Shown here: piece by piece, positions 1-60,900 of the stretch | How positions within the stretch are numbered: the stretch's first letter is position 1 | Layout: each line of letters starts with the position of its first letter | Source: Bacteroidales bacterium | GTDB taxonomy: Bacteria; Bacteroidota; Bacteroidia; Bacteroidales; Muribaculaceae | Length of the DNA: 60,900 bases | Direction: 5' to 3' | Assembly (NCBI GenBank): GCA_029007645.1 | Contig: JAQXIE010000001.1 | Location: 1-60,900 of the forward strand | The notes under the pieces: generated by a model | Databases searched by the model: none | What the model saw: the letters and a program-made list of their open reading frames with translations, nothing else | What the model was told of the DNA's origin: nothing | Program-made: the position numbers and the translations under genes

Positions 1-272
1 AATAACATGGCAACGAATCCCAGGATTATCTCGTATCGTGAAATGGTCTTTATTTTATACAACGAACATATTAGTAATTCAAATAGGATAATACTACTCA
101 TGAAGAAACCAACTCTCATGTCAAACATAAAGCCTACAAAGCAGAAAATACATAATGCCAGTTGAATGAATATTGAAACCACAACTGTGGTAAACTTAAT
201 TATGAGCGATTTGAACTTAAGGGATCTATAAATCAAGTAGCTTGTAGCAAGTAGCCAGCCAAGTAAAATCAT
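1..272 (-). CDS. partial multi-spanning membrane protein (fragment)
   Basis: The minus strand is open from base 305 to the window edge. The first ATG is at 272 and gives about 90 residues beginning MILLGWLLATSYLIY. There are about three hydrophobic segments separated by short basic loops such as YRSLKFKS and KIKTISR. An in-frame TAA lies at 306-308. The DNA is much more AT-rich than the rest of the window, as is common for O-antigen or capsule polymerase and flippase genes in this group, but no family motif is visible. It could be the intact N-terminal part of such a gene or a fragment cut near base 305. No ribosome binding site supports the ATG. Function unassigned. Confidence 0.4.
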   Translation of the reverse strand, partial: MILLGWLLATSYLIYRSLKFKSLIIKFTTVVVSIFIQLALCIFCFVGFMFDMRVGFFMSSIILFELLICSLYKIKTISRYEIILGFVAML

Positions 273-395
273 AAACAAATAAATATTAAAGTTTCTAAAT
301 CCTGTTTATTCAGTCCGATTAAAGGCGCCTTGATTTCGGTTGAAAGCAGGCGTTGGGCGGAGGTTGGTTGACACCGCGTTGACAGGGGCTGAAAG

Positions 396-438
396 AAAAA
401 ATCGCAAGCAGTCGGTAATTAACTACTTGCGATTTTTT
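396..438 (-). terminator. terminator of the tRNA-Pro/tRNA-Leu transcript
   Basis: A 13-bp perfect inverted repeat (arms 396-408 and 426-438, core ATCGCAAG/CTTGCGAT) lies directly downstream of tRNA-Leu on the minus strand. Both arms end in A6/T6, so the hairpin can work in either direction. Confidence 0.8.
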
Positions 439-442
439 ACGG

Positions 443-523
443 TGCCCAGGAAAGGAGTCGAACCTTCACGCCTCGCGGCACTCGCACCTGAAACGAGCGC
501 GTCTACCATTCCGCCACCTGGGC
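443..523 (-). tRNA. tRNA-Leu (CAG)
   Basis: Reading the minus strand, the gene starts GCCCAGG, paired with CCTGGGC at the 3' end, followed by discriminator A. It has the T-loop GGTTCGACTCC, a class II long variable arm (TGCCGCGAGGCGT) and anticodon loop TTCAGGT (anticodon CAG). The CCA end is not encoded. It lies about 37 bp downstream of tRNA-Pro on the same strand and is followed by a hairpin terminator. Confidence 0.93.
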
Positions 524-560
524 ATTTTTCTAATATCGGCTTGATTCGTTCAGCCGGTTG

Positions 561-635
561 TCGGGGTGAAAGGATTCGAACCTTCGACCCCCTGCTCCCA
601 AAGCAGGTGCGCTAACCGGACTGCGCTACGCCCCG
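561..635 (-). tRNA. tRNA-Pro (TGG)
   Basis: On the minus strand the sequence runs CGGGGCGTAGCGCAG to CACCCCGA, with anticodon stem CCTGC/GCAGG, loop TTTGGGA (anticodon TGG) and T-loop GGTTCGAATCC. The acceptor stem has one apparent C-A mismatch at pair 6-67. CCA is not encoded. It is the first gene of a two-tRNA transcript driven by the promoter at 646-677. Confidence 0.93.
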
Positions 636-645
636 AAATCGATTG

Positions 646-677
646 CAAAATTACAACCTCGTCGCGACATTTCCAAA
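646..677 (-). promoter_or_regulatory. Bacteroidota promoter for the tRNA-Pro/Leu transcript
   Basis: On the minus strand TTTG (677-674) and TAATTTTG (653-646) are separated by 20 bp, a full match to the Bacteroidota housekeeping promoter TTTG-N19/21-TAnnTTTG. The predicted start is about 5 nt before tRNA-Pro. Confidence 0.75.
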
Positions 678-713
678 TATTTCGATAAAAAAATCCCAAA
701 AAAGTGTGAAAAC

Positions 714-744
714 ATTGTTATATCGGAGATTTTGATTAATTTTG
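714..744 (+). promoter_or_regulatory. candidate promoter of pyrH-frr
   Basis: ATTG (714-717), 19 bp, then TAATTTTG (737-744). The -7 element is a perfect match and the -33 element is one base off. The predicted transcription start (about 749-750) coincides with the pyrH ATG at 750, so the message would have almost no leader. Confidence 0.5.
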
Positions 745-749
745 AAAGC

Positions 750-1457
750 ATGAAGTATAAGAGAATATTGCTTAAGCTGTCGGGCGAGAGTCTGGCTGCG
801 GGTGCCGGTCACGGCATAGATACTGACCGTCTGAATTCATATGCACGTCAGATAGCGGCAGCCGCCGCCACAGGTGTGGAAATCGGCATTGTTATAGGCG
901 GCGGAAACATATTCCGCGGGTTGTCGGGCGCCGGCAAGGGTTTTGACCGCGTTAAGGGTGACCAGATGGGTATGCTTGCCACCGTGATCAATTCGCTGGC
1001 ATTGAGCTCGGCTCTCGAGGCCATCGGTCAGCCGGCACAGGTGTTCACGGCCATCCGTATGGAACCGATCGGTCTTGCCTATTCCAAATGGAAAGCCATC
1101 GAGGCTATGGAAAACGGCAAAGTGGCCATCCTTGCCGGCGGTACGGGCAATCCCTATTTCACCACCGACACCGGCGCTTCGCTGCGCGCTATTGAAATCG
1201 AGGCCGATGTGATGTTCAAGGGCACGCGCGTAGACGGCGTCTACACCGCCGATCCCGAGAAGGACCCCTCGGCTGTGAAATATGACGAGATAACCTACGA
1301 CGAAATGCTGGCAAAAGGTCTCAAGGTAATGGACCTTACCGCCACCGTAATGTGCAAGGAAAACGGCATGCCGGTGGCCGTGTTCAATATGGACAAAGAG
1401 GGCAATCTGGGCCGTATCCTGGCCGGCGAGAATATCGGTACGGTGCTCCACGACTAA
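750..1457 (+). CDS. pyrH: UMP kinase
   Basis: PyrH phosphorylates UMP to UDP in the cytoplasm, the committed step toward UTP and CTP, and works as a hexamer of the amino-acid kinase fold. At 235 aa it has the usual family length. It opens MKYKRILLKLSGESL and carries the glycine-rich GIVIGGGNIFRG loop and the region MEPIGLAYSKWKAIEAMENG. The ATG at 750 is chosen because KYKRILLKLSGE is the conserved N-terminus; an upstream in-frame start at 732 would add six atypical residues and overlap the -7 promoter element. frr follows after 18 bp, the widely conserved pyrH-frr pair. Confidence 0.95.
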   Translation: MKYKRILLKLSGESLAAGAGHGIDTDRLNSYARQIAAAAATGVEIGIVIGGGNIFRGLSGAGKGFDRVKGDQMGMLATVINSLALSSALEAIGQPAQVFTAIRMEPIGLAYSKWKAIEAMENGKVAILAGGTGNPYFTTDTGASLRAIEIEADVMFKGTRVDGVYTADPEKDPSAVKYDEITYDEMLAKGLKVMDLTATVMCKENGMPVAVFNMDKEGNLGRILAGENIGTVLHD

Positions 1458-1475
1458 TCAAAAATCAGAATAACT

Positions 1476-2036
1476 ATGAAAGATGTGAAAGAATTTCTGC
1501 AGGAGGCCGAGGATTCGATGAACATGGCTGTCGAATACCTTGACGAGACACTGCAGCATATACGCGCCGGCAAGGCGTCGACCAAGTTGCTTGACGGCAT
1601 CCGTGTGGACTATTACGGTTCGCAGGCCCCGATATCGAATGTGGCCAATGTCAGTGTGCCCGATGCACGCACCATCGCCATCACGCCGTGGGAGAAATCG
1701 ATGTTCCGCGAGATCGAGAAGGCTATAATCAATTCCGAGCTGGGCATCACGCCGGAGAACAACGGCGAAGTGATACGTCTGAGCATACCGCCGTTGACCG
1801 AGGAGCGCCGCAAAGCCCTGGTAAAACAGAGCAAGGGTGAGGCCGAGAATGCCAAGGTGTCGGTACGCAACGCCCGTCGCGAAGCCATCGAGGGCCTGAA
1901 GAAGGAAATCAAGAACGGTATGAGCGAGGATGTCGAGAAGGACGCCGAAGCCAAAGTTCAGAAACTTCACGACAACTTTATTAAAAAGATTGACGCCGTA
2001 TTCGCCGAAAAGGAGAAAGAAATCCTGACGGTCTGA
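1476..2036 (+). CDS. frr: ribosome recycling factor
   Basis: RRF works with EF-G to split post-termination ribosomes. The 186-aa product is full length: [20 protein letters not shown] opens the three-helix bundle, IRAGKAS is the conserved core motif, and [13 protein letters not shown] lies in the C-terminal bundle helix. It is co-directional with pyrH, 18 bp downstream, and probably on the same transcript. A small inverted repeat (CCAACG/CGTTGG, 2048-2070) follows the stop codon. Confidence 0.95.
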
Positions 2037-2084
2037 TCTGCTGATAGCCAACGATGGCAAGCGCCGTTGGGCGCATGGCGAACA

Positions 2085-3257
2085 ATGTCTCGGAGAAGGG
2101 TAAAATACATCAGCTCTTTTTCGGTTAAGACACTTCATGCAATGGTCAACAGAGGAATGTTGACCATGTTGCAGAAGGCTTTTCCCGGAGAAGTGGAATG
2201 CTATGCGTCCAAATCAACGTTTGCAGAACTGGATTTGCATGGATGTAAGCGCGTCTGCAAATTGCCGATCAATACGAACAACGGCAAACTGGCCGTTCTG
2301 TCCCGGTATTTGATATCAACGTTCCACAATCTGCGTTTGTTGGTGACGGCAAAACGAGGCGATCTGCTGTTCTACAATCTTGACAATGTCTTTTCCATCC
2401 GCATGCTTGACATGCTGAATCGGTGGAAAAAGGCAGAAATATTTACGGTATGTCATGGAGAGCTGGATTATTTGACTATAGAATATTCCGGACTTCCGGC
2501 ATATCGTAAAATGTTGTCAAAGCTTGTCAGAGGCTATTTCAACAAAAGGACTCGCCCTGCGGCCGGAATGCATTTTATAATCTTAGGCGACCGCGCTCTA
2601 CAAACTTTGAAGCATTATATAAGTCCGGAACTTGCCGACCGATTCGAGTCGATCGATCATCCTGTGATAGGAGAAACGCGATTACCCGAACAGCCGGATT
2701 CTCAGAGCCGCAAGCTACGGGTAGGCACCGTCGGAATACTGAATGGCCATAAAGGAAGCGATTTGTATCTGGAATTGCTTGACAAGATGAACGACTGCCG
2801 TGATAAGGTGGAATTTTATGCCGTTGGCCACATTCAATGCGATCCGCGACCGTTTGTGAACATGGGCGTCAGGCTTCCGGAAAATTTAAATGAACCGGTG
2901 CCTACAGGGGAATTTCTGCGGAAAGTCAGCAAGCTTGATTTCCTGTTGTATTTTTATACCGATGACAAGTACAAACTGACAGCAAGTGGAGCCTTGTTGG
3001 ATGCCATACGCATGCGCAAACCCATAATAGCGTTGCGCAACGATTATTTCGAATATATCTTTAACAAATACGGTCCGTTGGGTTATCTTGTGGATTCAGT
3101 CGGCGAGATGGCCGAATTGTTGCGGCATCCCGAAAAATTGAAGTGGGATTTTGACTATCAGGGCATTGGGCTGGCCATGAGCCCGGAAAGACTTCAGGCT
3201 CGATTTGATGAAATCATAGGGCGCCCTGCTCGACCAGGAGCGCGACGCGCTCGATGA
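2085..3257 (+). CDS. putative glycosyltransferase (GT4/GT-B like)
   Basis: A 390-aa soluble protein (start MSRRRVKYISSFS; ATG at 2067 would add six residues). The C-terminal half looks like a GT-B nucleotide-sugar-binding domain: LRVGTVGILNGHKGSDLYLELL, then FLLYFYTDDKYKLTASGALLDAIRMRKPIIAL, where a GT4 enzyme usually keeps its conserved acidic region. Neither donor nor acceptor can be predicted. It is visibly richer in A+T than neighbouring genes, suggesting separate acquisition. Its 3' end overlaps the convergent DUF4294 gene by 44 bp. The family call rests on motif resemblance only. Confidence 0.65.
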   Translation: MSRRRVKYISSFSVKTLHAMVNRGMLTMLQKAFPGEVECYASKSTFAELDLHGCKRVCKLPINTNNGKLAVLSRYLISTFHNLRLLVTAKRGDLLFYNLDNVFSIRMLDMLNRWKKAEIFTVCHGELDYLTIEYSGLPAYRKMLSKLVRGYFNKRTRPAAGMHFIILGDRALQTLKHYISPELADRFESIDHPVIGETRLPEQPDSQSRKLRVGTVGILNGHKGSDLYLELLDKMNDCRDKVEFYAVGHIQCDPRPFVNMGVRLPENLNEPVPTGEFLRKVSKLDFLLYFYTDDKYKLTASGALLDAIRMRKPIIALRNDYFEYIFNKYGPLGYLVDSVGEMAELLRHPEKLKWDFDYQGIGLAMSPERLQARFDEIIGRPARPGARRAR

Positions 3258-3849
3258 TGGCGTCGTCCTTGTTTTTGTCGGGGTGGTAACCGGCGCGCAT
3301 GTTCATGCCGAAGAAACGGCCGAAAGTCTGCCAGAATCCGGCGCGGAACGAGCCCAGAAATGCCTTGACGATATGATAACTGGTCTGGTCCGTCTCGCGG
3401 TTGATGAGTTTCAGCAGCATCTTGCCCTGGCTCTTGGTCATCTTCTTGACGACAGGCTTGTACTGTTCGAAAATGTCCTTCTCAAGCGTTTTAAGGTGCC
3501 TCTCGCGCTCTTTCTTGTCGGGAATGGTCTGGATATACTCGTAGGTCTCGCAAAGCGTGGAGAAGGCCAGTTTGGCGTAGGGCAGCGTCTTGCGCACATC
3601 GCGCACCGTCCGCCAGTAGAACTCCTCCTGTTTCTTGTTCTTGAATTTCAGCGGCGGAAACACATACACGTCGCGGATATATGTCAGGCGGCAAGTATCG
3701 CCGTATTCGTCGACGATGTGTTTGAAGCCGCGGTAGGCCTTGACCTTGAGCTGCAGATCACCCTGCTCCGAATCCTGAGCGTATGCCGGAGCCGACCCTG
3801 CCAGCAGGCAGAGCAGCAACGCAAATATGTGAAGACAGATCCGGTTCAA
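3214..3849 (-). CDS. DUF4294 family secreted protein
   Basis: A 211-aa protein with a clear signal peptide (MNRICLHIFALLLCLLAG then APAYAQ) and a basic, helical body typical of the Bacteroidota family DUF4294 (GDTCRLTYIRDVYVFPPLKF, FYWRTVRDVRKTLPYAKLAF). Function unknown; probably periplasmic. The start is a TTG at 3849 that overlaps the wbqC stop (TTGA), implying translational coupling in the lepB-wbqC-DUF4294 set. A TTG start is inferred because it gives the full signal peptide. The 3' end runs 44 bp into the convergent glycosyltransferase. Confidence 0.8.
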   Translation of the reverse strand: MNRICLHIFALLLCLLAGSAPAYAQDSEQGDLQLKVKAYRGFKHIVDEYGDTCRLTYIRDVYVFPPLKFKNKKQEEFYWRTVRDVRKTLPYAKLAFSTLCETYEYIQTIPDKKERERHLKTLEKDIFEQYKPVVKKMTKSQGKMLLKLINRETDQTSYHIVKAFLGSFRAGFWQTFGRFFGMNMRAGYHPDKNKDDAIIERVALLVEQGAL

Positions 3850-4370
3850 AGCAATAATAGGGTTGTGTTTTTACCTAAACGGAAAATGGCGTCCAAAATT
3901 GAGAGCCGAGTGTTAAGGTTTGTTTTCAGCTCCAGGCAAGTACGGCGCAGCGATGCGGCGGCACGTGGATCGGAACTCAGCAGCTGGCGAGCCGAGAGCA
4001 TGGCGTCCCGGTCGATCCAGGACATGATTATGTCGTTGATCCGCGCGTTGAATTCGGGCAGAGTCTCGGGGATGTCGGCATAAGCGTCGCGCAGCTGGTC
4101 GAATAGGAAGGTGAAATAAGGATATCGGCCGTATCGGGCGTTGATGGCTCCGAGATGGACATGCGGCCAGTTACCGTGGTCGGAGATGCGGAGGCCGGGA
4201 CCTTTGGCTATCGGCACGGATAGCCATACGGGACCGTCGGGTCCGTCGATGAGAGTGCGGCGCAACGACTTGGTGTCGTGCGCCGCAGTTAAGTTCTCAA
4301 TGCCGCGGAGCCGGGCCGCGTACCATTCGGCCGAGGCTGCGAAGGGTATGACCGAGTCGGCTATTGCCAT
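3846..4370 (-). CDS. WbqC-like family protein
   Basis: A 174-aa protein of the WbqC family, found in O-antigen loci and as a stand-alone gene in Bacteroidales; the biochemical role is not established. Visible family features are the N-terminal YAARLRGIENL, the central WPHVHLGAINARYGRYPYF and a Leu-rich C-terminus. The ATG at 4370 is chosen because it sits in the last codons of lepB (ATGGCAATAG, 10-bp overlap), a normal coupling arrangement. The gene overlaps the next start by 3 bp. The group lepB-wbqC-DUF4294 appears to be one transcript read from dapB. Confidence 0.8.
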   Translation of the reverse strand: MAIADSVIPFAASAEWYAARLRGIENLTAAHDTKSLRRTLIDGPDGPVWLSVPIAKGPGLRISDHGNWPHVHLGAINARYGRYPYFTFLFDQLRDAYADIPETLPEFNARINDIIMSWIDRDAMLSARQLLSSDPRAAASLRRTCLELKTNLNTRLSILDAIFRLGKNTTLLLL

Positions 4371-5785
4371 TTTCCGGAGCGTTTGTCGGGATTGGGATTG
4401 CCGAGAATGCGTTCCCAGCGGATCTTGCCGTCGGACCATTTGCGGTCCTTATCGAGCGAAACAAGGATGGTTACCGGCGAACCGACGATATGGTCCTCGG
4501 GTACGAAACCCCAGTAGCGCGAGTCGGCGCTGCGGTCGCGGTTGTCGCCCATCATCCAGTAGTAATCCATCTTGAAGGTATAATACTCGGTCTGCTTGCC
4601 GTTGATGTAGAATTTTCCGTCGCGGCGCTGCAGGTCGTTGCCCTCGTAGACGCGGATGGCGCGTTCATAGATGGGATAATTGGCCTCGGTGAGATGCAGT
4701 GTGCTTCCGCGTTTGGGAATCCAGATCTCGCCCATGTTGTCGCGGGTCCAGTTGTAGGAGGCGCCCATCGGGAACACGCCGCTCAGGTCGAAGACCCCGG
4801 CTTCGCTTTCGCGCATCAGGGCACCCGCCACCTCGGGCCATTTCTCCACTTCGGCCTTCATGCGGGACGTCAGCGGCAGATTGTAATAATATATGCCGTG
4901 CAGCTCGTCCTGAATCAGCTGTTGGCTGAAATCTTCGATACGCACGCCGAGTTCCATCCATTTTTCAGGAGCGATCTGCCCTTTGACCGGAATCAGATAA
5001 TTGAACTGCACATTGTCGGGAGTGGCGATCTTGTGACCGTTGATGAATATCTGGTCATCGACGATGTTGAGCCGTTCGCCGGGAAGGCCTATGGCACGTT
5101 TCACGTAATTTTCGCGGCGGTCCACCGGACGCCACACCACCTCGCCGAACCGTTCGGGATCCGATGCGATGAACTTCCTGGGGTCGCTCACGCCGTTGCG
5201 CTTCAGATCATAGCATATCTGATAGTAGTCGGGATTCTGGATCTTGAGAGCCACCGTATCGCCTTGCGGGTAGTTGAAGACCACGATGTCGCCGCGTTCC
5301 ACCGAGCGGCGTCCCGGGAGACGGTGATATTTGAGCTGAGGCTTCTCAAGATAGCTCTTGGAGCCGATCAGTGGCATGGTGTGCTGCGCCAGGGGGAAAT
5401 GTACGGGAGTCTGGGGCACGCGGGCGCCGTAGACAGTCTTGTCCACCCAGAGGCGGTCGCCGACCAGCAGCGACTTCTCGAGACTTGACGAGGGAATCTC
5501 GTACTGCTGGCCTACGAACGCGAAGATGAAGTAAATAAGCACCAGCGCGTAGACGATGGCGTCGACCCAGGCCATGACCGTACGGGTCAGCCCCTTCTTT
5601 TTCTTCCACCATCCCCAGGGGATGTAAGAGGTGATATAGATGTCGGCGAGCAGCAGCCAGCCGAACAGAAGCCAGGGATTTCCCATCAGAATCACCCAGA
5701 AAACATAGACGGCCGAGACAATGCCGAAGCGTATCCAGCGGGTTGTCTTGACGGCTTTCAGTCTGTCGCGAAGAGATTGGGCCAT
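4361..5785 (-). CDS. lepB: signal peptidase I
   Basis: Membrane serine protease that removes Sec signal peptides. Two or three N-terminal membrane segments (about residues 20-55 and 70-92) anchor a periplasmic S26 domain. The predicted nucleophile is Ser101 in PSSSLEKSLL and the general-base Lys229 lies in ENYVKRAIGLPGE; the distal box MGDNRDRSADSRYWGF is present. At 474 aa it is much longer than the E. coli enzyme because of a long insert between the lysine region and the MGDNR box, as in other Bacteroidota. dapB ends 14 bp upstream. Confidence 0.93.
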   Translation of the reverse strand: MAQSLRDRLKAVKTTRWIRFGIVSAVYVFWVILMGNPWLLFGWLLLADIYITSYIPWGWWKKKKGLTRTVMAWVDAIVYALVLIYFIFAFVGQQYEIPSSSLEKSLLVGDRLWVDKTVYGARVPQTPVHFPLAQHTMPLIGSKSYLEKPQLKYHRLPGRRSVERGDIVVFNYPQGDTVALKIQNPDYYQICYDLKRNGVSDPRKFIASDPERFGEVVWRPVDRRENYVKRAIGLPGERLNIVDDQIFINGHKIATPDNVQFNYLIPVKGQIAPEKWMELGVRIEDFSQQLIQDELHGIYYYNLPLTSRMKAEVEKWPEVAGALMRESEAGVFDLSGVFPMGASYNWTRDNMGEIWIPKRGSTLHLTEANYPIYERAIRVYEGNDLQRRDGKFYINGKQTEYYTFKMDYYWMMGDNRDRSADSRYWGFVPEDHIVGSPVTILVSLDKDRKWSDGKIRWERILGNPNPDKRSGKWQ

Positions 5786-5799
5786 GATCGGGATGTCAA

Positions 5800-6543
5800 T
5801 CAGTTGAAGTCGGGAGTAATGTCGGAAAGCATCTCGCGGATGGTGTGCACGCCGGGGTGCCCGGCGAGCCAGTGAGCAGCGAGAACGGCGCCCTTGGCGA
5901 ACCCGTCGCGGTTCTTGGCGCTGTGAGTGATGGTGATGTCATCGGCCGCTGAATCCCACGTGATGGTATGGATTCCGGGCACCTCTCCCTGACGGATATG
6001 CTCGATGGGCAGCGTGTCGGCGGGCAACTTGTGGTTGCCGTCGGGCTCGGCCCAGCATTTGATGCGGTCGGTATCGGCCACAATCTCCTGAGCCAGGGTC
6101 ACGGCCGTGCCCGACGGATGGTCGAGCTTGTGGATATGATGCGTCTCGACCATGCGCGGACTGTACTCGGGGAAGAAGTTCATGATCGAGGCCAGCTTGC
6201 GGTTGATGGCCATGAAGATGTTGACGCCGATCGAGAAGTTGGAAGCCCAGAGCAGCGAGCCACCCTTTTCGCGGCAGATGTTCTGGACCTCGGGTAGCGC
6301 GGCGGTCCAGCCTGTGGAACCGCACACCACGGGGAGGCCTGCCTCGATGCAGCGCAGCACGTTCTGCCTCGCCGTTGAAGGTGTGGTGAACTCGATGGCC
6401 GCGTCCGACGAGCGGAAGGCTTCAGAATCGAATTCCTCCTGATTGTCCTGGTCTATGCGGCAGGTTATGACGTCGCCGTGCGCCAGGGCCAGACGTTCGA
6501 TGGTCTTGCCCATGCGTCCGTAGCCTATGATTGCTATTTTCAT
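5800..6543 (-). CDS. dapB: 4-hydroxy-tetrahydrodipicolinate reductase
   Basis: DapB makes tetrahydrodipicolinate with NAD(P)H in the lysine/meso-DAP pathway. The 247-aa product has the Rossmann start MKIAIIGYGRMGKTI, the cofactor-side CGSTGWT, and the active-site stretch ETHHIHKLDHPSGTA containing the catalytic His and Lys. It is first in the dapB-lepB-wbqC-DUF4294 minus-strand group, 39 bp after the end of the PCMD gene. The presence of DAP synthesis agrees with the DNPR motif in MurE. Confidence 0.95.
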   Translation of the reverse strand: MKIAIIGYGRMGKTIERLALAHGDVITCRIDQDNQEEFDSEAFRSSDAAIEFTTPSTARQNVLRCIEAGLPVVCGSTGWTAALPEVQNICREKGGSLLWASNFSIGVNIFMAINRKLASIMNFFPEYSPRMVETHHIHKLDHPSGTAVTLAQEIVADTDRIKCWAEPDGNHKLPADTLPIEHIRQGEVPGIHTITWDSAADDITITHSAKNRDGFAKGAVLAAHWLAGHPGVHTIREMLSDITPDFN

Positions 6544-6582
6544 TGATCTTTGTTCTTTCGGATTATGCCTTCTGTTCCCGGG

Positions 6583-7545
6583 TCAGAAACCGAAGGCAAT
6601 GTTGTCGATATACATGGTGATGCCCTCGGTGCCGATAAAAGCCTCGCCGCATGATGTGGAAGCCATTACCAGAACGTGGGTCGGCGTCTCGTCGGGAGCG
6701 CCCCACCCCACTTCATGAACCGGGACGAGTTTCCCCTTGGAATTGTAGGCATGGTATGCCTTGTCACCGTCCAGCAGTCCCATATAGGGCTTGTAGAACG
6801 GTTTGCCGGTGATGTCGCCGTAGTGGACGGGCAACTGATGACCTTTGGTCCAGGGCACAGACTTGCTGTAACGTTCGCGGCCGGTGCCGACGCGGTGGGC
6901 ATAGATATTGCCTTTGGCGTCCTCCCAGCGGCGCTGGAGCAGGATATAGACCTCGGCCTGATCGCGGCCCTTCAGGGTCTTCTGACTGCCCAGTCCCGTA
7001 GCTTTGACGCGGGTGTTCACGTTAGGCATATCCACGCGGAAGTCGTAGACCAACGCCTTGGGACGCTTGGTGTAGGGCATGCCCATCGACATCTTGGAAT
7101 AGGGGCTTTTGGTCGAGGAAACGGGTTCGGCCAGGCGTCCCAGATAGATGGTGCCTGCCACCATGACGTCCATGTTGATTATGCCGAGGGCCTTGACATG
7201 TTCCATGGTGCTGCGGAGCTTGGCCACACGGTTGCCGTTGATCGATGCGGGACTCACGGTCTGCGAACCCTTGACGATGCCGGCCACCTTGGCGTAGGCG
7301 TTGCTCGTAGCCCATGGAGAGCCTCCGCGGGGAACATAGGCGTTGTTGCCTTTCAGGGTCATTGACGGGCCGATGGCGTAGAGAGTCTTTTTATTGCCTC
7401 CCAGCACGGCTGATTCTTTAATTTCGCGCGTCACCCACTGCGAGAAATCGCCGTATTTGATTTTCTCAAGTGTAAGCGCATGGCCCGAAAGCGCTGTCAG
7501 CATCACTGAAGCGCACAGGGCATATCTGCATAATTGCCTTATCAT
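6583..7545 (-). CDS. secreted PCMD-domain protein
   Basis: A 320-aa exported protein. After a signal peptide (MIRQLCRYALCASVMLTALSGHA) the remainder resembles the 'putative carbohydrate metabolism domain' (PCMD) of Bacteroidota: KRPKALVYDFRVDMPN in the middle and a C-terminal THVLVMASTSCGEAFIGTEG, MYIDNIAFGF. These beta-sandwich domains are found in surface proteins; the ligand is unknown. A TAATTTTG -7 element lies only 5 bp upstream of the ATG (7550-7557), so the leader is extremely short or the true start is internal. Confidence 0.75.
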   Translation of the reverse strand: MIRQLCRYALCASVMLTALSGHALTLEKIKYGDFSQWVTREIKESAVLGGNKKTLYAIGPSMTLKGNNAYVPRGGSPWATSNAYAKVAGIVKGSQTVSPASINGNRVAKLRSTMEHVKALGIINMDVMVAGTIYLGRLAEPVSSTKSPYSKMSMGMPYTKRPKALVYDFRVDMPNVNTRVKATGLGSQKTLKGRDQAEVYILLQRRWEDAKGNIYAHRVGTGRERYSKSVPWTKGHQLPVHYGDITGKPFYKPYMGLLDGDKAYHAYNSKGKLVPVHEVGWGAPDETPTHVLVMASTSCGEAFIGTEGITMYIDNIAFGF

Positions 7546-7612
7546 GCAGCAAAATTACAAATTTTTTGTCAACCGGACAATAGAATGCGCCGGGAGGGAA
7601 TCTCCCTCCGGG

Positions 7613-8110
7613 TCAGTGCTTCATCGACTCGATGAGATGTCTGGTCCAATCCTCGCGGCCGGGCGTGGTCATCAGCACGGTGGTGACCTGCTGGTCATCG
7701 ACGGGAAGAATCAGCACCGTCACTGTGAAATTCTCCAGTTTTCCTTGGGCCATGGCCCCGGCGACGACCCCGATTTTCTTCTTCTCGACCTTGGCATCGG
7801 TCAGTTTATAGCGCGTGGCGTAGCTGCGGGCTTTTTCGAAGGCAATCTTCTGATTGGCGGGAATTGCTTCGTTCTCCATCGACAGGCCGAAGGAGCCGTC
7901 GGGATAGCGGGCCACGATCTTGGAGTTCTTCTCAACGATGCAGCCGGCGGGAATCTCAAAATCGAAACCACCGTAGCTCAGGGGTACATACCAGTTGGCT
8001 TCCTCAAGGGCCTCGGCCTGTTCCTTGGTCTGTTCGATGACAGGTTGCTGGGCCATGGCAGGCAGAATCATCATGGCGGCGCCGGCCAACAGGGTCACTA
8101 TTTTTTTCAT
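7613..8110 (-). CDS. small secreted protein of unknown function
   Basis: 165 aa with a signal peptide (MKKIVTLLAGAAMMILPAMAQ). The mature part is mostly beta-rich with no motif I recognise (YVPLSYGGFDFEIPAGC, VTVLILPVDDQQVTTVLMT, a terminal TRHLIESMKH). One Cys, no lipobox. It starts 12 bp after the tatD stop, so it is probably the last gene of rnpA-yidD-tatD. A GC-rich imperfect hairpin (7590-7611) follows the stop and may be its terminator. Confidence 0.7.
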   Translation of the reverse strand: MKKIVTLLAGAAMMILPAMAQQPVIEQTKEQAEALEEANWYVPLSYGGFDFEIPAGCIVEKNSKIVARYPDGSFGLSMENEAIPANQKIAFEKARSYATRYKLTDAKVEKKKIGVVAGAMAQGKLENFTVTVLILPVDDQQVTTVLMTTPGREDWTRHLIESMKH

Positions 8111-8122
8111 AATATTTTGGGT

Positions 8123-8758
8123 TTATTTTTCCATGTGAAGCACACGGGCGGAGTTGTCGGCAATCAGGTCGGTCAGGGGTCTGTCCAGGGCAATCTCCAT
8201 GCGTTGGATTATACTTTGAATCGGCAGGGGCGACTGGTCGGTTTCGGCCAGCAACCTCTCCTGGGGAATTGATTTCAGTGTGTCGATGTTGAAGTGCTCG
8301 CCGAGCGAGATGTAGCAGTCCGCGCGGAGGAGCTGGGCCGCCGTTTCCGGTTTTTTGCGAAAGCCATGGATGATCCAGGGCTGTGTCGGCTTCAGGTCGC
8401 GGCGCAGACCGCAGATCACGTCCTCGGCCTTGACGCAATGTATGATGATTGGCTTGCCCAGACGTTCCGACAGTTCAATCTGACGTTTCAGCACCTGAAG
8501 CTGCACATATAGCATACCTGCATTGCCGGAGAGGTCGATGCCGCACTCCCCCACCGCCACGAACTGCGGAAGCAGGAGCCTTGTCTCAAGCTCTTCCCAG
8601 ACGGTGTCGTCGATAGGATTGACGGTGCTCCAAGGATGAATGCCGGCGCTGTATAGCTGCTCGTCGGCCGGCACGAATTCCGGCATCGACAGCGGCGAAG
8701 CGTCGATAACACCTTCGGGCTGCGGTGCCGAGTGATGTGTATGAATGTCAATAATCAT
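8123..8758 (-). CDS. TatD-family metal-dependent hydrolase
   Basis: A 211-aa TIM-barrel hydrolase with metal-binding motifs in order: DIHTHH near the N-terminus, GECGID (about residue 92), PIIIHC, WIIHGF and LLAETD. TatD proteins act as metal-dependent 3'-5' DNases/RNases. It is shorter than the 260-aa E. coli TatD, as in the short Bacteroidota form that sits downstream of yidD. It is preceded by yidD (39-bp gap) and followed by a small secreted protein. Confidence 0.88.
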   Translation of the reverse strand: MIIDIHTHHSAPQPEGVIDASPLSMPEFVPADEQLYSAGIHPWSTVNPIDDTVWEELETRLLLPQFVAVGECGIDLSGNAGMLYVQLQVLKRQIELSERLGKPIIIHCVKAEDVICGLRRDLKPTQPWIIHGFRKKPETAAQLLRADCYISLGEHFNIDTLKSIPQERLLAETDQSPLPIQSIIQRMEIALDRPLTDLIADNSARVLHMEK

Positions 8759-8797
8759 AAGTAGAGCAATTGGAATTGTGAAATGTGAATATGGTTC

Positions 8798-9046
8798 TTA
8801 GGACAATTTCTTACGGCGTGGCGGAACAGGATCGTATCCCGAGCCACCCCAGGGATTGCAGCGGGCGATCCGCTTCAGGGCAAGCCATCCGCCGCGGAAT
8901 ATGCCATGGGTCATCACGGCTTCAACGGCATACTGCGAACATGTCGGGGTGTATCGGCACGAAGGCGGCAGCATAGGCGAGATACATGCCCGGTAGAAGT
9001 ATACCGGGATCAAAGCGATATGACGTAAAGCAATACGTAAAGTCAT
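8798..9046 (-). CDS. yidD: YidD membrane protein insertion efficiency factor
   Basis: An 82-aa protein with the complete family signature: a hydrophobic N-terminal helix, [20 protein letters not shown] and [19 protein letters not shown]. It assists YidC-dependent insertion of inner-membrane proteins. Its ATG overlaps the rnpA stop by one base (TAATG), the classic rnpA-yidD coupling. Confidence 0.95.
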
Positions 9047-9501
9047 TAAGGAACGATGCGTATCTTTTTCGCTAATTTGTCAAGAAGTCTTATCATGCAG
9101 TTTTCCATCTGCCGATAATCTGCGTTTTCATTGTGAAGATAAATGAAAGCGAGTTGAAGGTACGCGCCGTCGGGCAGTTGCTGAGCCAGATCGCGCAACG
9201 GGATTCTGTTAAGTCGGAATGCTTCGCGGATGCGGCGGCGCATCAGAACGCGGTCCACGGCATGGCGCCTCTTTTTCTTTGGCACGGTCACCATCATCTG
9301 CATCCGCGCGATTCCCTCGGGAACTTCCTTTCGGAATGAATCGCTCAGTTCATCGCCCGACATAATCCTGTATGTGAGCCGCAGCGGATACTCGTAGAGG
9401 CTCTTGCCATGCTGAAAGAGTCCCTCGACCAGCGTACGGTGACGCAGTCGTTCGGCTTTGACGAATTTCAACCGATGGGTCGGTGCCTTGGATGGAATCA
9501 T
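9046..9501 (-). CDS. rnpA: ribonuclease P protein component
   Basis: The protein subunit of RNase P, which matures the 5' ends of tRNAs. The start at 9501 ([20 protein letters not shown]) gives 151 aa; upstream codons to 9594 do not look like the family. The basic RNR-type motif is [17 protein letters not shown], preceded by [11 protein letters not shown]. The family core is usually about 115-140 aa. The stop overlaps yidD by 1 bp. Transcription may come from the -7 element at 9717-9724, reading through the small ORF upstream. Confidence 0.92.
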
Positions 9502-9547
9502 GGCGCAAAGATAGCGAATCTGCGCCATTTCACCAAGAGCCGCGTCA

Positions 9548-9699
9548 TTACGAAATGTCGTCGAACGGAGCGTTGCAGTTGTCGGTCCGCACATCCAGGG
9601 CCGACTGAATTTCCTTGTCGATATGACGCTCCAGTTCCGCTATGGCCCGGTCGTCAAGCAGACGGTAGCCGGCATATTAACTATATACATTTTTTTCAT
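9548..9699 (-). pseudogene. small ORF of unknown function, apparently frameshifted
   Basis: Minus strand: ATG at 9699 starts MKKMYIVN, a plausible bacterial N-terminus, but this frame stops soon after. One frame over, 9676-9548 is open and reads like real protein (YAGYRLLDDRAIAELERHI, then DKEIQSALDVRTDNCNAP), ending TAA at 9548-9550. A single-base loss near 9677 would explain both and imply an intact protein of about 51 aa. A TAAGTTTG -7 element lies 18-25 bp upstream. No family recognised. It may instead be two unrelated fragments. Confidence 0.35.
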
Positions 9700-9716
9700 A
9701 ACGTCGATGTTTTGTA

Positions 9717-9724
9717 CAAACTTA
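9717..9724 (-). promoter_or_regulatory. -7 element upstream of small ORF/rnpA
   Basis: TAAGTTTG on the minus strand matches TAnnTTTG; no clear TTTG is seen 20 bp further upstream. It is placed to drive the small ORF and rnpA-yidD-tatD. Confidence 0.4.
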
Positions 9725-9765
9725 CAACATCCGGGAGAGCCGACTGGTTCACTGCGGGATTACCG

Positions 9766-9808
9766 CTTAAAATATTAAATATATAAATATATAAATATAT
9801 AATATAAA
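9766..9808. repeat. AT-only tandem repeat
   Basis: A stretch of almost pure A/T built from repeats of about 9 bp (AAATATATA). It lies in the 225-bp gap between queG and the rnpA group (9700-9924). No gene is seen in this gap. Confidence 0.7.
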
Positions 9809-9922
9809 TTTCGCAAGACAAGCTTGCGAAGGTTTAGGGTGTCGTGGTAACCTACGGTCCGGATGGTTAAACTTTAAAACCCTTAAACTATTAAACCTCA
9901 ATTTTCGCGAATGCGGAAATTG
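9809..9922 (-). terminator. two hairpins downstream of queG
   Basis: Hairpin 1: 9899-9922, arms CAATTTTCGC/GCGGAAATTG with one mismatch, immediately after the queG stop. Hairpin 2: about 9809-9829, TTCGCAAG-ACAAG-CTTGCGAA, followed on the minus strand by A/T-rich DNA. Together they plausibly end the long dcw-to-queG transcript. Confidence 0.5.
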
Positions 9923-9924
9923 AA

Positions 9925-10845
9925 TTATTTAAGATTGCGGGCATTGCGCATCAGGCCCTGACGCCCGGCGCGAAGCAGTGCCGAGCCGGAGAAAAGACGC
10001 ACGAATCCACGGTTGGAGCAGTCGGGAATTTCCTTGCCGAGCACCATGACCTGCGGCAGGGGTCTGAACCGGGATAAGGTCAGATCATGCCTGCCGGAGT
10101 TGAGCGGGCAGGCGCTGATGCATGCGTCGCAGCCGAAGAGGGCATTATGGCCAGCCGGAGTTGTCATGGCCCGGATGGCCTCGGGGTCGGACCATTCGCC
10201 ACGGTGTTCGATGGTAAGATAGCTGATGCAGCGGCTGCAGTCGATCCGGCCCGAGGGGAGCATTGCGCCCGTCGGACAGGCCGTGCGGCAGGCGCCGCAG
10301 TGCAGGCACTCCCCTGCCGACGGCTCATCGGCGTCGTATGCCATGGTGGTGAGTATCTCGGCCAGAAAAACCTCGCAACCCACGTCGGGAACGATCAGGG
10401 CGCCGTTGTCGCCGAGAAAGCCGATACCGGCGCGTGTGGCCCAATATCGTTCGGAGAGCGGAGCCGAATCCACGCAGACGCGCCACTCCCCTGCCGGCAT
10501 CGTGTCGGCGAGAGCCTCCGTGATGACGTCGCGGAGCACAGTGTGGTAGTCTTCGCCGAAAGCGTAGCGGGAAATATGCGGCAGCCCGGGGTCGCGGACT
10601 TCCAAGGGTGTATAGGAAAAAGCGCAGGAGATAACGGTGCGGACGTCCGGCAACACATTGGCCGGATCGGCCCTGAGAGCGGCATGCCTCGCCATCCAGT
10701 CCATCCCCGCGTTGCAACCGGCGGCGATCCAGTCGTCGAGACTCCGGATTTCGGACTCGGGCAACGGCGCGGCATCGGCGAAACCGACAGCCACGGCACC
10801 CGCCTCAAGGAGTCGGGATCTCAGCGTTTCCTTGTCGGCAGGCAC
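9925..10845 (-). CDS. queG: epoxyqueuosine reductase
   Basis: QueG reduces epoxyqueuosine to queuosine in tRNA, using cobalamin and two [4Fe-4S] clusters. The 306-aa product shows the N-terminal MARHAALRADPANVLP region, the VDSAPLSERYWATRAGIG motif with DNGALI, and two ferredoxin-type cysteine clusters: LHCGACRTACPTGA (with a downstream CSRC) and FGCDACISACPLN. Length is close to the short family form. It is the last gene of the long minus-strand run, 1 bp after rnhA. Confidence 0.93.
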   Translation of the reverse strand: MPADKETLRSRLLEAGAVAVGFADAAPLPESEIRSLDDWIAAGCNAGMDWMARHAALRADPANVLPDVRTVISCAFSYTPLEVRDPGLPHISRYAFGEDYHTVLRDVITEALADTMPAGEWRVCVDSAPLSERYWATRAGIGFLGDNGALIVPDVGCEVFLAEILTTMAYDADEPSAGECLHCGACRTACPTGAMLPSGRIDCSRCISYLTIEHRGEWSDPEAIRAMTTPAGHNALFGCDACISACPLNSGRHDLTLSRFRPLPQVMVLGKEIPDCSNRGFVRLFSGSALLRAGRQGLMRNARNLK

Positions 10846-10846
10846 G

Positions 10847-11515
10847 TTATTTGCGGTTGAAATCGGCGGGCACTTCCCCCCAGCGGTCTGTGTCCCACTT
10901 CAGGATTTTGGTATCGTAGCTGTGGGTGTTGAGCCATGACAGAGCCCGTTCCATCATCCGGAACACAGGTTCGGTTTCGGCATTTCTGGCCAGTTGGGTC
11001 TTGACTTTGCGGTTTCTGACCCAGGCCATGCCCGACACGGAATCGGAATAGATGGTGTGGGACTCCCCTTTTTTGGCCATCAGCGCCAGGGCATGGACAA
11101 TTGCGAGAAATTCGCCGATATTGTTGGTGCCTTTCTGAAAGGGACCGACGCGGAATATTTCGCGGCCGGACATGAGTTCAACCCCGCGGTATTCCATCAC
11201 ACCGGGATTTCCGAGGCAAGACGCGTCGACGGCCCAGCCGTTGAGATCGATTTCGGGGAAGGCGAAATAGTCCGTGCGGCGTTCAATGGGATTGGTTTCG
11301 TCTGATGCCTGTTTGAGCAGGGCGCCGAGGTCGGTGGAATCCTGACGGGCGGAGCTGCTTCGGAATGCCTCGGAGGCCTCCTGTGCCGTGGCGAAGCTTT
11401 TGAAGCTTGCGCCGGGGTAATCGTCGACCTGATCGAGGGCATCGTCGATGTTGTCGTAAACGCCGGGCTGGCGTCCGTTGAACACCACGTAGAAGCGTTT
11501 GTTATAATTTGCCAT
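10847..11515 (-). CDS. rnhA: ribonuclease H with viroplasmin-like N-terminal domain
   Basis: 222 aa in two parts. Residues about 5-55 (KRFYVVFNGRQPGVYDNIDD, GASFKSFATAQEASEAF) form the caulimovirus-viroplasmin-like domain that binds RNA/DNA hybrids. The C-terminal part is RNase HI: AVDASCLGNPG (first Asp), TNNIGEFLAIVHAL (Glu), IYSDSVSGMAWVR (Asp) and a late Asp in the C-terminal KWDTDRW. It removes RNA from RNA/DNA hybrids. Its start overlaps the end of pdxB by 14 bp. Confidence 0.92.
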   Translation of the reverse strand: MANYNKRFYVVFNGRQPGVYDNIDDALDQVDDYPGASFKSFATAQEASEAFRSSSARQDSTDLGALLKQASDETNPIERRTDYFAFPEIDLNGWAVDASCLGNPGVMEYRGVELMSGREIFRVGPFQKGTNNIGEFLAIVHALALMAKKGESHTIYSDSVSGMAWVRNRKVKTQLARNAETEPVFRMMERALSWLNTHSYDTKILKWDTDRWGEVPADFNRK

Positions 11516-12521
11516 ATTCGTGACGGAATCGATAGTTGTTGCGGAGGTGGTCGAAAAGAGCGGGACTGTGCTTCAGAAGCTCGGAGTCGGCCGATATGTC
11601 GTAGGAGTCGGCAATCCCCCGGAGCGAGATGCCGCGCGTGTCAGCGGGCTCGTACGGGCCTTCCAGGCCGGTTTTGTCGCCGGTTATGTTGAAATGGCGT
11701 TCCACAGCTTCGATCACCATCCGCGTGGCGCGCTGTTTCCCTTCGGACGAGTATCCCGCGATATGGAACGTTCCGAAGTCCACCAGGTCCAGGAGACGCG
11801 TGTCGATGGAGGGTTCCCCTTCCCAGGTGTCGAGAACGACGCGCAGGCCGCTCCCCTCTTCAAGGTGTTGGCGCAGGGCGGCGTTGTCGACCACAGGGCC
11901 ACGCGCGGCATTGATCAGGATGGCTCCGGGGCGCATCAGCGCCAGCTGTTCGGCGCCGATCAGATGGAAAGTGGCGTCCGGCCTCTGGCGCGTGATCGGA
12001 GTGTGGAGCGTCACCGCGTCGCAGTGGCGTAGAATGTCGTCGAGCGTATGATAATTGTCGGCTATGCCGGCGCGTTGTTTCGGAGGGTCGGAAACCCATA
12101 CATCAGCTCCCAGTCGGCGCCCCCAGTCGGCCACGATACCGCCGATATTGCCGCAGCCCACCACTCCGAGTATCATGCCTCGGTCAGACCGGAATCCGAG
12201 ATTGTGCAGCGCGCTCCAGACGTATTGGGCGACTCCCGGAGCATTGCATCCCGGAGCCGAACACACTTCTATTCCGTTGGCGCGGCACCATTGGCCGTCG
12301 ATATGATCGGTGCCTATCGTGGCCGTCGCCACCAGACTTACCCGTGAGCCTTCGAGCAACGCTGCGTCGCAACGCGTGCGTGTCCGTACCAGCAGGGCAT
12401 AGGCATCGCGTACAAGCTCGCGGCTGAACTCATCCTGGCCCACATAGACCATGCGCGCCACGTCTTCGAGTCGACCCTCCAGAAAAGGTATGTTACGGTC
12501 GGCGATAATCAATGGTTTCAT
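11502..12521 (-). CDS. pdxB: 4-phosphoerythronate dehydrogenase
   Basis: PdxB oxidises 4-phosphoerythronate in the DXP-dependent pyridoxal phosphate pathway. The start at 12521 (MKPLIIADRNIPFLEGRLED) gives 339 aa; upstream residues are not family-like. D-2-hydroxyacid dehydrogenase motifs: GVVGCGNIGGIVADWGRRLG for NAD, LHTPITRQRPDATFHL, INAARGPVVDNAAL with the catalytic Arg, and a C-terminal FHIAGYSSEGK that supplies His. The ATG overlaps the preceding stop by 4 bp (ATGA). Confidence 0.93.
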   Translation of the reverse strand: MKPLIIADRNIPFLEGRLEDVARMVYVGQDEFSRELVRDAYALLVRTRTRCDAALLEGSRVSLVATATIGTDHIDGQWCRANGIEVCSAPGCNAPGVAQYVWSALHNLGFRSDRGMILGVVGCGNIGGIVADWGRRLGADVWVSDPPKQRAGIADNYHTLDDILRHCDAVTLHTPITRQRPDATFHLIGAEQLALMRPGAILINAARGPVVDNAALRQHLEEGSGLRVVLDTWEGEPSIDTRLLDLVDFGTFHIAGYSSEGKQRATRMVIEAVERHFNITGDKTGLEGPYEPADTRGISLRGIADSYDISADSELLKHSPALFDHLRNNYRFRHEYGKL

Positions 12522-13489
12522 AATACGCACATTAAGAACGAAGTGATATACAGAGCGCAGATGATCAGCGCGCCTATCCATGGGCGCCGGAAATGCCACA
12601 GGGCGAAGAGATCGGCCTGCTGGAAGGCTGCCGACATGTAGAATGTCACGATATAGGCCGAAAGATTGCTTGAATCGAAAACCATGCCTGCCAGGCAGGT
12701 CAGGCCGAACATGTTGACGGCCATGTTGAACTGACGCCGGCGGGTGTTGCCGGCATAGAGCCGGACCCCGTTATAAAGGGCCAGCACCAGGCTGAGCAGG
12801 GCAGTGAAGCCGAGGTTGATCAGGCATATCAGCAACACGCCCCGATGCGATGCCATGGCGAAAAGATTGGTCAGCGAGGGCATCGTGAGGCTTTCAAGCG
12901 GCAGGATGCCGAAGCCTATCGCCACCCAGTAGGGGGCAATCAGTCCCATGCCGAAAGCTATGACCTCGCGCACCCGGAGGCATTTAAACGTCAAGGCCGA
13001 GACCAGCACCGGAACAATCATCAGCAGGAAGGCGTATTGCAGCATCGATCCCAGCGACAGAATCGTGGCTATGGCAAACAGCTCCTGCGTGGCGTTGGAC
13101 TGCCGGTAGGAACCGAACAATATGGCCATGACTATCATAATCGCCGGGGCGATTATGACCGAAGTGGTCAGGGCGCCTCCGATCCAGGGGATCGAAGTGG
13201 CCATGATCAGAAACAGGCCCGAAAGGGTAGAGGAGGCCTGACCGGGCACGACCGAGAAACTGCGGTTAAGCAGCCCCAATCCGAGGGCCGACAGCAGCAG
13301 AAGTGCCAGATTGATTGCCCACGACGCGACGGGGAGCAGATTCCAGTCGGTGGGCGAGGGGAGGCAAAGTCCGACCTCTCCGCCGTTCGGGATGGTCGCG
13401 CCTGTCAGAAACGCCATGATTGACATGGCCACCGCGGTTGCGATGGCCAGTATCAGTCCCCCTTTGCCCATGGCTTGTGTCATGTTCAA
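12518..13489 (-). CDS. multi-spanning membrane protein, unknown function
   Basis: 323 aa with about eight to nine hydrophobic segments spread over the whole length (LILAIATAVAMSIMAFL, WAINLALLLLSALGLGLL, WIGALIICALYITSFLMCVL and others) and no catalytic motif I can recognise. It overlaps both neighbours by 4 bp (ATGA type), so it is translated with the methylase upstream and pdxB downstream. It may belong to an uncharacterised Bacteroidota membrane family; no function is inferred. Confidence 0.8.
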   Translation of the reverse strand: MNMTQAMGKGGLILAIATAVAMSIMAFLTGATIPNGGEVGLCLPSPTDWNLLPVASWAINLALLLLSALGLGLLNRSFSVVPGQASSTLSGLFLIMATSIPWIGGALTTSVIIAPAIMIVMAILFGSYRQSNATQELFAIATILSLGSMLQYAFLLMIVPVLVSALTFKCLRVREVIAFGMGLIAPYWVAIGFGILPLESLTMPSLTNLFAMASHRGVLLICLINLGFTALLSLVLALYNGVRLYAGNTRRRQFNMAVNMFGLTCLAGMVFDSSNLSAYIVTFYMSAAFQQADLFALWHFRRPWIGALIICALYITSFLMCVL

Positions 13490-15030
13490 TCGTCGTTCTC
13501 CTCGTAATTATCCTTGTTTTTGCGGCCTCGGAAATATACGGGATTTATGACGCGGCTCTTGTCGGCGCTGATGCGCGGGCCGCGGTCAACGATTTCGCGG
13601 GCAGGCTGCTGGTAGGACCTGCGGCCCTCATCCTTGCGGAAGGGCTTGCGGTTGTCGTCCTTGCGGAAGGGCTTGCGGTTGTCGTCCTTCCTGAAGGGCT
13701 TGCGGTCATCATCCTTGCGGAAAGGTTTGTTCTCCTTCTTAAAGGGCTTTTTCGACTGCTTGTGATCGCCGTATTTGCGTGTCTCGGACTTCCATTCATC
13801 GTCCGAGATGCGGCGCATCTTGCGTGGTTCCTTGCCGGCATGACGGTCATCCTTGTCGAAATTCTTGACCGATCCGCCGTCAGCGCGGAAGTCGTTGTAT
13901 CGGCCGTCGAACAGCACGTATTCGCGCAGCGAGCATTCCAGCGAACCGTTCAGCAGGGGAATGCGTACCGAAGGCTTGAGGCCGATGTTGTCCATATCCT
14001 CGTTGTCGAGACCGATAATCCATGCGTTCCAGCCCTTGAAATTGCGTTTCAGACAGGTGCCGATGCCACGGTACAGCTCCATCATGTCGTCCGGTTTGAG
14101 GCGGTGTCCGTAGGGCGGATTCATGACCAGGATACCGGATTCGGGATTGTCGGTCCATTCGCTCATGGGGCGGCATGAGACCTCGATCATATCGTCGAGC
14201 TGGGCCTCCTTGATATTCCTGCGGGCTATTGCCACGGCCTCGGGATCGATGTCGCCGCCCATTATCTTGAACGCGAAGTCACGTTCCTGGCTGTCGTCAT
14301 TGTAGAGATCCTCGAAGAGGTCGGCGTCGAAATCGGGCCATTTTTCAAAGGCGAAACCCTTACGGTAGATGCCGGGGTTGATATTTGCGGCGATCAGGGC
14401 GGCTTCGATCAGGAAAGTGCCGGAACCGCACATGGGGTCGACGAAATCGGAGTCGCCGCGCCATCCGGTGGTCATGATGATGCCGGCGGCGAGGGCCTCG
14501 TTGATAGGGGCTTCGGTAGCTTCGTCACGATAGCCGCGTTTGCTGAGGGGTTCGCCGCTGGAGTCGAGCGAGATAGTGACGCGGTCGCCGTCGATGTGCA
14601 CATTGAAGAGCAGGTCATAACCGGCCACGCGCACAGAGGGGCGTTCGCCGGCCAGATCGCGGAAGTGGTCGACGATGCCGTCCTTCACGCGGTAGGTCAC
14701 GAACTTGCTGTGCGTGAAGTCGTCGCTGTTGACTGTGGCGTCGATGGCGAAAGTGGACTGCGGCGTCATGTATTTCTCCCATGGAATCTCGCGCACTATG
14801 TCGTAGAGAGCGTCCGGATCGGACGCCGTGAATTTCTCGATCGGTTTAAGGATTCGCAGCGCGGTGCGAAGGCACAGGTTGGCGCGGTACATCAGTTCAA
14901 GGTCGCCTTCGAAGCTGACCATGCGGCATCCCATCTCGACGTTTTCAGCGCCAAGGCTTATTAATTCGTCGCGCAGTACGGCCTCGAGACCTTTGAAGGT
15001 CTTGGCCACCATAGAAAAGGTATTTTCCAT
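13486..15030 (-). CDS. THUMP-domain class I rRNA methyltransferase (RlmL-like) with basic tail
   Basis: 514 aa. Residues about 1-160 carry a ferredoxin-like/THUMP RNA-binding region (KTFKGLEAVLRDELISLGAE). A SAM-dependent methylase follows, with DPMCGSGTFLIEAA, GGDIDPEAVAIARRNI and MNPPYGHRL, matching the N-terminal half of RlmL (23S rRNA G2445 N2-methylase family). After about residue 395 comes a disordered Lys/Arg/Asp tail with 9-aa repeats (KPFRKDDNR). The RlmK half is absent. It is the first gene after ftsZ (8-bp gap). Confidence 0.85.
   Translation of the reverse strand: MENTFSMVAKTFKGLEAVLRDELISLGAENVEMGCRMVSFEGDLELMYRANLCLRTALRILKPIEKFTASDPDALYDIVREIPWEKYMTPQSTFAIDATVNSDDFTHSKFVTYRVKDGIVDHFRDLAGERPSVRVAGYDLLFNVHIDGDRVTISLDSSGEPLSKRGYRDEATEAPINEALAAGIIMTTGWRGDSDFVDPMCGSGTFLIEAALIAANINPGIYRKGFAFEKWPDFDADLFEDLYNDDSQERDFAFKIMGGDIDPEAVAIARRNIKEAQLDDMIEVSCRPMSEWTDNPESGILVMNPPYGHRLKPDDMMELYRGIGTCLKRNFKGWNAWIIGLDNEDMDNIGLKPSVRIPLLNGSLECSLREYVLFDGRYNDFRADGGSVKNFDKDDRHAGKEPRKMRRISDDEWKSETRKYGDHKQSKKPFKKENKPFRKDDDRKPFRKDDNRKPFRKDDNRKPFRKDEGRRSYQQPAREIVDRGPRISADKSRVINPVYFRGRKNKDNYEENDD
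13631..13731. repeat. 27-bp tandem repeat inside the methylase tail
   Basis: About 3.7 copies of a 27-bp unit at 13631, 13658, 13685 and 13712. The first two are identical and later ones degenerate. Each encodes one 9-aa KPFRKDDNR unit. Copy number could vary between strains. Confidence 0.85.
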
Positions 15031-15038
15031 CGTAAAAA

Positions 15039-16376
15039 TTATCCGAATGATATTGTTTCAGAGCCCGGCTCGTTGGGGAGCGTCGGGCGTGGCTTTGTAT
15101 TCTGTTGGCCGGTTATTTTGTCCAGGTCCTCGATGAAGCGGGGTCCGCGTTTGTTGATAGGCACACGTTCCAGCAGGGCTATGACCTCATGGTCGTCGAA
15201 CTGCGAGGGCTTCAGCACGGCATACTTGAGGCGGGCAGCGAGCTGCTGCTGCTGTTTCACCTTCTCGGCGCCGTAGACCTGGGCGATCTCGTTCTGGTCG
15301 TTCTGTTGTTTCTTGGCCACCTCGATCGTGGGCTTTTCGTCGCGTATCACGATCTTGTTGCGGTCGTCGCCTTCGCTGATTGTCACGTCGAACCCCGAGG
15401 CCAGCACGGTTATCTTCACCTTGTCGCCCAGCGACGGGTCGTCGCCGATACCCCATTTCACATCGATGCCCGAGAGTTGCGACGTAAAGGCTGTGATTTC
15501 GGCGATTTCCTCGGCGCGGATCGGGTTTTCGCTGTCCTTGGAGCACATGAATTTCAGCATCAGCCGCTTGGAGGTGGTGATGTCGTGGGCCTTGAGCAGG
15601 GGAGAGTGCAGCGCACTCTCGATGGCCGAGGTGATGCGGTGCTCACCTTCTCCGATGGCCGTGGAGATGATGGCCGAGCCGGAATCCTTCAGAGTGGTCT
15701 TGACGTCCTGGAAATCGACGTTGACATAGCAGGATTCGGAGATGATCTCCGAGATCGAGCGGGCGGCGTTGGCCAGCGTGTCGTCGGCTTTGCTGAAAGC
15801 GTTGAAGAAGTTCCAGTCCTTGTAAAGCTCGATCAGGTTCTCGTTGTTGATGATCAGCAGCGCGTCGACATGTTTCTTGAGTTCCTTGGCGCCTTCCAGA
15901 GCCTTGAGAATCTTTTTTTCACCTTCGAAGTAGAACGGGACGGTGACGATGCCTATGGTCAGCATGCCGGCCTCTTTGGCTATTCGGGCCACGACCGGAG
16001 CGGCGCCCGTGCCGGTGCCTCCGCCCATGGTTGCCGTGATGAACACCATCTCGGTCTGGTCGTTGAAGAGGGCGCGGATTTCATCCTCGCTCGCTTCGGC
16101 GCATTGGCGACCCACGTCGGGGATATTGCCGGCTCCGAGACCATGCGTGATCTCGAATCCGAGCAACAGCTGATTGGGCACCGGCGAGCGTTCTAGAGCC
16201 TGCTTGTCGGTGTTGCATACCACAAACTGAATATGCGGTATTTTCTGCTGGAACATGTAGTTGACGGCATTGCCGCCGCCACCTCCGACTCCGATTACTT
16301 TGATTATGTCGTCAACCGATTCGTCGCCCGCGAAGGTCGAAGCGTCGTTGATGTCTTGAATATCCTGCTGATTCAT
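15039..16376 (-). CDS. ftsZ: cell division protein FtsZ
   Basis: Tubulin-like GTPase that forms the division ring. The 445-aa product has IKVIGVGGGGGNAVNYM at the N-terminus, the tubulin signature GGGTGTGAAPVVA and the T7-type loop region (NAFSKADDTLANAARS). A variable linker of about 90 aa ends in a short tail (LPNEPGSETISFG) instead of the proteobacterial KRAD-type peptide. The ATG is 26 bp after ftsA. It is the last division gene of the dcw cluster. Confidence 0.97.
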   Translation of the reverse strand: MNQQDIQDINDASTFAGDESVDDIIKVIGVGGGGGNAVNYMFQQKIPHIQFVVCNTDKQALERSPVPNQLLLGFEITHGLGAGNIPDVGRQCAEASEDEIRALFNDQTEMVFITATMGGGTGTGAAPVVARIAKEAGMLTIGIVTVPFYFEGEKKILKALEGAKELKKHVDALLIINNENLIELYKDWNFFNAFSKADDTLANAARSISEIISESCYVNVDFQDVKTTLKDSGSAIISTAIGEGEHRITSAIESALHSPLLKAHDITTSKRLMLKFMCSKDSENPIRAEEIAEITAFTSQLSGIDVKWGIGDDPSLGDKVKITVLASGFDVTISEGDDRNKIVIRDEKPTIEVAKKQQNDQNEIAQVYGAEKVKQQQQLAARLKYAVLKPSQFDDHEVIALLERVPINKRGPRFIEDLDKITGQQNTKPRPTLPNEPGSETISFG

Positions 16377-16402
16377 ATGTGCGCTGTTTGAGGGTATGAG
16401 AG

Positions 16403-17719
16403 TTATAACAGATCGGAATCATCCTCGCTGTCGCCGCTGAACACGTTGCTCAGTTTGTCGCCGATACGCGACAGCCAACCGGGGGTGGTATGCTTCGGGC
16501 CTGCCGGCTTCTGAGGCTTCTGAACTTCTTCATTGGCAGTTCCGTCGATCGGAAGGTCTTCGGTCACCGGGATATCCAGACATTCGTCGGTGGAGTTGGT
16601 GGCTCCGGCGTAAAGAATGCTGACGGCCTGGAGGGCGTCGGAAACCGGTATGCGTGAATCCTGCATCACTATGTAGGGAGGCAGCTGGCCGCGGCGCACG
16701 GGGAGCCCCGTCTTGTTGGCGAGCAGGTCGATGATGCCGTTGAGTTTGGAAGCGCCGCCGATGCATATCAGGCCGCCGGGGAGGTCGCTCTCCTTGAGGC
16801 CCGCATAGCTGATCTGTTCGATGATGTTGGCCACGATCTCCTCGGCGCGTGCCACGATGATGCCCGACACTTCCGACATCTTGAGTCCTCCGAGGTTGAG
16901 CGACGTCTGTGATTCCAGGGCGATGGCGTTGCCCGAGGTGACCTTGATTTCCTCGGCCTTTTCCTCGAGTACACCCAGACTGGTGATGTCGCGGGTGATG
17001 TTGCGGCCGCCCATGGGCAGTGTGGCGAAGTAGGCGAGATGGCCGTTCTTGTAGATTGACACGGTGGTCGTTTCGGCACCCATGTCGACGAGCATGCATC
17101 CCTGACGCTTCTCCTCCGACGAGAGGATTATCTGGGCCGTCGAGAGGGCCGTCACAATGAATTTTTTGATGTCGACGGCGGTTTTCTCGGAGAGGGTGCG
17201 GGTCAGGTTACGTTGCATCTCGGGACGGCACACAATCAGGTCGTAGACGGCGCGGATGTCATTGCCGATGGTTCCCTTGGGCGACTGAGTCTCGTATTTG
17301 CCGATGGTGTAGGTGCGGGGGATGGCGTCCACGACGCAGAGAGAAGCGTCGATATCGGTAGCCAGGGCCTGCTGGTAGAGACGGTCCAGGATATCCTGCG
17401 TGATCTCCATTTCATTGGGGAGTGTCTGCGACACCTTGGTCGAAATGCTGTGGAGCGACCGGCCCGAAAGGCCGACGAATAGGGATGTGATCTGACGCGG
17501 AGCCACAGCGGGTTTGCGCTGCAGCTTCTCCAGAATGCGCGCGATGCGCATGGCTGTCTCCTCCAGATTCTGCACTATGCCGTAGCGGACGCCTTCCACG
17601 CCACGCTCCTGCTCGGTGGCTATGACAGCCACCTGACCGTCGTCCGAAACCTTGCCGACCACGGCCATTATCTTTGAACTGCTCACCTCGACGGCGGCTA
17701 CATATCTCTCTTTATTCAT
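16403..17719 (-). CDS. ftsA: cell division protein FtsA
   Basis: Actin-like ATPase that tethers FtsZ to the membrane. 438 aa: YVAAVEVSSSKIMAVVGKV (phosphate 1), the SHS2/1C domain, GCMLVDMGAETTTVSIYKNG (phosphate 2) and GGLICIGGASKLNGI (adenosine loop). The C-terminus (PGWLSRIGDKLSNVFSGD) contains the expected amphipathic helix, although acidic residues extend beyond it. It overlaps the ftsQ stop by 8 bp. Confidence 0.95.
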   Translation of the reverse strand: MNKERYVAAVEVSSSKIMAVVGKVSDDGQVAVIATEQERGVEGVRYGIVQNLEETAMRIARILEKLQRKPAVAPRQITSLFVGLSGRSLHSISTKVSQTLPNEMEITQDILDRLYQQALATDIDASLCVVDAIPRTYTIGKYETQSPKGTIGNDIRAVYDLIVCRPEMQRNLTRTLSEKTAVDIKKFIVTALSTAQIILSSEEKRQGCMLVDMGAETTTVSIYKNGHLAYFATLPMGGRNITRDITSLGVLEEKAEEIKVTSGNAIALESQTSLNLGGLKMSEVSGIIVARAEEIVANIIEQISYAGLKESDLPGGLICIGGASKLNGIIDLLANKTGLPVRRGQLPPYIVMQDSRIPVSDALQAVSILYAGATNSTDECLDIPVTEDLPIDGTANEEVQKPQKPAGPKHTTPGWLSRIGDKLSNVFSGDSEDDSDLL

Positions 17720-18599
17720 GGCTTGGTTCTGCCTTTTTCTTAATATCGGTTTCGGACTTGGCTTCCTGCCGGGGCGCTACCTCGGGCAATGTGGCCTCCT
17801 CCAGATCAACTTCTTCCAATTCTTCTTCGGCCACATTTAGCTGGCCCTTGTCGCGCCGTGTGGCCACTATCTGATTCCGGAATTTCACCGAAATGGTGTC
17901 ATAATGCTCCCAGCCCTTGTAGGGCATCACCTTGCGGTAGAAGAGCTGCAGCGCGTCGCGTTTTTCCTCCAGACGGGTCGTGTCGCCGAAATTCACGACA
18001 TGCCCCGTGATCCGCGGCACGACAAACAGGTTGCGGCTGTCCTGCGCCGAAATCATCGCCGTCAGGTCGCGCATCACCGGATCCCGCGTCACGAACCGCA
18101 CCAATGGCAGAACGTCGATAGGCCGGAAATTTCCCTTGAAATTTCCCGTCACCACCGGAACGTCGCTGAAGAATTCGGCGTTTGAGTCGATGTATTTGCC
18201 GTCCTTGTTGATATAGTACGACTTGTCGCCCGAGAATACGCGCATCACGGGCACCATCGGCACCACGTCGATGCAGAGACGTCCCGAGGCCGACACCATG
18301 CAGTTGACCGACTCGAACATGTTCAGCCGATTCAGGTAGGTGCTGATGCGGCGCGTGTCGAGCTGGTCGATGGGAAGTCCCTTGATGCGTCCCGGATAGG
18401 AAGCGAGTTCCTGCAGGACACCTCTGCGCACAATCTTCTCGACCGGACCTGTGGCGTCGACGCGCACCTCGATCTCATTGCATACATGACGCGACGCCTC
18501 GCCATGGGCCCATACAGTGGCCCATGTGGCATATCCGGCAAGAAGCACCAGACATATCCATTTCAATATGGTGTTGCGTTGTATGCTCATCTGGATCAA
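17712..18599 (-). CDS. ftsQ: cell division protein FtsQ
   Basis: A 295-aa single-pass protein: a membrane segment at about residues 12-30 (ILKWICLVLLAGYATWATVW), then a divergent periplasmic POTRA-like region (IVRRGVLQELASYPGRIKGL, LNRLNMFESVNCMVSASGRL) and an acidic C-terminal tail. FtsQ links early and late divisome proteins. Sequence similarity across phyla is weak; the assignment rests on topology and its position between murC and ftsA. An alternative start is three codons downstream. Confidence 0.88.
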   Translation of the reverse strand: MIQMSIQRNTILKWICLVLLAGYATWATVWAHGEASRHVCNEIEVRVDATGPVEKIVRRGVLQELASYPGRIKGLPIDQLDTRRISTYLNRLNMFESVNCMVSASGRLCIDVVPMVPVMRVFSGDKSYYINKDGKYIDSNAEFFSDVPVVTGNFKGNFRPIDVLPLVRFVTRDPVMRDLTAMISAQDSRNLFVVPRITGHVVNFGDTTRLEEKRDALQLFYRKVMPYKGWEHYDTISVKFRNQIVATRRDKGQLNVAEEELEEVDLEEATLPEVAPRQEAKSETDIKKKAEPSHE

Positions 18600-18605
18600 T
18601 GGCTA

Positions 18606-19994
18606 TCACTGGCTGACGGCCCGTTTTCCCGCAAGTATATGGGACATCTCCGGAAGCAACCTGTCGATATCGGCCGCCCCCAGGGTCATCAGAATGTCAA
18701 AATTACTATTTTTTATCAGATTCAGCAAATCTTTTCGTTCGCAGTAGGTTTTTTGCGGTCCCTCCACGAGGTCGAGGATGCTGTGGGATGTGATTCCGGG
18801 AATGGGGAGTTCGCGTGCGGGGTATATCTCGGGCATTACCAGATGGTCGGCGGCACTGAGGGCTCGGGCAAAATCGGGAGCGAAATCACGCGTGCGGGTA
18901 TACAGGTGCGGCTGGAAAATCACGGTGATGTGGCGTCCGGGATAGAGTTTGCGGACGGATTCGATCGATGCGCGCACCTCGTTGGGGGAATGGGCGTAAT
19001 CGTCGATCAGGACAGGGGAGCCGTCCTTGCCGTCGTTCCAGACCTCGAAGCGGCGTTTGGCGCCGCGGAAGGAGGCGAGGCCGCGGCGTACATCGTCGGG
19101 TGCGGCGCCGGCTGTGAGCGCGGCAGCAGCGGCCGCCACGGCGTTGTCTATGTTGATTTCAACCGGAACACCGGGACTCAGACCTTCGATACGCAGTCCG
19201 TCGGGACCGACAAGCGTGAAGGTGATCTCGCCGTCGCCGAAGTTTATGTCCTCGGCATGCCAGTCGCCGGTAGCACCGCCGCTGTAGGTCTGCACGGTGA
19301 CGTCCCGGCCTGTCGCAGGCTTGAATTTGAGCCCCGTGTGCATCAGCAGATGTCCTCCGGGACGGATCAGCGACGTGAAGATGCTGAAAGCCTCCAGATA
19401 ATGCTCCTCGTCGCCGTAGATGTCAAGATGGTCCGGGTCGGTGCTGGTCACTACCTCCAGCCAGGGATGCAGATGATGGAACGAACGGTCGTACTCATCG
19501 GCCTCGATCACCGAATAGCGCGATTTCTCGTCGAGCACCAGATTCGAGCCCGTATTGCGCAGAATGCCTCCCAGGAAGGCCGTGCACCCCTGCTCCGAGC
19601 CGCGCAGAATATTGGCGATCATCGACGACGTCGTGGTCTTGCCGTGCGACCCGGCCACACAGATGCCGTCGCTGTGCGCCGTGATGCGGCCAAGTAACGC
19701 GGCGCGCTTGATGACGGTGAATCCGTTGTCGCGGAACCAGCTCAGAATGTCGTTGTCGGCCGGAATGGCCGGCGTGTACACGACCAGTGTGTCGGCCGGA
19801 TCGCGCAGATCGGCAGGAATTTCGTTATGGTCGTCGGTGCTGGTGAATTCCAGTCCCTCCCTGACCAGAGCATCGGTCAGTTCGGAGGGGGCGCGGTCAT
19901 ACCCCGCCACACGGGCGCCGTGCGCCATGTAATAGCGCACCAGATTGGCCATGCCGATTCCCCCGGCCCCTATAAAGTATAATTTCTTATCCAC
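18606..19994 (-). CDS. murC: UDP-N-acetylmuramate--L-alanine ligase
   Basis: MurC adds the first amino acid to UDP-MurNAc using ATP. 462 aa: FIGAGGIGMANLVRYYMAHG, the P-loop VAGSHGKTTTSSMIANIL, VIEADEYDRSF, and DDYAHSPNEV in the C-terminal domain. Its start overlaps the end of murG by 8 bp. The next gene is ftsQ (6-bp gap), the common murC-ftsQ junction without murB or ddl. Confidence 0.96.
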   Translation of the reverse strand: MDKKLYFIGAGGIGMANLVRYYMAHGARVAGYDRAPSELTDALVREGLEFTSTDDHNEIPADLRDPADTLVVYTPAIPADNDILSWFRDNGFTVIKRAALLGRITAHSDGICVAGSHGKTTTSSMIANILRGSEQGCTAFLGGILRNTGSNLVLDEKSRYSVIEADEYDRSFHHLHPWLEVVTSTDPDHLDIYGDEEHYLEAFSIFTSLIRPGGHLLMHTGLKFKPATGRDVTVQTYSGGATGDWHAEDINFGDGEITFTLVGPDGLRIEGLSPGVPVEINIDNAVAAAAAALTAGAAPDDVRRGLASFRGAKRRFEVWNDGKDGSPVLIDDYAHSPNEVRASIESVRKLYPGRHITVIFQPHLYTRTRDFAPDFARALSAADHLVMPEIYPARELPIPGITSHSILDLVEGPQKTYCERKDLLNLIKNSNFDILMTLGAADIDRLLPEMSHILAGKRAVSQ

Positions 19995-21090
19995 GGTTCA
20001 GTATTTTTTCAACTTCGTCCACAATACGCTCGTCGCTGTCGGGGAGCGCAAGTTTCTTGATATTTTCCGACATTTCGGCCAGACGTTTCTTGTCGTTTAT
20101 CAGGGCGAGAGCCTCGGGAACGAGGTCGTGGCGGGCCTGCGAGTCGGGAATGAGCACGGCGGCGCCATGGTCGGCGAGCGCGCGGGCGTTCTTGGTCTGA
20201 TGATCCTCGGCGACATTGGGCGAGGGGACCAGTATGCAGGGCTTGCCCAGGAGTTCGAGTTCGCTGATCGAACCGGCGCCGGCACGCGACACGACGAGGT
20301 CGGCGGCGGCATAGGCGGCGCCCATGTTGGTGATGAACTTGGTCACCACTACCCCTCGCAGTCCGCGCACGGCTTCGGGACCACGTTCGCCGAAGCTTTT
20401 GCCCGTCTGCCATATCACCTGGATGCCGTTCTCGGCCAGCGTCTGGATGCCGTGTTCAAGGCTCTCGTTGAGCGTCATGGCTCCGAGGCTGCCTCCTATC
20501 ACCAGCAGCACCGGCAGGTCGGGATTGAGGCCGAAACTGCGACGGGCATCCGAGGCCGTCAGCGATGTGTCGAGCAGGTCGCGGCGTATGGGATTGCCGG
20601 TCATCACAATGCGGTCGGCGGGAAAGAAGCGCTGCATCTCGGGATAGGCCACGCAGATGGCGCGCGCTTTGGCCGCCAGCAGTTTGTTGGTGACCCCGGC
20701 ATATGAGTTCTGTTCCTGGATCAGCGTGGGTACGCCGGCACGCTGGGCCGCCTTGAGTGTCGGCCCCGAGCAGTAACCGCCGACGCCGATGGCGATGTCG
20801 GGCCGGAAGTCCCTGACTATATTGCGGGCCATGCGCAAGGATTTGCGCAACTTGAGCAGCACGCTGAAATTCCGCAGCAGATGACGTCGGTCGAAACCTG
20901 CCACCGGGAGTCCCTTGATGGGATAGCCCGCCGCGGGAACCCGTTCCATTTCCATACGGTTGTCGGCGCCGACGAACAATATCTCGGCATCCAGCCTACG
21001 GCGCAACGCATTCGCTATGGAGAGGGCCGGGAAGATATGTCCTCCGGTGCCACCGCCGCTTATCAGTATTTTGGGTCTGTTCTGTTTCAT
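19987..21090 (-). CDS. murG: lipid II synthase MurG
   Basis: Transfers GlcNAc from UDP-GlcNAc to lipid I on the inner face of the membrane. 367 aa, GT-B fold: ILISGGGTGGHIFPALSIAN (the GGTGGH loop), GVGGYCSGPTLKAAQRAGVP, LVIGGSLGAMTLNE, and DLVVSRAGAGSISELELLGKP in the UDP-GlcNAc site. ftsW lies 17 bp upstream and murC overlaps downstream. Confidence 0.96.
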   Translation of the reverse strand: MKQNRPKILISGGGTGGHIFPALSIANALRRRLDAEILFVGADNRMEMERVPAAGYPIKGLPVAGFDRRHLLRNFSVLLKLRKSLRMARNIVRDFRPDIAIGVGGYCSGPTLKAAQRAGVPTLIQEQNSYAGVTNKLLAAKARAICVAYPEMQRFFPADRIVMTGNPIRRDLLDTSLTASDARRSFGLNPDLPVLLVIGGSLGAMTLNESLEHGIQTLAENGIQVIWQTGKSFGERGPEAVRGLRGVVVTKFITNMGAAYAAADLVVSRAGAGSISELELLGKPCILVPSPNVAEDHQTKNARALADHGAAVLIPDSQARHDLVPEALALINDKKRLAEMSENIKKLALPDSDERIVDEVEKILNRG

Positions 21091-21107
21091 GTTTTGTCAG
21101 ACAAGGG

Positions 21108-22499
21108 TCAGTTGCTGTAGTTTGACGCCTGCATGTCTTCGGGCAGGGCGTTGAGTTCGGCTTTGTTGACGGCTTTGCCGTCGGTGGAGTAGGTTGCGAA
21201 GCGGCTCACGGAAAGCATAATGCCGATGGCCGCCGACATGACCAGTACTGAAGTGCCGCCTTTGGAGATGAAGGGGAGAGGTTGGCCCGACACTGGGAAG
21301 AGTCCGGTCACGATGGCCATGTGCACCAGAGCCTGGAACACGATCATCACGGAGCATCCCAGGATCAGGAAGGCTGGGAGAGCCCTGGAGCACTTGAACG
21401 CTATGCGTCCGGCTCGCGCCAGCATCATCAGGAAGAGCATGAGCACACCGAAACCGCCGACAAATCCCGTGTCTTCGACAATGATGGAGTAGATGTAGTC
21501 GGAGAAGGCGAGTGGCAGACGCGCGCTTTCGCGCGAGTTTCCAGGCCCCTGGCCTATCAGGCCGCCGTTGGCCTGGGCGAATTTGGCCATCATCACCTGA
21601 CGGTTTTCGTCGGTGATGGGGTCATCGGGATTCACGCCGCGAATAAAGTTCTTGATACGGTTGATACGTGTGACGCCACGGTTGATTTTGGGCTTGGATG
21701 TCTCCTGCACGGCAATCTGTGCGGTCGGATCGGCCGAGGCGAGTGCGGTCCTTTCGATCTTGACCTGGTCGAACTCGGAAACTGATGCCGGGGCCGCGCT
21801 CTTGACAAGCAGCACAACGCCCAGAATTACGCCGTAAGCGAGTAGTACCAGCCCCATTTTCTTAAGCTGTATACCGCCGATCACCATCATCGTGAGGCTG
21901 ACGCACATCAGCAGAAGCATGTTGGTAAGACCGTTGCGGTACAGGAAGCCGCAGAACACGATCACCACGACGGCAGCCGTTATGACACCGCGGTTGGAGA
22001 CGCCTCCGGGCCGTTGGTTTCGTCCCAGGATAGTCGCCAGCAGGCACACCACGGCCAGTTTGACGATTTCAGCGGGCTGTATGGTCATTCCCGCGATACG
22101 AATGGCTCGCTGGGCGCCGTTGATTTCGACACCAGCGACCGATGAAATCACGAGCAGGCCGAGCGAAAGGGCGGCAAACACCCACGACAGCTTGCTGATA
22201 ATGACATACGGCGTGCGCTGCAGCCAGAGAACTATTCCGAGGCCCAGGGCCAGGAATATGCCGTGACGTATCAGCGGCGTGTAGACATTGCTGCCCGACA
22301 CCTCCGCGCTCGAGGCACTGAAGAGTTCGATGACACTGATCACCAGCAGCGTCATGTAGATGCCCCACAGGTATGGATCGGGGCGGCGCACCTTGCTCAT
22401 CGACTTCTCCTTGCGGGGCTTCGATTCGCCGCTCGACATCTCCTGCTGCCCGTCGACCGTCTCGCGGATTTCTATGGTGTTATATAGAGGTTCATCCAT
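21108..22499 (-). CDS. ftsW: SEDS peptidoglycan polymerase FtsW
   Basis: Integral membrane glycosyltransferase that polymerises lipid II at the septum with FtsI. 463 aa with about ten membrane segments after a polar, charged N-terminus of about 38 aa. Conserved spots: IQPAEIVKLAVVC, the long periplasmic loop before IGQGPGNSRESARLPLAFSD (the Asp after the catalytic-region Ser is where SEDS proteins keep their essential acid), and the C-terminal GLFPVSGQPLPFISKGG. The large loop is about 60 aa. Confidence 0.94.
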   Translation of the reverse strand: MDEPLYNTIEIRETVDGQQEMSSGESKPRKEKSMSKVRRPDPYLWGIYMTLLVISVIELFSASSAEVSGSNVYTPLIRHGIFLALGLGIVLWLQRTPYVIISKLSWVFAALSLGLLVISSVAGVEINGAQRAIRIAGMTIQPAEIVKLAVVCLLATILGRNQRPGGVSNRGVITAAVVVIVFCGFLYRNGLTNMLLLMCVSLTMMVIGGIQLKKMGLVLLAYGVILGVVLLVKSAAPASVSEFDQVKIERTALASADPTAQIAVQETSKPKINRGVTRINRIKNFIRGVNPDDPITDENRQVMMAKFAQANGGLIGQGPGNSRESARLPLAFSDYIYSIIVEDTGFVGGFGVLMLFLMMLARAGRIAFKCSRALPAFLILGCSVMIVFQALVHMAIVTGLFPVSGQPLPFISKGGTSVLVMSAAIGIMLSVSRFATYSTDGKAVNKAELNALPEDMQASNYSN

Positions 22500-22512
22500 C
22501 GGATTCTATGTA

Positions 22513-23868
22513 TTATTTCTTGAGTTTGCGTACCGTATCCTTGAACTGCTCGCCGCGGTCCTCGTAGCTCTTGAAGAGGTCGAAGCTGGCGCAGCAGGGC
22601 GAGAGCAGGACGGTGTCGCCGGGATGCGCGGCATCGGCGCACGCCTTCACGGCATCCTCGATGGAATGGGTGTCGACAATCGCATCGACCTTCCCTTTCC
22701 AGAAGTCGAGCAGCTTGCCGTTGTCCTTGCCCATGCACACAATGGTGTGTACCTTCTGCTTCACCAGGTCTTCGATTTCCGAGTAATCGTTGCCTTTGTC
22801 CTTGCCGCCCAGAATCAGCACTGTGGGCGTCGTCATGCTTTCCAGCGCATACCAGGTGGAATCGACATTGGTGGCCTTGGAATCGTTTACGTAACGCACA
22901 CCATCGACCGTATCCACATATTCCAGACGGTGCTCCACGGCTTCGAAGTCGCTCAGGGCCTCGCGGATTTTCTCGTCCTTGATGTTGAACAGCGACGCGC
23001 TCAGGCCGGCAGCCATTGAGTTGTAGAGATTGTGCTTGCCCGGGAGCGAAAGCCGGTCGCGGGGGATTTCCCATACGTCCATCGGCGTGTGGAAATGTAT
23101 GATGTTGTTGTCATCGACCCATGCCGCGCTGGCCTCCTCGCGCATCTCGCCGAAGGGGAGTTTCATCGCCTCGCTCTGCACGGCGCTGATCTGCGCTGTC
23201 ACTACCGGATCATCCTGCCAGTAGATGAAGTAGTCGTCCTTGGTCTGGTTCTGAAGGATGCGGAATTTGGCGGCCACATAATTCTCCATCTTGTGGTCGT
23301 AGCGGTCCATATGGTCGGGGGTGATGTTCATGATCACGGCCACGTCGGCCTTGAAATCGTACATATTCTCCAGCTGGAACGAGGAGAGTTCGATCACATA
23401 GACGTCGTGAGGGGAGCGGGCCACCTGCAGAGCCAGGCTCTTGCCGACATTGCCGGCAAGTCCGGCGTCGATGCCGGCGTTGGTCAGAATGTGATAGGTT
23501 AGCAGGGTAGTGGTGGTCTTGCCGTTGCTGCCGGTGATGCAGACCATTTTGGCATCGGTGTAGCGGCCGGCGAATTCAATCTCGCTCAGAATCGGAGTGC
23601 CTTTGTCGGCAAGCGCCTTGACCAGCGGAGCCGTCGGGGGAATGCCGGGGCTTTTCACCACCTCGTCGGCGGTGAGGATGCGCTCCGTGCTGTGCGCCCC
23701 CTCCTCAAATTCAATGTTTTCTTCCTCCAGCACCCGGCGATACTTCCCGGCGATAGTGCCGGAGTCGCTCACAAGAACGTCATAGCCCTTGTCCTTGGCC
23801 AGTACGGCCGCGCCGACACCGCTCTCGCCGGCGCCCAGCACTACTAAAAATTTCTTATTCCGTGTCAT
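22513..23868 (-). CDS. murD: UDP-N-acetylmuramoylalanine--D-glutamate ligase
   Basis: Adds D-Glu to UDP-MurNAc-Ala. 451 aa with VVLGAGESGVGAAVLAKDKG, the P-loop CITGSNGKTTTTLLTY, NITPDHMDRYD, HRLEYVDTVDGVRYVNDSKA and the C-terminal LLSPCCASFDLFKSYEDRGE. It starts 2 bp after mraY and precedes ftsW by 13 bp. Confidence 0.96.
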   Translation of the reverse strand: MTRNKKFLVVLGAGESGVGAAVLAKDKGYDVLVSDSGTIAGKYRRVLEEENIEFEEGAHSTERILTADEVVKSPGIPPTAPLVKALADKGTPILSEIEFAGRYTDAKMVCITGSNGKTTTTLLTYHILTNAGIDAGLAGNVGKSLALQVARSPHDVYVIELSSFQLENMYDFKADVAVIMNITPDHMDRYDHKMENYVAAKFRILQNQTKDDYFIYWQDDPVVTAQISAVQSEAMKLPFGEMREEASAAWVDDNNIIHFHTPMDVWEIPRDRLSLPGKHNLYNSMAAGLSASLFNIKDEKIREALSDFEAVEHRLEYVDTVDGVRYVNDSKATNVDSTWYALESMTTPTVLILGGKDKGNDYSEIEDLVKQKVHTIVCMGKDNGKLLDFWKGKVDAIVDTHSIEDAVKACADAAHPGDTVLLSPCCASFDLFKSYEDRGEQFKDTVRKLKK

Positions 23869-23870
23869 GA

Positions 23871-25082
23871 TTATCTGATTTTAAGAGTTACGAACGTGAG
23901 GCATGCCAGCAGGATGCCGACGATCCAGAACCTGATTGTTATCTTTGATTCAGGGATGCCATTTATGGGTTTGTTCCACAGCACCTTGGCCGCGGGGTCG
24001 GCGTCCTTCTGGAAATGATGGTGCAGGGGAGTCATCTTGAATATGCGGCGTCCCTCGCCGTATCTCTTTTTGGTGAATTTGAAGTAGGACACCTGCATCA
24101 TCACCGACAGATCCTCGAGGAAGAAAGTGAGGCACAGCAGCGGAATGAGCAGCTCCTTGCGTATCAGAATGGCGAACACGGCAATGATTCCACCGAGCGT
24201 CAGACTTCCGGTATCGCCCATGAACACCTGGGCCGGGAACGCATTGTACCACAGGAAGCCCACCAGGGCGCCGATGAACGCGGCGGCGAATACCACCATC
24301 TCCTCCGAGCCAGGTATGTACATGATGTTAAGATAGGAGGAATATATGACGTTACCTCCCAGATAGGCCATGATCAGCAGGGCGACGCTGATGATCGCTG
24401 AGGTCCCGGCGCAAAGGCCGTCGATGCCGTCGGTCAGGTTGGCGCCGTTCGATACGGCCGTGACGACCACAATCACCACAAGCACGAACACCAGCCATCC
24501 GAGCACCTCGGCGGCATGCGGGTCGCTGATCCAGCTGGTCAGCCACTCGTAGTTGAAGTTGTTGTTCTTGACAAACGGTATGGTGGTCTGCGGCGACTTG
24601 ACGCCGTTGCCCATCGTAATGGAGGGAGAGAGCCACATCGCAATACCGATGAGCAATCCGAGGCCTATCTGACCGATAACCTTGTACTCCCCTCTCAGAC
24701 CGTCCTTGTTGTGATACTTGATCTTGCGGTAATCATCCAGGAATCCGATGGCGCCCATCCACAGGGTCGCCACAATCATCAGTATCAGGTAGATGTTCTC
24801 CAGATTTCCCATCAGCAGGCAGGGTAGCAGTGTGGAGATGATGATGATGATGCCACCCATGGTCGGGGTGCCCTTCTTCTGCATCTGACCCTCGAGGCCG
24901 AGACTGCGGATCTCCTCGCCTATCTGCATGCGCTGCAGCCTGCGGATGATGCTGTGACCGAAAGTCAGGGCCACTATCAGTGCGATTACAAACGATATGC
25001 CGGCCCGGAAGGTGATATAACCCATCAGGTTATTCCCCGGGAAATCGTAGTCGTTGAATAATTGAAAAAGCCAGTAAAACAT
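23871..25082 (-). CDS. mraY: phospho-N-acetylmuramoyl-pentapeptide transferase
   Basis: Integral membrane enzyme that makes lipid I from UDP-MurNAc-pentapeptide and undecaprenyl phosphate. 403 aa, about ten membrane helices. Motifs: [19 protein letters not shown], the DDYRK cytosolic loop ([16 protein letters not shown]), [12 protein letters not shown] and [13 protein letters not shown], with the C-terminal MTPLHHHFQ loop that coordinates substrate. It is slightly longer than E. coli MraY because of an inserted loop near residues 160-190. Confidence 0.96.
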
Positions 25083-25086
25083 TTTC

Positions 25087-26547
25087 TTAAAGCTCGTTGA
25101 ATGCGTTAGTCACTTCTTCGCGGTCATCAAAATGATGCCTTACGCCTTTCACTTCCTGATATGGTTCGTGGCCTTTGCCGGCAATCAGTACGACGCTGCC
25201 GGGCTGCGCCATCTGGATAGCGGCGCGGATTGCCTCGCGCCGGTCAGTGATGCACAGGGTGTTCGGCAGGTCGGCGGCGGTCAGTCCGGCCTTCATGTCG
25301 GCAATGATTGCATTGGGATCCTCGTCGCGCGGGTTGTCGCTGGTCAGGATCAGGCGGTTGGAACGGCTTGCGGCTTCACGGGCCATGATGGGGCGCTTGC
25401 CATGGTCGCGATTGCCGCCGGCTCCCGTCACGGTGGTGATCTGTCCCTCGGAACCGACAACCTCGCGGATGGTGTCGAGCACGTTCACCAGCGCGTCGGG
25501 CGTGTGGGCGTAATCCACGATGGCCACCACGTCGCGCGGTCCGCGGAACGTCTGGAATCGTCCGGCCACCGGCACCAGCCGGCTCATGTTGACCAGAACC
25601 TCCTCCGGATTGAAACCTGTCAGGATCGAGGCGCCATAGACGGCCGTAAGATTGTAGGCGTTGAAGCGTCCGGTGAAGTTCACTTCGACTTCGCGCCCGT
25701 TGAGCGACAGTAACGTGCCGTCGAGACGGGTCTCGAGTATGCGCGTGCGGAAATCGGCGTCGCTGCGCAGCGAATAGGTGTATACCCTGGCCTTGGTATT
25801 CTGGGTCATGTAGAGTCCCGACTTGTCGTCGGCGTTCACCAGCGCGAATGCGTCGGCAGGCAGCGAGTCGAAGAACATCTTCTTGGCGTTGCGGTAATTT
25901 TCCACGGTTCCGTGATAGTCCAGATGGTCGCGAGTCAGATTGCTGAATACGGCGCCTGTGAAGCGCAGACCGGCTATACGGCGCTGATGGGCGGCGTGGC
26001 TCGATACTTCCATGAACGCGTAGTCGCAACCGGCGTCAACCATCTCGGCCAGCAGTTCGTTCAGAGTCAGCGGGTCGGGAGTGGTGTGCGTGGCCGGAAT
26101 GGCACGTCCGTCCACGTAATTGCACACCGTGGAGAGCAGACCGGCCTTGTAGCCTTCCAGCCGGGCCATCTCGTAGAGCAGGGTCGCCGGAGTGGTCTTG
26201 CCGTTGGTGCCGGTGACACCCACAAGTTTCAGTTTGTGGCTGGGATGCCCGTACCATGCCGATGCGAGCCGGCCCAGGGCTTCCGCGGAATCGGCCACGC
26301 GGATATAGGTGATGCCGTTGGCTATCTGAGAGGGGAGTTCCTCGCAGACTATCGCGGCCACACTGGCGGAGGCTACCATGGGTATATATTTATGACCGTC
26401 GGTTGTCACACCGCGCACGGCCACGAACATTCCGTCTTTCTCGACACGGCGGGAATCGCTCTGCAGGCTGAGGATATTCCGGTCGGTGTCGCCTATTATT
26501 TCAAGCGGCTTGATGTCTTGTAGCAAGCGGGACAGTTTCTTTGTCAT
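25087..26547 (-). CDS. murE: UDP-MurNAc-tripeptide synthetase (meso-DAP type)
   Basis: Adds the third stem amino acid. 486 aa: [17 protein letters not shown] at the N-terminus, P-loop [37 protein letters not shown], and [15 protein letters not shown]. The DNPR motif is the known signature for meso-diaminopimelate rather than lysine, consistent with dapB in the same window. Pro instead of Thr/Ala right after the P-loop KTT is unusual but not in a residue known to be essential. It lies 4 bp before mraY. Confidence 0.95.
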
Positions 26548-26568
26548 ATCGTTTGGTATCTTGGATTT

Positions 26569-28686
26569 TCAAATTTTCAATGTTAGTCTGACGGTCTGGC
26601 CGCGGCGCAGCGGGGCGCTGGGGGCGACTGACTGTGACACGACGTAGCCGGCTCCCGACAGACGTACGTTCACGCCACGTTGCTCCAGGATGCGTACGGC
26701 CGAGGCCGCTTCATAACCCATCAGGTTGGGCATCGCGCCGGGTGCGTCACCGGCATTTGCGCTGATGCGGCATACGCTCTTCACGCCCGCATGGCGTGCC
26801 ACGGCGCCGCTCTTCCTGTCGGTCGACGCCGCCAGAATTGGCTTGCTCGCGTGTTTCTCGCCATGGAAGTCCGACGAGTTGTCAAGCATACCGCGCGAGT
26901 ACATCTTGATGGCCATATTCTTCACGACCTGACCCGATGTGCGGTTGGCCGAGTTGCCGGCTCCCGACAGCACCAGCGCCATGCAGGAATAACGCGGATT
27001 GGAGTATGGGAAGAATCCGGCGAAGGCATAACGCCGTTTGGCCGTGTTGTAGACCCCTTTCTCCACAGGGTAGGCCGTTCCCGTCTTGCCGGCGACTTCC
27101 ACGCGGTCGTCGCGGACCAGACGTGCCGTGCCATGCTCGCCCCATACCACCTCGCGGATACACTCCCGCACCTTGCGGGCTGTCTCCGGACTGCATATAG
27201 TGGGGCGGATATACTGTATCGGCATTATCGAGTCAACGCCGTTCTCGTCGATTAGCCCCTTCACCAGATGTGGCCGGACGTATTTGCCGTCGTTGGCCAG
27301 CGCATTGTAGACCGACAGGGTGAACAGCGGAGGGAGTTCCGTATTGTATCCGTAAGCCTGGCGGGCCAGGTCGAGATGACGGGCCGTCATGGTGATATTG
27401 TTGCCGCGGCTGTCGTGGTCGACAAGGCGGCGGATCCGCGGGGTGCACTCCCCTGCTATTCCCGACCGTATCGGCTCGAAGAATCCCAGACCGGCCAAAC
27501 GGTCGTGCCATTTCTCGGGATTTTGGGCGTATCCGCGGAATATCACGCGGGCAATGCCAGTGTTGGACGACTGTTCGATCACTTGCTTCATGTTCTTCAT
27601 GCCGCTGCCGTGCGGGTCGCTGGTGCGCATGAAGGGGGAGCAGTCCACCAGGTCGTTGACGCTCTTCACCAGCCCGTCCTCGAAGGCTATCATCAGCGAG
27701 ATGGGTTTCATTACAGAACCCGGCTCGAAGGGGAGAACCGCCCGGTTCAAGGCCTCGCCGTAGGAGCCGTCATCAAGAAGCTCCACATTCGAAATGGCCT
27801 TGATCTCGCCTGTGGCAACCTCCATCAGTATGGCTGTGCCCCATTCCGCTCCGGCGTCCATGCATACCTTGGTCAGTTCCTCCTCGAGCATATCCTGCAG
27901 GTCGATGTCGATGGTGGTGAGAATGTCGTAACCGCGGCGCGCCGGCGTGGTCACCCAGTTGCCGAAGCCCGAGGTCAGAGCCACCTTCTTGGCCAGTCCG
28001 TAATGTCCGTACAGCAGCGAGTCGAGGTCCTTTTCCAGGCCCGAATATCCGTGGATTTCCTTGGTGGCTGCATTCTCGTTGACACGGCCGATGCTGCGGT
28101 AAGCCATCTTGCCGTAAGGGTAGATGCGTTTGTCGCGGGCCGTCTTGTAGAGCGGTGTGTTGCTGGTTTTGGCCCATTTGTTGACAAACGGGAAGTGGCG
28201 CACGCGCTCCATATCCTCAAGTGATCCTTTGGCAACAAGCCGCAAAGCGCGCGTGCGCTTCTCCGGCGCCTTCTCGAACTCACGTTTCAATTTAGTATGC
28301 CACGAGTATTTGGCAAGCGTGTCCGGGTTGCTGTTCAGATCCGCGCGTCTCGGATAGTACTTGTCGAGCGAGTCGGCAAACGCGCTGATCGAATCCTTGG
28401 GAAGTACCCGCAAATTGGCGATCTTGCTGTGCCGCAGGTCGAGCAGAATGTCGTAAACCCTCAGATTGCATGCCAGTATGTTGCCGTTGTCCGACAACAG
28501 ATTGCCACGCTCGGGCTTGATCGTGTCCACTTTGGCCAGCTCCTTCTTGCTGCGGTCGTTCCAGGCGGATGCCTCGATCACCGTCGTGTTGAACAACTTC
28601 ACCAGCACGCCGAATCCAAGCAGACAGAAGAATATCACGATCACCGCATAGCGGATCAATATGTTTTTCTTGTTGTTTTGTTTCAT
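26569..28686 (-). CDS. ftsI: septal penicillin-binding transpeptidase (FtsI/PBP2 type) with PASTA domain
   Basis: Class B PBP that cross-links septal peptidoglycan. 705 aa: membrane helix at residues 11-30, PBP dimer domain, then the transpeptidase with Ser324-Val-Met-Lys327 (EPGSVMKP), Ser373-Ser-Asn375 (EQSSNTG) and KTGT near residue 525 (VAGKTGTAYP). The last 60 residues (MPNLMGYEAASAVRILEQRG) are one PASTA domain, typical of Bacteroidota FtsI. Its ATG overlaps the ftsL stop by 4 bp. Confidence 0.95.
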   Translation of the reverse strand: MKQNNKKNILIRYAVIVIFFCLLGFGVLVKLFNTTVIEASAWNDRSKKELAKVDTIKPERGNLLSDNGNILACNLRVYDILLDLRHSKIANLRVLPKDSISAFADSLDKYYPRRADLNSNPDTLAKYSWHTKLKREFEKAPEKRTRALRLVAKGSLEDMERVRHFPFVNKWAKTSNTPLYKTARDKRIYPYGKMAYRSIGRVNENAATKEIHGYSGLEKDLDSLLYGHYGLAKKVALTSGFGNWVTTPARRGYDILTTIDIDLQDMLEEELTKVCMDAGAEWGTAILMEVATGEIKAISNVELLDDGSYGEALNRAVLPFEPGSVMKPISLMIAFEDGLVKSVNDLVDCSPFMRTSDPHGSGMKNMKQVIEQSSNTGIARVIFRGYAQNPEKWHDRLAGLGFFEPIRSGIAGECTPRIRRLVDHDSRGNNITMTARHLDLARQAYGYNTELPPLFTLSVYNALANDGKYVRPHLVKGLIDENGVDSIMPIQYIRPTICSPETARKVRECIREVVWGEHGTARLVRDDRVEVAGKTGTAYPVEKGVYNTAKRRYAFAGFFPYSNPRYSCMALVLSGAGNSANRTSGQVVKNMAIKMYSRGMLDNSSDFHGEKHASKPILAASTDRKSGAVARHAGVKSVCRISANAGDAPGAMPNLMGYEAASAVRILEQRGVNVRLSGAGYVVSQSVAPSAPLRRGQTVRLTLKI

Positions 28687-29054
28687 TTATCTGCGGGTTC
28701 TGGCTGGGATTTTGAAATAACGTAAGGAGGCTGTTCCTGGAATTCCAGGGGGAGGCCGCGTTCGCGGACCATGCGTTTCATCTCGGTCTCGCGTATCAGG
28801 GTCATGTATCGTTGCTTTTCGTCAAGCATACGGCTCTCGGTGCGGTGCAGTTCGTTGGTCAGGGCCTTGATCTCCTCCATTCGCGTCTTAGTGCGGTAGC
28901 GGAGTCCCATCAGGGCGATTACTACGACTATTATCACCAGAAGCAGCCATGCGTTGGTGCGGAAAAATTCCAGGGATATCGACTGACCGTAACGCAGTTC
29001 GTCGACCCATCCCGGTGATTTGTGCTTAGAATCTGTTTTCTTATCTGATTTCAT
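28683..29054 (-). CDS. ftsL: FtsL-like cell division protein
   Basis: A 123-aa bitopic protein: a basic cytoplasmic N-terminus, one membrane segment (WLLLVIIVVVIALMGL, about residues 36-51) and a periplasmic coiled coil (RMEEIKALTNELHRTESRML). Sequence conservation is low in this family; position between rsmH and ftsI plus topology support the call. It overlaps ftsI by 4 bp. Confidence 0.85.
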   Translation of the reverse strand: MKSDKKTDSKHKSPGWVDELRYGQSISLEFFRTNAWLLLVIIVVVIALMGLRYRTKTRMEEIKALTNELHRTESRMLDEKQRYMTLIRETEMKRMVRERGLPLEFQEQPPYVISKSQPEPADK

Positions 29055-29061
29055 TTTTGTG

Positions 29062-29982
29062 TCAGTGATTGTCGGATAACAGTTCGGCGACTCGCAGTTT
29101 GGCGCTGCGCGAACGTGGATTCTCCAGGATTTCCTGTTCGTCCGGAGTCACGGGCGTGCGGGTCACGAGCTTCCAGGGAGTCTGAATACGCCCGAAAATA
29201 TCCTGATCGACCTTGCCTTCAAGATTGCCGCTGCGCATAAAATTCTTGACCATGCGGTCCTCGATGCTGTGGTAAGTGATCACGGCAAGCCGTCCTCCGG
29301 GTTTCAGAATCTTCAGGGAGTTCATCAGCAGAATCTGCAGCGATCGCATCTCGTCGTTGGTTGCGATCCGCAACGACTGGAATACCTGCGCCAGATCCTT
29401 CTTCAGATTTTTGGGATTCATTGCCGGTGTGATGACCTCGACCAGACGGCCGGTCGTATCAATGGGTGAGTTGTCGCGGGCGCGGACCAGTGTGTTGGCG
29501 ATGGCCCCGGGCCGCTTAAGATCGGTATATGCCCGTAGCAGCGACTCTATTTCCTCCTGCGAGGCTGTGGCAAGAATATCGGCCGCTGTTTTTTCGCCGC
29601 TCTGGTTCATCCTCATGTCGAGCGGAGCGTCTTCACGGAAGGAGAATCCCCGTTCGGCACTGTCGAAGTGATGGAAAGAGACGCCAAGGTCGGCCAGCAT
29701 GCCGTCGACCTTGTCGACGCCATGAAAGCGCAGGAAGTTTGGGATAAACCGATAATCGGAATGTACAAATGTAAACCGGGGATCGTCCGGAGCATTCTGA
29801 AATGCATCGATGTCACGGTCAAAACCGAAGAGCCGGCCTGTGGGGCCAAGCCGTTGCAATATTGCGCGTGAATGGCCACCGCCACCAAATGTGGCGTCGA
29901 CATATATCCCCTCGGGATTGATGTTGAGCAAATCGAGAGTAGGTTCCAGCAGTGCCGGTGTATGATATACGTTCTCAGTCAT
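29062..29982 (-). CDS. rsmH: 16S rRNA m4C1402 methyltransferase
   Basis: RsmH methylates C1402 of 16S rRNA using SAM. Starting at 29982 (MTENVYHTPALLEPTLDLL) the protein is 306 aa, the family norm; in-frame ATGs at 30018 and 30054 would add atypical residues. Motifs: YVDATFGGGGHSRAIL (SAM loop), GMLADLGVSFHHFDSAERGF, and RLAVITYHSIEDRMVKNFM. It is the first gene of the dcw cluster here; mraZ, usually upstream, is absent. The 5' region (29983-30627) is divergent from ybeY. Confidence 0.94.
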   Translation of the reverse strand: MTENVYHTPALLEPTLDLLNINPEGIYVDATFGGGGHSRAILQRLGPTGRLFGFDRDIDAFQNAPDDPRFTFVHSDYRFIPNFLRFHGVDKVDGMLADLGVSFHHFDSAERGFSFREDAPLDMRMNQSGEKTAADILATASQEEIESLLRAYTDLKRPGAIANTLVRARDNSPIDTTGRLVEVITPAMNPKNLKKDLAQVFQSLRIATNDEMRSLQILLMNSLKILKPGGRLAVITYHSIEDRMVKNFMRSGNLEGKVDQDIFGRIQTPWKLVTRTPVTPDEQEILENPRSRSAKLRVAELLSDNH

Positions 29983-30143
29983 TTCAGCAGGGTATACCCT
30001 TGTGTTGATTGTTGTCATCGAAGAAATATGCATCCCTTGGCAAAGCCCTTGCAAGCAACCGTATTAGTAGGTTCAGTCTGGCTTGTTGCATGACATTGCG
30101 CAGAGAATGAATTCCTTCTTTTTCAGCGTTCTCTATTTGGGTG

Positions 30144-30175
30144 TAAAGTTAGTTATTTTTTGTAAACTATTTACA
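30144..30175 (-). promoter_or_regulatory. candidate dcw promoter with inverted-repeat operator
   Basis: On the minus strand TAACTTTA (30151-30144) is one base off the TAnnTTTG -7 element. Immediately upstream is a perfect dyad TGTAAA-CTA-TTTACA (30161-30175), positioned to overlap the promoter. No regulator can be named; it does not resemble the direct TGGGN repeats bound by MraZ. Confidence 0.3.
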
Positions 30176-30199
30176 ATGTGTAAATCGAAAAATTTAAAG

Positions 30200-30400
30200 A
30201 TTTGGCAAAAAGTTATCTACAATTTTTTGCGAAAAACATGACTTTGGCCCCAAATTTAGATAACATTCAGATAATCAGCTTGATTAAGTAAATATTGATG
30301 ACATTTTCTCAATAACTATAATTAATATCATAAATATATAATATAATTAAATAAGAATTAGAAATAATAAACATTGAAAATAATATCTTAACGGCCCGAC
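30200..30400. other. AT-rich divergent region, candidate replication origin
   Basis: Within the 570-bp gene-free gap between rsmH and ybeY. It holds TTATCTACA (30213-30221; one mismatch to the DnaA box TTATCCACA) and two weaker inverse copies, TTTAGATAA (30255-30263) and TTCAGATAA (30266-30274), followed by about 90 bp of nearly pure A/T (30300-30390) suited to unwinding. Genes diverge on both sides, mnmG (often origin-linked) is next to it and a parS site lies 2.7 kb away. No origin function is shown by sequence alone. Confidence 0.35.
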
Positions 30401-30562
30401 GTTGGATTATTTTACTGATTGCATGTCGGATGTCAAATCATTTTTAATTCTCAAGCAGTTAAATCCAGTCAAATTATTCTATAACTTGCTGAAATTAAGA
30501 AAGAAATTTTATTTTTCATTTTTCAATCCCGAAAACAGTATTCGGAGGGCCTTATGCCCCGG

Positions 30563-30594
30563 TTTGATATTTAGGGCAAAATTTTGTATTTTTG
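30563..30594 (+). promoter_or_regulatory. Bacteroidota promoter of ybeY-mnmG
   Basis: TTTG (30563-30566), 20 bp, TATTTTTG (30587-30594): a full consensus match. The predicted start near 30600 leaves a leader of about 28 nt before the ybeY ATG at 30628 and excludes the in-frame TTG at 30592. Confidence 0.75.
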
Positions 30595-30627
30595 TCAGTA
30601 GTACAAGGATTCAAAGTCTGTGTGGTG

Positions 30628-31062
30628 ATGAAATTCAATAAAATTGATTTTGAGGCTCAGGATGTGCCTATGCCCTCTCTTGATTTTCAACGACTGCGGA
30701 AATGGATTGTCAGCGTCGCCGAGGATTATGGTTACAGGGTCGGGAGACTGTTGTATGTTTTTGTCAGCGATAAGGAAATTCTGCAACTAAACCGGCAGGC
30801 TTTGGGCCATGACTATTTCACAGACATCATCACATTCGACTATACGCGCGGAGACACAATTCTCGGCGAGATGACAATATCGCTCGACACGGTGGCGAGC
30901 AATGCCGAAAGCGTCGGCGAGTCATACCAGCGGGAACTTCTGCGCGTTATTATACATGGAGTGCTCCATCTTGTGGGCATCAACGACAAGGGTCCCGGCG
31001 AGCGTGAAATTATGGAAGCCGCCGAGAACAGTGCTCTTGAAAAATATGAAGAAACAGTCTGA
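30628..31062 (+). CDS. ybeY: endoribonuclease YbeY
   Basis: Metal-dependent endoribonuclease for 16S rRNA 3'-end maturation and ribosome quality control. The start at 30628 (MKFNKIDFEAQ) gives 144 aa and follows a consensus promoter. The signature helix is RVIIHGVLHLVGINDKGPGE: the two His of HGxxH are present, but the third zinc ligand of the usual HGxLHLxGYDH is replaced (IND-K), a variant I believe occurs in Bacteroidota. mnmG starts 2 bp downstream. Confidence 0.9.
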   Translation: MKFNKIDFEAQDVPMPSLDFQRLRKWIVSVAEDYGYRVGRLLYVFVSDKEILQLNRQALGHDYFTDIITFDYTRGDTILGEMTISLDTVASNAESVGESYQRELLRVIIHGVLHLVGINDKGPGEREIMEAAENSALEKYEETV

Positions 31063-31064
31063 AG

Positions 31065-32963
31065 ATGCGGTTTGATTACGATGTGATAGTTGTGGGGGGC
31101 GGACATGCCGGCTGCGAGGCAGCCGTCGCTTCGGCGCGACTTGGTGCCAGGACTCTTCTTATCACTCTTGACATGAACAGGCTTGCACAGATGTCGTGCA
31201 ATCCCGCGATCGGCGGTATTGCAAAAGGCCAGATTGTTCGCGAGATAGACGCATTGGGAGGCCAGATGGGAATTGTGGCCGACCTGACAGCCATCCAGTT
31301 CAGGATGCTTAACCGTTCGAAGGGGCCGGCTGTGTGGTCGCCGCGCGTTCAATCCGACAGGGAGAAGTATATTGCACAATGGCGCAAAATAATCGAGAAT
31401 ACCGATAATCTCGAACTGTTTCAGGATAATGTCACAGGGCTGCGTACTGACACCGATAAGCATGTCACTGGTGTTGTCACCGCGTTGGGTTTTGAGTTCA
31501 GCGCAAAGGCCGTGGTGCTGACCGCCGGCACATTCCTAAACGGTCTGATGCATTTCGGGCCTGTAAAATTGCCCGGCGGCCGTATTGCGGAGCAGAACAG
31601 CACAGGGCTTACCGAGCAGCTCGTAGCGCTTGGCCTTCATGCCGACAGAATGAAGACTGGTACGCCCGCACGTATCGACGGCCGCACAATAGATTTCTCA
31701 CTCGCCGAACGTCAGGAGGGCGACCGGCTGGAATGGGAGAAGTTTTCGTATCTACCGCAAATTCGCCGCAGGCTCAGACAGCGCCCCTGCTGGATAGTAA
31801 GGACTAATCCGGAAGTTCATGCCGAAATAACGTCCCGACTGGATGAATCTCCAATGTATAACGGTGAGATTCAGAGTATTGGACCTCGATATTGCCCAAG
31901 CATAGAGACGAAATTAGTCACATTTGCCGACAAGGATTCGCATCAGTTGTTTTTGGAACCGGAAGGTGAAGAAACCGAGGAATACTATATAAACGGATTC
32001 TCCAGTTCGATGCCCTGGCGTGTGCAGGTAGATGCACTGTCGCATATTCCAGCCTTGAAGAACGCCAATCTATTCCGTCCGGGATATGCGATTGAATATG
32101 ACTTTTTTGACCCCACGGATCTTCGTCACAGTCTGGAATCGAAGATAGTCGGCGGCCTCTATATGGCCGGTCAGGTTAACGGTACCACCGGCTATGAGGA
32201 GGCGGCCGCGCAGGGTCTTATGGCCGGAATAAACGCCGCATTGGCAGTGCGCGGAGAATCCCCTCTAGTGCTTGGACGGGACCAGGCTTATATCGGAGTT
32301 CTGATAGATGACCTTGTCACGAAAGGCGTGGACGAGCCTTACCGTATGTTCACCTCGCGTGCTGAGTATCGTATTCTGCTGCGTCAGGACGATGCGGATA
32401 TGCGGCTCACTCCGATTGGCTATAAGATAGGCCTTGCCGACAAGGAGAGATATGAAGCTATGATCTACAAGAAACGAGAACTCGATTTGTTGATAGAATG
32501 GGCGGAAAAAACCAATATAAAATCAACCGCGGAATTCAATTCGTTTCTTGAGAGCGTCGGTACTTCTCCGATGACAGCCTCGATCAAGGTTGCGGATCTG
32601 GTGCGCCGGCCTCAGCTATCGTTCCGGATACTTGCCGAGCATATTGAGCGAGTTGCTCAAAGATTGGGTAGTGTGGATCTTGCCGAGCAGGGCATACGTC
32701 GCGAGGAGATAGTTCAGGCTGCCGAAATATTGTTGAAGTATTCCGGCTATATTGAACGCGAAGCCGAGATTGCCGCGAAGCAGAAGCGTCTCGAGGATGT
32801 CAGAATTCCTGACTCGTTTAGGTTTGACGAAATCGAAGCAATCTCGACCGAAGCCAGGCAGAAACTGACCCGTATACGTCCTGCTACGATAGGGCAGGCC
32901 TCGAGGATCCCCGGAGTATCACCGGCTGACATCAGCATACTGCTGTTGTTGATGCATCGATGA
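31065..32963 (+). CDS. mnmG: tRNA uridine-5-carboxymethylaminomethyl modification enzyme MnmG (GidA)
   Basis: With MnmE, MnmG installs the cmnm5 group on U34 of several tRNAs using FAD and folate. 632 aa, full length: FAD loop VIVVGGGHAGCEAAVASARL, CNPAIGGIAKGQIVREIDAL, GTFLNGLMHFG, LKTGTPARID-type region (MKTGTPARIDGRT), FTSRAEYRILLRQDDAD and a helical C-terminus ending in the PGVSPADISIL region. gidA is commonly close to oriC in bacteria, which fits the AT-rich region upstream and parS just downstream. Confidence 0.96.
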   Translation: MRFDYDVIVVGGGHAGCEAAVASARLGARTLLITLDMNRLAQMSCNPAIGGIAKGQIVREIDALGGQMGIVADLTAIQFRMLNRSKGPAVWSPRVQSDREKYIAQWRKIIENTDNLELFQDNVTGLRTDTDKHVTGVVTALGFEFSAKAVVLTAGTFLNGLMHFGPVKLPGGRIAEQNSTGLTEQLVALGLHADRMKTGTPARIDGRTIDFSLAERQEGDRLEWEKFSYLPQIRRRLRQRPCWIVRTNPEVHAEITSRLDESPMYNGEIQSIGPRYCPSIETKLVTFADKDSHQLFLEPEGEETEEYYINGFSSSMPWRVQVDALSHIPALKNANLFRPGYAIEYDFFDPTDLRHSLESKIVGGLYMAGQVNGTTGYEEAAAQGLMAGINAALAVRGESPLVLGRDQAYIGVLIDDLVTKGVDEPYRMFTSRAEYRILLRQDDADMRLTPIGYKIGLADKERYEAMIYKKRELDLLIEWAEKTNIKSTAEFNSFLESVGTSPMTASIKVADLVRRPQLSFRILAEHIERVAQRLGSVDLAEQGIRREEIVQAAEILLKYSGYIEREAEIAAKQKRLEDVRIPDSFRFDEIEAISTEARQKLTRIRPATIGQASRIPGVSPADISILLLLMHR

Positions 32964-32996
32964 CTCTTAATACGCAGTATAAGTGAATCCAATGAT

Positions 32997-33012
32997 TGTT
33001 CCACGTGGAACA
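32997..33012. promoter_or_regulatory. parS (ParB binding site)
   Basis: TGTTCCACGTGGAACA is an exact match to the ParB consensus TGTTNCACGTGNAACA and sits at the centre of a 20-bp perfect palindrome (32995-33014). parS sites cluster around chromosome origins and nucleate the ParB-CTP/SMC loading complex. It lies in the 86-bp gap between mnmG and apt. No second copy was found on scanning the window for CACGTG palindromes. Confidence 0.88.
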
Positions 33013-33049
33013 ATCTGCAAAAATAAAATCAACTCAAAGACTAAATAAG

Positions 33050-33574
33050 ATGGAGATTGAAGACCTTAAACTTACCATCCGCGACATTCCCGATTTTCCC
33101 AGCAAGGGAATAATCTTCCGCGATCTGACGACCCTTCTCAAGGACGGGCAGGCGTTGCACATGCTGAGCGATGAGCTGATAGATATGTACCGTGGAAAAG
33201 GCATCACGAAAGTGGTGGGTATCGAAAGCCGCGGTTTCATCTGCGGCTCGATCATGGCCTATGCTCTCAATGCTGGTTTCGTGCCTGCACGCAAACCCGG
33301 CAAACTGCCCGCTGTTACCGTCAAGAAATCGTATGCCAAAGAGTACGGCGTCGATATGATTGAGCTCCACAGCGACGCAATCAATGAGGATGATGTAGTT
33401 CTGATCCATGATGACCTCCTGGCAACCGGTGGCACGATGCGTGCGTGCTATGACCTGGTAAAGTCGATGAATCCGAAGAAAATCTATATTAATTTTGCAG
33501 TCGAACTTACCGCTCTGAACGGTAGGAGTGTCTTCCCGCCGCAGGTGGAGGTGACTTCGCTGCTGAAATATTGA
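33050..33574 (+). CDS. apt: adenine phosphoribosyltransferase
   Basis: Salvages adenine to AMP with PRPP. The start at 33050 (MEIEDLKLTIRDIPDFPSKG) gives 174 aa, the normal size; an upstream in-frame ATG at 32996 runs through the parS palindrome and is rejected. Motifs: PSKGIIFRDLTTLL, GIESRGFICGS, RKPGKLPAVTVKKSY, and the PRPP loop VVLIHDDLLATGGTM. A hairpin terminator follows. Gene order mnmG-apt-uvrC is conserved in Bacteroidales. Confidence 0.95.
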   Translation: MEIEDLKLTIRDIPDFPSKGIIFRDLTTLLKDGQALHMLSDELIDMYRGKGITKVVGIESRGFICGSIMAYALNAGFVPARKPGKLPAVTVKKSYAKEYGVDMIELHSDAINEDDVVLIHDDLLATGGTMRACYDLVKSMNPKKIYINFAVELTALNGRSVFPPQVEVTSLLKY

Positions 33575-33604
33575 TCGATCTTTTTATCGCTTCCGGGCGT
33601 TCTT

Positions 33605-33648
33605 TCAGTGACGACGGCGCTGCTTGCAGCTATGCCCGTCGTCACTGA
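33605..33648 (+). terminator. hairpin terminator downstream of apt
   Basis: 13-bp perfect inverted repeat TCAGTGACGACGG/CCGTCGTCACTGA (33605-33617 and 33636-33648), 18-nt loop that itself contains a GCTGC/GCAGC mini-stem. No long T-run follows, so efficiency is uncertain. Confidence 0.55.
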
Positions 33649-33733
33649 CGCTTTATAGCAGTCCCGATCGCCATCCCTAAATCCGATAGACCGGTGAAAT
33701 TGAATCCGACATTCGTTCACTATTTATCCCGAA

Positions 33734-35725
33734 ATGATGATGAAAAATAACGATGAATCCGATATCATGAATAATCAAGAGGGGCTTGAATCGCCTCGGC
33801 TGTCCAAATCCCAGATGCAGGAAATTTTAGCGGGCACAGGAAGAAATATCGATGAAATCGGAGGATTTGATGTCGAGATATCCGAAAAGCGCACTCAGCA
33901 GGAAATCGCCGAGAATCGCCCCGGTCCGAAACTGCGTGAGAAAATCCTGAATCTCCCCGATCTCCCCGGCATTTATATGTATATCGACCGCCGGGGCAAG
34001 GTTATTTATGTCGGCAAAGCCAAAAGACTGAAACGTCGCGTTTCGAGTTATTTCAACCGCCGCCATGATTCAACACGTACCAATCTGTTGGTGCGCAGCA
34101 TCGCCGACCTCCGTTATGTTGTGGTGCATTCCGAAGAGGATGCCCTGCACATGGAAAATGCCACGATCAAGGAGTATCAGCCCCATTACAATGTCCTGCT
34201 TAAGGACGACAAATCCTATCCCTGGATCGTGGTCACCAAGGAACTCTATCCTCGTGTATTCATGACCCGCGACCGCAATATCAAGGGCCAATATTTCGGT
34301 CCTTTCGGAAATGTTCAGGCCGCACGAACCGTGCTCGATCTGATCCGTGATACTTACCCGCTCCGAAGCTGCCGGCATCCGCTGGATGAAAAAGGAATCG
34401 CGCGCATGAAGTATCCTCTATGTCTCGACTATCATATACAAAAGTGCGCCGGGCCATGTCAGGGCCGGATCAGTCCCGAAGATTATGCCGCCATCATTGC
34501 CAGAGTCAAGCAGATTCTTCGCGGAGAAACCGTAGAACTGGAAAAATCGTTGCTGGCCGAGATGCAGAAGCTCAGCGAGGATTGGAAATTTGAGCAGGCT
34601 CAGGCCGTCAAGGAAAAATATGAGCTTGTGCGCTCTTACAATATCAAACGCGTGATAGGCGAGCGCGACACAATCGACATCGATCTCTTCGCATATGTGG
34701 AGAATGAGGACCGCGCTTTCGTAAATTTCATGCATCTGCATCATGGCGCCGTGACTCAAAGCCTCAATCTCGAATTCCGTCGCGGCAGGGGAGAAATCAC
34801 TACCGGCGAAATCCTGTCCCGGGCCGTGGCCGAGGTTGCCGAACGTTTCAACCGCAAGTTTCAGGAGGTGCTTGTGCCCTTCCTGCCGGATGTGCAGTTT
34901 GACGGCGTGAATTTTGTAATCCCTCAACGCGGCGAGAAAAAGCGCGTGCTGGAGGTCGGATTGAAAAATGCCGCTCAATATATGCGCGACTGCGAGAAGC
35001 AGGCCGAACTGCTGACCCCCGACCGATCGACCGACCTGCTGATGCAACGAATGCAGAGCGATTTCCGCCTGCCCGTCGAACCCCGGCATATCGAGTGCTT
35101 CGACAACTCGAATATTCAGGGCACGAATCCGGTGGCGAGCTGCGTGGTGTTCCGAAACGGTCGTCCCTCGAAGCGCGATTACCGACATTTCTGTATCAAG
35201 ACTGTGGTGGGTGCAGACGACTTTGCATCGATGAAGGAAGTGCTGCACCGCCGTTACACGCGCATGATGGCCGAGGGTGAGCCGCTGCCGCAATTAGTTG
35301 TTGTGGATGGCGGCAAGGGTCAGCTCAGTGCCGCCGTCGAGGCCTTCGACGAGATGGGCATCCGCGGAGAGGTCGCCCTGGTCGGTATCGCAAAGCGTCT
35401 CGAGGGAATTTATTATCCCGGCGACACATTGCCGCTTTATCTTGATAAGACGTCCCCGAGCCTTCGGGTCATTCAGGCTCTCCGTGACGAGGCCCACCGC
35501 TTCGGGATCACCCATCACCGCGACCGCCGCAGCAAAGGGCAGATAGCCAGCGAATTGGATAACATCAAAGGCATCGGGCCGGGCACATCCGCGGCGTTGA
35601 TGAAGACATTCAAATCTTTGAAACGTGCCAAAGAGGCTGACTACGAGCAGCTTGCCGCCGCCGTCGGCGCCGCCAAGGCCCGCCTCCTCTATGCTCACTT
35701 TCACCCCGAAACGCCAAATTACTGA
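33734..35725 (+). CDS. uvrC: excinuclease ABC subunit C
   Basis: Makes the dual incisions of nucleotide excision repair with UvrAB. 663 aa: an N-terminal extension of about 70 aa, acidic and probably disordered (start ambiguous among several ATGs at 33734-33767), then the GIY-YIG nuclease LPGIYMYIDRRGKVIYVGKA, a Cys cluster (CRHP, CLDYHIQKCAGPC), the UVR motif region (KLSEDWKFEQAQAVKEKYEL), the RNase H-like nuclease (CFDNSNIQGTNPVASCVVF, VVDGGKGQLSAA) and C-terminal HhH (LDNIKGIGPGTSAALM). Its stop lies in the first of three 23-bp repeats. Confidence 0.95.
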   Translation: MMMKNNDESDIMNNQEGLESPRLSKSQMQEILAGTGRNIDEIGGFDVEISEKRTQQEIAENRPGPKLREKILNLPDLPGIYMYIDRRGKVIYVGKAKRLKRRVSSYFNRRHDSTRTNLLVRSIADLRYVVVHSEEDALHMENATIKEYQPHYNVLLKDDKSYPWIVVTKELYPRVFMTRDRNIKGQYFGPFGNVQAARTVLDLIRDTYPLRSCRHPLDEKGIARMKYPLCLDYHIQKCAGPCQGRISPEDYAAIIARVKQILRGETVELEKSLLAEMQKLSEDWKFEQAQAVKEKYELVRSYNIKRVIGERDTIDIDLFAYVENEDRAFVNFMHLHHGAVTQSLNLEFRRGRGEITTGEILSRAVAEVAERFNRKFQEVLVPFLPDVQFDGVNFVIPQRGEKKRVLEVGLKNAAQYMRDCEKQAELLTPDRSTDLLMQRMQSDFRLPVEPRHIECFDNSNIQGTNPVASCVVFRNGRPSKRDYRHFCIKTVVGADDFASMKEVLHRRYTRMMAEGEPLPQLVVVDGGKGQLSAAVEAFDEMGIRGEVALVGIAKRLEGIYYPGDTLPLYLDKTSPSLRVIQALRDEAHRFGITHHRDRRSKGQIASELDNIKGIGPGTSAALMKTFKSLKRAKEADYEQLAAAVGAAKARLLYAHFHPETPNY

Positions 35726-35781
35726 ATAAAATCGCGCCAAATTGCTGAATAAAAACATGCCAAAATACTGAATTGTGAAAA
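35713..35781. repeat. three 23-bp tandem repeats across the uvrC 3' end
   Basis: Copies begin at 35713, 35736 and 35759 with an exact 23-bp period. Each starts GCCAAA, followed by a variant of TTACTGAATAAAA; the third is the most diverged. The first copy contains the uvrC stop codon. Confidence 0.8.
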
Positions 35782-35789
35782 ATACTGCT

Positions 35790-35891
35790 TATTTTTGCGC
35801 AATAAAAGTCTGAAACATGGGTAATTACAAACATAGAGTAGTCGATGGTCTGTCTGAACCTCCGCGGATAGCGCGACGCCTGCTGAATTAA
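35790..35891 (+). pseudogene. remnant of an AAA-ATPase-type gene start (24 codons)
   Basis: TATTTTTG (35790-35797) matches the Bacteroidota -7 element. The ATG at 35817 opens MGNYKHRVVDGL, which resembles the first residues of the DUF4143-type AAA ATPases common in this group (N-YKxRVVD-L before GAVLIEGPKWCGKT). The frame then diverges and stops at 35891 with no P-loop, so the body of the gene is missing. Attribution is from memory of the family N-terminus and is tentative. Confidence 0.35.
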
Positions 35892-35918
35892 TGCATACTC
35901 CCGGAAATATGTTTTAGC

Positions 35919-35982
35919 ATAATTATATAAAATGACAAAGCCCCGCTTATGCAGCAGGGGCTTTGTTATTTTATATAATTAT
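35919..35982. terminator. 26-bp-stem bidirectional terminator
   Basis: Arms 35919-35944 and 35957-35982 pair over 26 bp with a single G-T position; core ACAAAGCCCC/GGGGCTTTGT flanked by A/T tracts, 12-nt loop. It separates the plus-strand uvrC region from the convergent minus-strand peptidase gene and should stop transcription from both sides. Confidence 0.9.
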
Positions 35983-35994
35983 ATTGTTATGACG

Positions 35995-37221
35995 TCATTT
36001 GAATTTCTTTGAGATATTGGCGGGAATGGCTTCCTTGTGCACGCCCACTCCGATGGTCTTGGCCAGGAAATAGGGTACGGATACGTAGAGATAGCCGTCA
36101 TAGATCTGATTGGTGTCCCAGGAATTCTTGACCTTGTAGAATTTGTTTCCCTTCTGATCCTTGGCTGTGCCGACAATGACCATGCCATGGTCATCGGTGG
36201 TCTCGAAATTGTCGAAGCCCTCCTGGCGGCTCTGCTGGGTCACGGTCTGTTCTTTGGCGGGACCATCGATCTTGTATTTTTCATTTTCGCGGTCTTTGTC
36301 GCTGAGCTTGACCCAACGGCTCAGTTCCGTATCGGTCATATCCTTGTCGGTCTTGGCCTCGGGCAGCACGGCGAGTCCGTTGGTCCAGCGGAAGCCCTTC
36401 TCCGACACATCGGCGGCCCACATCACAGTATAGCCCTTCTCCAGGGCGTTGTCGGTGATGGCCAGCATCTCCTCCATGGGCACATTGCGCGACGCCGTCC
36501 ATGCCCAGTTGTCGGGAATCTCGAGCACTACGTCCTCGTAGAAGGGGTGGTGTGTGAAACTGATGATGTTCTCGAAATTCTCAGGCTCCAGACCAATCGC
36601 CGTGGCGAACGATTGCGGGGTGTAGGTCTTGCCCTCGTAGGTGAATGTTTCGGGCACTTTGCCGAGATAGGCGTCGAGGATGCCTTCGAAACCCTTCAGC
36701 CAGGCGGTGCTTAGTTTGCCGTTCTTGGTGCCCCGCGCCAGCACGGCGTTCAGGTATGCCTCCAGAGCTTCGGCCAGCTCATAATGGCTGTGCTTCTCCT
36801 CGCCGTAGTTCAGACCCGGATATGCCTCCTCGGGAATGGCACCGTAACGGATGCTCATGTTCAGCACATCGGGAAACGAGCCTCCTTGCGCGAAGTTGAT
36901 CTTGCCGTTCATGCGCATCCATTTGGCGGCCTTCTCCAGATAGGCGTTGCGCACCACGTACATCTCCGACAGCTTGACATCCTTGCCGCTCTTGCGTTTG
37001 ATGTTGTCCTCGAGTGTCGATATGCCCGAAAAGGCCCAGCATGTACCCGATTTGTTCTGGTCCTGAACCGCGCTGTGCGGGTTGATTTTTACGTCGGTGA
37101 ACACAAAACCGGCGGAATCCAGCTCCGCTTTCTTCGGCTCGTCGTCCTTGACGGCTCCGTATGTCTGGCCGCACATTCCTGCACATGCCGCCAGCACTGC
37201 GATAAACATCTTGCTCTTCAT
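35995..37221 (-). CDS. secreted C1-family cysteine peptidase (bleomycin hydrolase/PepC-like)
   Basis: 408 aa with a signal peptide (MKSKMFIAVLAACAGMCGQTYG). Papain-fold catalytic residues are visible: Gln in AVQDQNKSGT, Cys61 in GTCWAFS, His in TDDHGMVIVG and Asn in KVKNSWD. The order and large insertion (about residues 95-330) fit the C1B bleomycin hydrolase/aminopeptidase C group, but export is unlike cytosolic PepC. Likely a periplasmic or surface peptidase. It is transcribed alone from a divergent promoter shared with rnr. Confidence 0.88.
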   Translation of the reverse strand: MKSKMFIAVLAACAGMCGQTYGAVKDDEPKKAELDSAGFVFTDVKINPHSAVQDQNKSGTCWAFSGISTLEDNIKRKSGKDVKLSEMYVVRNAYLEKAAKWMRMNGKINFAQGGSFPDVLNMSIRYGAIPEEAYPGLNYGEEKHSHYELAEALEAYLNAVLARGTKNGKLSTAWLKGFEGILDAYLGKVPETFTYEGKTYTPQSFATAIGLEPENFENIISFTHHPFYEDVVLEIPDNWAWTASRNVPMEEMLAITDNALEKGYTVMWAADVSEKGFRWTNGLAVLPEAKTDKDMTDTELSRWVKLSDKDRENEKYKIDGPAKEQTVTQQSRQEGFDNFETTDDHGMVIVGTAKDQKGNKFYKVKNSWDTNQIYDGYLYVSVPYFLAKTIGVGVHKEAIPANISKKFK

Positions 37222-37246
37222 TATTGTTGATTTTTTATATTTAACG

Positions 37247-37278
37247 CAAACTTAGCAAATATTTTCGGCGCGGCCAAA
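37247..37278 (-). promoter_or_regulatory. promoter of the C1 peptidase gene
   Basis: Minus strand TTTG (37278-37275), 20 bp, TAAGTTTG (37254-37247): full consensus. The -33 element directly abuts that of the rnr promoter. Confidence 0.75.
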
Positions 37279-37310
37279 TTTGCATAAATCAGCGTCGTTT
37301 CGTATATTTG
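37279..37310 (+). promoter_or_regulatory. promoter of rnr
   Basis: TTTG (37279-37282), 20 bp, TATATTTG (37303-37310): full consensus. The predicted start near 37315 supports the rnr ATG at 37337 rather than the in-frame codon at 37280. Confidence 0.8.
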
Positions 37311-37336
37311 CAACATACTATACTAACGGTAGAAAT

Positions 37337-39589
37337 ATGGCTAAGAAGAACAATGGAGGAAGTCAGTGCGGTCGCATCCGCAAGGCTGATCTTCCGGCTT
37401 TAATCATAGATTTTTTATCGCGTCAGCAGAAGCAGAGCTTCAATTACAAGCAGATTGCCTTCGGCATCGGAGCCACCAGTCCGGCCAACCGGATGGACGT
37501 GATCAATGTGCTTGACGAGCTTGTCGCCGCCGACGATATCCGGGAGGTCGACCTCGGGAAATATAAGGCCAAGAGCAACCGCGGCAGCGAGAACGTGGGC
37601 TACTTCGTTCGCCGTAGCAACGGCAAGAATGCCGTGGTGGTCGACGACGAGCAGATCTTCGTCGCCGAGCGTAACTCCATGCATGCCCTGAACGGCGACA
37701 AGGTCAGGGTGGTGGTTTCCGCCGCACGGCGCGGTGCCGATCCCGAGGCCCGCGTCATCGAGATCGTCGAGGCCAAGGAACAGCAGTTTGTCGGCACCAT
37801 CAAAATCGACAAAAATTACTGCGCGCTTGTACCCGACACAAAGTTCCTGGCCACCGACATTATTCTGTCGCGCTCGCATCTGAAGGGAGGCAAGGACGGC
37901 GACAAGGCTGTGGTCCGCATTTCGCAATGGCGCGACGACGAGATGAGCCCCCGCGGCGAAATCATCGACATCCTCGGCGCCAAGGGCGAAAACAACACCG
38001 AGATGCACGCCATTCTCGCCGAATTCGGGCTCCCTTACAAATATCCCGAGAATGTCGAGAAAGCGGCCGAGAAAATTTCAGCCGACATCACACCCGAGGA
38101 GATTGCCCGCCGCGAGGATTTCCGCGGAGTCACCACATTCACCATCGACCCGCGCGACGCCAAGGACTTCGATGACGCTCTCTCCATCCGACGCCTTGCC
38201 AACGGCAACTGGGAGGTGGGTGTCCATATCGCCGACGTGACCCATTACGTGCACCCCAACACGATAATCGACAAGGAGGCCCGTCAGCGCGCCACGTCGG
38301 TTTATCTCGTGGACCGCACCATCCCGATGCTGCCCGAGCGCCTCTCAAACGGGCTTTGCTCGCTGCGTCCCAACGAGGAGAAGCTCACCTTCTCGGCCAT
38401 CTTCGAGATGGATGCCGACGCCAATGTCGTCTCGAGCCGTATCGGACGTACCGTGATCTGCTCCGACCGCCGCTTCACTTACGAGGAGGCTCAGGAGATC
38501 ATCGAGACCGGCCGGGGCGATTTCGCCGAGGAAGTCAATGTCCTGGACCGGCTTGCCAAGATTCTGCGCAAACGCCGCTATCAGAACGGCGCGCTGGAAT
38601 TCGACCGCGCCGAGGTCCGCTTCGAAATCGACGAGAACGGCAAACCGATTTCCGTCTATTTCAAGGAGTCGAAGGATGCCAACAAACTGATCGAGGAATT
38701 CATGCTTCTGGCCAACCTGACCGTGGCCGAGAGTATAGGCAAGGTGCCCAAGGGGAAGAAGGCCAAGACATTCGTCTACCGTGTGCACGACAACCCGGAT
38801 CCCGACAAACTCGCCAATCTGGCGCTGATCGCCATGCGCTTCGGACATAAGCTGAACACCGACGGCTCAATCAAGGCCGTGAACCAGAGCGTGAATCGGC
38901 TCCTGCGCGATGTTAAGGGAAAAGGGGAGGAGAACATGCTGTCGATCCTGGCCATCCGATCCATGGCCAAGGCCTGCTACACCACCGAGAACGTCGGCCA
39001 TTACGGACTGGCGATGCCTTACTACACCCACTTCACATCGCCGATACGCCGATACCCCGACATGCTGGTGCACCGGCTTCTTGCCAAGTATGCCGAAGGT
39101 GGCCGCAGCGTCGACAAGGTGAAGCTCGAAGAGGAATGCAAACATGACTCCGACATGGAGGTGCTGGCCAGCAACGCCGAACGCGCTTCCATCAAGTACA
39201 AGCAGGTGGAATATATGCGCGACCGGCTTGGCGAGATTTACGAAGGCGTGATTTCGGGTGTCACCGAATGGGGCTTCTATGTCGAGCTTGACGAGTCGAT
39301 GTGCGAGGGCCTGGTGCCTATCCGCGACCTGGCAGACGATTATTACGACCTTGACGAGAAAAACTATTGTCTGATAGGACGTAAACACGGTGTGAAATAC
39401 ACGCTCGGCGACCGCGTGAAGGTGCAGGTGGCACGCGCCGATCTGGAACGCAAGCAGCTCGACTTCGCCCTGATCGACGACAAGGGCAACCCCAACAAGC
39501 CGATTCAGGAGAAAAAACCGGGCAAACGACATGAACCCGGCGGCAAGAAATCGCGCAGCCGCGGCGGAAACAAACGCCGCAAACAGTAA
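37337..39589 (+). CDS. rnr: ribonuclease R
   Basis: Processive 3'-5' exoribonuclease that degrades structured RNA. The start at 37337 (MAKKNNGGSQCGRIRK) lies about 22 nt after the predicted transcription start and gives 750 aa. Domains: N-terminal winged helix (about residues 18-75), two cold-shock domains, the RNB catalytic domain with TIDPRDAKDFDDALSI (Mg-binding Asp cluster), HYTHFTSPIRRYPD-like motif (YYTHFTSPIRRYPDMLVHRL), an S1 domain (YEGVISGVTEWGFYVELDE) and a Lys/Arg-rich tail. It stands alone. Confidence 0.95.
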   Translation: MAKKNNGGSQCGRIRKADLPALIIDFLSRQQKQSFNYKQIAFGIGATSPANRMDVINVLDELVAADDIREVDLGKYKAKSNRGSENVGYFVRRSNGKNAVVVDDEQIFVAERNSMHALNGDKVRVVVSAARRGADPEARVIEIVEAKEQQFVGTIKIDKNYCALVPDTKFLATDIILSRSHLKGGKDGDKAVVRISQWRDDEMSPRGEIIDILGAKGENNTEMHAILAEFGLPYKYPENVEKAAEKISADITPEEIARREDFRGVTTFTIDPRDAKDFDDALSIRRLANGNWEVGVHIADVTHYVHPNTIIDKEARQRATSVYLVDRTIPMLPERLSNGLCSLRPNEEKLTFSAIFEMDADANVVSSRIGRTVICSDRRFTYEEAQEIIETGRGDFAEEVNVLDRLAKILRKRRYQNGALEFDRAEVRFEIDENGKPISVYFKESKDANKLIEEFMLLANLTVAESIGKVPKGKKAKTFVYRVHDNPDPDKLANLALIAMRFGHKLNTDGSIKAVNQSVNRLLRDVKGKGEENMLSILAIRSMAKACYTTENVGHYGLAMPYYTHFTSPIRRYPDMLVHRLLAKYAEGGRSVDKVKLEEECKHDSDMEVLASNAERASIKYKQVEYMRDRLGEIYEGVISGVTEWGFYVELDESMCEGLVPIRDLADDYYDLDEKNYCLIGRKHGVKYTLGDRVKVQVARADLERKQLDFALIDDKGNPNKPIQEKKPGKRHEPGGKKSRSRGGNKRRKQ

Positions 39590-39670
39590 GAGAGGAAACT
39601 TTTTGCGGCCGCGCAAAAACAAGACATTCAGATAATTAAATAAAATTAGCTTTTTTTAATGGCCTGAAAT

Positions 39671-39701
39671 TTTGCCAATAACGGAAAAAGTTGTAATTTT
39701 G
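39671..39701 (+). promoter_or_regulatory. promoter of SRP RNA/tRNA-Thr
   Basis: TTTG (39671-39674), 19 bp, TAATTTTG (39694-39701). Predicted initiation 4-6 nt later falls on the first paired base of the SRP RNA. Confidence 0.78.
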
Positions 39702-39705
39702 CATC

Positions 39706-39804
39706 GGGTGAGTCCTTCACGACCAGCTCCCTGTTAATCCCCCAGGTCTTGACCGAAGCAAGGGTCGCAGGTCGTAGCGGTGCGATGCAGGTAGCTCGCC
39801 CACC
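39706..39804 (+). ncRNA. ffs: signal recognition particle RNA (small bacterial type)
   Basis: About 99 nt. The ends pair (GGGTGAG at 39706 with CTCGCCC at 39795-39801). The apical hairpin has GGTCTTGACCGAAGCAAGGG, resembling the conserved Ffh-binding symmetrical and asymmetrical loops around the GGAA-type tetraloop (here CCGAAG). The ACCAGCTCCCTGTTAATCCC arm resembles Bacteroidota SRP RNA as I remember it. The RNA joins Ffh to target membrane proteins. Exact ends are inferred from pairing and the promoter. Confidence 0.75.
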
Positions 39805-39805
39805 C

Positions 39806-39882
39806 GCCTCTTTAGCTCAGTTGGCCAGAGCACGTGATTTGTAATCTCGGGGTCGTTGGTTCGAATCCGACAAGAGGCTCCA
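39806..39882 (+). tRNA. tRNA-Thr (TGT)
   Basis: GCCTCTT pairs with AAGAGGC; D-arm GCTCAGTTGGCCAGAGC; anticodon loop TTTGTAA (anticodon TGT); T-loop GGTTCGAATCC; discriminator T followed by an encoded CCA. It begins a few bases after the SRP RNA and probably shares its transcript, with processing between them. Confidence 0.93.
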
Positions 39883-39913
39883 AAAGCCGGTCCGCAAGGT
39901 CCGGCCTTTTTAT
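39883..39913 (+). terminator. terminator after tRNA-Thr
   Basis: AAAAGCCGG ... CCGGCCTTTTT hairpin (GCCGG/CCGGC stem) followed by a T-run, immediately after the CCA end. Confidence 0.8.
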
Positions 39914-39926
39914 TTTCGCCGCGAAT

Positions 39927-40241
39927 ATGCTTGTACACAACTGCACTTTCATGATGCTCCGTGCCAAGGAACCCCTGTTCCTGAAATGGTTCGCGCATTA
40001 TTGCATACCTTTGCTCGAGTCGGGTGTCAATCCCCGTCTCTCCTCGATGCGCGAGTCGGGCGGTCAGTCTTATACCCTGGCTGAAGCTCAGAGCATCGCT
40101 TTCCAGCTCGAATTCCCCGACATGGAATCCGTCAGGGCATACGAGCAGGGTCCGCTGCGCGATCTGCTGGCAAGATTCGACCGCTCGTTCGGCCCCGAAG
40201 CCATGACATTCACCTCAATATTCGAGCTTCTCCCCCTCTGA
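39927..40241 (+). CDS. DUF4286 family protein
   Basis: A 104-aa cytoplasmic protein that resembles DUF4286 (ferredoxin-like, about 100 aa): N-terminal [20 protein letters not shown], central [21 protein letters not shown]-terminal [17 protein letters not shown]. Function unknown. The start at 39927 is chosen because anything upstream would run through tRNA-Thr. ruvC follows after 8 bp, so the two are probably co-transcribed, an arrangement I recall from other Bacteroidota. Confidence 0.75.
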
Positions 40242-40249
40242 GTGCCCCG

Positions 40250-40852
40250 ATGGACCATCCGCTCAAGAAATATGACCGAATCATCATGGGTATCGACCCG
40301 GGCACATGCGTCATGGGTTACGGCGTCCTTGGAATCGCCTCCAGACGCCCCGAGGTGATTGTGATGGGTGTAGTCAGGCTGAACAAGCTTGAAAGCCACT
40401 ACAAGCGTCTGAACCGCATCTACGAGCGTGTCACCGGTCTCTGCGAACAGTATCTGCCCGACGAACTGGCTATCGAGGCTCCTTTCTTCGGCAAAAACGT
40501 CCAGTCGATGCTGAAGCTGGGACGCGCCCAGGGCGTGGCAATGGCCGCGGCTCTGAGCCGTGACATCCCTATTTCCGAGTATGCCCCGAGGTTGATCAAG
40601 ATGGCTGTAAGCGGCAACGGACAGGCTTCCAAGGAGCAGGTCGCAAACATGCTGCGGCATCTCCTCGGTCTGCGTCAGGACCAGATGCCCGATTTTCTTG
40701 ACGCCACCGATGCCCTGGCGGTCGCCCTGACGCATTTCTACGAAACAAGCAAGCCCTCGGTCGACAAAGGCCCGAAATCGTGGGCCGATTTCCTTGCAAA
40801 GAATCCCGGCAGGGTGGTCGGCGGTTCGATTGCCGGTACTAAAAAATCCTGA
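40250..40852 (+). CDS. ruvC: Holliday junction resolvase RuvC
   Basis: Homodimeric endonuclease that resolves Holliday junctions with RuvAB. 200 aa: first catalytic Asp in [15 protein letters not shown], Glu in [14 protein letters not shown], basic [10 protein letters not shown] helix and the final acidic pair in [15 protein letters not shown]. About 20 extra residues at the C-terminus compared with E. coli. It ends 22 bp from the convergent hybrid regulator gene. Confidence 0.95.
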
Positions 40853-40874
40853 TTTTTTTCTGCTTGCCGGAATC

Positions 40875-43670
40875 CTATTCTTTCGAGCCTTCCTCCTTGG
40901 CGCCTTCCGCTTTGCCGACGCCGTTATTGATGCGTGCGCGCAACTCTGTGGGCGATTCCTCGAATACATCGCGGAAGCACTTGGCGAAGTAATTGCCGGC
41001 CGAGAATCCCGTCCGGTACGCAATCTCGCTGATCGACAGATCGGTGGTGAGCAGCAGATGCCGACTGCGTTCCAACCTTATGCGGCGCACAAGTTCCACG
41101 GGCGTCGAGCCCGTCAGGGCCTTGATCTTGCGGTAGAACTGCGAATGTCCAAGTCCCGTTTCGGCAGCGATGGCGTCGATGTTGAGATCCGATTCCGACA
41201 TGCGGCGCTCTACAACCTCCAGGAATTTGGTATAGAATTGCTTGTCGAGGTCGGGCGCTTCCACCACCGGGACAGCCGAAGAATCCCTTTCGGCCAGTGC
41301 GGCCAAGGCGGTGGAATTGTTGCTCCACAACTCGTGGATACGCTTGCGGTTGGCGATAAGGCTGCGGCACTGGGCCGTCAGGACCGCCGCGCTGAAGGGC
41401 TTCGAAATATATCCGTCGGCATGGCTGTCGTAGCCCTGGGCGTATTGTTCGTCCATGGCGCAGGCTGTGAGCAGCAGCACCGGGATGTGTGACGTGGACA
41501 TTTCCTCCTTGACACGCCGGCAGAATTCATACCCGTCCATCACCGGCATCATCACGTCGCTTATGATCAGATCCGGAAGGTCGCGTGTGGCGCTTTTCAG
41601 ACCCTCCAGCCCGTTGGCGGCCGAGCATACCCTGTAATCATGCTCAATCAGCCGCGACACCAGCGTCACGATGTCGGGATTGTCATCCACCACAAGTACC
41701 AGCGGTCTGTCGTCATCGGCGTTTGAGTTGCCGCCACCTGGCATGTCGGCCGTGCTGAATTCCGGCGATGCTACAGAATTCAGTTCCGAAGTCTCCTCCG
41801 CGCAGCCCGGTGCGCGCACGGACTGTATCTCATCCTCCGGATTGCATTCGCGGTAGGGGATGCTGACTGTGAATTTCGAGCCGACATTCACGCGGCTTTC
41901 AACGCTGACCGATCCTCCCTGCAATTCGGTGAACGCACGCACCAATGCCAGTCCGATTCCCGATCCGCGCGGGCGCACCTCGTCGACCTGATAGAAGTCA
42001 TCGAAGATGCGCTCCAGTTCCCTCTCTGGTATCCCTTGTCCGGTATCGGCCACCCTGAGCACGAGCTCGTTCCCTTCGCGGGCATAGCTTACCGTGACGC
42101 GGCCACCCGCTCCGGTGAATTTAAGGGCGTTCGACAGCAGATTGAAGAAAATGCGCTCCATCTTCTCGCGGTCCAGCATCACGTGCATGTTCCCGGACTT
42201 GTCGTCGGGACTCTTTACTTCGAAATGTATGTGGCGCTGCTGAGCCAGATCGCGGAAGGAGCCTGCCCAAGCCTCGACTTCGCGGCTGAAGTCGATGCAT
42301 TCCAGGTTCAGGTTCAGTTTGCCGTCCTCGTATTTGCGGAAATCAAGAATCTGGTTGATCAGATTCATCAGAATGTGCACGTTCTTGTCGGCCAGTCGGG
42401 CCATGGTGCGCTGGCGGGGAGTGAGATTCTGTGCGCGGGTCAGTTCGGAAATGGGCTCGGCCAAGAGGGTCAGAGGCGTCCGCAGGTCGTGCGACACGCT
42501 CGTATAGAAGGCCAGCTTTGATTTCACGGCTTCCTCCAGCTCTTTGTTCTTCTGTTCCAGTTCGGATGCGTGGCGTCGCTTGGCCCTGGCCCATCGGGCA
42601 GTAACGAACACCAGTCCCAACAACAGCAGCAATATTATCAGCGACGAATAGAACAGCGTGGTCTGTGCCGAATACATTGCCCAATATTTGTCGAGCGACG
42701 ATTTCAGGCCTCGTATCAGTTCAGCCTCCTTTTCCTGAGAATGATTCTGGGCCAGGAGTGCCTCCACATTTGACTTGTTGACGGGCGAAGGAATAGTCAT
42801 GTGCAGTTCCTTGGCTACTTTTTCGCCATTGACCAGCTTTACGGCCGTTTCCACGATCTCATAGCCGGCCGTCGGGTTGAGAATGGTGGCGTTGAGCACG
42901 CCGTCGCGTACGGAAATCATGCCGACGTTCGGGTCGGCGTCGACTCCCACTATGTATATGTCCTTGCGGCCCAGGGCATTCGCGGCATTGCGCGCGCCGA
43001 TGGCTATGTAGTCATTGTGCGCGAAAATGGCGTTTGCCTCCGGATAGAGGCGCAGCAGCGAATCGGTCACTCTCTTACCTTCAGCCTCGCTCCAGTCGGT
43101 GTTGCCGTCGGCCAGGATACTGATGCCATGCGCCTGCATTGTCTCGATGAAACCGCCGTGACGCTCAGTCACCGGACGAGTGCCTTCGAGACCTTTAATC
43201 TCAATCGGGCGTATCGGATGGGTAGTCCCCATGTCATTGATGATACATTCCGCCGCACGATGTCCGATATCATAGCTGTCGCTCAACAGTCGGGTAGTAT
43301 AGCTGTCGCCGTTGATGGTCGGATCAAGCATCACTATAGGTATCCCCTTTTTATAGGCGGCCTCGACCGCCGGCACGATTTCGGTCTTGCTGGTCGGAGA
43401 GATGATGATGGCATCGAAATTGTTGTCGGTGAAATATTTTATATCCTCGATCTGCCGCGACGCGCTGTCATTGGCCGTGCGGATCTCCATGCTGATTTCC
43501 GGATAACTCAGCACGGCGCGCTCCATCTCGGCGTTGATTCGGTCACGCCATGGATCGGTGGTGCACTGGGACACGCCAATGCGCTTTACCTTCTCCTTTC
43601 GGCATGACTGCAAGCCAAACGAAAGGACTGCAAGGAGTATTATTGTTGTTATTCTGAGTATTGTTTTCAT
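40875..43670 (-). CDS. hybrid two-component regulator with periplasmic sugar-binding-protein sensor and AraC output
   Basis: 931 aa. A lipobox-like N-terminus (FGLQSC, residue about 23) is followed by a PBP type-1/ribose-binding-like sensor (30-295; RIGVSQCTTDPWRDR, IYIVGVDADPNVG), a membrane helix (338-358), HisKA with His394 (SVSHDLRTPL), HATPase with N-box FFNLLSNALKF and VADTGQGIP (542), a receiver with Asp705 (LIISDVMMP) and an AraC-type HTH (about 830-915). The layout matches fructose-type HTCS proteins of Bacteroides that detect a monosaccharide and switch on a utilisation locus. No susC/susD or glycoside hydrolase lies nearby, so its target is elsewhere or lost. Confidence 0.93.
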   Translation of the reverse strand: MKTILRITTIILLAVLSFGLQSCRKEKVKRIGVSQCTTDPWRDRINAEMERAVLSYPEISMEIRTANDSASRQIEDIKYFTDNNFDAIIISPTSKTEIVPAVEAAYKKGIPIVMLDPTINGDSYTTRLLSDSYDIGHRAAECIINDMGTTHPIRPIEIKGLEGTRPVTERHGGFIETMQAHGISILADGNTDWSEAEGKRVTDSLLRLYPEANAIFAHNDYIAIGARNAANALGRKDIYIVGVDADPNVGMISVRDGVLNATILNPTAGYEIVETAVKLVNGEKVAKELHMTIPSPVNKSNVEALLAQNHSQEKEAELIRGLKSSLDKYWAMYSAQTTLFYSSLIILLLLLGLVFVTARWARAKRRHASELEQKNKELEEAVKSKLAFYTSVSHDLRTPLTLLAEPISELTRAQNLTPRQRTMARLADKNVHILMNLINQILDFRKYEDGKLNLNLECIDFSREVEAWAGSFRDLAQQRHIHFEVKSPDDKSGNMHVMLDREKMERIFFNLLSNALKFTGAGGRVTVSYAREGNELVLRVADTGQGIPERELERIFDDFYQVDEVRPRGSGIGLALVRAFTELQGGSVSVESRVNVGSKFTVSIPYRECNPEDEIQSVRAPGCAEETSELNSVASPEFSTADMPGGGNSNADDDRPLVLVVDDNPDIVTLVSRLIEHDYRVCSAANGLEGLKSATRDLPDLIISDVMMPVMDGYEFCRRVKEEMSTSHIPVLLLTACAMDEQYAQGYDSHADGYISKPFSAAVLTAQCRSLIANRKRIHELWSNNSTALAALAERDSSAVPVVEAPDLDKQFYTKFLEVVERRMSESDLNIDAIAAETGLGHSQFYRKIKALTGSTPVELVRRIRLERSRHLLLTTDLSISEIAYRTGFSAGNYFAKCFRDVFEESPTELRARINNGVGKAEGAKEEGSKE

Positions 43671-43811
43671 GGATTTACCTATATAACGGATAAATTTTCG
43701 TCATATTAGAATAAAGTCGGCTAATAATTCGGCTTTCCGATAAAATGCCGAAAATTTGCACGTCCCCATTTCGGATTTGCGTTAATTTCGCAGTGTAAAA
43801 ATAAGGCCGGA

Positions 43812-43916
43812 ATGAATATCAAGATTCAGAAAGGCTTCTTTAAAAAGGGAATTATATTAGTTAGTTTGTTAGTTAGTTCAACCTACTTTCAATTCAATCA
43901 GTTCAATCAGTCATGA
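43812..43916 (+). CDS. small hydrophobic peptide (34 aa), probable unrecorded gene
   Basis: ATG at 43812 opens MNIKIQKGFFKK, then a hydrophobic stretch GIILVSLLVSS and a polar end TYFQFNQFNQS, stop at 43914-43916. The layout (basic start, one hydrophobic segment) suits a membrane-inserted or exported micropeptide. A TAATTTCG element (43783-43790) lies 22 bp upstream, with TTTG at 43755 (24-bp spacing), and a hairpin terminator begins at the stop codon. The FNQFNQ end comes from short DNA repeats. It is divergent from the HTCS gene. No family recognised. Confidence 0.45.
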   Translation: MNIKIQKGFFKKGIILVSLLVSSTYFQFNQFNQS

Positions 43917-43940
43917 GCCGGTCTTTGTTGAGATCGGCTC
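43915..43940 (+). terminator. hairpin terminator after the small peptide gene
   Basis: GAGCCG (43915-43920) pairs with CGGCTC (43935-43940) and the sequence continues TGATGATTTTAT. It lies between the small peptide stop and the convergent transposase remnant and may serve both. Confidence 0.5.
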
Positions 43941-43948
43941 TGATGATT

Positions 43949-44841
43949 TTATAGGGGTAAGCATATATTTTCGGCCAGGGCGTTCATCTCCAGGCAGGCA
44001 TTGCGGGAGAGATCGCCTGGAAGATTCGCAGAGATGATGAGCATGCGCCCTGATTCGCAAAGTTCGAAATCGTGTCCCGATGGTTTGTAGCGTTCAGGCA
44101 TCGGCTCGTTCGTTATGAGAATGAAGCGGCTTCCTGATTCGTCGGCTTCGGCACGGATGGCTTTCTCGGCGCGCGAGATGAATAGAGACACCAGAACGCC
44201 TCGGTTGGCTGCTGTGTAGTACCACACCTCGCGCCGGTGCTTGAGAGTTTCGGGCGTGTCCTTGCGATGAATTATCACCTGTTCTTTGAACGGATTGTCC
44301 AGCAGATGGATATTCCCATATGCCTGGTAGTAACGGTCGCCGATTTTCAATCGGTTTATACGCCGAAAGAAATCCGGATTTGCCCGCCGCACTGCTAACC
44401 TGCGGGGATTGTCGCGGAGATACCGGTAGAAGGTATCCAGTGAACGGCTGGCCTTGAGGATCTGGTCATTGAATCCTTTGGAGAAAACTCCGTTCATTCC
44501 GACATTATTATTGACAGCGACCTTAAACCGGGCGAGAATACGCCCTAAGATTTCTTCAGTCTGTTCCTCGACAAACAGCAGGACGTGGAGGTGATCGGGC
44601 ATCAGCGCGTACTGCAGGATCCTGATTTTAGGCTCGATGAGATGGAACTGCCGAGGAATTTCTTTGATCGCGCGGCCGGTCCTTGTGGCCAGATGTAGGA
44701 ACTGCCCTTTTGTCCAATGGGAATCCGGTAGTCGCCCTCCAGAAATCCAAAGACTTCAGCATGCGGCCCCTTGTTGAAGGTCACCATGTATATGCACCGC
44801 TGGGTGTAATCATGCCACGGAGCGCGCAGGATCTTGTTCAT
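43949..44841 (-). pseudogene. frameshifted HUH (Y1/IS200-like, RAYT-type) transposase
   Basis: The N-terminal part starts at 44841 (MNKILRAPWHDYTQRCIYMV, then FNKGPHAEVFGFLEGDYRIP). Near 44667 the frame breaks inside GCGCG-type sequence and continues one frame over as AIKEIPRQFHLIEPKIRILQ, YALMPDHLHVLLFV, ending at 43949. HLH is the HUH metal motif; the Tyr-containing helix follows in SRSLDTFYRYLRDNPRRLAV. Rejoined, the protein is about 295 aa, the size of REP-associated tyrosine transposases. A C-terminal extension (about 90 aa) is also present. The break is either a real inactivating mutation or a sequence error. Confidence 0.75.
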
Positions 44842-44875
44842 GGGTTTAGTTTTTTTGGGGTTTTTGGTTTTTTCC

Positions 44876-44927
44876 CGCTGAAGCCGCCGGTTTTTCGCTG
44901 AAGGCCGCCGGTTTTTCGCTAAAGCTC
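44876..44927. repeat. REP-like direct repeats next to the transposase start
   Basis: Two full copies and one partial copy of a unit of about 21 bp (CGCTGAAGGCCGCCGGTTTTT) at 44876, 44896 and 44917. They lie just upstream of the RAYT-type gene. Each carries a short GC-rich GGCCGCCGG core. Confidence 0.7.
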
Positions 44928-44965
44928 AAAACCTGAACAAAAATTTCAGCTGCCTCCTTTTGCTG

Positions 44966-44995
44966 AGACTCTAAGCCTTTTTGGGCTCTGAGTCT
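44966..44995. repeat. imperfect hairpin in the transposase-comM gap
   Basis: AGACTCTAAGCC and GGCTCTGAGTCT pair over 10 of 12 positions around a T5 loop. It may act as a terminator or as part of the repeat cluster. Confidence 0.45.
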
Positions 44996-45007
44996 TGGGG
45001 TCCGGAT

Positions 45008-45084
45008 GGCTTTTTGTTCTGGTGGCGAGCTTCAGCGAGTCATCGGGGGCTTTTTGTTCCGGTGGCGAGCTTCAGCGAGTCATC
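45008..45084. repeat. 37-bp direct repeat pair
   Basis: Copies at 45008-45044 and 45048-45084 differ at one base. Each starts GGCTTTTTGTTC and ends GCGAGCTTCAGCGAGTCATC. CTTCAGCG is the reverse complement of CGCTGAAG in the repeats at 44876-44927, so the two clusters face each other. The second copy overlaps the comM stop codon. Confidence 0.8.
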
Positions 45085-46627
45085 AAAAGACCCTGCCGTA
45101 GGTGCCGCGGTCGAGGTTGCGGTAGCCGATGGCCTCGGCGATGTGGCGGGAGAGGACAGTCTGGGAGCCGTCCAGGTCGGCGATGGTGCGCGCCACGCGC
45201 AGGATGCGGTCGAAGGCGCGCGCCGACATGTTCAGCTTCTCCATGCGCTCCTTCAGCTTGGCAAGTCCCTCGGCGTCGGGCCATGCAAACTGCCGTATAA
45301 GCCGCGAGTTCATCTGCGCGTTGCAATATATGCCTTTCATCCCTTTGAAGCGCTCCTCCTGGATCGCGCGGGCCTCTACCACCCGCGCGCGGATCGCCGC
45401 GCTGCTCTCGGCCGCCTCCGTCGATGCCATCGCATCGAACTCCACCGGCTCGATCTCCACCTGGATGTCGATCCTGTCGAGCAGCGGCCCCGATATACGG
45501 CTCATATACCGCGCCACCGCTCCCGGGCCGCATGTGCAGGGCCGTGTCGGATGCCCGTAATATCCACAGGGGCACGGATTCATCGATGCCACGAGCATGA
45601 AACTGGCCGGGTATTGCACCGTATATTTGGCCCTTGACACAGTGATTACCCTGTCCTCGATAGGCTGTCGCAACACTTCCAGCACGGTGCGCGGAAATTC
45701 CGGAAACTCGTCCAGAAAAAGTACCCCGTTATGGGCCAGCGAAATCTCGCCCGGCATGGGATTGGCGCCTCCTCCCACCATCGCCACCGGCGATACGGTG
45801 TGGTGCGGTGTGCGGAAGGGCCGCGACGTCATGAGCATGTCGCCGCGCCGCAACTTGCCGGCCACAGAATGTATCTTGGTAGTTTCCAGAGCTTCGCCCA
45901 TGCCCAACGGGGGCAGAATCGAGGGTATGCGCTTGGCCATCATCGATTTGCCGGCTCCGGGAGGGCCGACCATTATCAGGTTATGGCCGCCGGCGCAAGC
46001 CACTTCCAGCGCCCGTTTCACGGTTTCCTGACCTTTGACATCGGCGAAGTCGTAATCGAAATGATTGGCAGTACTTGCGAAGATGGAGCGCGTGTCGATC
46101 ACGGTGGGACGGATTTCGGACGTTCCAAGCAGGATTTCGACTACCTGTTTGAGTGAACTGGCGCCATAAACCTCCAGATTATTGACCACGGCGGCCTCGG
46201 TGACATTGGATTCCGGCACGATAAGCCGTTTGATGCCCATCTGGCGGGCCATCACGGCCATCGGGAGCGCGCCGCGCACGGGTAGCAGCGAACCGTCGAG
46301 ACTGAGCTCGCCGGCCATCATGTAGGCGTCCAGGTTGTCGCATTCCACCTGCCGCGAGGCCGTGAGCAGGCCAATGGTCATGGGCAGGTCGAAGCTTGCT
46401 CCCTCTTTCTTGATGTCGGCGGGTGCCAGATTGATCACGATCCGCGCATGTGGATATTTGAATCCGCTGTGATCTATGGCCGAGACCATGCGTTCGTAAC
46501 TTTCGCGCACAGTGGCGTCGGCGAGACCTACGATGGCGAATCCCGTTCCCTTGTTGATATCTGTTTCGATAGTCACCGGCTGTGCGTCTATGCCGGCGAT
46601 TGTTGCGCTCAGTATTTTTGTCAGCAT
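45083..46627 (-). CDS. comM: YifB/ComM family Mg-chelatase-like AAA ATPase
   Basis: 514 aa: N-terminal Lon-protease-like S5 domain (GFAIVGLADATVRESYERM), AAA core with Walker A MVGPPGAGKSMMAKRIPSI, Walker B GVLFLDEFPEFPR, a cysteine cluster (PCPCGYYGHPTRPCTCGPGA) and a C-terminal Mg-chelatase-like helical domain. ComM is a helicase that promotes branch migration during natural transformation in competent species. The last codons lie in the 37-bp repeat. Confidence 0.92.
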   Translation of the reverse strand: MLTKILSATIAGIDAQPVTIETDINKGTGFAIVGLADATVRESYERMVSAIDHSGFKYPHARIVINLAPADIKKEGASFDLPMTIGLLTASRQVECDNLDAYMMAGELSLDGSLLPVRGALPMAVMARQMGIKRLIVPESNVTEAAVVNNLEVYGASSLKQVVEILLGTSEIRPTVIDTRSIFASTANHFDYDFADVKGQETVKRALEVACAGGHNLIMVGPPGAGKSMMAKRIPSILPPLGMGEALETTKIHSVAGKLRRGDMLMTSRPFRTPHHTVSPVAMVGGGANPMPGEISLAHNGVLFLDEFPEFPRTVLEVLRQPIEDRVITVSRAKYTVQYPASFMLVASMNPCPCGYYGHPTRPCTCGPGAVARYMSRISGPLLDRIDIQVEIEPVEFDAMASTEAAESSAAIRARVVEARAIQEERFKGMKGIYCNAQMNSRLIRQFAWPDAEGLAKLKERMEKLNMSARAFDRILRVARTIADLDGSQTVLSRHIAEAIGYRNLDRGTYGRVF

Positions 46628-46634
46628 TATGGAT

Positions 46635-47663
46635 TTATTTTTCCAGGGATTTTTTTACAGCGTCCCGGATGTCGGCACCGCGGTAAATGATCCTGCCGTT
46701 GTCTGCGACTATGGCGGTGGGAATCGAGGAGATTCCGAGTTTTATGGCATCGGGACTGGAGAAGGATAGGGGGAGCCACGCCTGTACGGCGCCTTTCAGG
46801 GAGTCGCGGGGGGCCTGGTAGGCCCAGGAGATGGAATCGGGCTCCATGCTGATAACAGCCACGGTAAGGCTTGCTGAATCGCCTCGCTGGCGCATGGCTT
46901 CGCGAATGCTCAGGAGGTCGGCCTGACGGTTTTCGGTCTTGGACGCGCCGAAATAAAGCAGCATCCGCCGGCCGGCGGGGCGCAGAGTGTCACAGCCGTT
47001 GCGCAGGATGCGTACCGGCAGGTTATCGACCCGTGCCGGCGTCGGGGAGTAGCCGGTCAGCAGATCGGCACGGCCGGTTATTTCGGCCCAGACGGGTTCG
47101 GCGGCATCATCTTTCAGCAATTTGTATAGTCGGTCGAAACCTGCGGGATCGGCGGCGCGGTCATAGTAGGTGAAGAGCAGCAGGGCAGCGGTGCCTGAAG
47201 CGGGATTCTGGCCGACATATCGGTCCACAGCGGCGTTGACCTGCTGCGGATTGCGGGCGGCGAGGATATCGCGGTTGTCGCGGCGCCATCGGCTCAGGGC
47301 CTCGTTGACGCTGTTGCCGTCGGCGCTCCAGGTGGCAGGCGAGGCATTGTCGCCCGTGATTGTGATCTTGTCTCCTCGTTCGGCATAGAAGAATGTGGCC
47401 GGCTCGTAACCTCCCTGGAAGATGTATATCAGCGTCGGGGTTACGGTGGCGCATTCCATCTGTGCGGTGCCTGCGGTGAGGGTCAGGGCCGTCTCGATGA
47501 TCTTGCCGCCGCCGGGTTCGGATGCGTAGTACATCAGCGAATACGTCTCATGCACGGACGCCGGCAGTTCCAGAACGAGCGAGAACCGGGCCTTGCGGCA
47601 GGAAGTGGCCAGCAGGCACAGGATGGCGGCGAGCAGCAGCGGAAGCAAGCGTCTTGAAGGCAT
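46635..47663 (-). CDS. thioredoxin-fold lipoprotein lacking redox cysteines
   Basis: 342 aa. Lipobox LLATSC at about residue 22 predicts a lipoprotein. An N-terminal DUF4369-like beta domain (LVLELPASVHETYSLMYYAS, FFYAERGDKITITGDNA) precedes a helical linker and a C-terminal TlpA/AhpC-like domain: MLLYFGASKTENRQADLLSI, where active relatives have WASWCxPC, and cis-Pro SIPTAIV. With no CxxC it cannot be an ordinary disulfide reductase. It lies between comM (7 bp) and manC (1 bp), so co-transcription is likely. Confidence 0.8.
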   Translation of the reverse strand: MPSRRLLPLLLAAILCLLATSCRKARFSLVLELPASVHETYSLMYYASEPGGGKIIETALTLTAGTAQMECATVTPTLIYIFQGGYEPATFFYAERGDKITITGDNASPATWSADGNSVNEALSRWRRDNRDILAARNPQQVNAAVDRYVGQNPASGTAALLLFTYYDRAADPAGFDRLYKLLKDDAAEPVWAEITGRADLLTGYSPTPARVDNLPVRILRNGCDTLRPAGRRMLLYFGASKTENRQADLLSIREAMRQRGDSASLTVAVISMEPDSISWAYQAPRDSLKGAVQAWLPLSFSSPDAIKLGISSIPTAIVADNGRIIYRGADIRDAVKKSLEK

Positions 47664-47664
47664 G

Positions 47665-48762
47665 TCAGATGAATTTTTCGCCGAAATGTTCTTTCACTTC
47701 GTTCAGGACCTGCCGGATGCGCCGTTCGTCGTTGACGGGGCATATCATCAGGGCCTGGTCGGTGTCGGCGACAATGAACCCGTCGAGACCGGAGACGACC
47801 ATGATTTTGTCGCCCGAGGCGGCAAAGATGTTGCCGTGGCTGTTGCTTGCCAATACACGGCAGTTTTGTGTCACATTGCCATCCATGGTCTTGGGCGAGA
47901 TTTCGTAGAGAACTTTCCAGTTCTCCAGGTCGCTCCATCCGATATCAGCGGTTTTGACATAGACATTCCGGGCCTTCTCCATCACGGCGTAATCCACCGA
48001 TATATTGGGGGCGCTGGGATATATGGTGTTTATGTATTCGGCTTCGCCGGGAGTGCCGATCAGATCGCGCGCCTTGCTGAAAAGGGTGTTGATTTCGGGA
48101 GCATATTGCTCGAAGGCCTTGATAATCGAATCTGCGCGCCACAGAAACATTCCGGAGTTCCAGTAGAACTCGCCGTTGGCGAGGAAAGTCCGGGCCATTT
48201 CGATATCGGGCTTTTCGGTGAACGACTTGACTTTGCGGATTCCGGAAGGATCGTCAAGGGTGGCGCCGAGCTGGATATAGCCGTATCCGGTGTGGGGGGA
48301 TACGGGTTTGAGGCCGATTGTGAGCAGCCGGTCCCCTTTTTCGACGAAATCCATGCCTTGCGACAGGACCTCGATAAAGGCATTCTCCTTGAGGACAAGA
48401 TGATCGGAAGGAATGTTGATGATCGAAGCTTCGGGATTGCGGGCATAGATGTGATACGCGGCCCGGCAGATGCAAGGAGCTGTATTGCGCCGGGCTGGTT
48501 CGGCCAGAATATTTTCGGCCGGAATCTCGGGCAGTTGTTCCCGGATTATGTCGACGTAGTGGACATTGGTTGTCAGCAGGATATTCTCCGGGTCGCACAG
48601 AGGTCTGATACGGTCGTAGGTCTGCTGGAGCAGACTTCGGCCGGTACCGAACATGTCAAGAAACTGTTTGGGCATATCGGTTCGGCTCATGGGCCAGAAA
48701 CGAGAACCGATTCCGCCGCACATTATCACGCAGTAGCGATTCCGCCTGTTGGCTGTTTCCAT
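47665..48762 (-). CDS. manC: mannose-1-phosphate guanylyltransferase
   Basis: Makes GDP-mannose from Man-1-P and GTP, feeding capsule, LPS and fucose synthesis. 365 aa, single domain: the nucleotidyltransferase signature VIMCGGIGSRFWPMSR, MPKQFLDMFG, EPARRNTAPCICRAAY, INIPSDHL, GYGYIQLG and KSFTEKPD. The isomerase domain of bifunctional ManC is absent, so phosphomannose isomerase must be encoded elsewhere. It is 18 bp after the Na/Pi transporter. Confidence 0.92.
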   Translation of the reverse strand: METANRRNRYCVIMCGGIGSRFWPMSRTDMPKQFLDMFGTGRSLLQQTYDRIRPLCDPENILLTTNVHYVDIIREQLPEIPAENILAEPARRNTAPCICRAAYHIYARNPEASIINIPSDHLVLKENAFIEVLSQGMDFVEKGDRLLTIGLKPVSPHTGYGYIQLGATLDDPSGIRKVKSFTEKPDIEMARTFLANGEFYWNSGMFLWRADSIIKAFEQYAPEINTLFSKARDLIGTPGEAEYINTIYPSAPNISVDYAVMEKARNVYVKTADIGWSDLENWKVLYEISPKTMDGNVTQNCRVLASNSHGNIFAASGDKIMVVSGLDGFIVADTDQALMICPVNDERRIRQVLNEVKEHFGEKFI

Positions 48763-48780
48763 TTCAGAGTGTTTTTCATG

Positions 48781-50574
48781 TCATGCCTGCGCCGGAGCTG
48801 TCTTGAACTGATGCTTCACACCCTCCACGACATTAAGCATATAGTCGGCCAGTTTCTCGGCCTCTCCGATAAGGTCCATGAAGAAGATTCCTTCCTGATA
48901 ACCGTATTCCTTGTTGTTGATATTGAATATGTTGCCGTCGCGCAGTTTGTTGCGCAGGTTGTTGATTTCCCGTTCTTTGTTGTATGCCTCCACAATCCGG
49001 CTGCTTTCCGGACGTTCCATCTCGTCGAGCAGGGAGAGCATATTCTTCATCGTATCGCCGACCATTTCGTACATATTGTCGATTTCGTGCAACACGTTGT
49101 CGTTGAACTCGACATGGTTATGGTTCTTGCGGTCCACAGTCTTGGCCACGTTGTAGCAGCCGTCGGCGATGGATTCGATCTCGCTGACAATCCGGAGCAT
49201 GCCGGATATACGCATCTTGCCTTCGGGGCTGAGGCGACCCTCGGCGATGCGGTTCAGATATGTGCCTATCTCGATCTCCATGCGGTCGGAAATCTGCTCA
49301 TACTTCTGGATGCGCGAGAAGAGGTGGCTGTAATCGTCGGCCTTGATGTCGAGATGTATCATCTGCCGGCTCATGTTAAGCATGCGCTCCACTCGCCGTC
49401 CGTACAACTGAATCTCCTTCTGTGCCTGCAGGATATTGAGCTCCGAGGCCGACATCAGACCACCGCCGATATATTTGAGAGCGAATTCCTCCTCGTCCTC
49501 GTTGTGGTGCGAGGGAATCAGCCAGCATACGATCTTGACGTAGAGTTTGGTGAACCATATCATGATCAGCAGGTTGCAGGCATTGAACACGGTCGGGAAC
49601 ATGGCCAGTCCGAAAGCCACGCAGCTTTGGGCCACGGCCGTGTAGCCTCCCTTTTCGTTAAGCAGGGTAGTGCCGCGCATGCCCGCTTCCTGCGCTGCGC
49701 TGATATCCAGCGGGTTGGTGCCGGTGCATAGTTTTGTGATCTCGGCCACCAGGTCCATGAAGGGATTGAAGAGGCAAAGCACGATCAACGAACCCAGCAC
49801 ATTGAAGAGCAGGTGTCCCATGGCGGTGCGTTTGGCCGCTACATTACCGCTTAGAGATGCCAGGATCGGGGTGATGGTCGTTCCGATGTTTCCGCCCAGG
49901 ATAATGGCGCATCCCAACGTGAAGGAGATCCATCCTTGCGAGCACATGATCAGCGTGATGGCGAATGTGGCCGCCGAACTTTGGGCGATCATGGTCAGTA
50001 CGATGCCCAGAACGAAGAATATCAGCACGCTCCATGCGCCCAGCGACGTCCAGTTGGTCACGAACTCCAGCATCTGCGGATTTTCCTGCAGATTGGGCAC
50101 ATATTCGCTGATCATGTCCAGACCCATGAAGAGCAGCGAGAATCCTATCAGGAACTCACCCAGCGACTTGTAGGTGCTCTTCTTCATGAACAGCATGGGC
50201 ACGCCCACGGCCAGAAGCACCAGGGAATAGTCTGATATGCTGACTTCGAACGAGAACGCCGAGATAATCCAGGTGGTCACCGTGGTGCCGACGTTGGCAC
50301 CGAAGATCACGGCCATGGCCTGTTGCAGCGTCATCAGTCCGGCGTTTACGAAGCTCACTACCATCACTGTCGACGCGCTCGAACTCTGGATCAATGCCGT
50401 GATGGCGATGCCGGTCAAAACTCCTGTGACCCGGTTGCGGGTCATGATCCCCAATATGTTGCGCAGACGGTCGCCCGCAACTTTCTGAAGGCCCTCGCTC
50501 ATTACCTTCATTCCGTACAGGAAAAGGCATACCGAGGCCAATAGGCAGAGAAAATCTAAGACTGTGTAGTTCAT
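48781..50574 (-). CDS. Na+/phosphate cotransporter family protein with PhoU-like tail
   Basis: 597 aa from the ATG at 50574; the in-frame TTG at 50604 lies inside the -7 promoter element and is rejected. Two inverted Na/Pi repeats with the QSSSA signature (ALIQSSSASTVMVVSFVNAG and MIAQSSAATFAITLIM) and about nine membrane segments occupy the first 370 residues. A helical cytosolic PhoU-like region (about 390-590) follows. Predicted sodium-driven phosphate uptake or export across the inner membrane. Confidence 0.9.
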   Translation of the reverse strand: MNYTVLDFLCLLASVCLFLYGMKVMSEGLQKVAGDRLRNILGIMTRNRVTGVLTGIAITALIQSSSASTVMVVSFVNAGLMTLQQAMAVIFGANVGTTVTTWIISAFSFEVSISDYSLVLLAVGVPMLFMKKSTYKSLGEFLIGFSLLFMGLDMISEYVPNLQENPQMLEFVTNWTSLGAWSVLIFFVLGIVLTMIAQSSAATFAITLIMCSQGWISFTLGCAIILGGNIGTTITPILASLSGNVAAKRTAMGHLLFNVLGSLIVLCLFNPFMDLVAEITKLCTGTNPLDISAAQEAGMRGTTLLNEKGGYTAVAQSCVAFGLAMFPTVFNACNLLIMIWFTKLYVKIVCWLIPSHHNEDEEEFALKYIGGGLMSASELNILQAQKEIQLYGRRVERMLNMSRQMIHLDIKADDYSHLFSRIQKYEQISDRMEIEIGTYLNRIAEGRLSPEGKMRISGMLRIVSEIESIADGCYNVAKTVDRKNHNHVEFNDNVLHEIDNMYEMVGDTMKNMLSLLDEMERPESSRIVEAYNKEREINNLRNKLRDGNIFNINNKEYGYQEGIFFMDLIGEAEKLADYMLNVVEGVKHQFKTAPAQA

Positions 50575-50601
50575 GTTACGGCCTGTGGTCGTTTGTTTTT
50601 G

Positions 50602-50640
50602 CAAATATACGGATTATTTCTGATTGTTTTGTTAATTTTG
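50602..50640. promoter_or_regulatory. divergent -7 elements between the Na/Pi transporter and the GT4 gene
   Basis: Minus strand TATATTTG (50609-50602) drives the transporter and plus strand TAATTTTG (50633-50640) the glycosyltransferase. Clear -33 TTTG elements are not visible for either. The positions decide the start codons at 50574 and 50673. Confidence 0.55.
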
Positions 50641-50672
50641 GGGTGTTTTTTACGAAACTAAGCATGCTCTAT

Positions 50673-51932
50673 ATGAAAGTAGTGATAATAAACAAGTCGG
50701 ACAGTACGGGAGGCGCGGCAGTCGTGTCGCGGCGGCTGATGGAGGCGTTGAATGCGTCGGGTGTGGACGCGCGGATGCTTGTCGCCGAGCGACTGACCGA
50801 TGACAGTCGTGTGGCGTATGCCTCGACCGGACTGGCGCTGAAGGCTGCTTTTATTCGCGAGAGGCTGGGCATATTCCTGGCCAACGGGTTTGACCGCTCG
50901 ACATTGTTCAAGATCGACACGTGCGCCGACGGGGTGGACGTGGCGCGTCATCCGTGGGTGCGCCAGGCCGACGTGGTATGTCTGAACTGGGTCAACCAGG
51001 GCATGCTGTCGCTACGCGGCATCCGGGCCATTGCCGCCTTGGGCAAGCCAATAGTTTGGACCATGCACGACATGTGGAATATGACGGGCGTCTGTCACCA
51101 CGCCGGCGACTGTCAGGGATTTCTGAATCATTGCGGTGACTGTCCGCTGTTGGGCCGGCGTGCCGGCCGGAATGACCTGTCGGCCCGTGTGTGGCGGCGT
51201 AAAAAGGCCCTGTACGGCGATGTGCCGGTGCATTTTGTGGCCGTGAGCAATTGGCTGTCCACTCGGGCCCGCGAGTCCTCGCTGATGCGCCATGCCGACA
51301 TCAGGGTCATTCCGAACGCGTTCAATTTTGACATCGACGAGCCCCGGCCACGCGATTGCGGCACGCTGAGGATAATTTTCGGCGCGGCACGCCTGGACGA
51401 CCCCATCAAGGGTCTTCCCATACTGGTGCGCGCCACGCAATTGGTTGCCGCTGCACGTCCCGATCTTGCAGCCCGCTGCCAGCTGGTGACGTTCGGCAAT
51501 GTGCGCGCCGCCGCCGCCCTGTCGGGCTTCGGGCTGCGGCACAGGCATCTCGGCCCGCTTCCTGTGCGGGAGGTCCGCGAGGTGTACGAATCCGGGCATA
51601 TCGTCGTGTCGACATCGCTGTACGAGACGCTTCCCGGCACGCTTGTCGAGGGACAGGCATGGGGATGCGTGCCGGTGAGCCTGGACCACGGCGGTCAGGG
51701 AGACATAATCAGCCATGGCCGCACGGGTTATCTGGCTCGCTGGAGCGCAGACGGCGACAAAGAGAAGGCCGCCCGGGCCATCGCTGAGGGATTGGCCTGG
51801 GCGGCTGATAAGGTATTGACCGAAGGGGATGCGTTGCGGAGCTTGATGCTGCGCGAAGCCCGCGGGCGTTTCAGCGCCGAATCGGTGGCTGCCGCTTACA
51901 AGGCTCTCTTCGACGAGATCACGGGCCGATAG
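50673..51932 (+). CDS. glycosyltransferase family 4 protein
   Basis: 419 aa from the ATG at 50673 (MKVVIINKSDSTGGAAVVSR), a GT-B start with the GGAA acceptor-side loop. A middle WTMHDMWNMTGVCHHAGDC motif, a Cys pair (CGDCPLL), VAVSNWLSTRARESSL, and the C-terminal donor domain IIFGAARLDDPIKGLPILV and STSLYETLPGTLVEGQAWGC (GT4 E-x7-E region) are visible. Similar to WcaC-like enzymes that act on capsule or O-antigen. In-frame GTG 50643 and ATG 50664 are possible starts but close to the transcription start. Convergent with gyrB, 5-bp gap. Confidence 0.88.
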   Translation: MKVVIINKSDSTGGAAVVSRRLMEALNASGVDARMLVAERLTDDSRVAYASTGLALKAAFIRERLGIFLANGFDRSTLFKIDTCADGVDVARHPWVRQADVVCLNWVNQGMLSLRGIRAIAALGKPIVWTMHDMWNMTGVCHHAGDCQGFLNHCGDCPLLGRRAGRNDLSARVWRRKKALYGDVPVHFVAVSNWLSTRARESSLMRHADIRVIPNAFNFDIDEPRPRDCGTLRIIFGAARLDDPIKGLPILVRATQLVAAARPDLAARCQLVTFGNVRAAAALSGFGLRHRHLGPLPVREVREVYESGHIVVSTSLYETLPGTLVEGQAWGCVPVSLDHGGQGDIISHGRTGYLARWSADGDKEKAARAIAEGLAWAADKVLTEGDALRSLMLREARGRFSAESVAAAYKALFDEITGR

Positions 51933-51937
51933 CCGGA

Positions 51938-53902
51938 TCAGGCGTCGATATTGGCGTAGGTGGCGTGAGCCTCAATGAAGTCGCGGCGCGGAGCCACGTC
52001 CTCGCCCATCAGCATGGCGAACGTGCGGTCGGCCTCGGCGGCGTTGGTCAGGTTCACCTGCTTCAGCATGCGGTTCTCCGGATCCATGGTGGTTTCCCAC
52101 AGCTGCTCGGGATTCATTTCACCAAGACCTTTGTATCGCTGCAGCACGAGCTTGTTGCGGTCGCCGTTGCAGCGCGTGTCCACGAAGCGCTGCACCTGCT
52201 GATCGGTCCAGCAGTATTCCGTGTCCTCCTCTTTCTTCTTTCCCTTGACATTGCATTTATACAAAGGAGGGGTGGCGATGTAAAGGTATCCGTTGTCGAT
52301 GATGGGACGCATGCGACGGTAGAAGAAGGTCATCAGCAGTGTGGCGATGTGGGCACCGTCGACATCGGCATCGGTCATGATGACGATCTTGTGGTAGCGG
52401 AGCTTCGACATGTTCGGAGCCTTGCTGTCCTCCTCGGTTCCGATGGTCACGCCCAGGGCCTTGTACATGTTGACGATCTCCTCGCTGGAGAGGATCTTGT
52501 GGTCCATAGCCTTCTCGACGTTGAGGATCTTGCCTCGCAAGGGCAGAATTGCCTGATAATGGGGGTTGCGGCCCTGCTTGGCCGAACCGCCTGCCGAGTC
52601 ACCCTCGACGAGGAACAGTTCGCATTCTTCGGGGATACGGCTCTTGCAGGGTGCCAGTTTGCCAGGCAGGCCGGCGCCTCCCAGCGTGGATTTGCTCTGC
52701 ACGCGCATCCGCGCGTTGTAGGCGGCATGGCGCGCCTGCGCGGCCAGAACCACCTTGTCGACAATCACCTTGGCCTGCTTGGGGTGCTCCTCGAGATAGT
52801 TGCGCAATGCTTCGCTGACAGCTGTCTGCACCACGCCCATCACCTCGTTGTTGCCGAGCTTGGTCTTGGTCTGTCCCTCGAACTGCGGCTCGGCGACCTT
52901 GACCGAAACCACGGCCGTCAGACCGTCGCGGAAATCCTCCTTCGACAGCTCGATCTTCAGCTTGTCGAGCATGTGGTTGTCTTCGGCGTATTTCTTCAGC
53001 GTCGTTGTCAGACCGCGGCGGAAACCGGTGAGGTGCGTGCCGCCTTCGATGGTGTTGATGTTGTTGACGTATGAGTAGATGTTCTCGTTGAAGTCGTTGT
53101 TGTAGGTCATGGCCACTTCCACGGGGACGCCGTTGCGCTCTGTGCGCAGGTCGATGATGTCCTCGATCAGCGGTTCCTTGCCCTCGTCGATGTATTTGAC
53201 GAACTCGCGGAGGCCCGTCTCGGAGTGGAACGTTTCGGTGCGGGGATTTCCCTGCTCGTCGCGTTCGCGCTCGTCGGTAAGGGTCAGGGTTATTCCGGCG
53301 TTCAGGAAGGCTAGGTCGCGCAGACGGTTGGCCAGAGTATCGTAATTGTAGACGGTCTCCGAGAAGATCGACGCGTCCGGATGGAAGATCACCGTGGTTC
53401 CGGTGCGGTCGGTCTCGCCGATCACGCAGAGCTCGCTGGTGGGCTTGCCGTAGGCGTATTCCTGCATGTGGATCTTGCCGTCGCGGTGGATCTCGGCACG
53501 CAGATAGTCCGACAGGGCGTTGACGCAGCTCACACCGACGCCGTGCAGACCGCCCGATACTTTGTAAGAGCCTTTGTCGAACTTACCACCGGCGTGCAGC
53601 ACGGTCAGAACTACCTCCAGCGCCGGCTTGTGCATCTTCTCGTGCATGTCCACCGGGATGCCTCGGCCGTTGTCGACCACGCGTATCGAGTTGTTTTCCG
53701 TGATGGTGACGTCGATATGGTTGGCGTAGCCCGCCAGAGCCTCATCGATCGAGTTGTCGACCACCTCGTAAACCAAATGGTGCAGTCCGCGGACACCGGT
53801 GTCGCCGATGTACATGGAGGGACGCTTGCGCACGGCCTCCAGGCCTTCCAGAACCTGAATGTTGTCCGCCTGATATTTCTTGTTTTCTTCTATCTCTGCC
53901 AT
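51938..53902 (-). CDS. gyrB: DNA gyrase subunit B
   Basis: 654 aa from the ATG at 53902 (MAEIEENKKYQADNIQVLEG). GHKL ATPase: VVDNSIDEALAGYANHIDV, VVDNGRGIPVDMH, SGGLHGVGVSCVNALS. Toprim domain: LVEGDSAGGSAKQGRN and MTDADVDGAHIATLLM. C-terminal KGLGEMNPEQLWETTMDP. The RNPHYQAILPLRGKILNVEK stretch favours GyrB over ParE. A TAAATTTG -7 element (53955-53948) upstream supports the chosen start. It introduces negative supercoils with GyrA. Confidence 0.95.
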   Translation of the reverse strand: MAEIEENKKYQADNIQVLEGLEAVRKRPSMYIGDTGVRGLHHLVYEVVDNSIDEALAGYANHIDVTITENNSIRVVDNGRGIPVDMHEKMHKPALEVVLTVLHAGGKFDKGSYKVSGGLHGVGVSCVNALSDYLRAEIHRDGKIHMQEYAYGKPTSELCVIGETDRTGTTVIFHPDASIFSETVYNYDTLANRLRDLAFLNAGITLTLTDERERDEQGNPRTETFHSETGLREFVKYIDEGKEPLIEDIIDLRTERNGVPVEVAMTYNNDFNENIYSYVNNINTIEGGTHLTGFRRGLTTTLKKYAEDNHMLDKLKIELSKEDFRDGLTAVVSVKVAEPQFEGQTKTKLGNNEVMGVVQTAVSEALRNYLEEHPKQAKVIVDKVVLAAQARHAAYNARMRVQSKSTLGGAGLPGKLAPCKSRIPEECELFLVEGDSAGGSAKQGRNPHYQAILPLRGKILNVEKAMDHKILSSEEIVNMYKALGVTIGTEEDSKAPNMSKLRYHKIVIMTDADVDGAHIATLLMTFFYRRMRPIIDNGYLYIATPPLYKCNVKGKKKEEDTEYCWTDQQVQRFVDTRCNGDRNKLVLQRYKGLGEMNPEQLWETTMDPENRMLKQVNLTNAAEADRTFAMLMGEDVAPRRDFIEAHATYANIDA

Positions 53903-53974
53903 TTTTATGTTCTTCGTGCTGAGCGGCTGTATGCCGCTATCCAAATGCAAATTTACAAAAAAATCAGCAAAATA

Positions 53975-54017
53975 AAAAGTCCGGGAGCATCTCCTTGCGG
54001 CATGCTCCCGAACTTTT
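53975..54017 (-). terminator. terminator of acpP-fabF
   Basis: AAAAGTCCGGGAGCAT and ATGCTCCCGAACTTTT (53975-53990, 54002-54017) form a 16-bp stem with one mismatch, A/T-flanked, between the fabF stop and the gyrB promoter region. Confidence 0.85.
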
Positions 54018-54036
54018 AAATATGCGGACTGAAAAA

Positions 54037-55302
54037 TCAGTCTTCGTACTTCTTCATGATGAGGCAGGCGTTGTGTCCGCCGAAACCGAAAGTGTTTGAG
54101 AGGACAGTTTTCACATCGCGTTCCACAGCCTTGTTGAAGGTGAAATTCAGCTTGGGGTCGATTTCGGGGTCGTCATCGCCTTCCTCATGATTGATGGTGG
54201 GAGGGATGATGCCGTCGGTCAGCGTCTTGACGCTGAGGACAGCCTCGATAGCGCCTGCGGCGCCAAGGAGGTGGCCGGTCATCGATTTGGTGGAGCTGAG
54301 GTTCATCTTATAGGCGTGGTCGCCGAAGACTTCGACGATGGCCTTGGCCTCGCTGATGTCGCCCACAGGCGTGGATGTGCCGTGGAGATTGATGTAGTCA
54401 ATGTCCTCGGGCTTCATTCCGGCGTCGCGGAGGGCGTTCTCCATCACCAGCTTAGCGCCCAGTCCCTCGGGATGGGTGGCTGTGATGTGGTAGGCATCGG
54501 CGCTCATGCCGCCACCGACCACTTCGGCGTAAATCTTAGCGCCGCGGGCTTTGGCATGCTCCAGTTCCTCAAGGATCAGGGCTGCGGCACCCTCACCGAT
54601 TACGAAACCGTCGCGCGAGCCGCTGAAGGGGCGGGAAGCCCGCTTGGCGTCGTCGTTGCGTGTCGACAGCGCCTTCATCGAGTTAAAACCTCCCACACCG
54701 GCGGGGAAGACAGCGGCCTCGGCACCACCGGCTACGATGGCGTCGGCCTGTCCAAGCCGGATCACGTTGAAGGCATCGATCAGAGCGTTGTTCGACGATG
54801 CGCAGGCCGATACTGTGGCGTAATTAGGACCACGGAACTCATGCGCAATCGAGATGTGGCCGGCTGCGATGTCGGCGATCATCTTCGGAATGAAGAAGGG
54901 ATTGTATTTGGGACCCTGCTGCTCGCCGTGTATCGCATAGTATCCGGCCTCCTCCTCGAAGGTGTGGAGACCGCCGATGCCGGCTGCCAGAATCACTCCG
55001 ATGCGGTTGCGGTCGCTACCCGATTCCTCCAGACCTGAATCAGCTATCGCCTCGTCGGCCGCCTTCATGGCATACATGCAGAACAGGTCCATCTGGCGCA
55101 TCTTCTTGCGGTCCAGATGTGTGCTCGGATCGTAACCCTTTACCTCGCAGGCGAACTGGGTCTTGAACTTCGACGCATCGAAGTGCGTGATAGGTCCGGC
55201 TCCGCTTTCGCCGTTCTTCGCGGCTTCCCACGTGCTCGCAACATCATGTCCTAACGGATTGATGGTGCCCAGACCGGTCACTACTACTCTCTTTAATTCC
55301 AT
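54037..55302 (-). CDS. fabF: 3-oxoacyl-[acyl-carrier-protein] synthase II
   Basis: Condenses malonyl-ACP with acyl-ACP in fatty acid elongation. 421 aa thiolase fold: VVVTGLGTINPLGHDVASTW start, nucleophile Cys in ATVSACASSNNALIDA, His in NLHGTSTPVGD and His in SNTFGFGGHNACLIM, the Cys-His-His triad. acpP lies 28 bp upstream, the usual acpP-fabF pair. Confidence 0.96.
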   Translation of the reverse strand: MELKRVVVTGLGTINPLGHDVASTWEAAKNGESGAGPITHFDASKFKTQFACEVKGYDPSTHLDRKKMRQMDLFCMYAMKAADEAIADSGLEESGSDRNRIGVILAAGIGGLHTFEEEAGYYAIHGEQQGPKYNPFFIPKMIADIAAGHISIAHEFRGPNYATVSACASSNNALIDAFNVIRLGQADAIVAGGAEAAVFPAGVGGFNSMKALSTRNDDAKRASRPFSGSRDGFVIGEGAAALILEELEHAKARGAKIYAEVVGGGMSADAYHITATHPEGLGAKLVMENALRDAGMKPEDIDYINLHGTSTPVGDISEAKAIVEVFGDHAYKMNLSSTKSMTGHLLGAAGAIEAVLSVKTLTDGIIPPTINHEEGDDDPEIDPKLNFTFNKAVERDVKTVLSNTFGFGGHNACLIMKKYED

Positions 55303-55330
55303 TCTTGCTGGATTCTCGGGTCGCCCCTAT

Positions 55331-55567
55331 TTATTTCTGGTGCTCCTCGATGTATGCGATGGCGTCGCCGACGGTCTTGATGTTCTCTGCGTCAGCATCG
55401 GGTATCTGAAGATCGAAAGCCTTCTCGAACTCCATGATAAGCTCTACGGTATCCAGAGAGTCTGCGCCAAGGTCCTTGTTGAACTCTGCGTTGGCGGTTA
55501 CCTCTGACTCGTCTACTGTCAGTTTGTCTACGATGATCTCTTTAACTTTCTGTGCAATATCAGACAT
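55331..55567 (-). CDS. acpP: acyl carrier protein
   Basis: 78-aa acidic four-helix protein. The phosphopantetheine Ser is in [16 protein letters not shown]. It carries growing acyl chains in fatty acid synthesis. Its leader (55568 onward) contains a short dyad AAGACT-CAT-AGTCTT (55628-55642). Confidence 0.97.
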
Positions 55568-55806
55568 TGTCTTGCTGTTTATTGGTTAATTTTTTTCTGT
55601 TTCAGTCCCTTCCGGCAGCCTTCCCCAAAGACTCATAGTCTTATCTGTGTTGACTGTAGCCAAAAGTTCAGGCTGCAAAATAAGCTAAAAAATCTCAAAT
55701 ACGGAAATTTTTCTTAAATTTTCTTGCACATTAATACTTTTTCTGTGCATTTGCCCGGTTCCGCACATACTCTTCCAGTGCATTTCTATAAATATTGCGC
55801 ACTTTA
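55568..55806. other. divergent intergenic region acpP/hisG
   Basis: About 320 bp between acpP and hisG, increasingly AT-rich. It contains the dyad at 55628-55642 and an imperfect -7 (TTATTTTG, minus strand, 55683-55676) that may serve acpP. No ORF, RNA gene or histidine-codon leader peptide is seen. Confidence 0.5.
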
Positions 55807-55838
55807 TTTGCATATGCAGACTAATATTGATAATTTTG
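55807..55838 (+). promoter_or_regulatory. promoter of the histidine operon
   Basis: TTTG (55807-55810), 20 bp, TAATTTTG (55831-55838): full consensus. Predicted leader of about 45 nt with no His-rich leader peptide or attenuator stem. Confidence 0.75.
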
Positions 55839-55887
55839 CAGAATAACCCGTTGTTTTGTTTTCATATTGCAACAATAAATTCGAATT

Positions 55888-56739
55888 ATGTTAACTATTG
55901 CTATTCAAAATAAAGGTCGGCTCAACGAGGACACGGTCAGTCTGATGTCCGACGCCGGCATCTCTGCCTCCGCCAGTCACCGGAAACTTATTTCCGATGC
56001 CAAAGGTTTCCCTCTGCATGTCCTCTATCTCCGTGACGACGATATCCCCCAGGCCGTTGCCATGGGTGTCGCCGATATCGGAGTGGTGGGTCTCAACGAG
56101 GTGCTTGAGAAGGAGGAGGACGTCGATGTCGTTATGAAGCTTGGTTTCGGCGGTTGCCGGCTCTCGCTGGCTGTGCCCAAGGAGGTGCAGTACACCGGAA
56201 TCCGTTGGTTCGAGGGTAAGCGTGTGGCCACTTCCTATCCGGTGATTCTGCGCAATTTCTTCGCCGACCACGGCATACATGCCTTCGTGCATGAGATAGC
56301 GGGATCGGTCGAGGTGGCTCCGGCTGTCGGAATGGCCGACGCCATCTTCGACATTGTATCTTCGGGCGGCACATTGGTGCAGAACGGCCTGCGCGAGGAG
56401 GATACCGTCATCAATTCCGAGGCTGTATTGATAGCCAACCCGCATCTTGACGAGGAAAAGCGCGCGGCTCTCGCCAAGCTGATGTTCCGCTTCACGTCGA
56501 CCATCGAGAGCCGGGGCATGAAATATGTGCTCATGAATCTGCCCAAGGATAAGGTGGCCGAGGCTGCCGCAATTTTGCCCGGTATGAAGAGTCCTACAAT
56601 CATGCCCCTGGCCGATTCCCAGTGGGTCTCGATGCATGTCGTGATTCATGAGAACGAACTGTGGGAGAAAATCGAGAAACTGAAGGAGACGGGAGCCACC
56701 GACATTCTGGTGCTCGCGTTGGAAAATGTGATAAAATAA
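55888..56739 (+). CDS. hisG: ATP phosphoribosyltransferase (long form)
   Basis: First and feedback-inhibited step of histidine synthesis: ATP + PRPP to phosphoribosyl-ATP. 283 aa: MLTIAIQNKGRLNEDTVSLM start, GVADIGVVGLNEVLEKEEDV, VATSYPVILRNFFADHG, the PRPP-binding AIFDIVSSGGTLVQNGL, and a C-terminal ACT-like regulatory domain (ADSQWVSMHVVIHENELWEK). It is the self-sufficient hexameric type needing no HisZ. Its stop overlaps hisD by one base. Confidence 0.96.
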   Translation: MLTIAIQNKGRLNEDTVSLMSDAGISASASHRKLISDAKGFPLHVLYLRDDDIPQAVAMGVADIGVVGLNEVLEKEEDVDVVMKLGFGGCRLSLAVPKEVQYTGIRWFEGKRVATSYPVILRNFFADHGIHAFVHEIAGSVEVAPAVGMADAIFDIVSSGGTLVQNGLREEDTVINSEAVLIANPHLDEEKRAALAKLMFRFTSTIESRGMKYVLMNLPKDKVAEAAAILPGMKSPTIMPLADSQWVSMHVVIHENELWEKIEKLKETGATDILVLALENVIK

Positions 56740-58010
56740 TGGAGATTATTGACAATCCGTCGCGCGACAGCTGGAACGCCCTGTGTGTCCGCAATATTCC
56801 GGATGACGACGACATACAGCAGACTGTAGAAAGCATAATAGAGGAGGTTCGCCTCAACGGCGACCGTGCGTTGCTGGATTTTGCACGGCGGTTCGACGGT
56901 TTCGAGGGGGATTCTCTGGCTGTGACCGAAGCCGAGATCCGCGCGGCCTCTGAGCGGGTTGCTCCGGAAGTTGCCGAGGCCATCCGGCGGGCGCATGCCA
57001 ATATCGCGGCCTTTCACGAGGCCCAGCTTCCCAAGCCTGTGGAACTGGAGACTACTCCGGGTGTGCGGTGCATCCAGAAGCCGGTGCCCGTGGAGAAGGT
57101 CGGACTGTATATTCCCGGAGGGCGGGCGCCGCTGTTTTCCACAGTGCTGATGCTGGCCGTGCCGGCCCGGATAGCCGGATGCCGGGAGATAGTGCTTTGT
57201 ACGCCCGACAATGGCGAGCGGGGCATAGCTCCCGAGATACTTTATGCTGCCTCGTTGTGCGGTGTGACGCGGATCTTTCGGGCCGGAGGCGCGCAGGCAG
57301 TGGCCGCCATGGCGTTCGGTACGGACTCCGTGCCGCGTGTCGACAAGATCTTCGGTCCGGGCAACCGTTTTGTCACCAAGGCCAAGCAGATCGTGAGCCG
57401 GTATACTGCGATCGACATGCCCGCCGGCCCCAGCGAGGTGATGGTCATGGCCGATGAAAGCGCCAATCCCGAGTTCGTCGCCGCCGACATGCTGTCGCAG
57501 GCCGAGCATGGTCCCGACAGCCAGGCCATTGCCCTTTGTTCGTCGGCCCGGCTGGCGCAGGATGTGGCCGACGCTGTCAGCAGGCTCGCCGACGCACTGC
57601 CCCGGCGCGACTCGATCCAGGGCTCGCTCAGTCATAGCCGAATCATTACTTTCCCCGGACGTGGCGACATGGTGGATTTTGCCAATAATTACGCCCCCGA
57701 GCATCTGATCATATCTCTTGCCGATCCATGGGAAGCGGCCGACCGCATCACTGCCGCCGGCTCCGTATTTATCGGCAATTACTCGCCCGAAAGCGCCGGC
57801 GATTACGCCTCGGGAACGAACCATACACTCCCCACGTCGGGTTGGGCCCGCTCGTTCAGCGGCGTAAACATCGACAGCTTCATGCACAAAATCACCTATC
57901 AGGAACTCACTCCCGAGGGTCTGAAACTTCTCTCGTCGGTGATCACCACAATGGCCCGCGCCGAAGGCCTCGATGCCCATGCGCTTGCCGTCGACGTGAG
58001 GTTGAAATAA
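56739..58010 (+). CDS. hisD: histidinol dehydrogenase
   Basis: Two-step NAD oxidation of histidinol to histidine. The start at 56739 (MEIIDNPSRDSWNALCVRN; TAATG overlap with hisG) gives 423 aa. Motifs: VGLYIPGGRAPLFSTVLMLA, KIFGPGNRFVTKAKQIV, SEVMVMADESANPEFVAADM, LSQAEHGPDSQAI (zinc/catalytic His) and LPTSGWARSFSGVN. 20 bp to hisC. Confidence 0.95.
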   Translation: MEIIDNPSRDSWNALCVRNIPDDDDIQQTVESIIEEVRLNGDRALLDFARRFDGFEGDSLAVTEAEIRAASERVAPEVAEAIRRAHANIAAFHEAQLPKPVELETTPGVRCIQKPVPVEKVGLYIPGGRAPLFSTVLMLAVPARIAGCREIVLCTPDNGERGIAPEILYAASLCGVTRIFRAGGAQAVAAMAFGTDSVPRVDKIFGPGNRFVTKAKQIVSRYTAIDMPAGPSEVMVMADESANPEFVAADMLSQAEHGPDSQAIALCSSARLAQDVADAVSRLADALPRRDSIQGSLSHSRIITFPGRGDMVDFANNYAPEHLIISLADPWEAADRITAAGSVFIGNYSPESAGDYASGTNHTLPTSGWARSFSGVNIDSFMHKITYQELTPEGLKLLSSVITTMARAEGLDAHALAVDVRLK

Positions 58011-58030
58011 TATAATAATTGGTGCGGTAA

Positions 58031-59074
58031 ATGAATCCACTGAAACTGATTCGAAAAAACATACTGGCCCTGGAGCCATATTCCACGGCCCGTGACGAGT
58101 TCACGGGCGGTGATATTTCCGTCTGGGTCGACGCCAACGAGTCGCCCTACGAAAACGGAGTGAACCGATACCCGGATCCACATCAGCATCTTGTCAAAGA
58201 GCGCGTTTCGGAACTTTACGGCATGCCGGTCGAGAATATTTTCATCGGCGGGGCGGGCAGCGACGAGGCCATCGACATAATCTACCGGGTGTTCTGCGAG
58301 CCGCGCATCGACAACGCCATCGCCATCACGCCTTCCTACGGTGTCTACAAGGTTGCGGCCGATATTAACGACGTCGGGTTCCGCGAGGTGCAGCTTGGCG
58401 CTGATTTTCATCTCCCGGTGCTGGATCTGCTCAATGCCGCCGACGCGCATTCCAAGCTGCTCTGGATATGCAGCCCCAACAATCCTACGGGCAATGCATT
58501 CCCGCGCGAACAGATACTCTTTCTGCTCAAGCATTTCGAGAGGATGGTGGTTGTGGACGAGGCATACGCCGATTTCTCCGACAAGGAGTCGATGCTGTCC
58601 GCCATTGCCGATCATCCCAATCTGATAGTGCTGCGCACCTTCTCCAAGGCCTGGGGCATGGCGGGAATGCGCGCCGGAATGGCCTTTGCCGATCCGCGCG
58701 TGATCCGCTATTTCGACCGCGTGAAGTATCCTTATAATATGAGCCGGCTGGTGCAGGAGGAATTGCTGAAGCGCACCGCGTGCGATGTCGCTCCGCAGAT
58801 CACCGAGATCAAGGCTCAGGCAGCCATGATGCTGCGCCGGTTGCCCGCGTTGGAATGCGTGCGTAAGGTCTATCCTTCCGATGCCAATTTTATTCTGGCC
58901 GAGGTGAGCGACGCCGCTGCCGTATATGATTATCTCGTGGCCAACGGAGTGATTGTCCGCAACCGCAGCTCGATGCCGGGATGCGCCAACTGTCTACGCA
59001 TCACGGTAGGGACCCCTGCGGAAAACCGGCGCATCATTGAACTGTTGGAGGCTTATGAATCGGGGAAATTCTAA
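58031..59074 (+). CDS. hisC: histidinol-phosphate aminotransferase
   Basis: PLP enzyme, class I/II fold, 347 aa: WVDANESPYENG at the N-terminus, IFIGGAGSDEAIDIIYRVFC, CSPNNPTGNAF, VVVDEAYADFS (Asp on PLP N1), and the Schiff-base Lys in LRTFSKAWGMAGMRAGMAFA. hisB starts 10 bp downstream. Confidence 0.95.
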   Translation: MNPLKLIRKNILALEPYSTARDEFTGGDISVWVDANESPYENGVNRYPDPHQHLVKERVSELYGMPVENIFIGGAGSDEAIDIIYRVFCEPRIDNAIAITPSYGVYKVAADINDVGFREVQLGADFHLPVLDLLNAADAHSKLLWICSPNNPTGNAFPREQILFLLKHFERMVVVDEAYADFSDKESMLSAIADHPNLIVLRTFSKAWGMAGMRAGMAFADPRVIRYFDRVKYPYNMSRLVQEELLKRTACDVAPQITEIKAQAAMMLRRLPALECVRKVYPSDANFILAEVSDAAAVYDYLVANGVIVRNRSSMPGCANCLRITVGTPAENRRIIELLEAYESGKF

Positions 59075-59084
59075 GAAATTACAG

Positions 59085-60182
59085 ATGAAGAAAGCTATAT
59101 TCATTGACCGAGACGGAACCATCATCCGGGAGCCGGCCGACGAGCAGATCGATTCGTTGGAGAAGCTGGAGTTTGTGCCGGGAGCCATTTCTGCGCTCCG
59201 GTCGCTGACTGGCCGTGGCTACGAACTGGTGCTGGTAAGCAACCAGGACGGTCTGGGCACCTCCTCGTTCCCGGAGGAGACGTTCCATCCGGCGCACAAT
59301 AAGATGCTGTCGGTGCTGGCCGGCGAAGGCGTGGTTTTCGACGCGCAGCATATCGACCGCAGTTTTCCGCACGAGAACCTGCCGACACGCAAGCCGGGGA
59401 CGGGCATGCTCGGCTCATATATGACGGGAGAATATGATTTATCGGCCTCGTTTGTAATAGGCGACCGGCTCACCGACCTGCAGTTGGCTCGCAATCTGGG
59501 CGCGCGGGGTATTCTGCTTGCCGATGCCGCCGGCGCGGAGGCCGAGGACGCGGCATTGGTCAGCGGCGACTGGCATGAGATAGCCCGCTTCATACTTTCG
59601 CAGGGGCGGTCGGCCCATGTGGCGCGCCGCACTTCCGAAACCGACATCGACATCCGCGTTGACCTTGACGGCAACGGAGACTCGGCCATAGATACCGGAC
59701 TGAAATTCTTCGACCATATGTTGTGGCAGCTGCCCCATCATGCGGGCATCTCGCTGTCGGTGACCTGTCGCGGCGATCTCGAGGTCGACCAGCACCATAC
59801 CATGGAGGATGTGGCCATCGCGTTGGGCGAGGCCATTGTCACCGCGTTGGGCGACAAACGGGGAATCGACCGCTACGGATTCGTGCTGCCGATGGACGAG
59901 TCCCGGGCCATGGTGCTGATGGATCTGGGGGGCCGGATCGACTTCCTGTGGAAAGTGCCCTTCACCCGCGAATATGTCGGCGATACGCCCACCGAGATGT
60001 ACAGCCATTTCTTCAAGTCGCTCTGTTGCGCCATGAAGTGCAATCTGCATATCGAGGCCACAGGCGAAAACAACCATCATCTTATCGAAGGAGTGTTCAA
60101 GGCGTTTGCACGCGCGTTGCGGCAGGCCATAAACCGGAATCCCTTCAGTTATGTCTTACCATCATCCAAAGGAGTGTTATGA
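59085..60182 (+). CDS. hisB: bifunctional histidinol-phosphatase/imidazoleglycerol-phosphate dehydratase
   Basis: 365 aa, two fused enzymes. Residues 1-165 are a HAD phosphatase (AIFIDRDGTIIREP with the nucleophile Asp, LVLVSNQDGLGT, PTRKPGTGML, VIGDRLTDLQLARNLG). Residues about 175-365 are the dehydratase (GLKFFDHMLWQLPHHAGISL, DQHHTMEDVAIALGEAI, ATGENNHHLIEGVFKAFARA). The Cys-rich zinc loop of E. coli HisB-N (CxH-CxC before RKP) is replaced by RSFPHENLPTRKP, so zinc binding there is probably lost. Stop overlaps hisH (ATGA). Confidence 0.95.
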   Translation: MKKAIFIDRDGTIIREPADEQIDSLEKLEFVPGAISALRSLTGRGYELVLVSNQDGLGTSSFPEETFHPAHNKMLSVLAGEGVVFDAQHIDRSFPHENLPTRKPGTGMLGSYMTGEYDLSASFVIGDRLTDLQLARNLGARGILLADAAGAEAEDAALVSGDWHEIARFILSQGRSAHVARRTSETDIDIRVDLDGNGDSAIDTGLKFFDHMLWQLPHHAGISLSVTCRGDLEVDQHHTMEDVAIALGEAIVTALGDKRGIDRYGFVLPMDESRAMVLMDLGGRIDFLWKVPFTREYVGDTPTEMYSHFFKSLCCAMKCNLHIEATGENNHHLIEGVFKAFARALRQAINRNPFSYVLPSSKGVL

Positions 60183-60760
60183 TAGCCATCATTGATTACG
60201 GCATGGGCAATATCCGCTCGCTGGGCAACGCATTGACGCGGCTTGGCGCCGAGTGGGTACTTACGGCCGACCCCGATGTGATCCGGAGTGCCGACCGGGT
60301 GATCCTGCCCGGAGTCGGAAATGCGGCCCAGGCAATGGCCAACCTGACCAGACTCGGACTCCCCGGCGTGCTTGTCGATTTGCGCCGGCCGGTGCTGGGC
60401 ATCTGTGTGGGCATGCAGGTGATGTGCCGTCACTCCGACGAGGGCGATGTGGACTGCATCGGTATCTTCGACGCCAAAGTGCGGCGGTTTCCCGATGCGC
60501 CCGGCATCAAAGTCCCCCATATGGGATGGAGCCGCATCAACAACCTTGAAAGCAAACTGTTCAAGGGCATAGATCCCGGCAGCTATGTATATTTCGTGCA
60601 TAGCTACTACGCGCCGCTATGCCCCGACACCATAGCCACGGCGCGGCATCCTGAGATGTTTTCGGCCGCGCTGAAATACGAGAACTTCTACGGCACGCAG
60701 TTCCATCCCGAAAAGAGCGGAGCCGTGGGGGAGGCCATTCTGAAAAATTTCATAGAATGA
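60179..60760 (+). CDS. hisH: imidazole glycerol phosphate synthase, glutaminase subunit
   Basis: 193-aa class I glutamine amidotransferase that feeds ammonia to HisF. MIAIIDYGMGNIRSLGNAL start (ATG at 60179 overlapping hisB by 4 bp), ILPGVGNAAQAMANL, catalytic Cys in LGICVGMQVMC, GVPHMGW-type VPHMGWSRIN, and His/Glu in GTQFHPEKSG. Its partner hisF and hisA are not directly downstream within the window; a structured repeat follows instead. Confidence 0.95.
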   Translation: MIAIIDYGMGNIRSLGNALTRLGAEWVLTADPDVIRSADRVILPGVGNAAQAMANLTRLGLPGVLVDLRRPVLGICVGMQVMCRHSDEGDVDCIGIFDAKVRRFPDAPGIKVPHMGWSRINNLESKLFKGIDPGSYVYFVHSYYAPLCPDTIATARHPEMFSAALKYENFYGTQFHPEKSGAVGEAILKNFIE

Positions 60761-60800
60761 GGGTCTGTTCCTTAAAAAATATTAATGCCAGGGCGGACGA

Positions 60801-60880
60801 TTTTTGATGCAGCTCAGCAAGTTAAGGAGGGCGCGGTGCGGGCACCGTAACCGACGAGACTTGGCTGAGATGCGCAAAAA
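60801..60880. repeat. structured inverted-repeat element, unassigned
   Basis: Left arm 60801-60822 (TTTTTGATGCAGCTCAGCAAGT) is an imperfect inverted copy of 60859-60880, sharing TTTTTG, CTCAGC and AAGT blocks. Inside is a perfect CGGTGC-GG-GCACCG hairpin (60834-60847). It could be a structured RNA leader, a transposon end or a dispersed intergenic repeat. 60761-60900 contains no convincing ORF. Confidence 0.4.
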
Positions 60881-60900
60881 GCGGCCGGACGGTGCAATTT

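Follow-up and report, generated by a model that had tools for sequence, protein, structure and literature searches.

The window, i.e., the whole analyzed stretch of 60,900 nucleotides from a Bacteroidales bacterium, encodes on its plus strand ybeY (30592–31062, start codon approximate; Pfam PF02130), mnmG, also named gidA (31065–32963; PF01134, 523 bits), a gene for an adenine phosphoribosyltransferase-like protein (33050–33574; PF00156), presumably apt, and uvrC (33734–35725; PF08459). On the minus strand, rsmH (mraW), ftsL-like, and penicillin-binding transpeptidase genes, all recognized by Pfam, form the start of a division and cell-wall cluster (26569–30054). Minus-strand open reading frames further down to about 13.5 kb had syntenic matches in the same-genus genome G196, whose synteny with the window covers most genes between about 13.5 and 39 kb. 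No Rfam family reached its gathering score in the 28–38 kb part of the window.

The mnmG stop codon (TGA, 32961–32963) and the likely apt start codon (ATG, 33050) are separated by 86 bp. A sequence-only reading had described here a short intergenic gap holding an exact ParB consensus within a perfect palindrome of 20 bp; the gap and the consensus were borne out, and the palindrome is indeed perfect but measures 22 bp. Read directly from the window, TGTTCCACGTGGAACA at 32997–33012 (no strand) is an exact match to parS, and its core lies 33 bp downstream of the mnmG stop codon and 37 bp upstream of the apt ATG. A palindrome scan gave GATTGTTCCACGTGGAACAATC at 32994–33015 (no strand) as the maximal perfect palindrome around the core; it is the longest in the window, the runner-up being 14 bp. 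The palindromic extension, i.e., the outer 3 bp on each side of the 16-bp core, was not kept in relatives. As listed, the apt open reading frame starts with TTG at 32996 and would run through the site; ATG 33050 is the likelier start. An apt homologue also follows mnmG in many relatives.

Copy number of the exact site

The genome is a draft of 2.01 Mb in 112 contigs. Base composition predicts 0.00016 exact occurrences of TGTTNCACGTGNAACA for the window and 0.005 for the genome; one was found, the window site. The control pattern, the parS consensus read backwards, had no match in the genome with zero mismatches. When up to two mismatches were allowed, three further places appeared in the genome versus nine for the reversed control; the control thus exceeded the near matches, and none of them was counted as a second site. 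With up to three mismatches, the window contained three matches versus 1.74 expected, which is the chance level, and only the exact one stood out. The genome search suggested by the sequence-only reading, for which evenly scattered sites would have spoken against parS, thus returned a single exact site.

Exact parS was found in 95 of the 99 genomes of the family (84 with one copy, 10 with two, and 1 with three), in 80 of 119 genomes of the order (two at most), and in 226 of 296 genomes of the phylum (a few having as many as five), the studied genome being included in each set. The reversed control matched in 1/99 family genomes (G201), in 0/119 of the order, and in 3/296 of the phylum (G292, G362, G416). 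The 39 order genomes and four family genomes with no exact match were counted against the parS assignment. Among the 22 two-site genomes listed for the order, both sites were within about 2 kb of each other in 18; one further pair was 13 kb apart, and in three genomes the sites were on different contigs. Low copy number and unscattered sites, which are expected of parS, were observed (one copy in the studied genome, 1–3 in 95 of the 99 family genomes, 0–2 in the order, and 0–5 in the phylum).

ParA and ParB proteins

A single ParB_N protein was encoded in the genome, on contig C29 and not on the contig that carries parS. Its ParB_N, HTH_ParB, and ParB_C domains all scored above the cut-offs, as did TIGR00180. 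The 264-aa protein encoded directly upstream of parB is an AAA_31 (ParA-type) ATPase; it passed no cut-off among the 25 NCBIfam models listed. Both parA and parB, the absence of which had been named in advance as refuting the assignment, are therefore present, although on another contig.

The ParB protein aligned with Caulobacter ParB, Spo0J, and other solved ParBs and has kept GERRWRA and ENIQRQDLN, which are CTP-binding motifs of ParB proteins. At the positions corresponding to the four specificity residues, it has R, H, K, and G according to the alignment. These residues are R173, T179, A184, and G201 in Caulobacter ParB and Q, K, K, and R in Noc (PMC7383237). R and G at the positions of R173 and G201 were found in all 30 family ParBs that were read, the studied one included. 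Two residues were counted against the assignment: residue 172, which is K versus S in Caulobacter, and residue 184, which is K as in Noc.

ParB_N proteins were present in 97 of the 99 family genomes; the two genomes that lack them (G144 and G163) are draft assemblies in about 230 and 490 contigs, respectively, and both have parS. Several family genomes (G153, G173, G188, G199, G201, and others) encode additional long ParB_N proteins of about 560–690 aa, perhaps belonging to mobile elements.

SMC_prok_B did not reach its cut-off in any of 10 genomes (best score 37 bits versus 567), while 10 of 14 control genomes passed it.

Position of parS beside mnmG

The least biased set of loci comprised 80 named loci fetched by the MnmG protein and not by parS, i.e., the best 80 among the 586 matches listed, all of them close relatives of the MnmG studied here. 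In the locus comparisons, gene ends were set by lengthening the tblastn matches to the size of this MnmG, and gaps are approximate by a few bases. Exact parS occurred anywhere in the fetched DNA at 66 of the 80 loci and within 0–100 bp past the mnmG stop codon at 59; among the other 21, 17 had a copy with one or two mismatches in the same interval (in L085 it overlaps the stop codon by 2 bp). Neither was found just past the stop codon at L057 (exact sites at 214 and 448 bp), L058 (one exact site inside mnmG), L071 (two exact sites, 3.6 and 4.6 kb away), and L102 (no site). In the far flanks, 11 matches with up to two mismatches were counted in 528455 positions, so that about 0.2 of the 80 loci would be expected to have such a match by chance.

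Near matches in Bacteroides- and Prevotella-like loci often deviate from the consensus at the first base alone. Such variants after mnmG, with A or C for T, were seen at L065, L070, L072, L073, and L081, as well as at L085, L092, L107, L110, and L114; most of these loci have Bacteroides or Prevotella in their titles. They raise the question of a matching change in the ParB proteins of those loci. An exact site 0.6–1.1 kb past the mnmG stop codon was seen at L037, L088, L104, L107, L109, L111, and L115; it lies 10 to 530 bp past the apt match, and six of these seven loci have an exact site at mnmG as well.

Loci fetched by the parS site itself were chosen by the search program and are more biased than the MnmG set. 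Within the family, mnmG was found within 100 bp of the site in 29 of 30 such loci, and the remaining one is a piece of 2.2 kb in which uvrC was matched but mnmG was not. Within the order, mnmG was within 200 bp in 26 of 30 (the site being on its 5′ side in three of these); of the other four, one had mnmG at 604 bp, again with the site on the 5′ side, and three had no mnmG match. Other families of the class contributed 29 more loci, of which 22 had mnmG within 0.7 kb and seven had no mnmG match. The nearest site was on the 5′ side of mnmG in 21 of these 22, with a ybeY match in 20 of the 21. Judging from these sequence comparisons, the position of parS beside mnmG is strongly conserved. In the literature covered, mostly without subscription papers and the survey of Livny et al. 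(2007), no report of parS at mnmG in Bacteroidota was found.

The same loci bear on other explanations of the palindrome. It could act in RNA, as a hairpin that forms an intrinsic terminator or a processing site between mnmG and apt. It lies just past the mnmG stop codon, and the predicted RNA fold has nine pairs, an ACGU loop, and an energy of −12.4 kcal/mol (z −2.4), a value equalled by 6 of 200 shuffles. However, the palindrome is followed by no T run, the terminator scan did not list the site, and the G+C hairpin with subsequent T run that defines an intrinsic terminator was not found at parS. Core positions 5 and 12 form a Watson–Crick pair in only 25 of the 77 exact sites at MnmG loci (U-G pairing is possible in another 23), and the flanks of these 77 sites show little complementarity; hence, a motif for protein binding to double-stranded DNA is conserved, and the full hairpin is not. 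Also counted against this reading, the site mostly precedes mnmG in other families of the class. We regard an RNA function as very improbable.

An intergenic palindrome 37 bp before the apt ATG could also be a transcription-factor operator controlling apt or mnmG. Yet the site stays at mnmG where no apt match was found (e.g., Parabacteroides L064 and Alistipes L083), lies on the opposite side of mnmG in other families, is usually present in one copy per genome, and matches the ParB consensus exactly, positions 5 and 12 being the variable ones. The operator is therefore a similarly slight possibility. A parS site of a mobile element, or a vestigial site no longer used by ParB, might be suspected from the long ParB-like proteins of some relatives; against this stand the housekeeping gene surroundings, the synteny with G196, the order-wide conservation at one place, and the single ParB_N protein of the studied genome, and we consider it extremely unlikely.

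We conclude with high confidence that the palindrome is the chromosomal parS site, i.e., the centromere, of this Bacteroidales bacterium, which its closest MnmG relatives place probably in the Muribaculaceae. The evidence consists of the site itself, its uniqueness, the ParA and ParB proteins, the ParB residues, the conservation at mnmG, and the closeness to the skew minimum in relatives (see below). Consensus match, few copies, cognate parA and parB, and ParB residues of the parS-reading type, which are among the features that identify a parS site, were all found. By analogy with established ParABS systems, ParB encoded elsewhere on the chromosome would bind the 16-bp core as a dimer, CTP would switch it into a sliding clamp, and the protein would spread from parS into the adjacent DNA; ParA would then move the ParB–DNA complex, so that the replication-origin region would be segregated first. 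A review of known systems describes the loading of ParB at parS, its spreading, and its movement by ParA, through which the origin region separates first (PMC7333895).

Replication origin and known systems

The sequence-only reading had placed the window within the origin region. This was supported, with limits: in relatives the skew minimum is near parS, the window itself contains no interior minimum, and for the studied draft genome the closeness to the origin is judged from those relatives. A skew minimum far from the site had been named as contrary evidence; in five relatives, four of the same family and one (G444) of another family of the class, it was 14–44 kb from parS. In genome G201, a single contig of 3.307 Mb, the sampled skew is mostly negative at 0.17–1.37 Mb, positive at 1.38–2.7 Mb, and mixed thereafter; the fine minimum at 1,376,725 is 43.7 kb from parS at 1,420,462. 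It falls in a gap of 27–32% GC after pgi (identified by Pfam PF00342), which contains a cluster of DnaA-box-like repeats of the TTATCAACA type (1,376,669–1,377,033). In G173, 14.1 kb separate the minimum from parS, and the minimum adjoins a 0.95-kb gap of 20–29% GC with two TTATCAAC nearby; the minimum of G444, with an AT-rich gap, is 17.9 kb from the nearer parS. The distance was 17.9 kb in G210 (100 kb read) and 24.5 kb in G208 (140 kb read); at these two minima, neither a DnaA-box cluster nor an AT-rich or lowest-GC gap was found. In Parabacteroides gordonii (G216), the sampled sign change is diffuse (2.33–2.50 Mb), 76–250 kb from parS, and the 160 kb read around parS contained no interior minimum.

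AT-rich oriC candidates at the minima are located at 2944302–2945254 in G173, 1376650–1377400 in G201, and about 4272200–4273000 in G444. They have different neighbors, namely pgi in G201 and a leuS-side gene in G173, which indicates that the origin and the parS–mnmG pair are not fixed in arrangement.

In the window, the skew of the plus strand is mostly positive (11 of 59 two-kb windows are negative), and the cumulative skew is lowest at position 697, at the left edge, and highest at the right end. In G196, the 40 kb that surround parS likewise contained no interior minimum. Since no interior minimum was found in the window, oriC of this genome is probably outside it; judging from the relatives, the window would be within some tens of kb of oriC. 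Positive skew is also seen at parS of G201, where the origin is to the left, and oriC is thus more likely to the left of the window. Synteny with G208, G173, G201, and G210 is poor beyond ybeY–mnmG–apt–uvrC, so the side of the origin cannot be transferred from them.

Other indicators of the origin were considered and rejected. TTATCMACA had 22 matches on both strands of the studied genome, equal to the 22 of its reversed control; one close pair was on contig C17. The contig with pgi was not used as an origin locator because in G173 this gene, at 2.688 Mb, is not linked to the origin, the skew minimum being at 2.946 Mb. The AT-rich gap of about 0.5 kb at 30055–30591 (down to 29.5% GC), between rsmH and ybeY, was considered as oriC because these genes diverge from it; it contains neither a TTATCAAC repeat nor a change of skew.

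Distances of dnaA and parB from parS were obtained for the genomes in which they share one contig with parS (five each). For dnaA they were 638 kb in G201, about 1.06 Mb in G173 (if circular), 375 kb in G210, 501 kb in G128, and 1.19 Mb in P. gordonii; for parB, 967 kb in G201, 575 kb in G173, 872 kb in G210, 151 kb in G128, and 89 kb in G208. In G208 and G170, dnaA and parS are on separate contigs. With dnaA and parB at 89 kb to about 1.2 Mb from parS, dnaA and parAB are poor landmarks of the origin here and parS–mnmG is a good one; in the five measurable genomes, dnaA is misleading by hundreds of kb. The chromosome of G201 also contains 25 weak DnaA-family hits with nearly equal scores (262-aa frames, 27.5 bits) spread over its length, perhaps a helper ATPase of a multi-copy insertion sequence.

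The system is of a kind already known, chromosomal ParABS. Its layout is mildly surprising: the centromere stays with mnmG, shows no linkage to parAB or dnaA, and occurs in genomes in which no canonical SMC was detected. We are inclined, with some reservation, to extend this layout to Bacteroidia as a whole. One parS, or sometimes a few close copies, would be tied to mnmG, not more than some tens of kb from oriC; Bacteroidales would mostly have it at the 3′ end of the gene and the other families of the class mostly at the 5′ end, parAB and dnaA would have moved away, and the centromere would work without a canonical SMC. If so, the origin in drafts and metagenome assemblies should be marked by parS beside mnmG and not by dnaA, and either ParA alone or a yet unrecognized condensin would be the partner of the ParB complex. 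The combination of mnmG attachment, distant parAB and dnaA, and missing SMC is a moderately interesting layout and makes parS–mnmG a simple and useful landmark by which to find the origin region in this large group, which comprises gut and environmental bacteria. It bears on the setting of chromosome starts and on growth-rate estimates from read coverage, and it offers a single place at which to test how ParB is loaded and the origin segregated in Bacteroidota, a phylum apparently without the usual SMC partner.

The system resembles those of Bacillus subtilis Spo0J/ParB and Caulobacter ParB in its 16-bp consensus, genomic parAB, ParB residues of the parS type, low copy number, and location near the skew minimum (here in relatives). 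In the usual layout, parAB are near parS. Unlike in those systems, parS is attached to mnmG here, parB is 89–967 kb and dnaA 375 kb–1.19 Mb from parS in genomes with both on one contig, and the SMC_prok_B cut-off was reached in 0/10 genomes.

The NBS sequence of Noc is a related 16-bp palindrome read by a ParB paralogue and differs from parS at positions 1 and 6 (PMC7383237). We considered and rejected an NBS at this locus: the site is exact parS, and the ParB protein, unlike Noc, has R and G instead of Q and R and scores 238 bits, below the Noc cut-off of 315 (TIGR04285).

The closest parallel in gut bacteria is the Hi-C study of the OMM12 species, which include Bacteroides caecimuris and Muribaculum intestinale. 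According to the passages of that study considered here, clusters of parS are located at the origins of 12 gut species, including two Bacteroidota, no known condensin is present in B. caecimuris or M. intestinale, and the origin is not always at dnaA (PMC10197239). In all three respects, the chromosomes analyzed here appear similar. The origin calls of that study, in which parS chose between two skew switches with support from coverage, are not fully independent of parS (PMC10197239). Those passages name no gene beside parS; the linkage to mnmG over hundreds of genomes comes from the present analysis.
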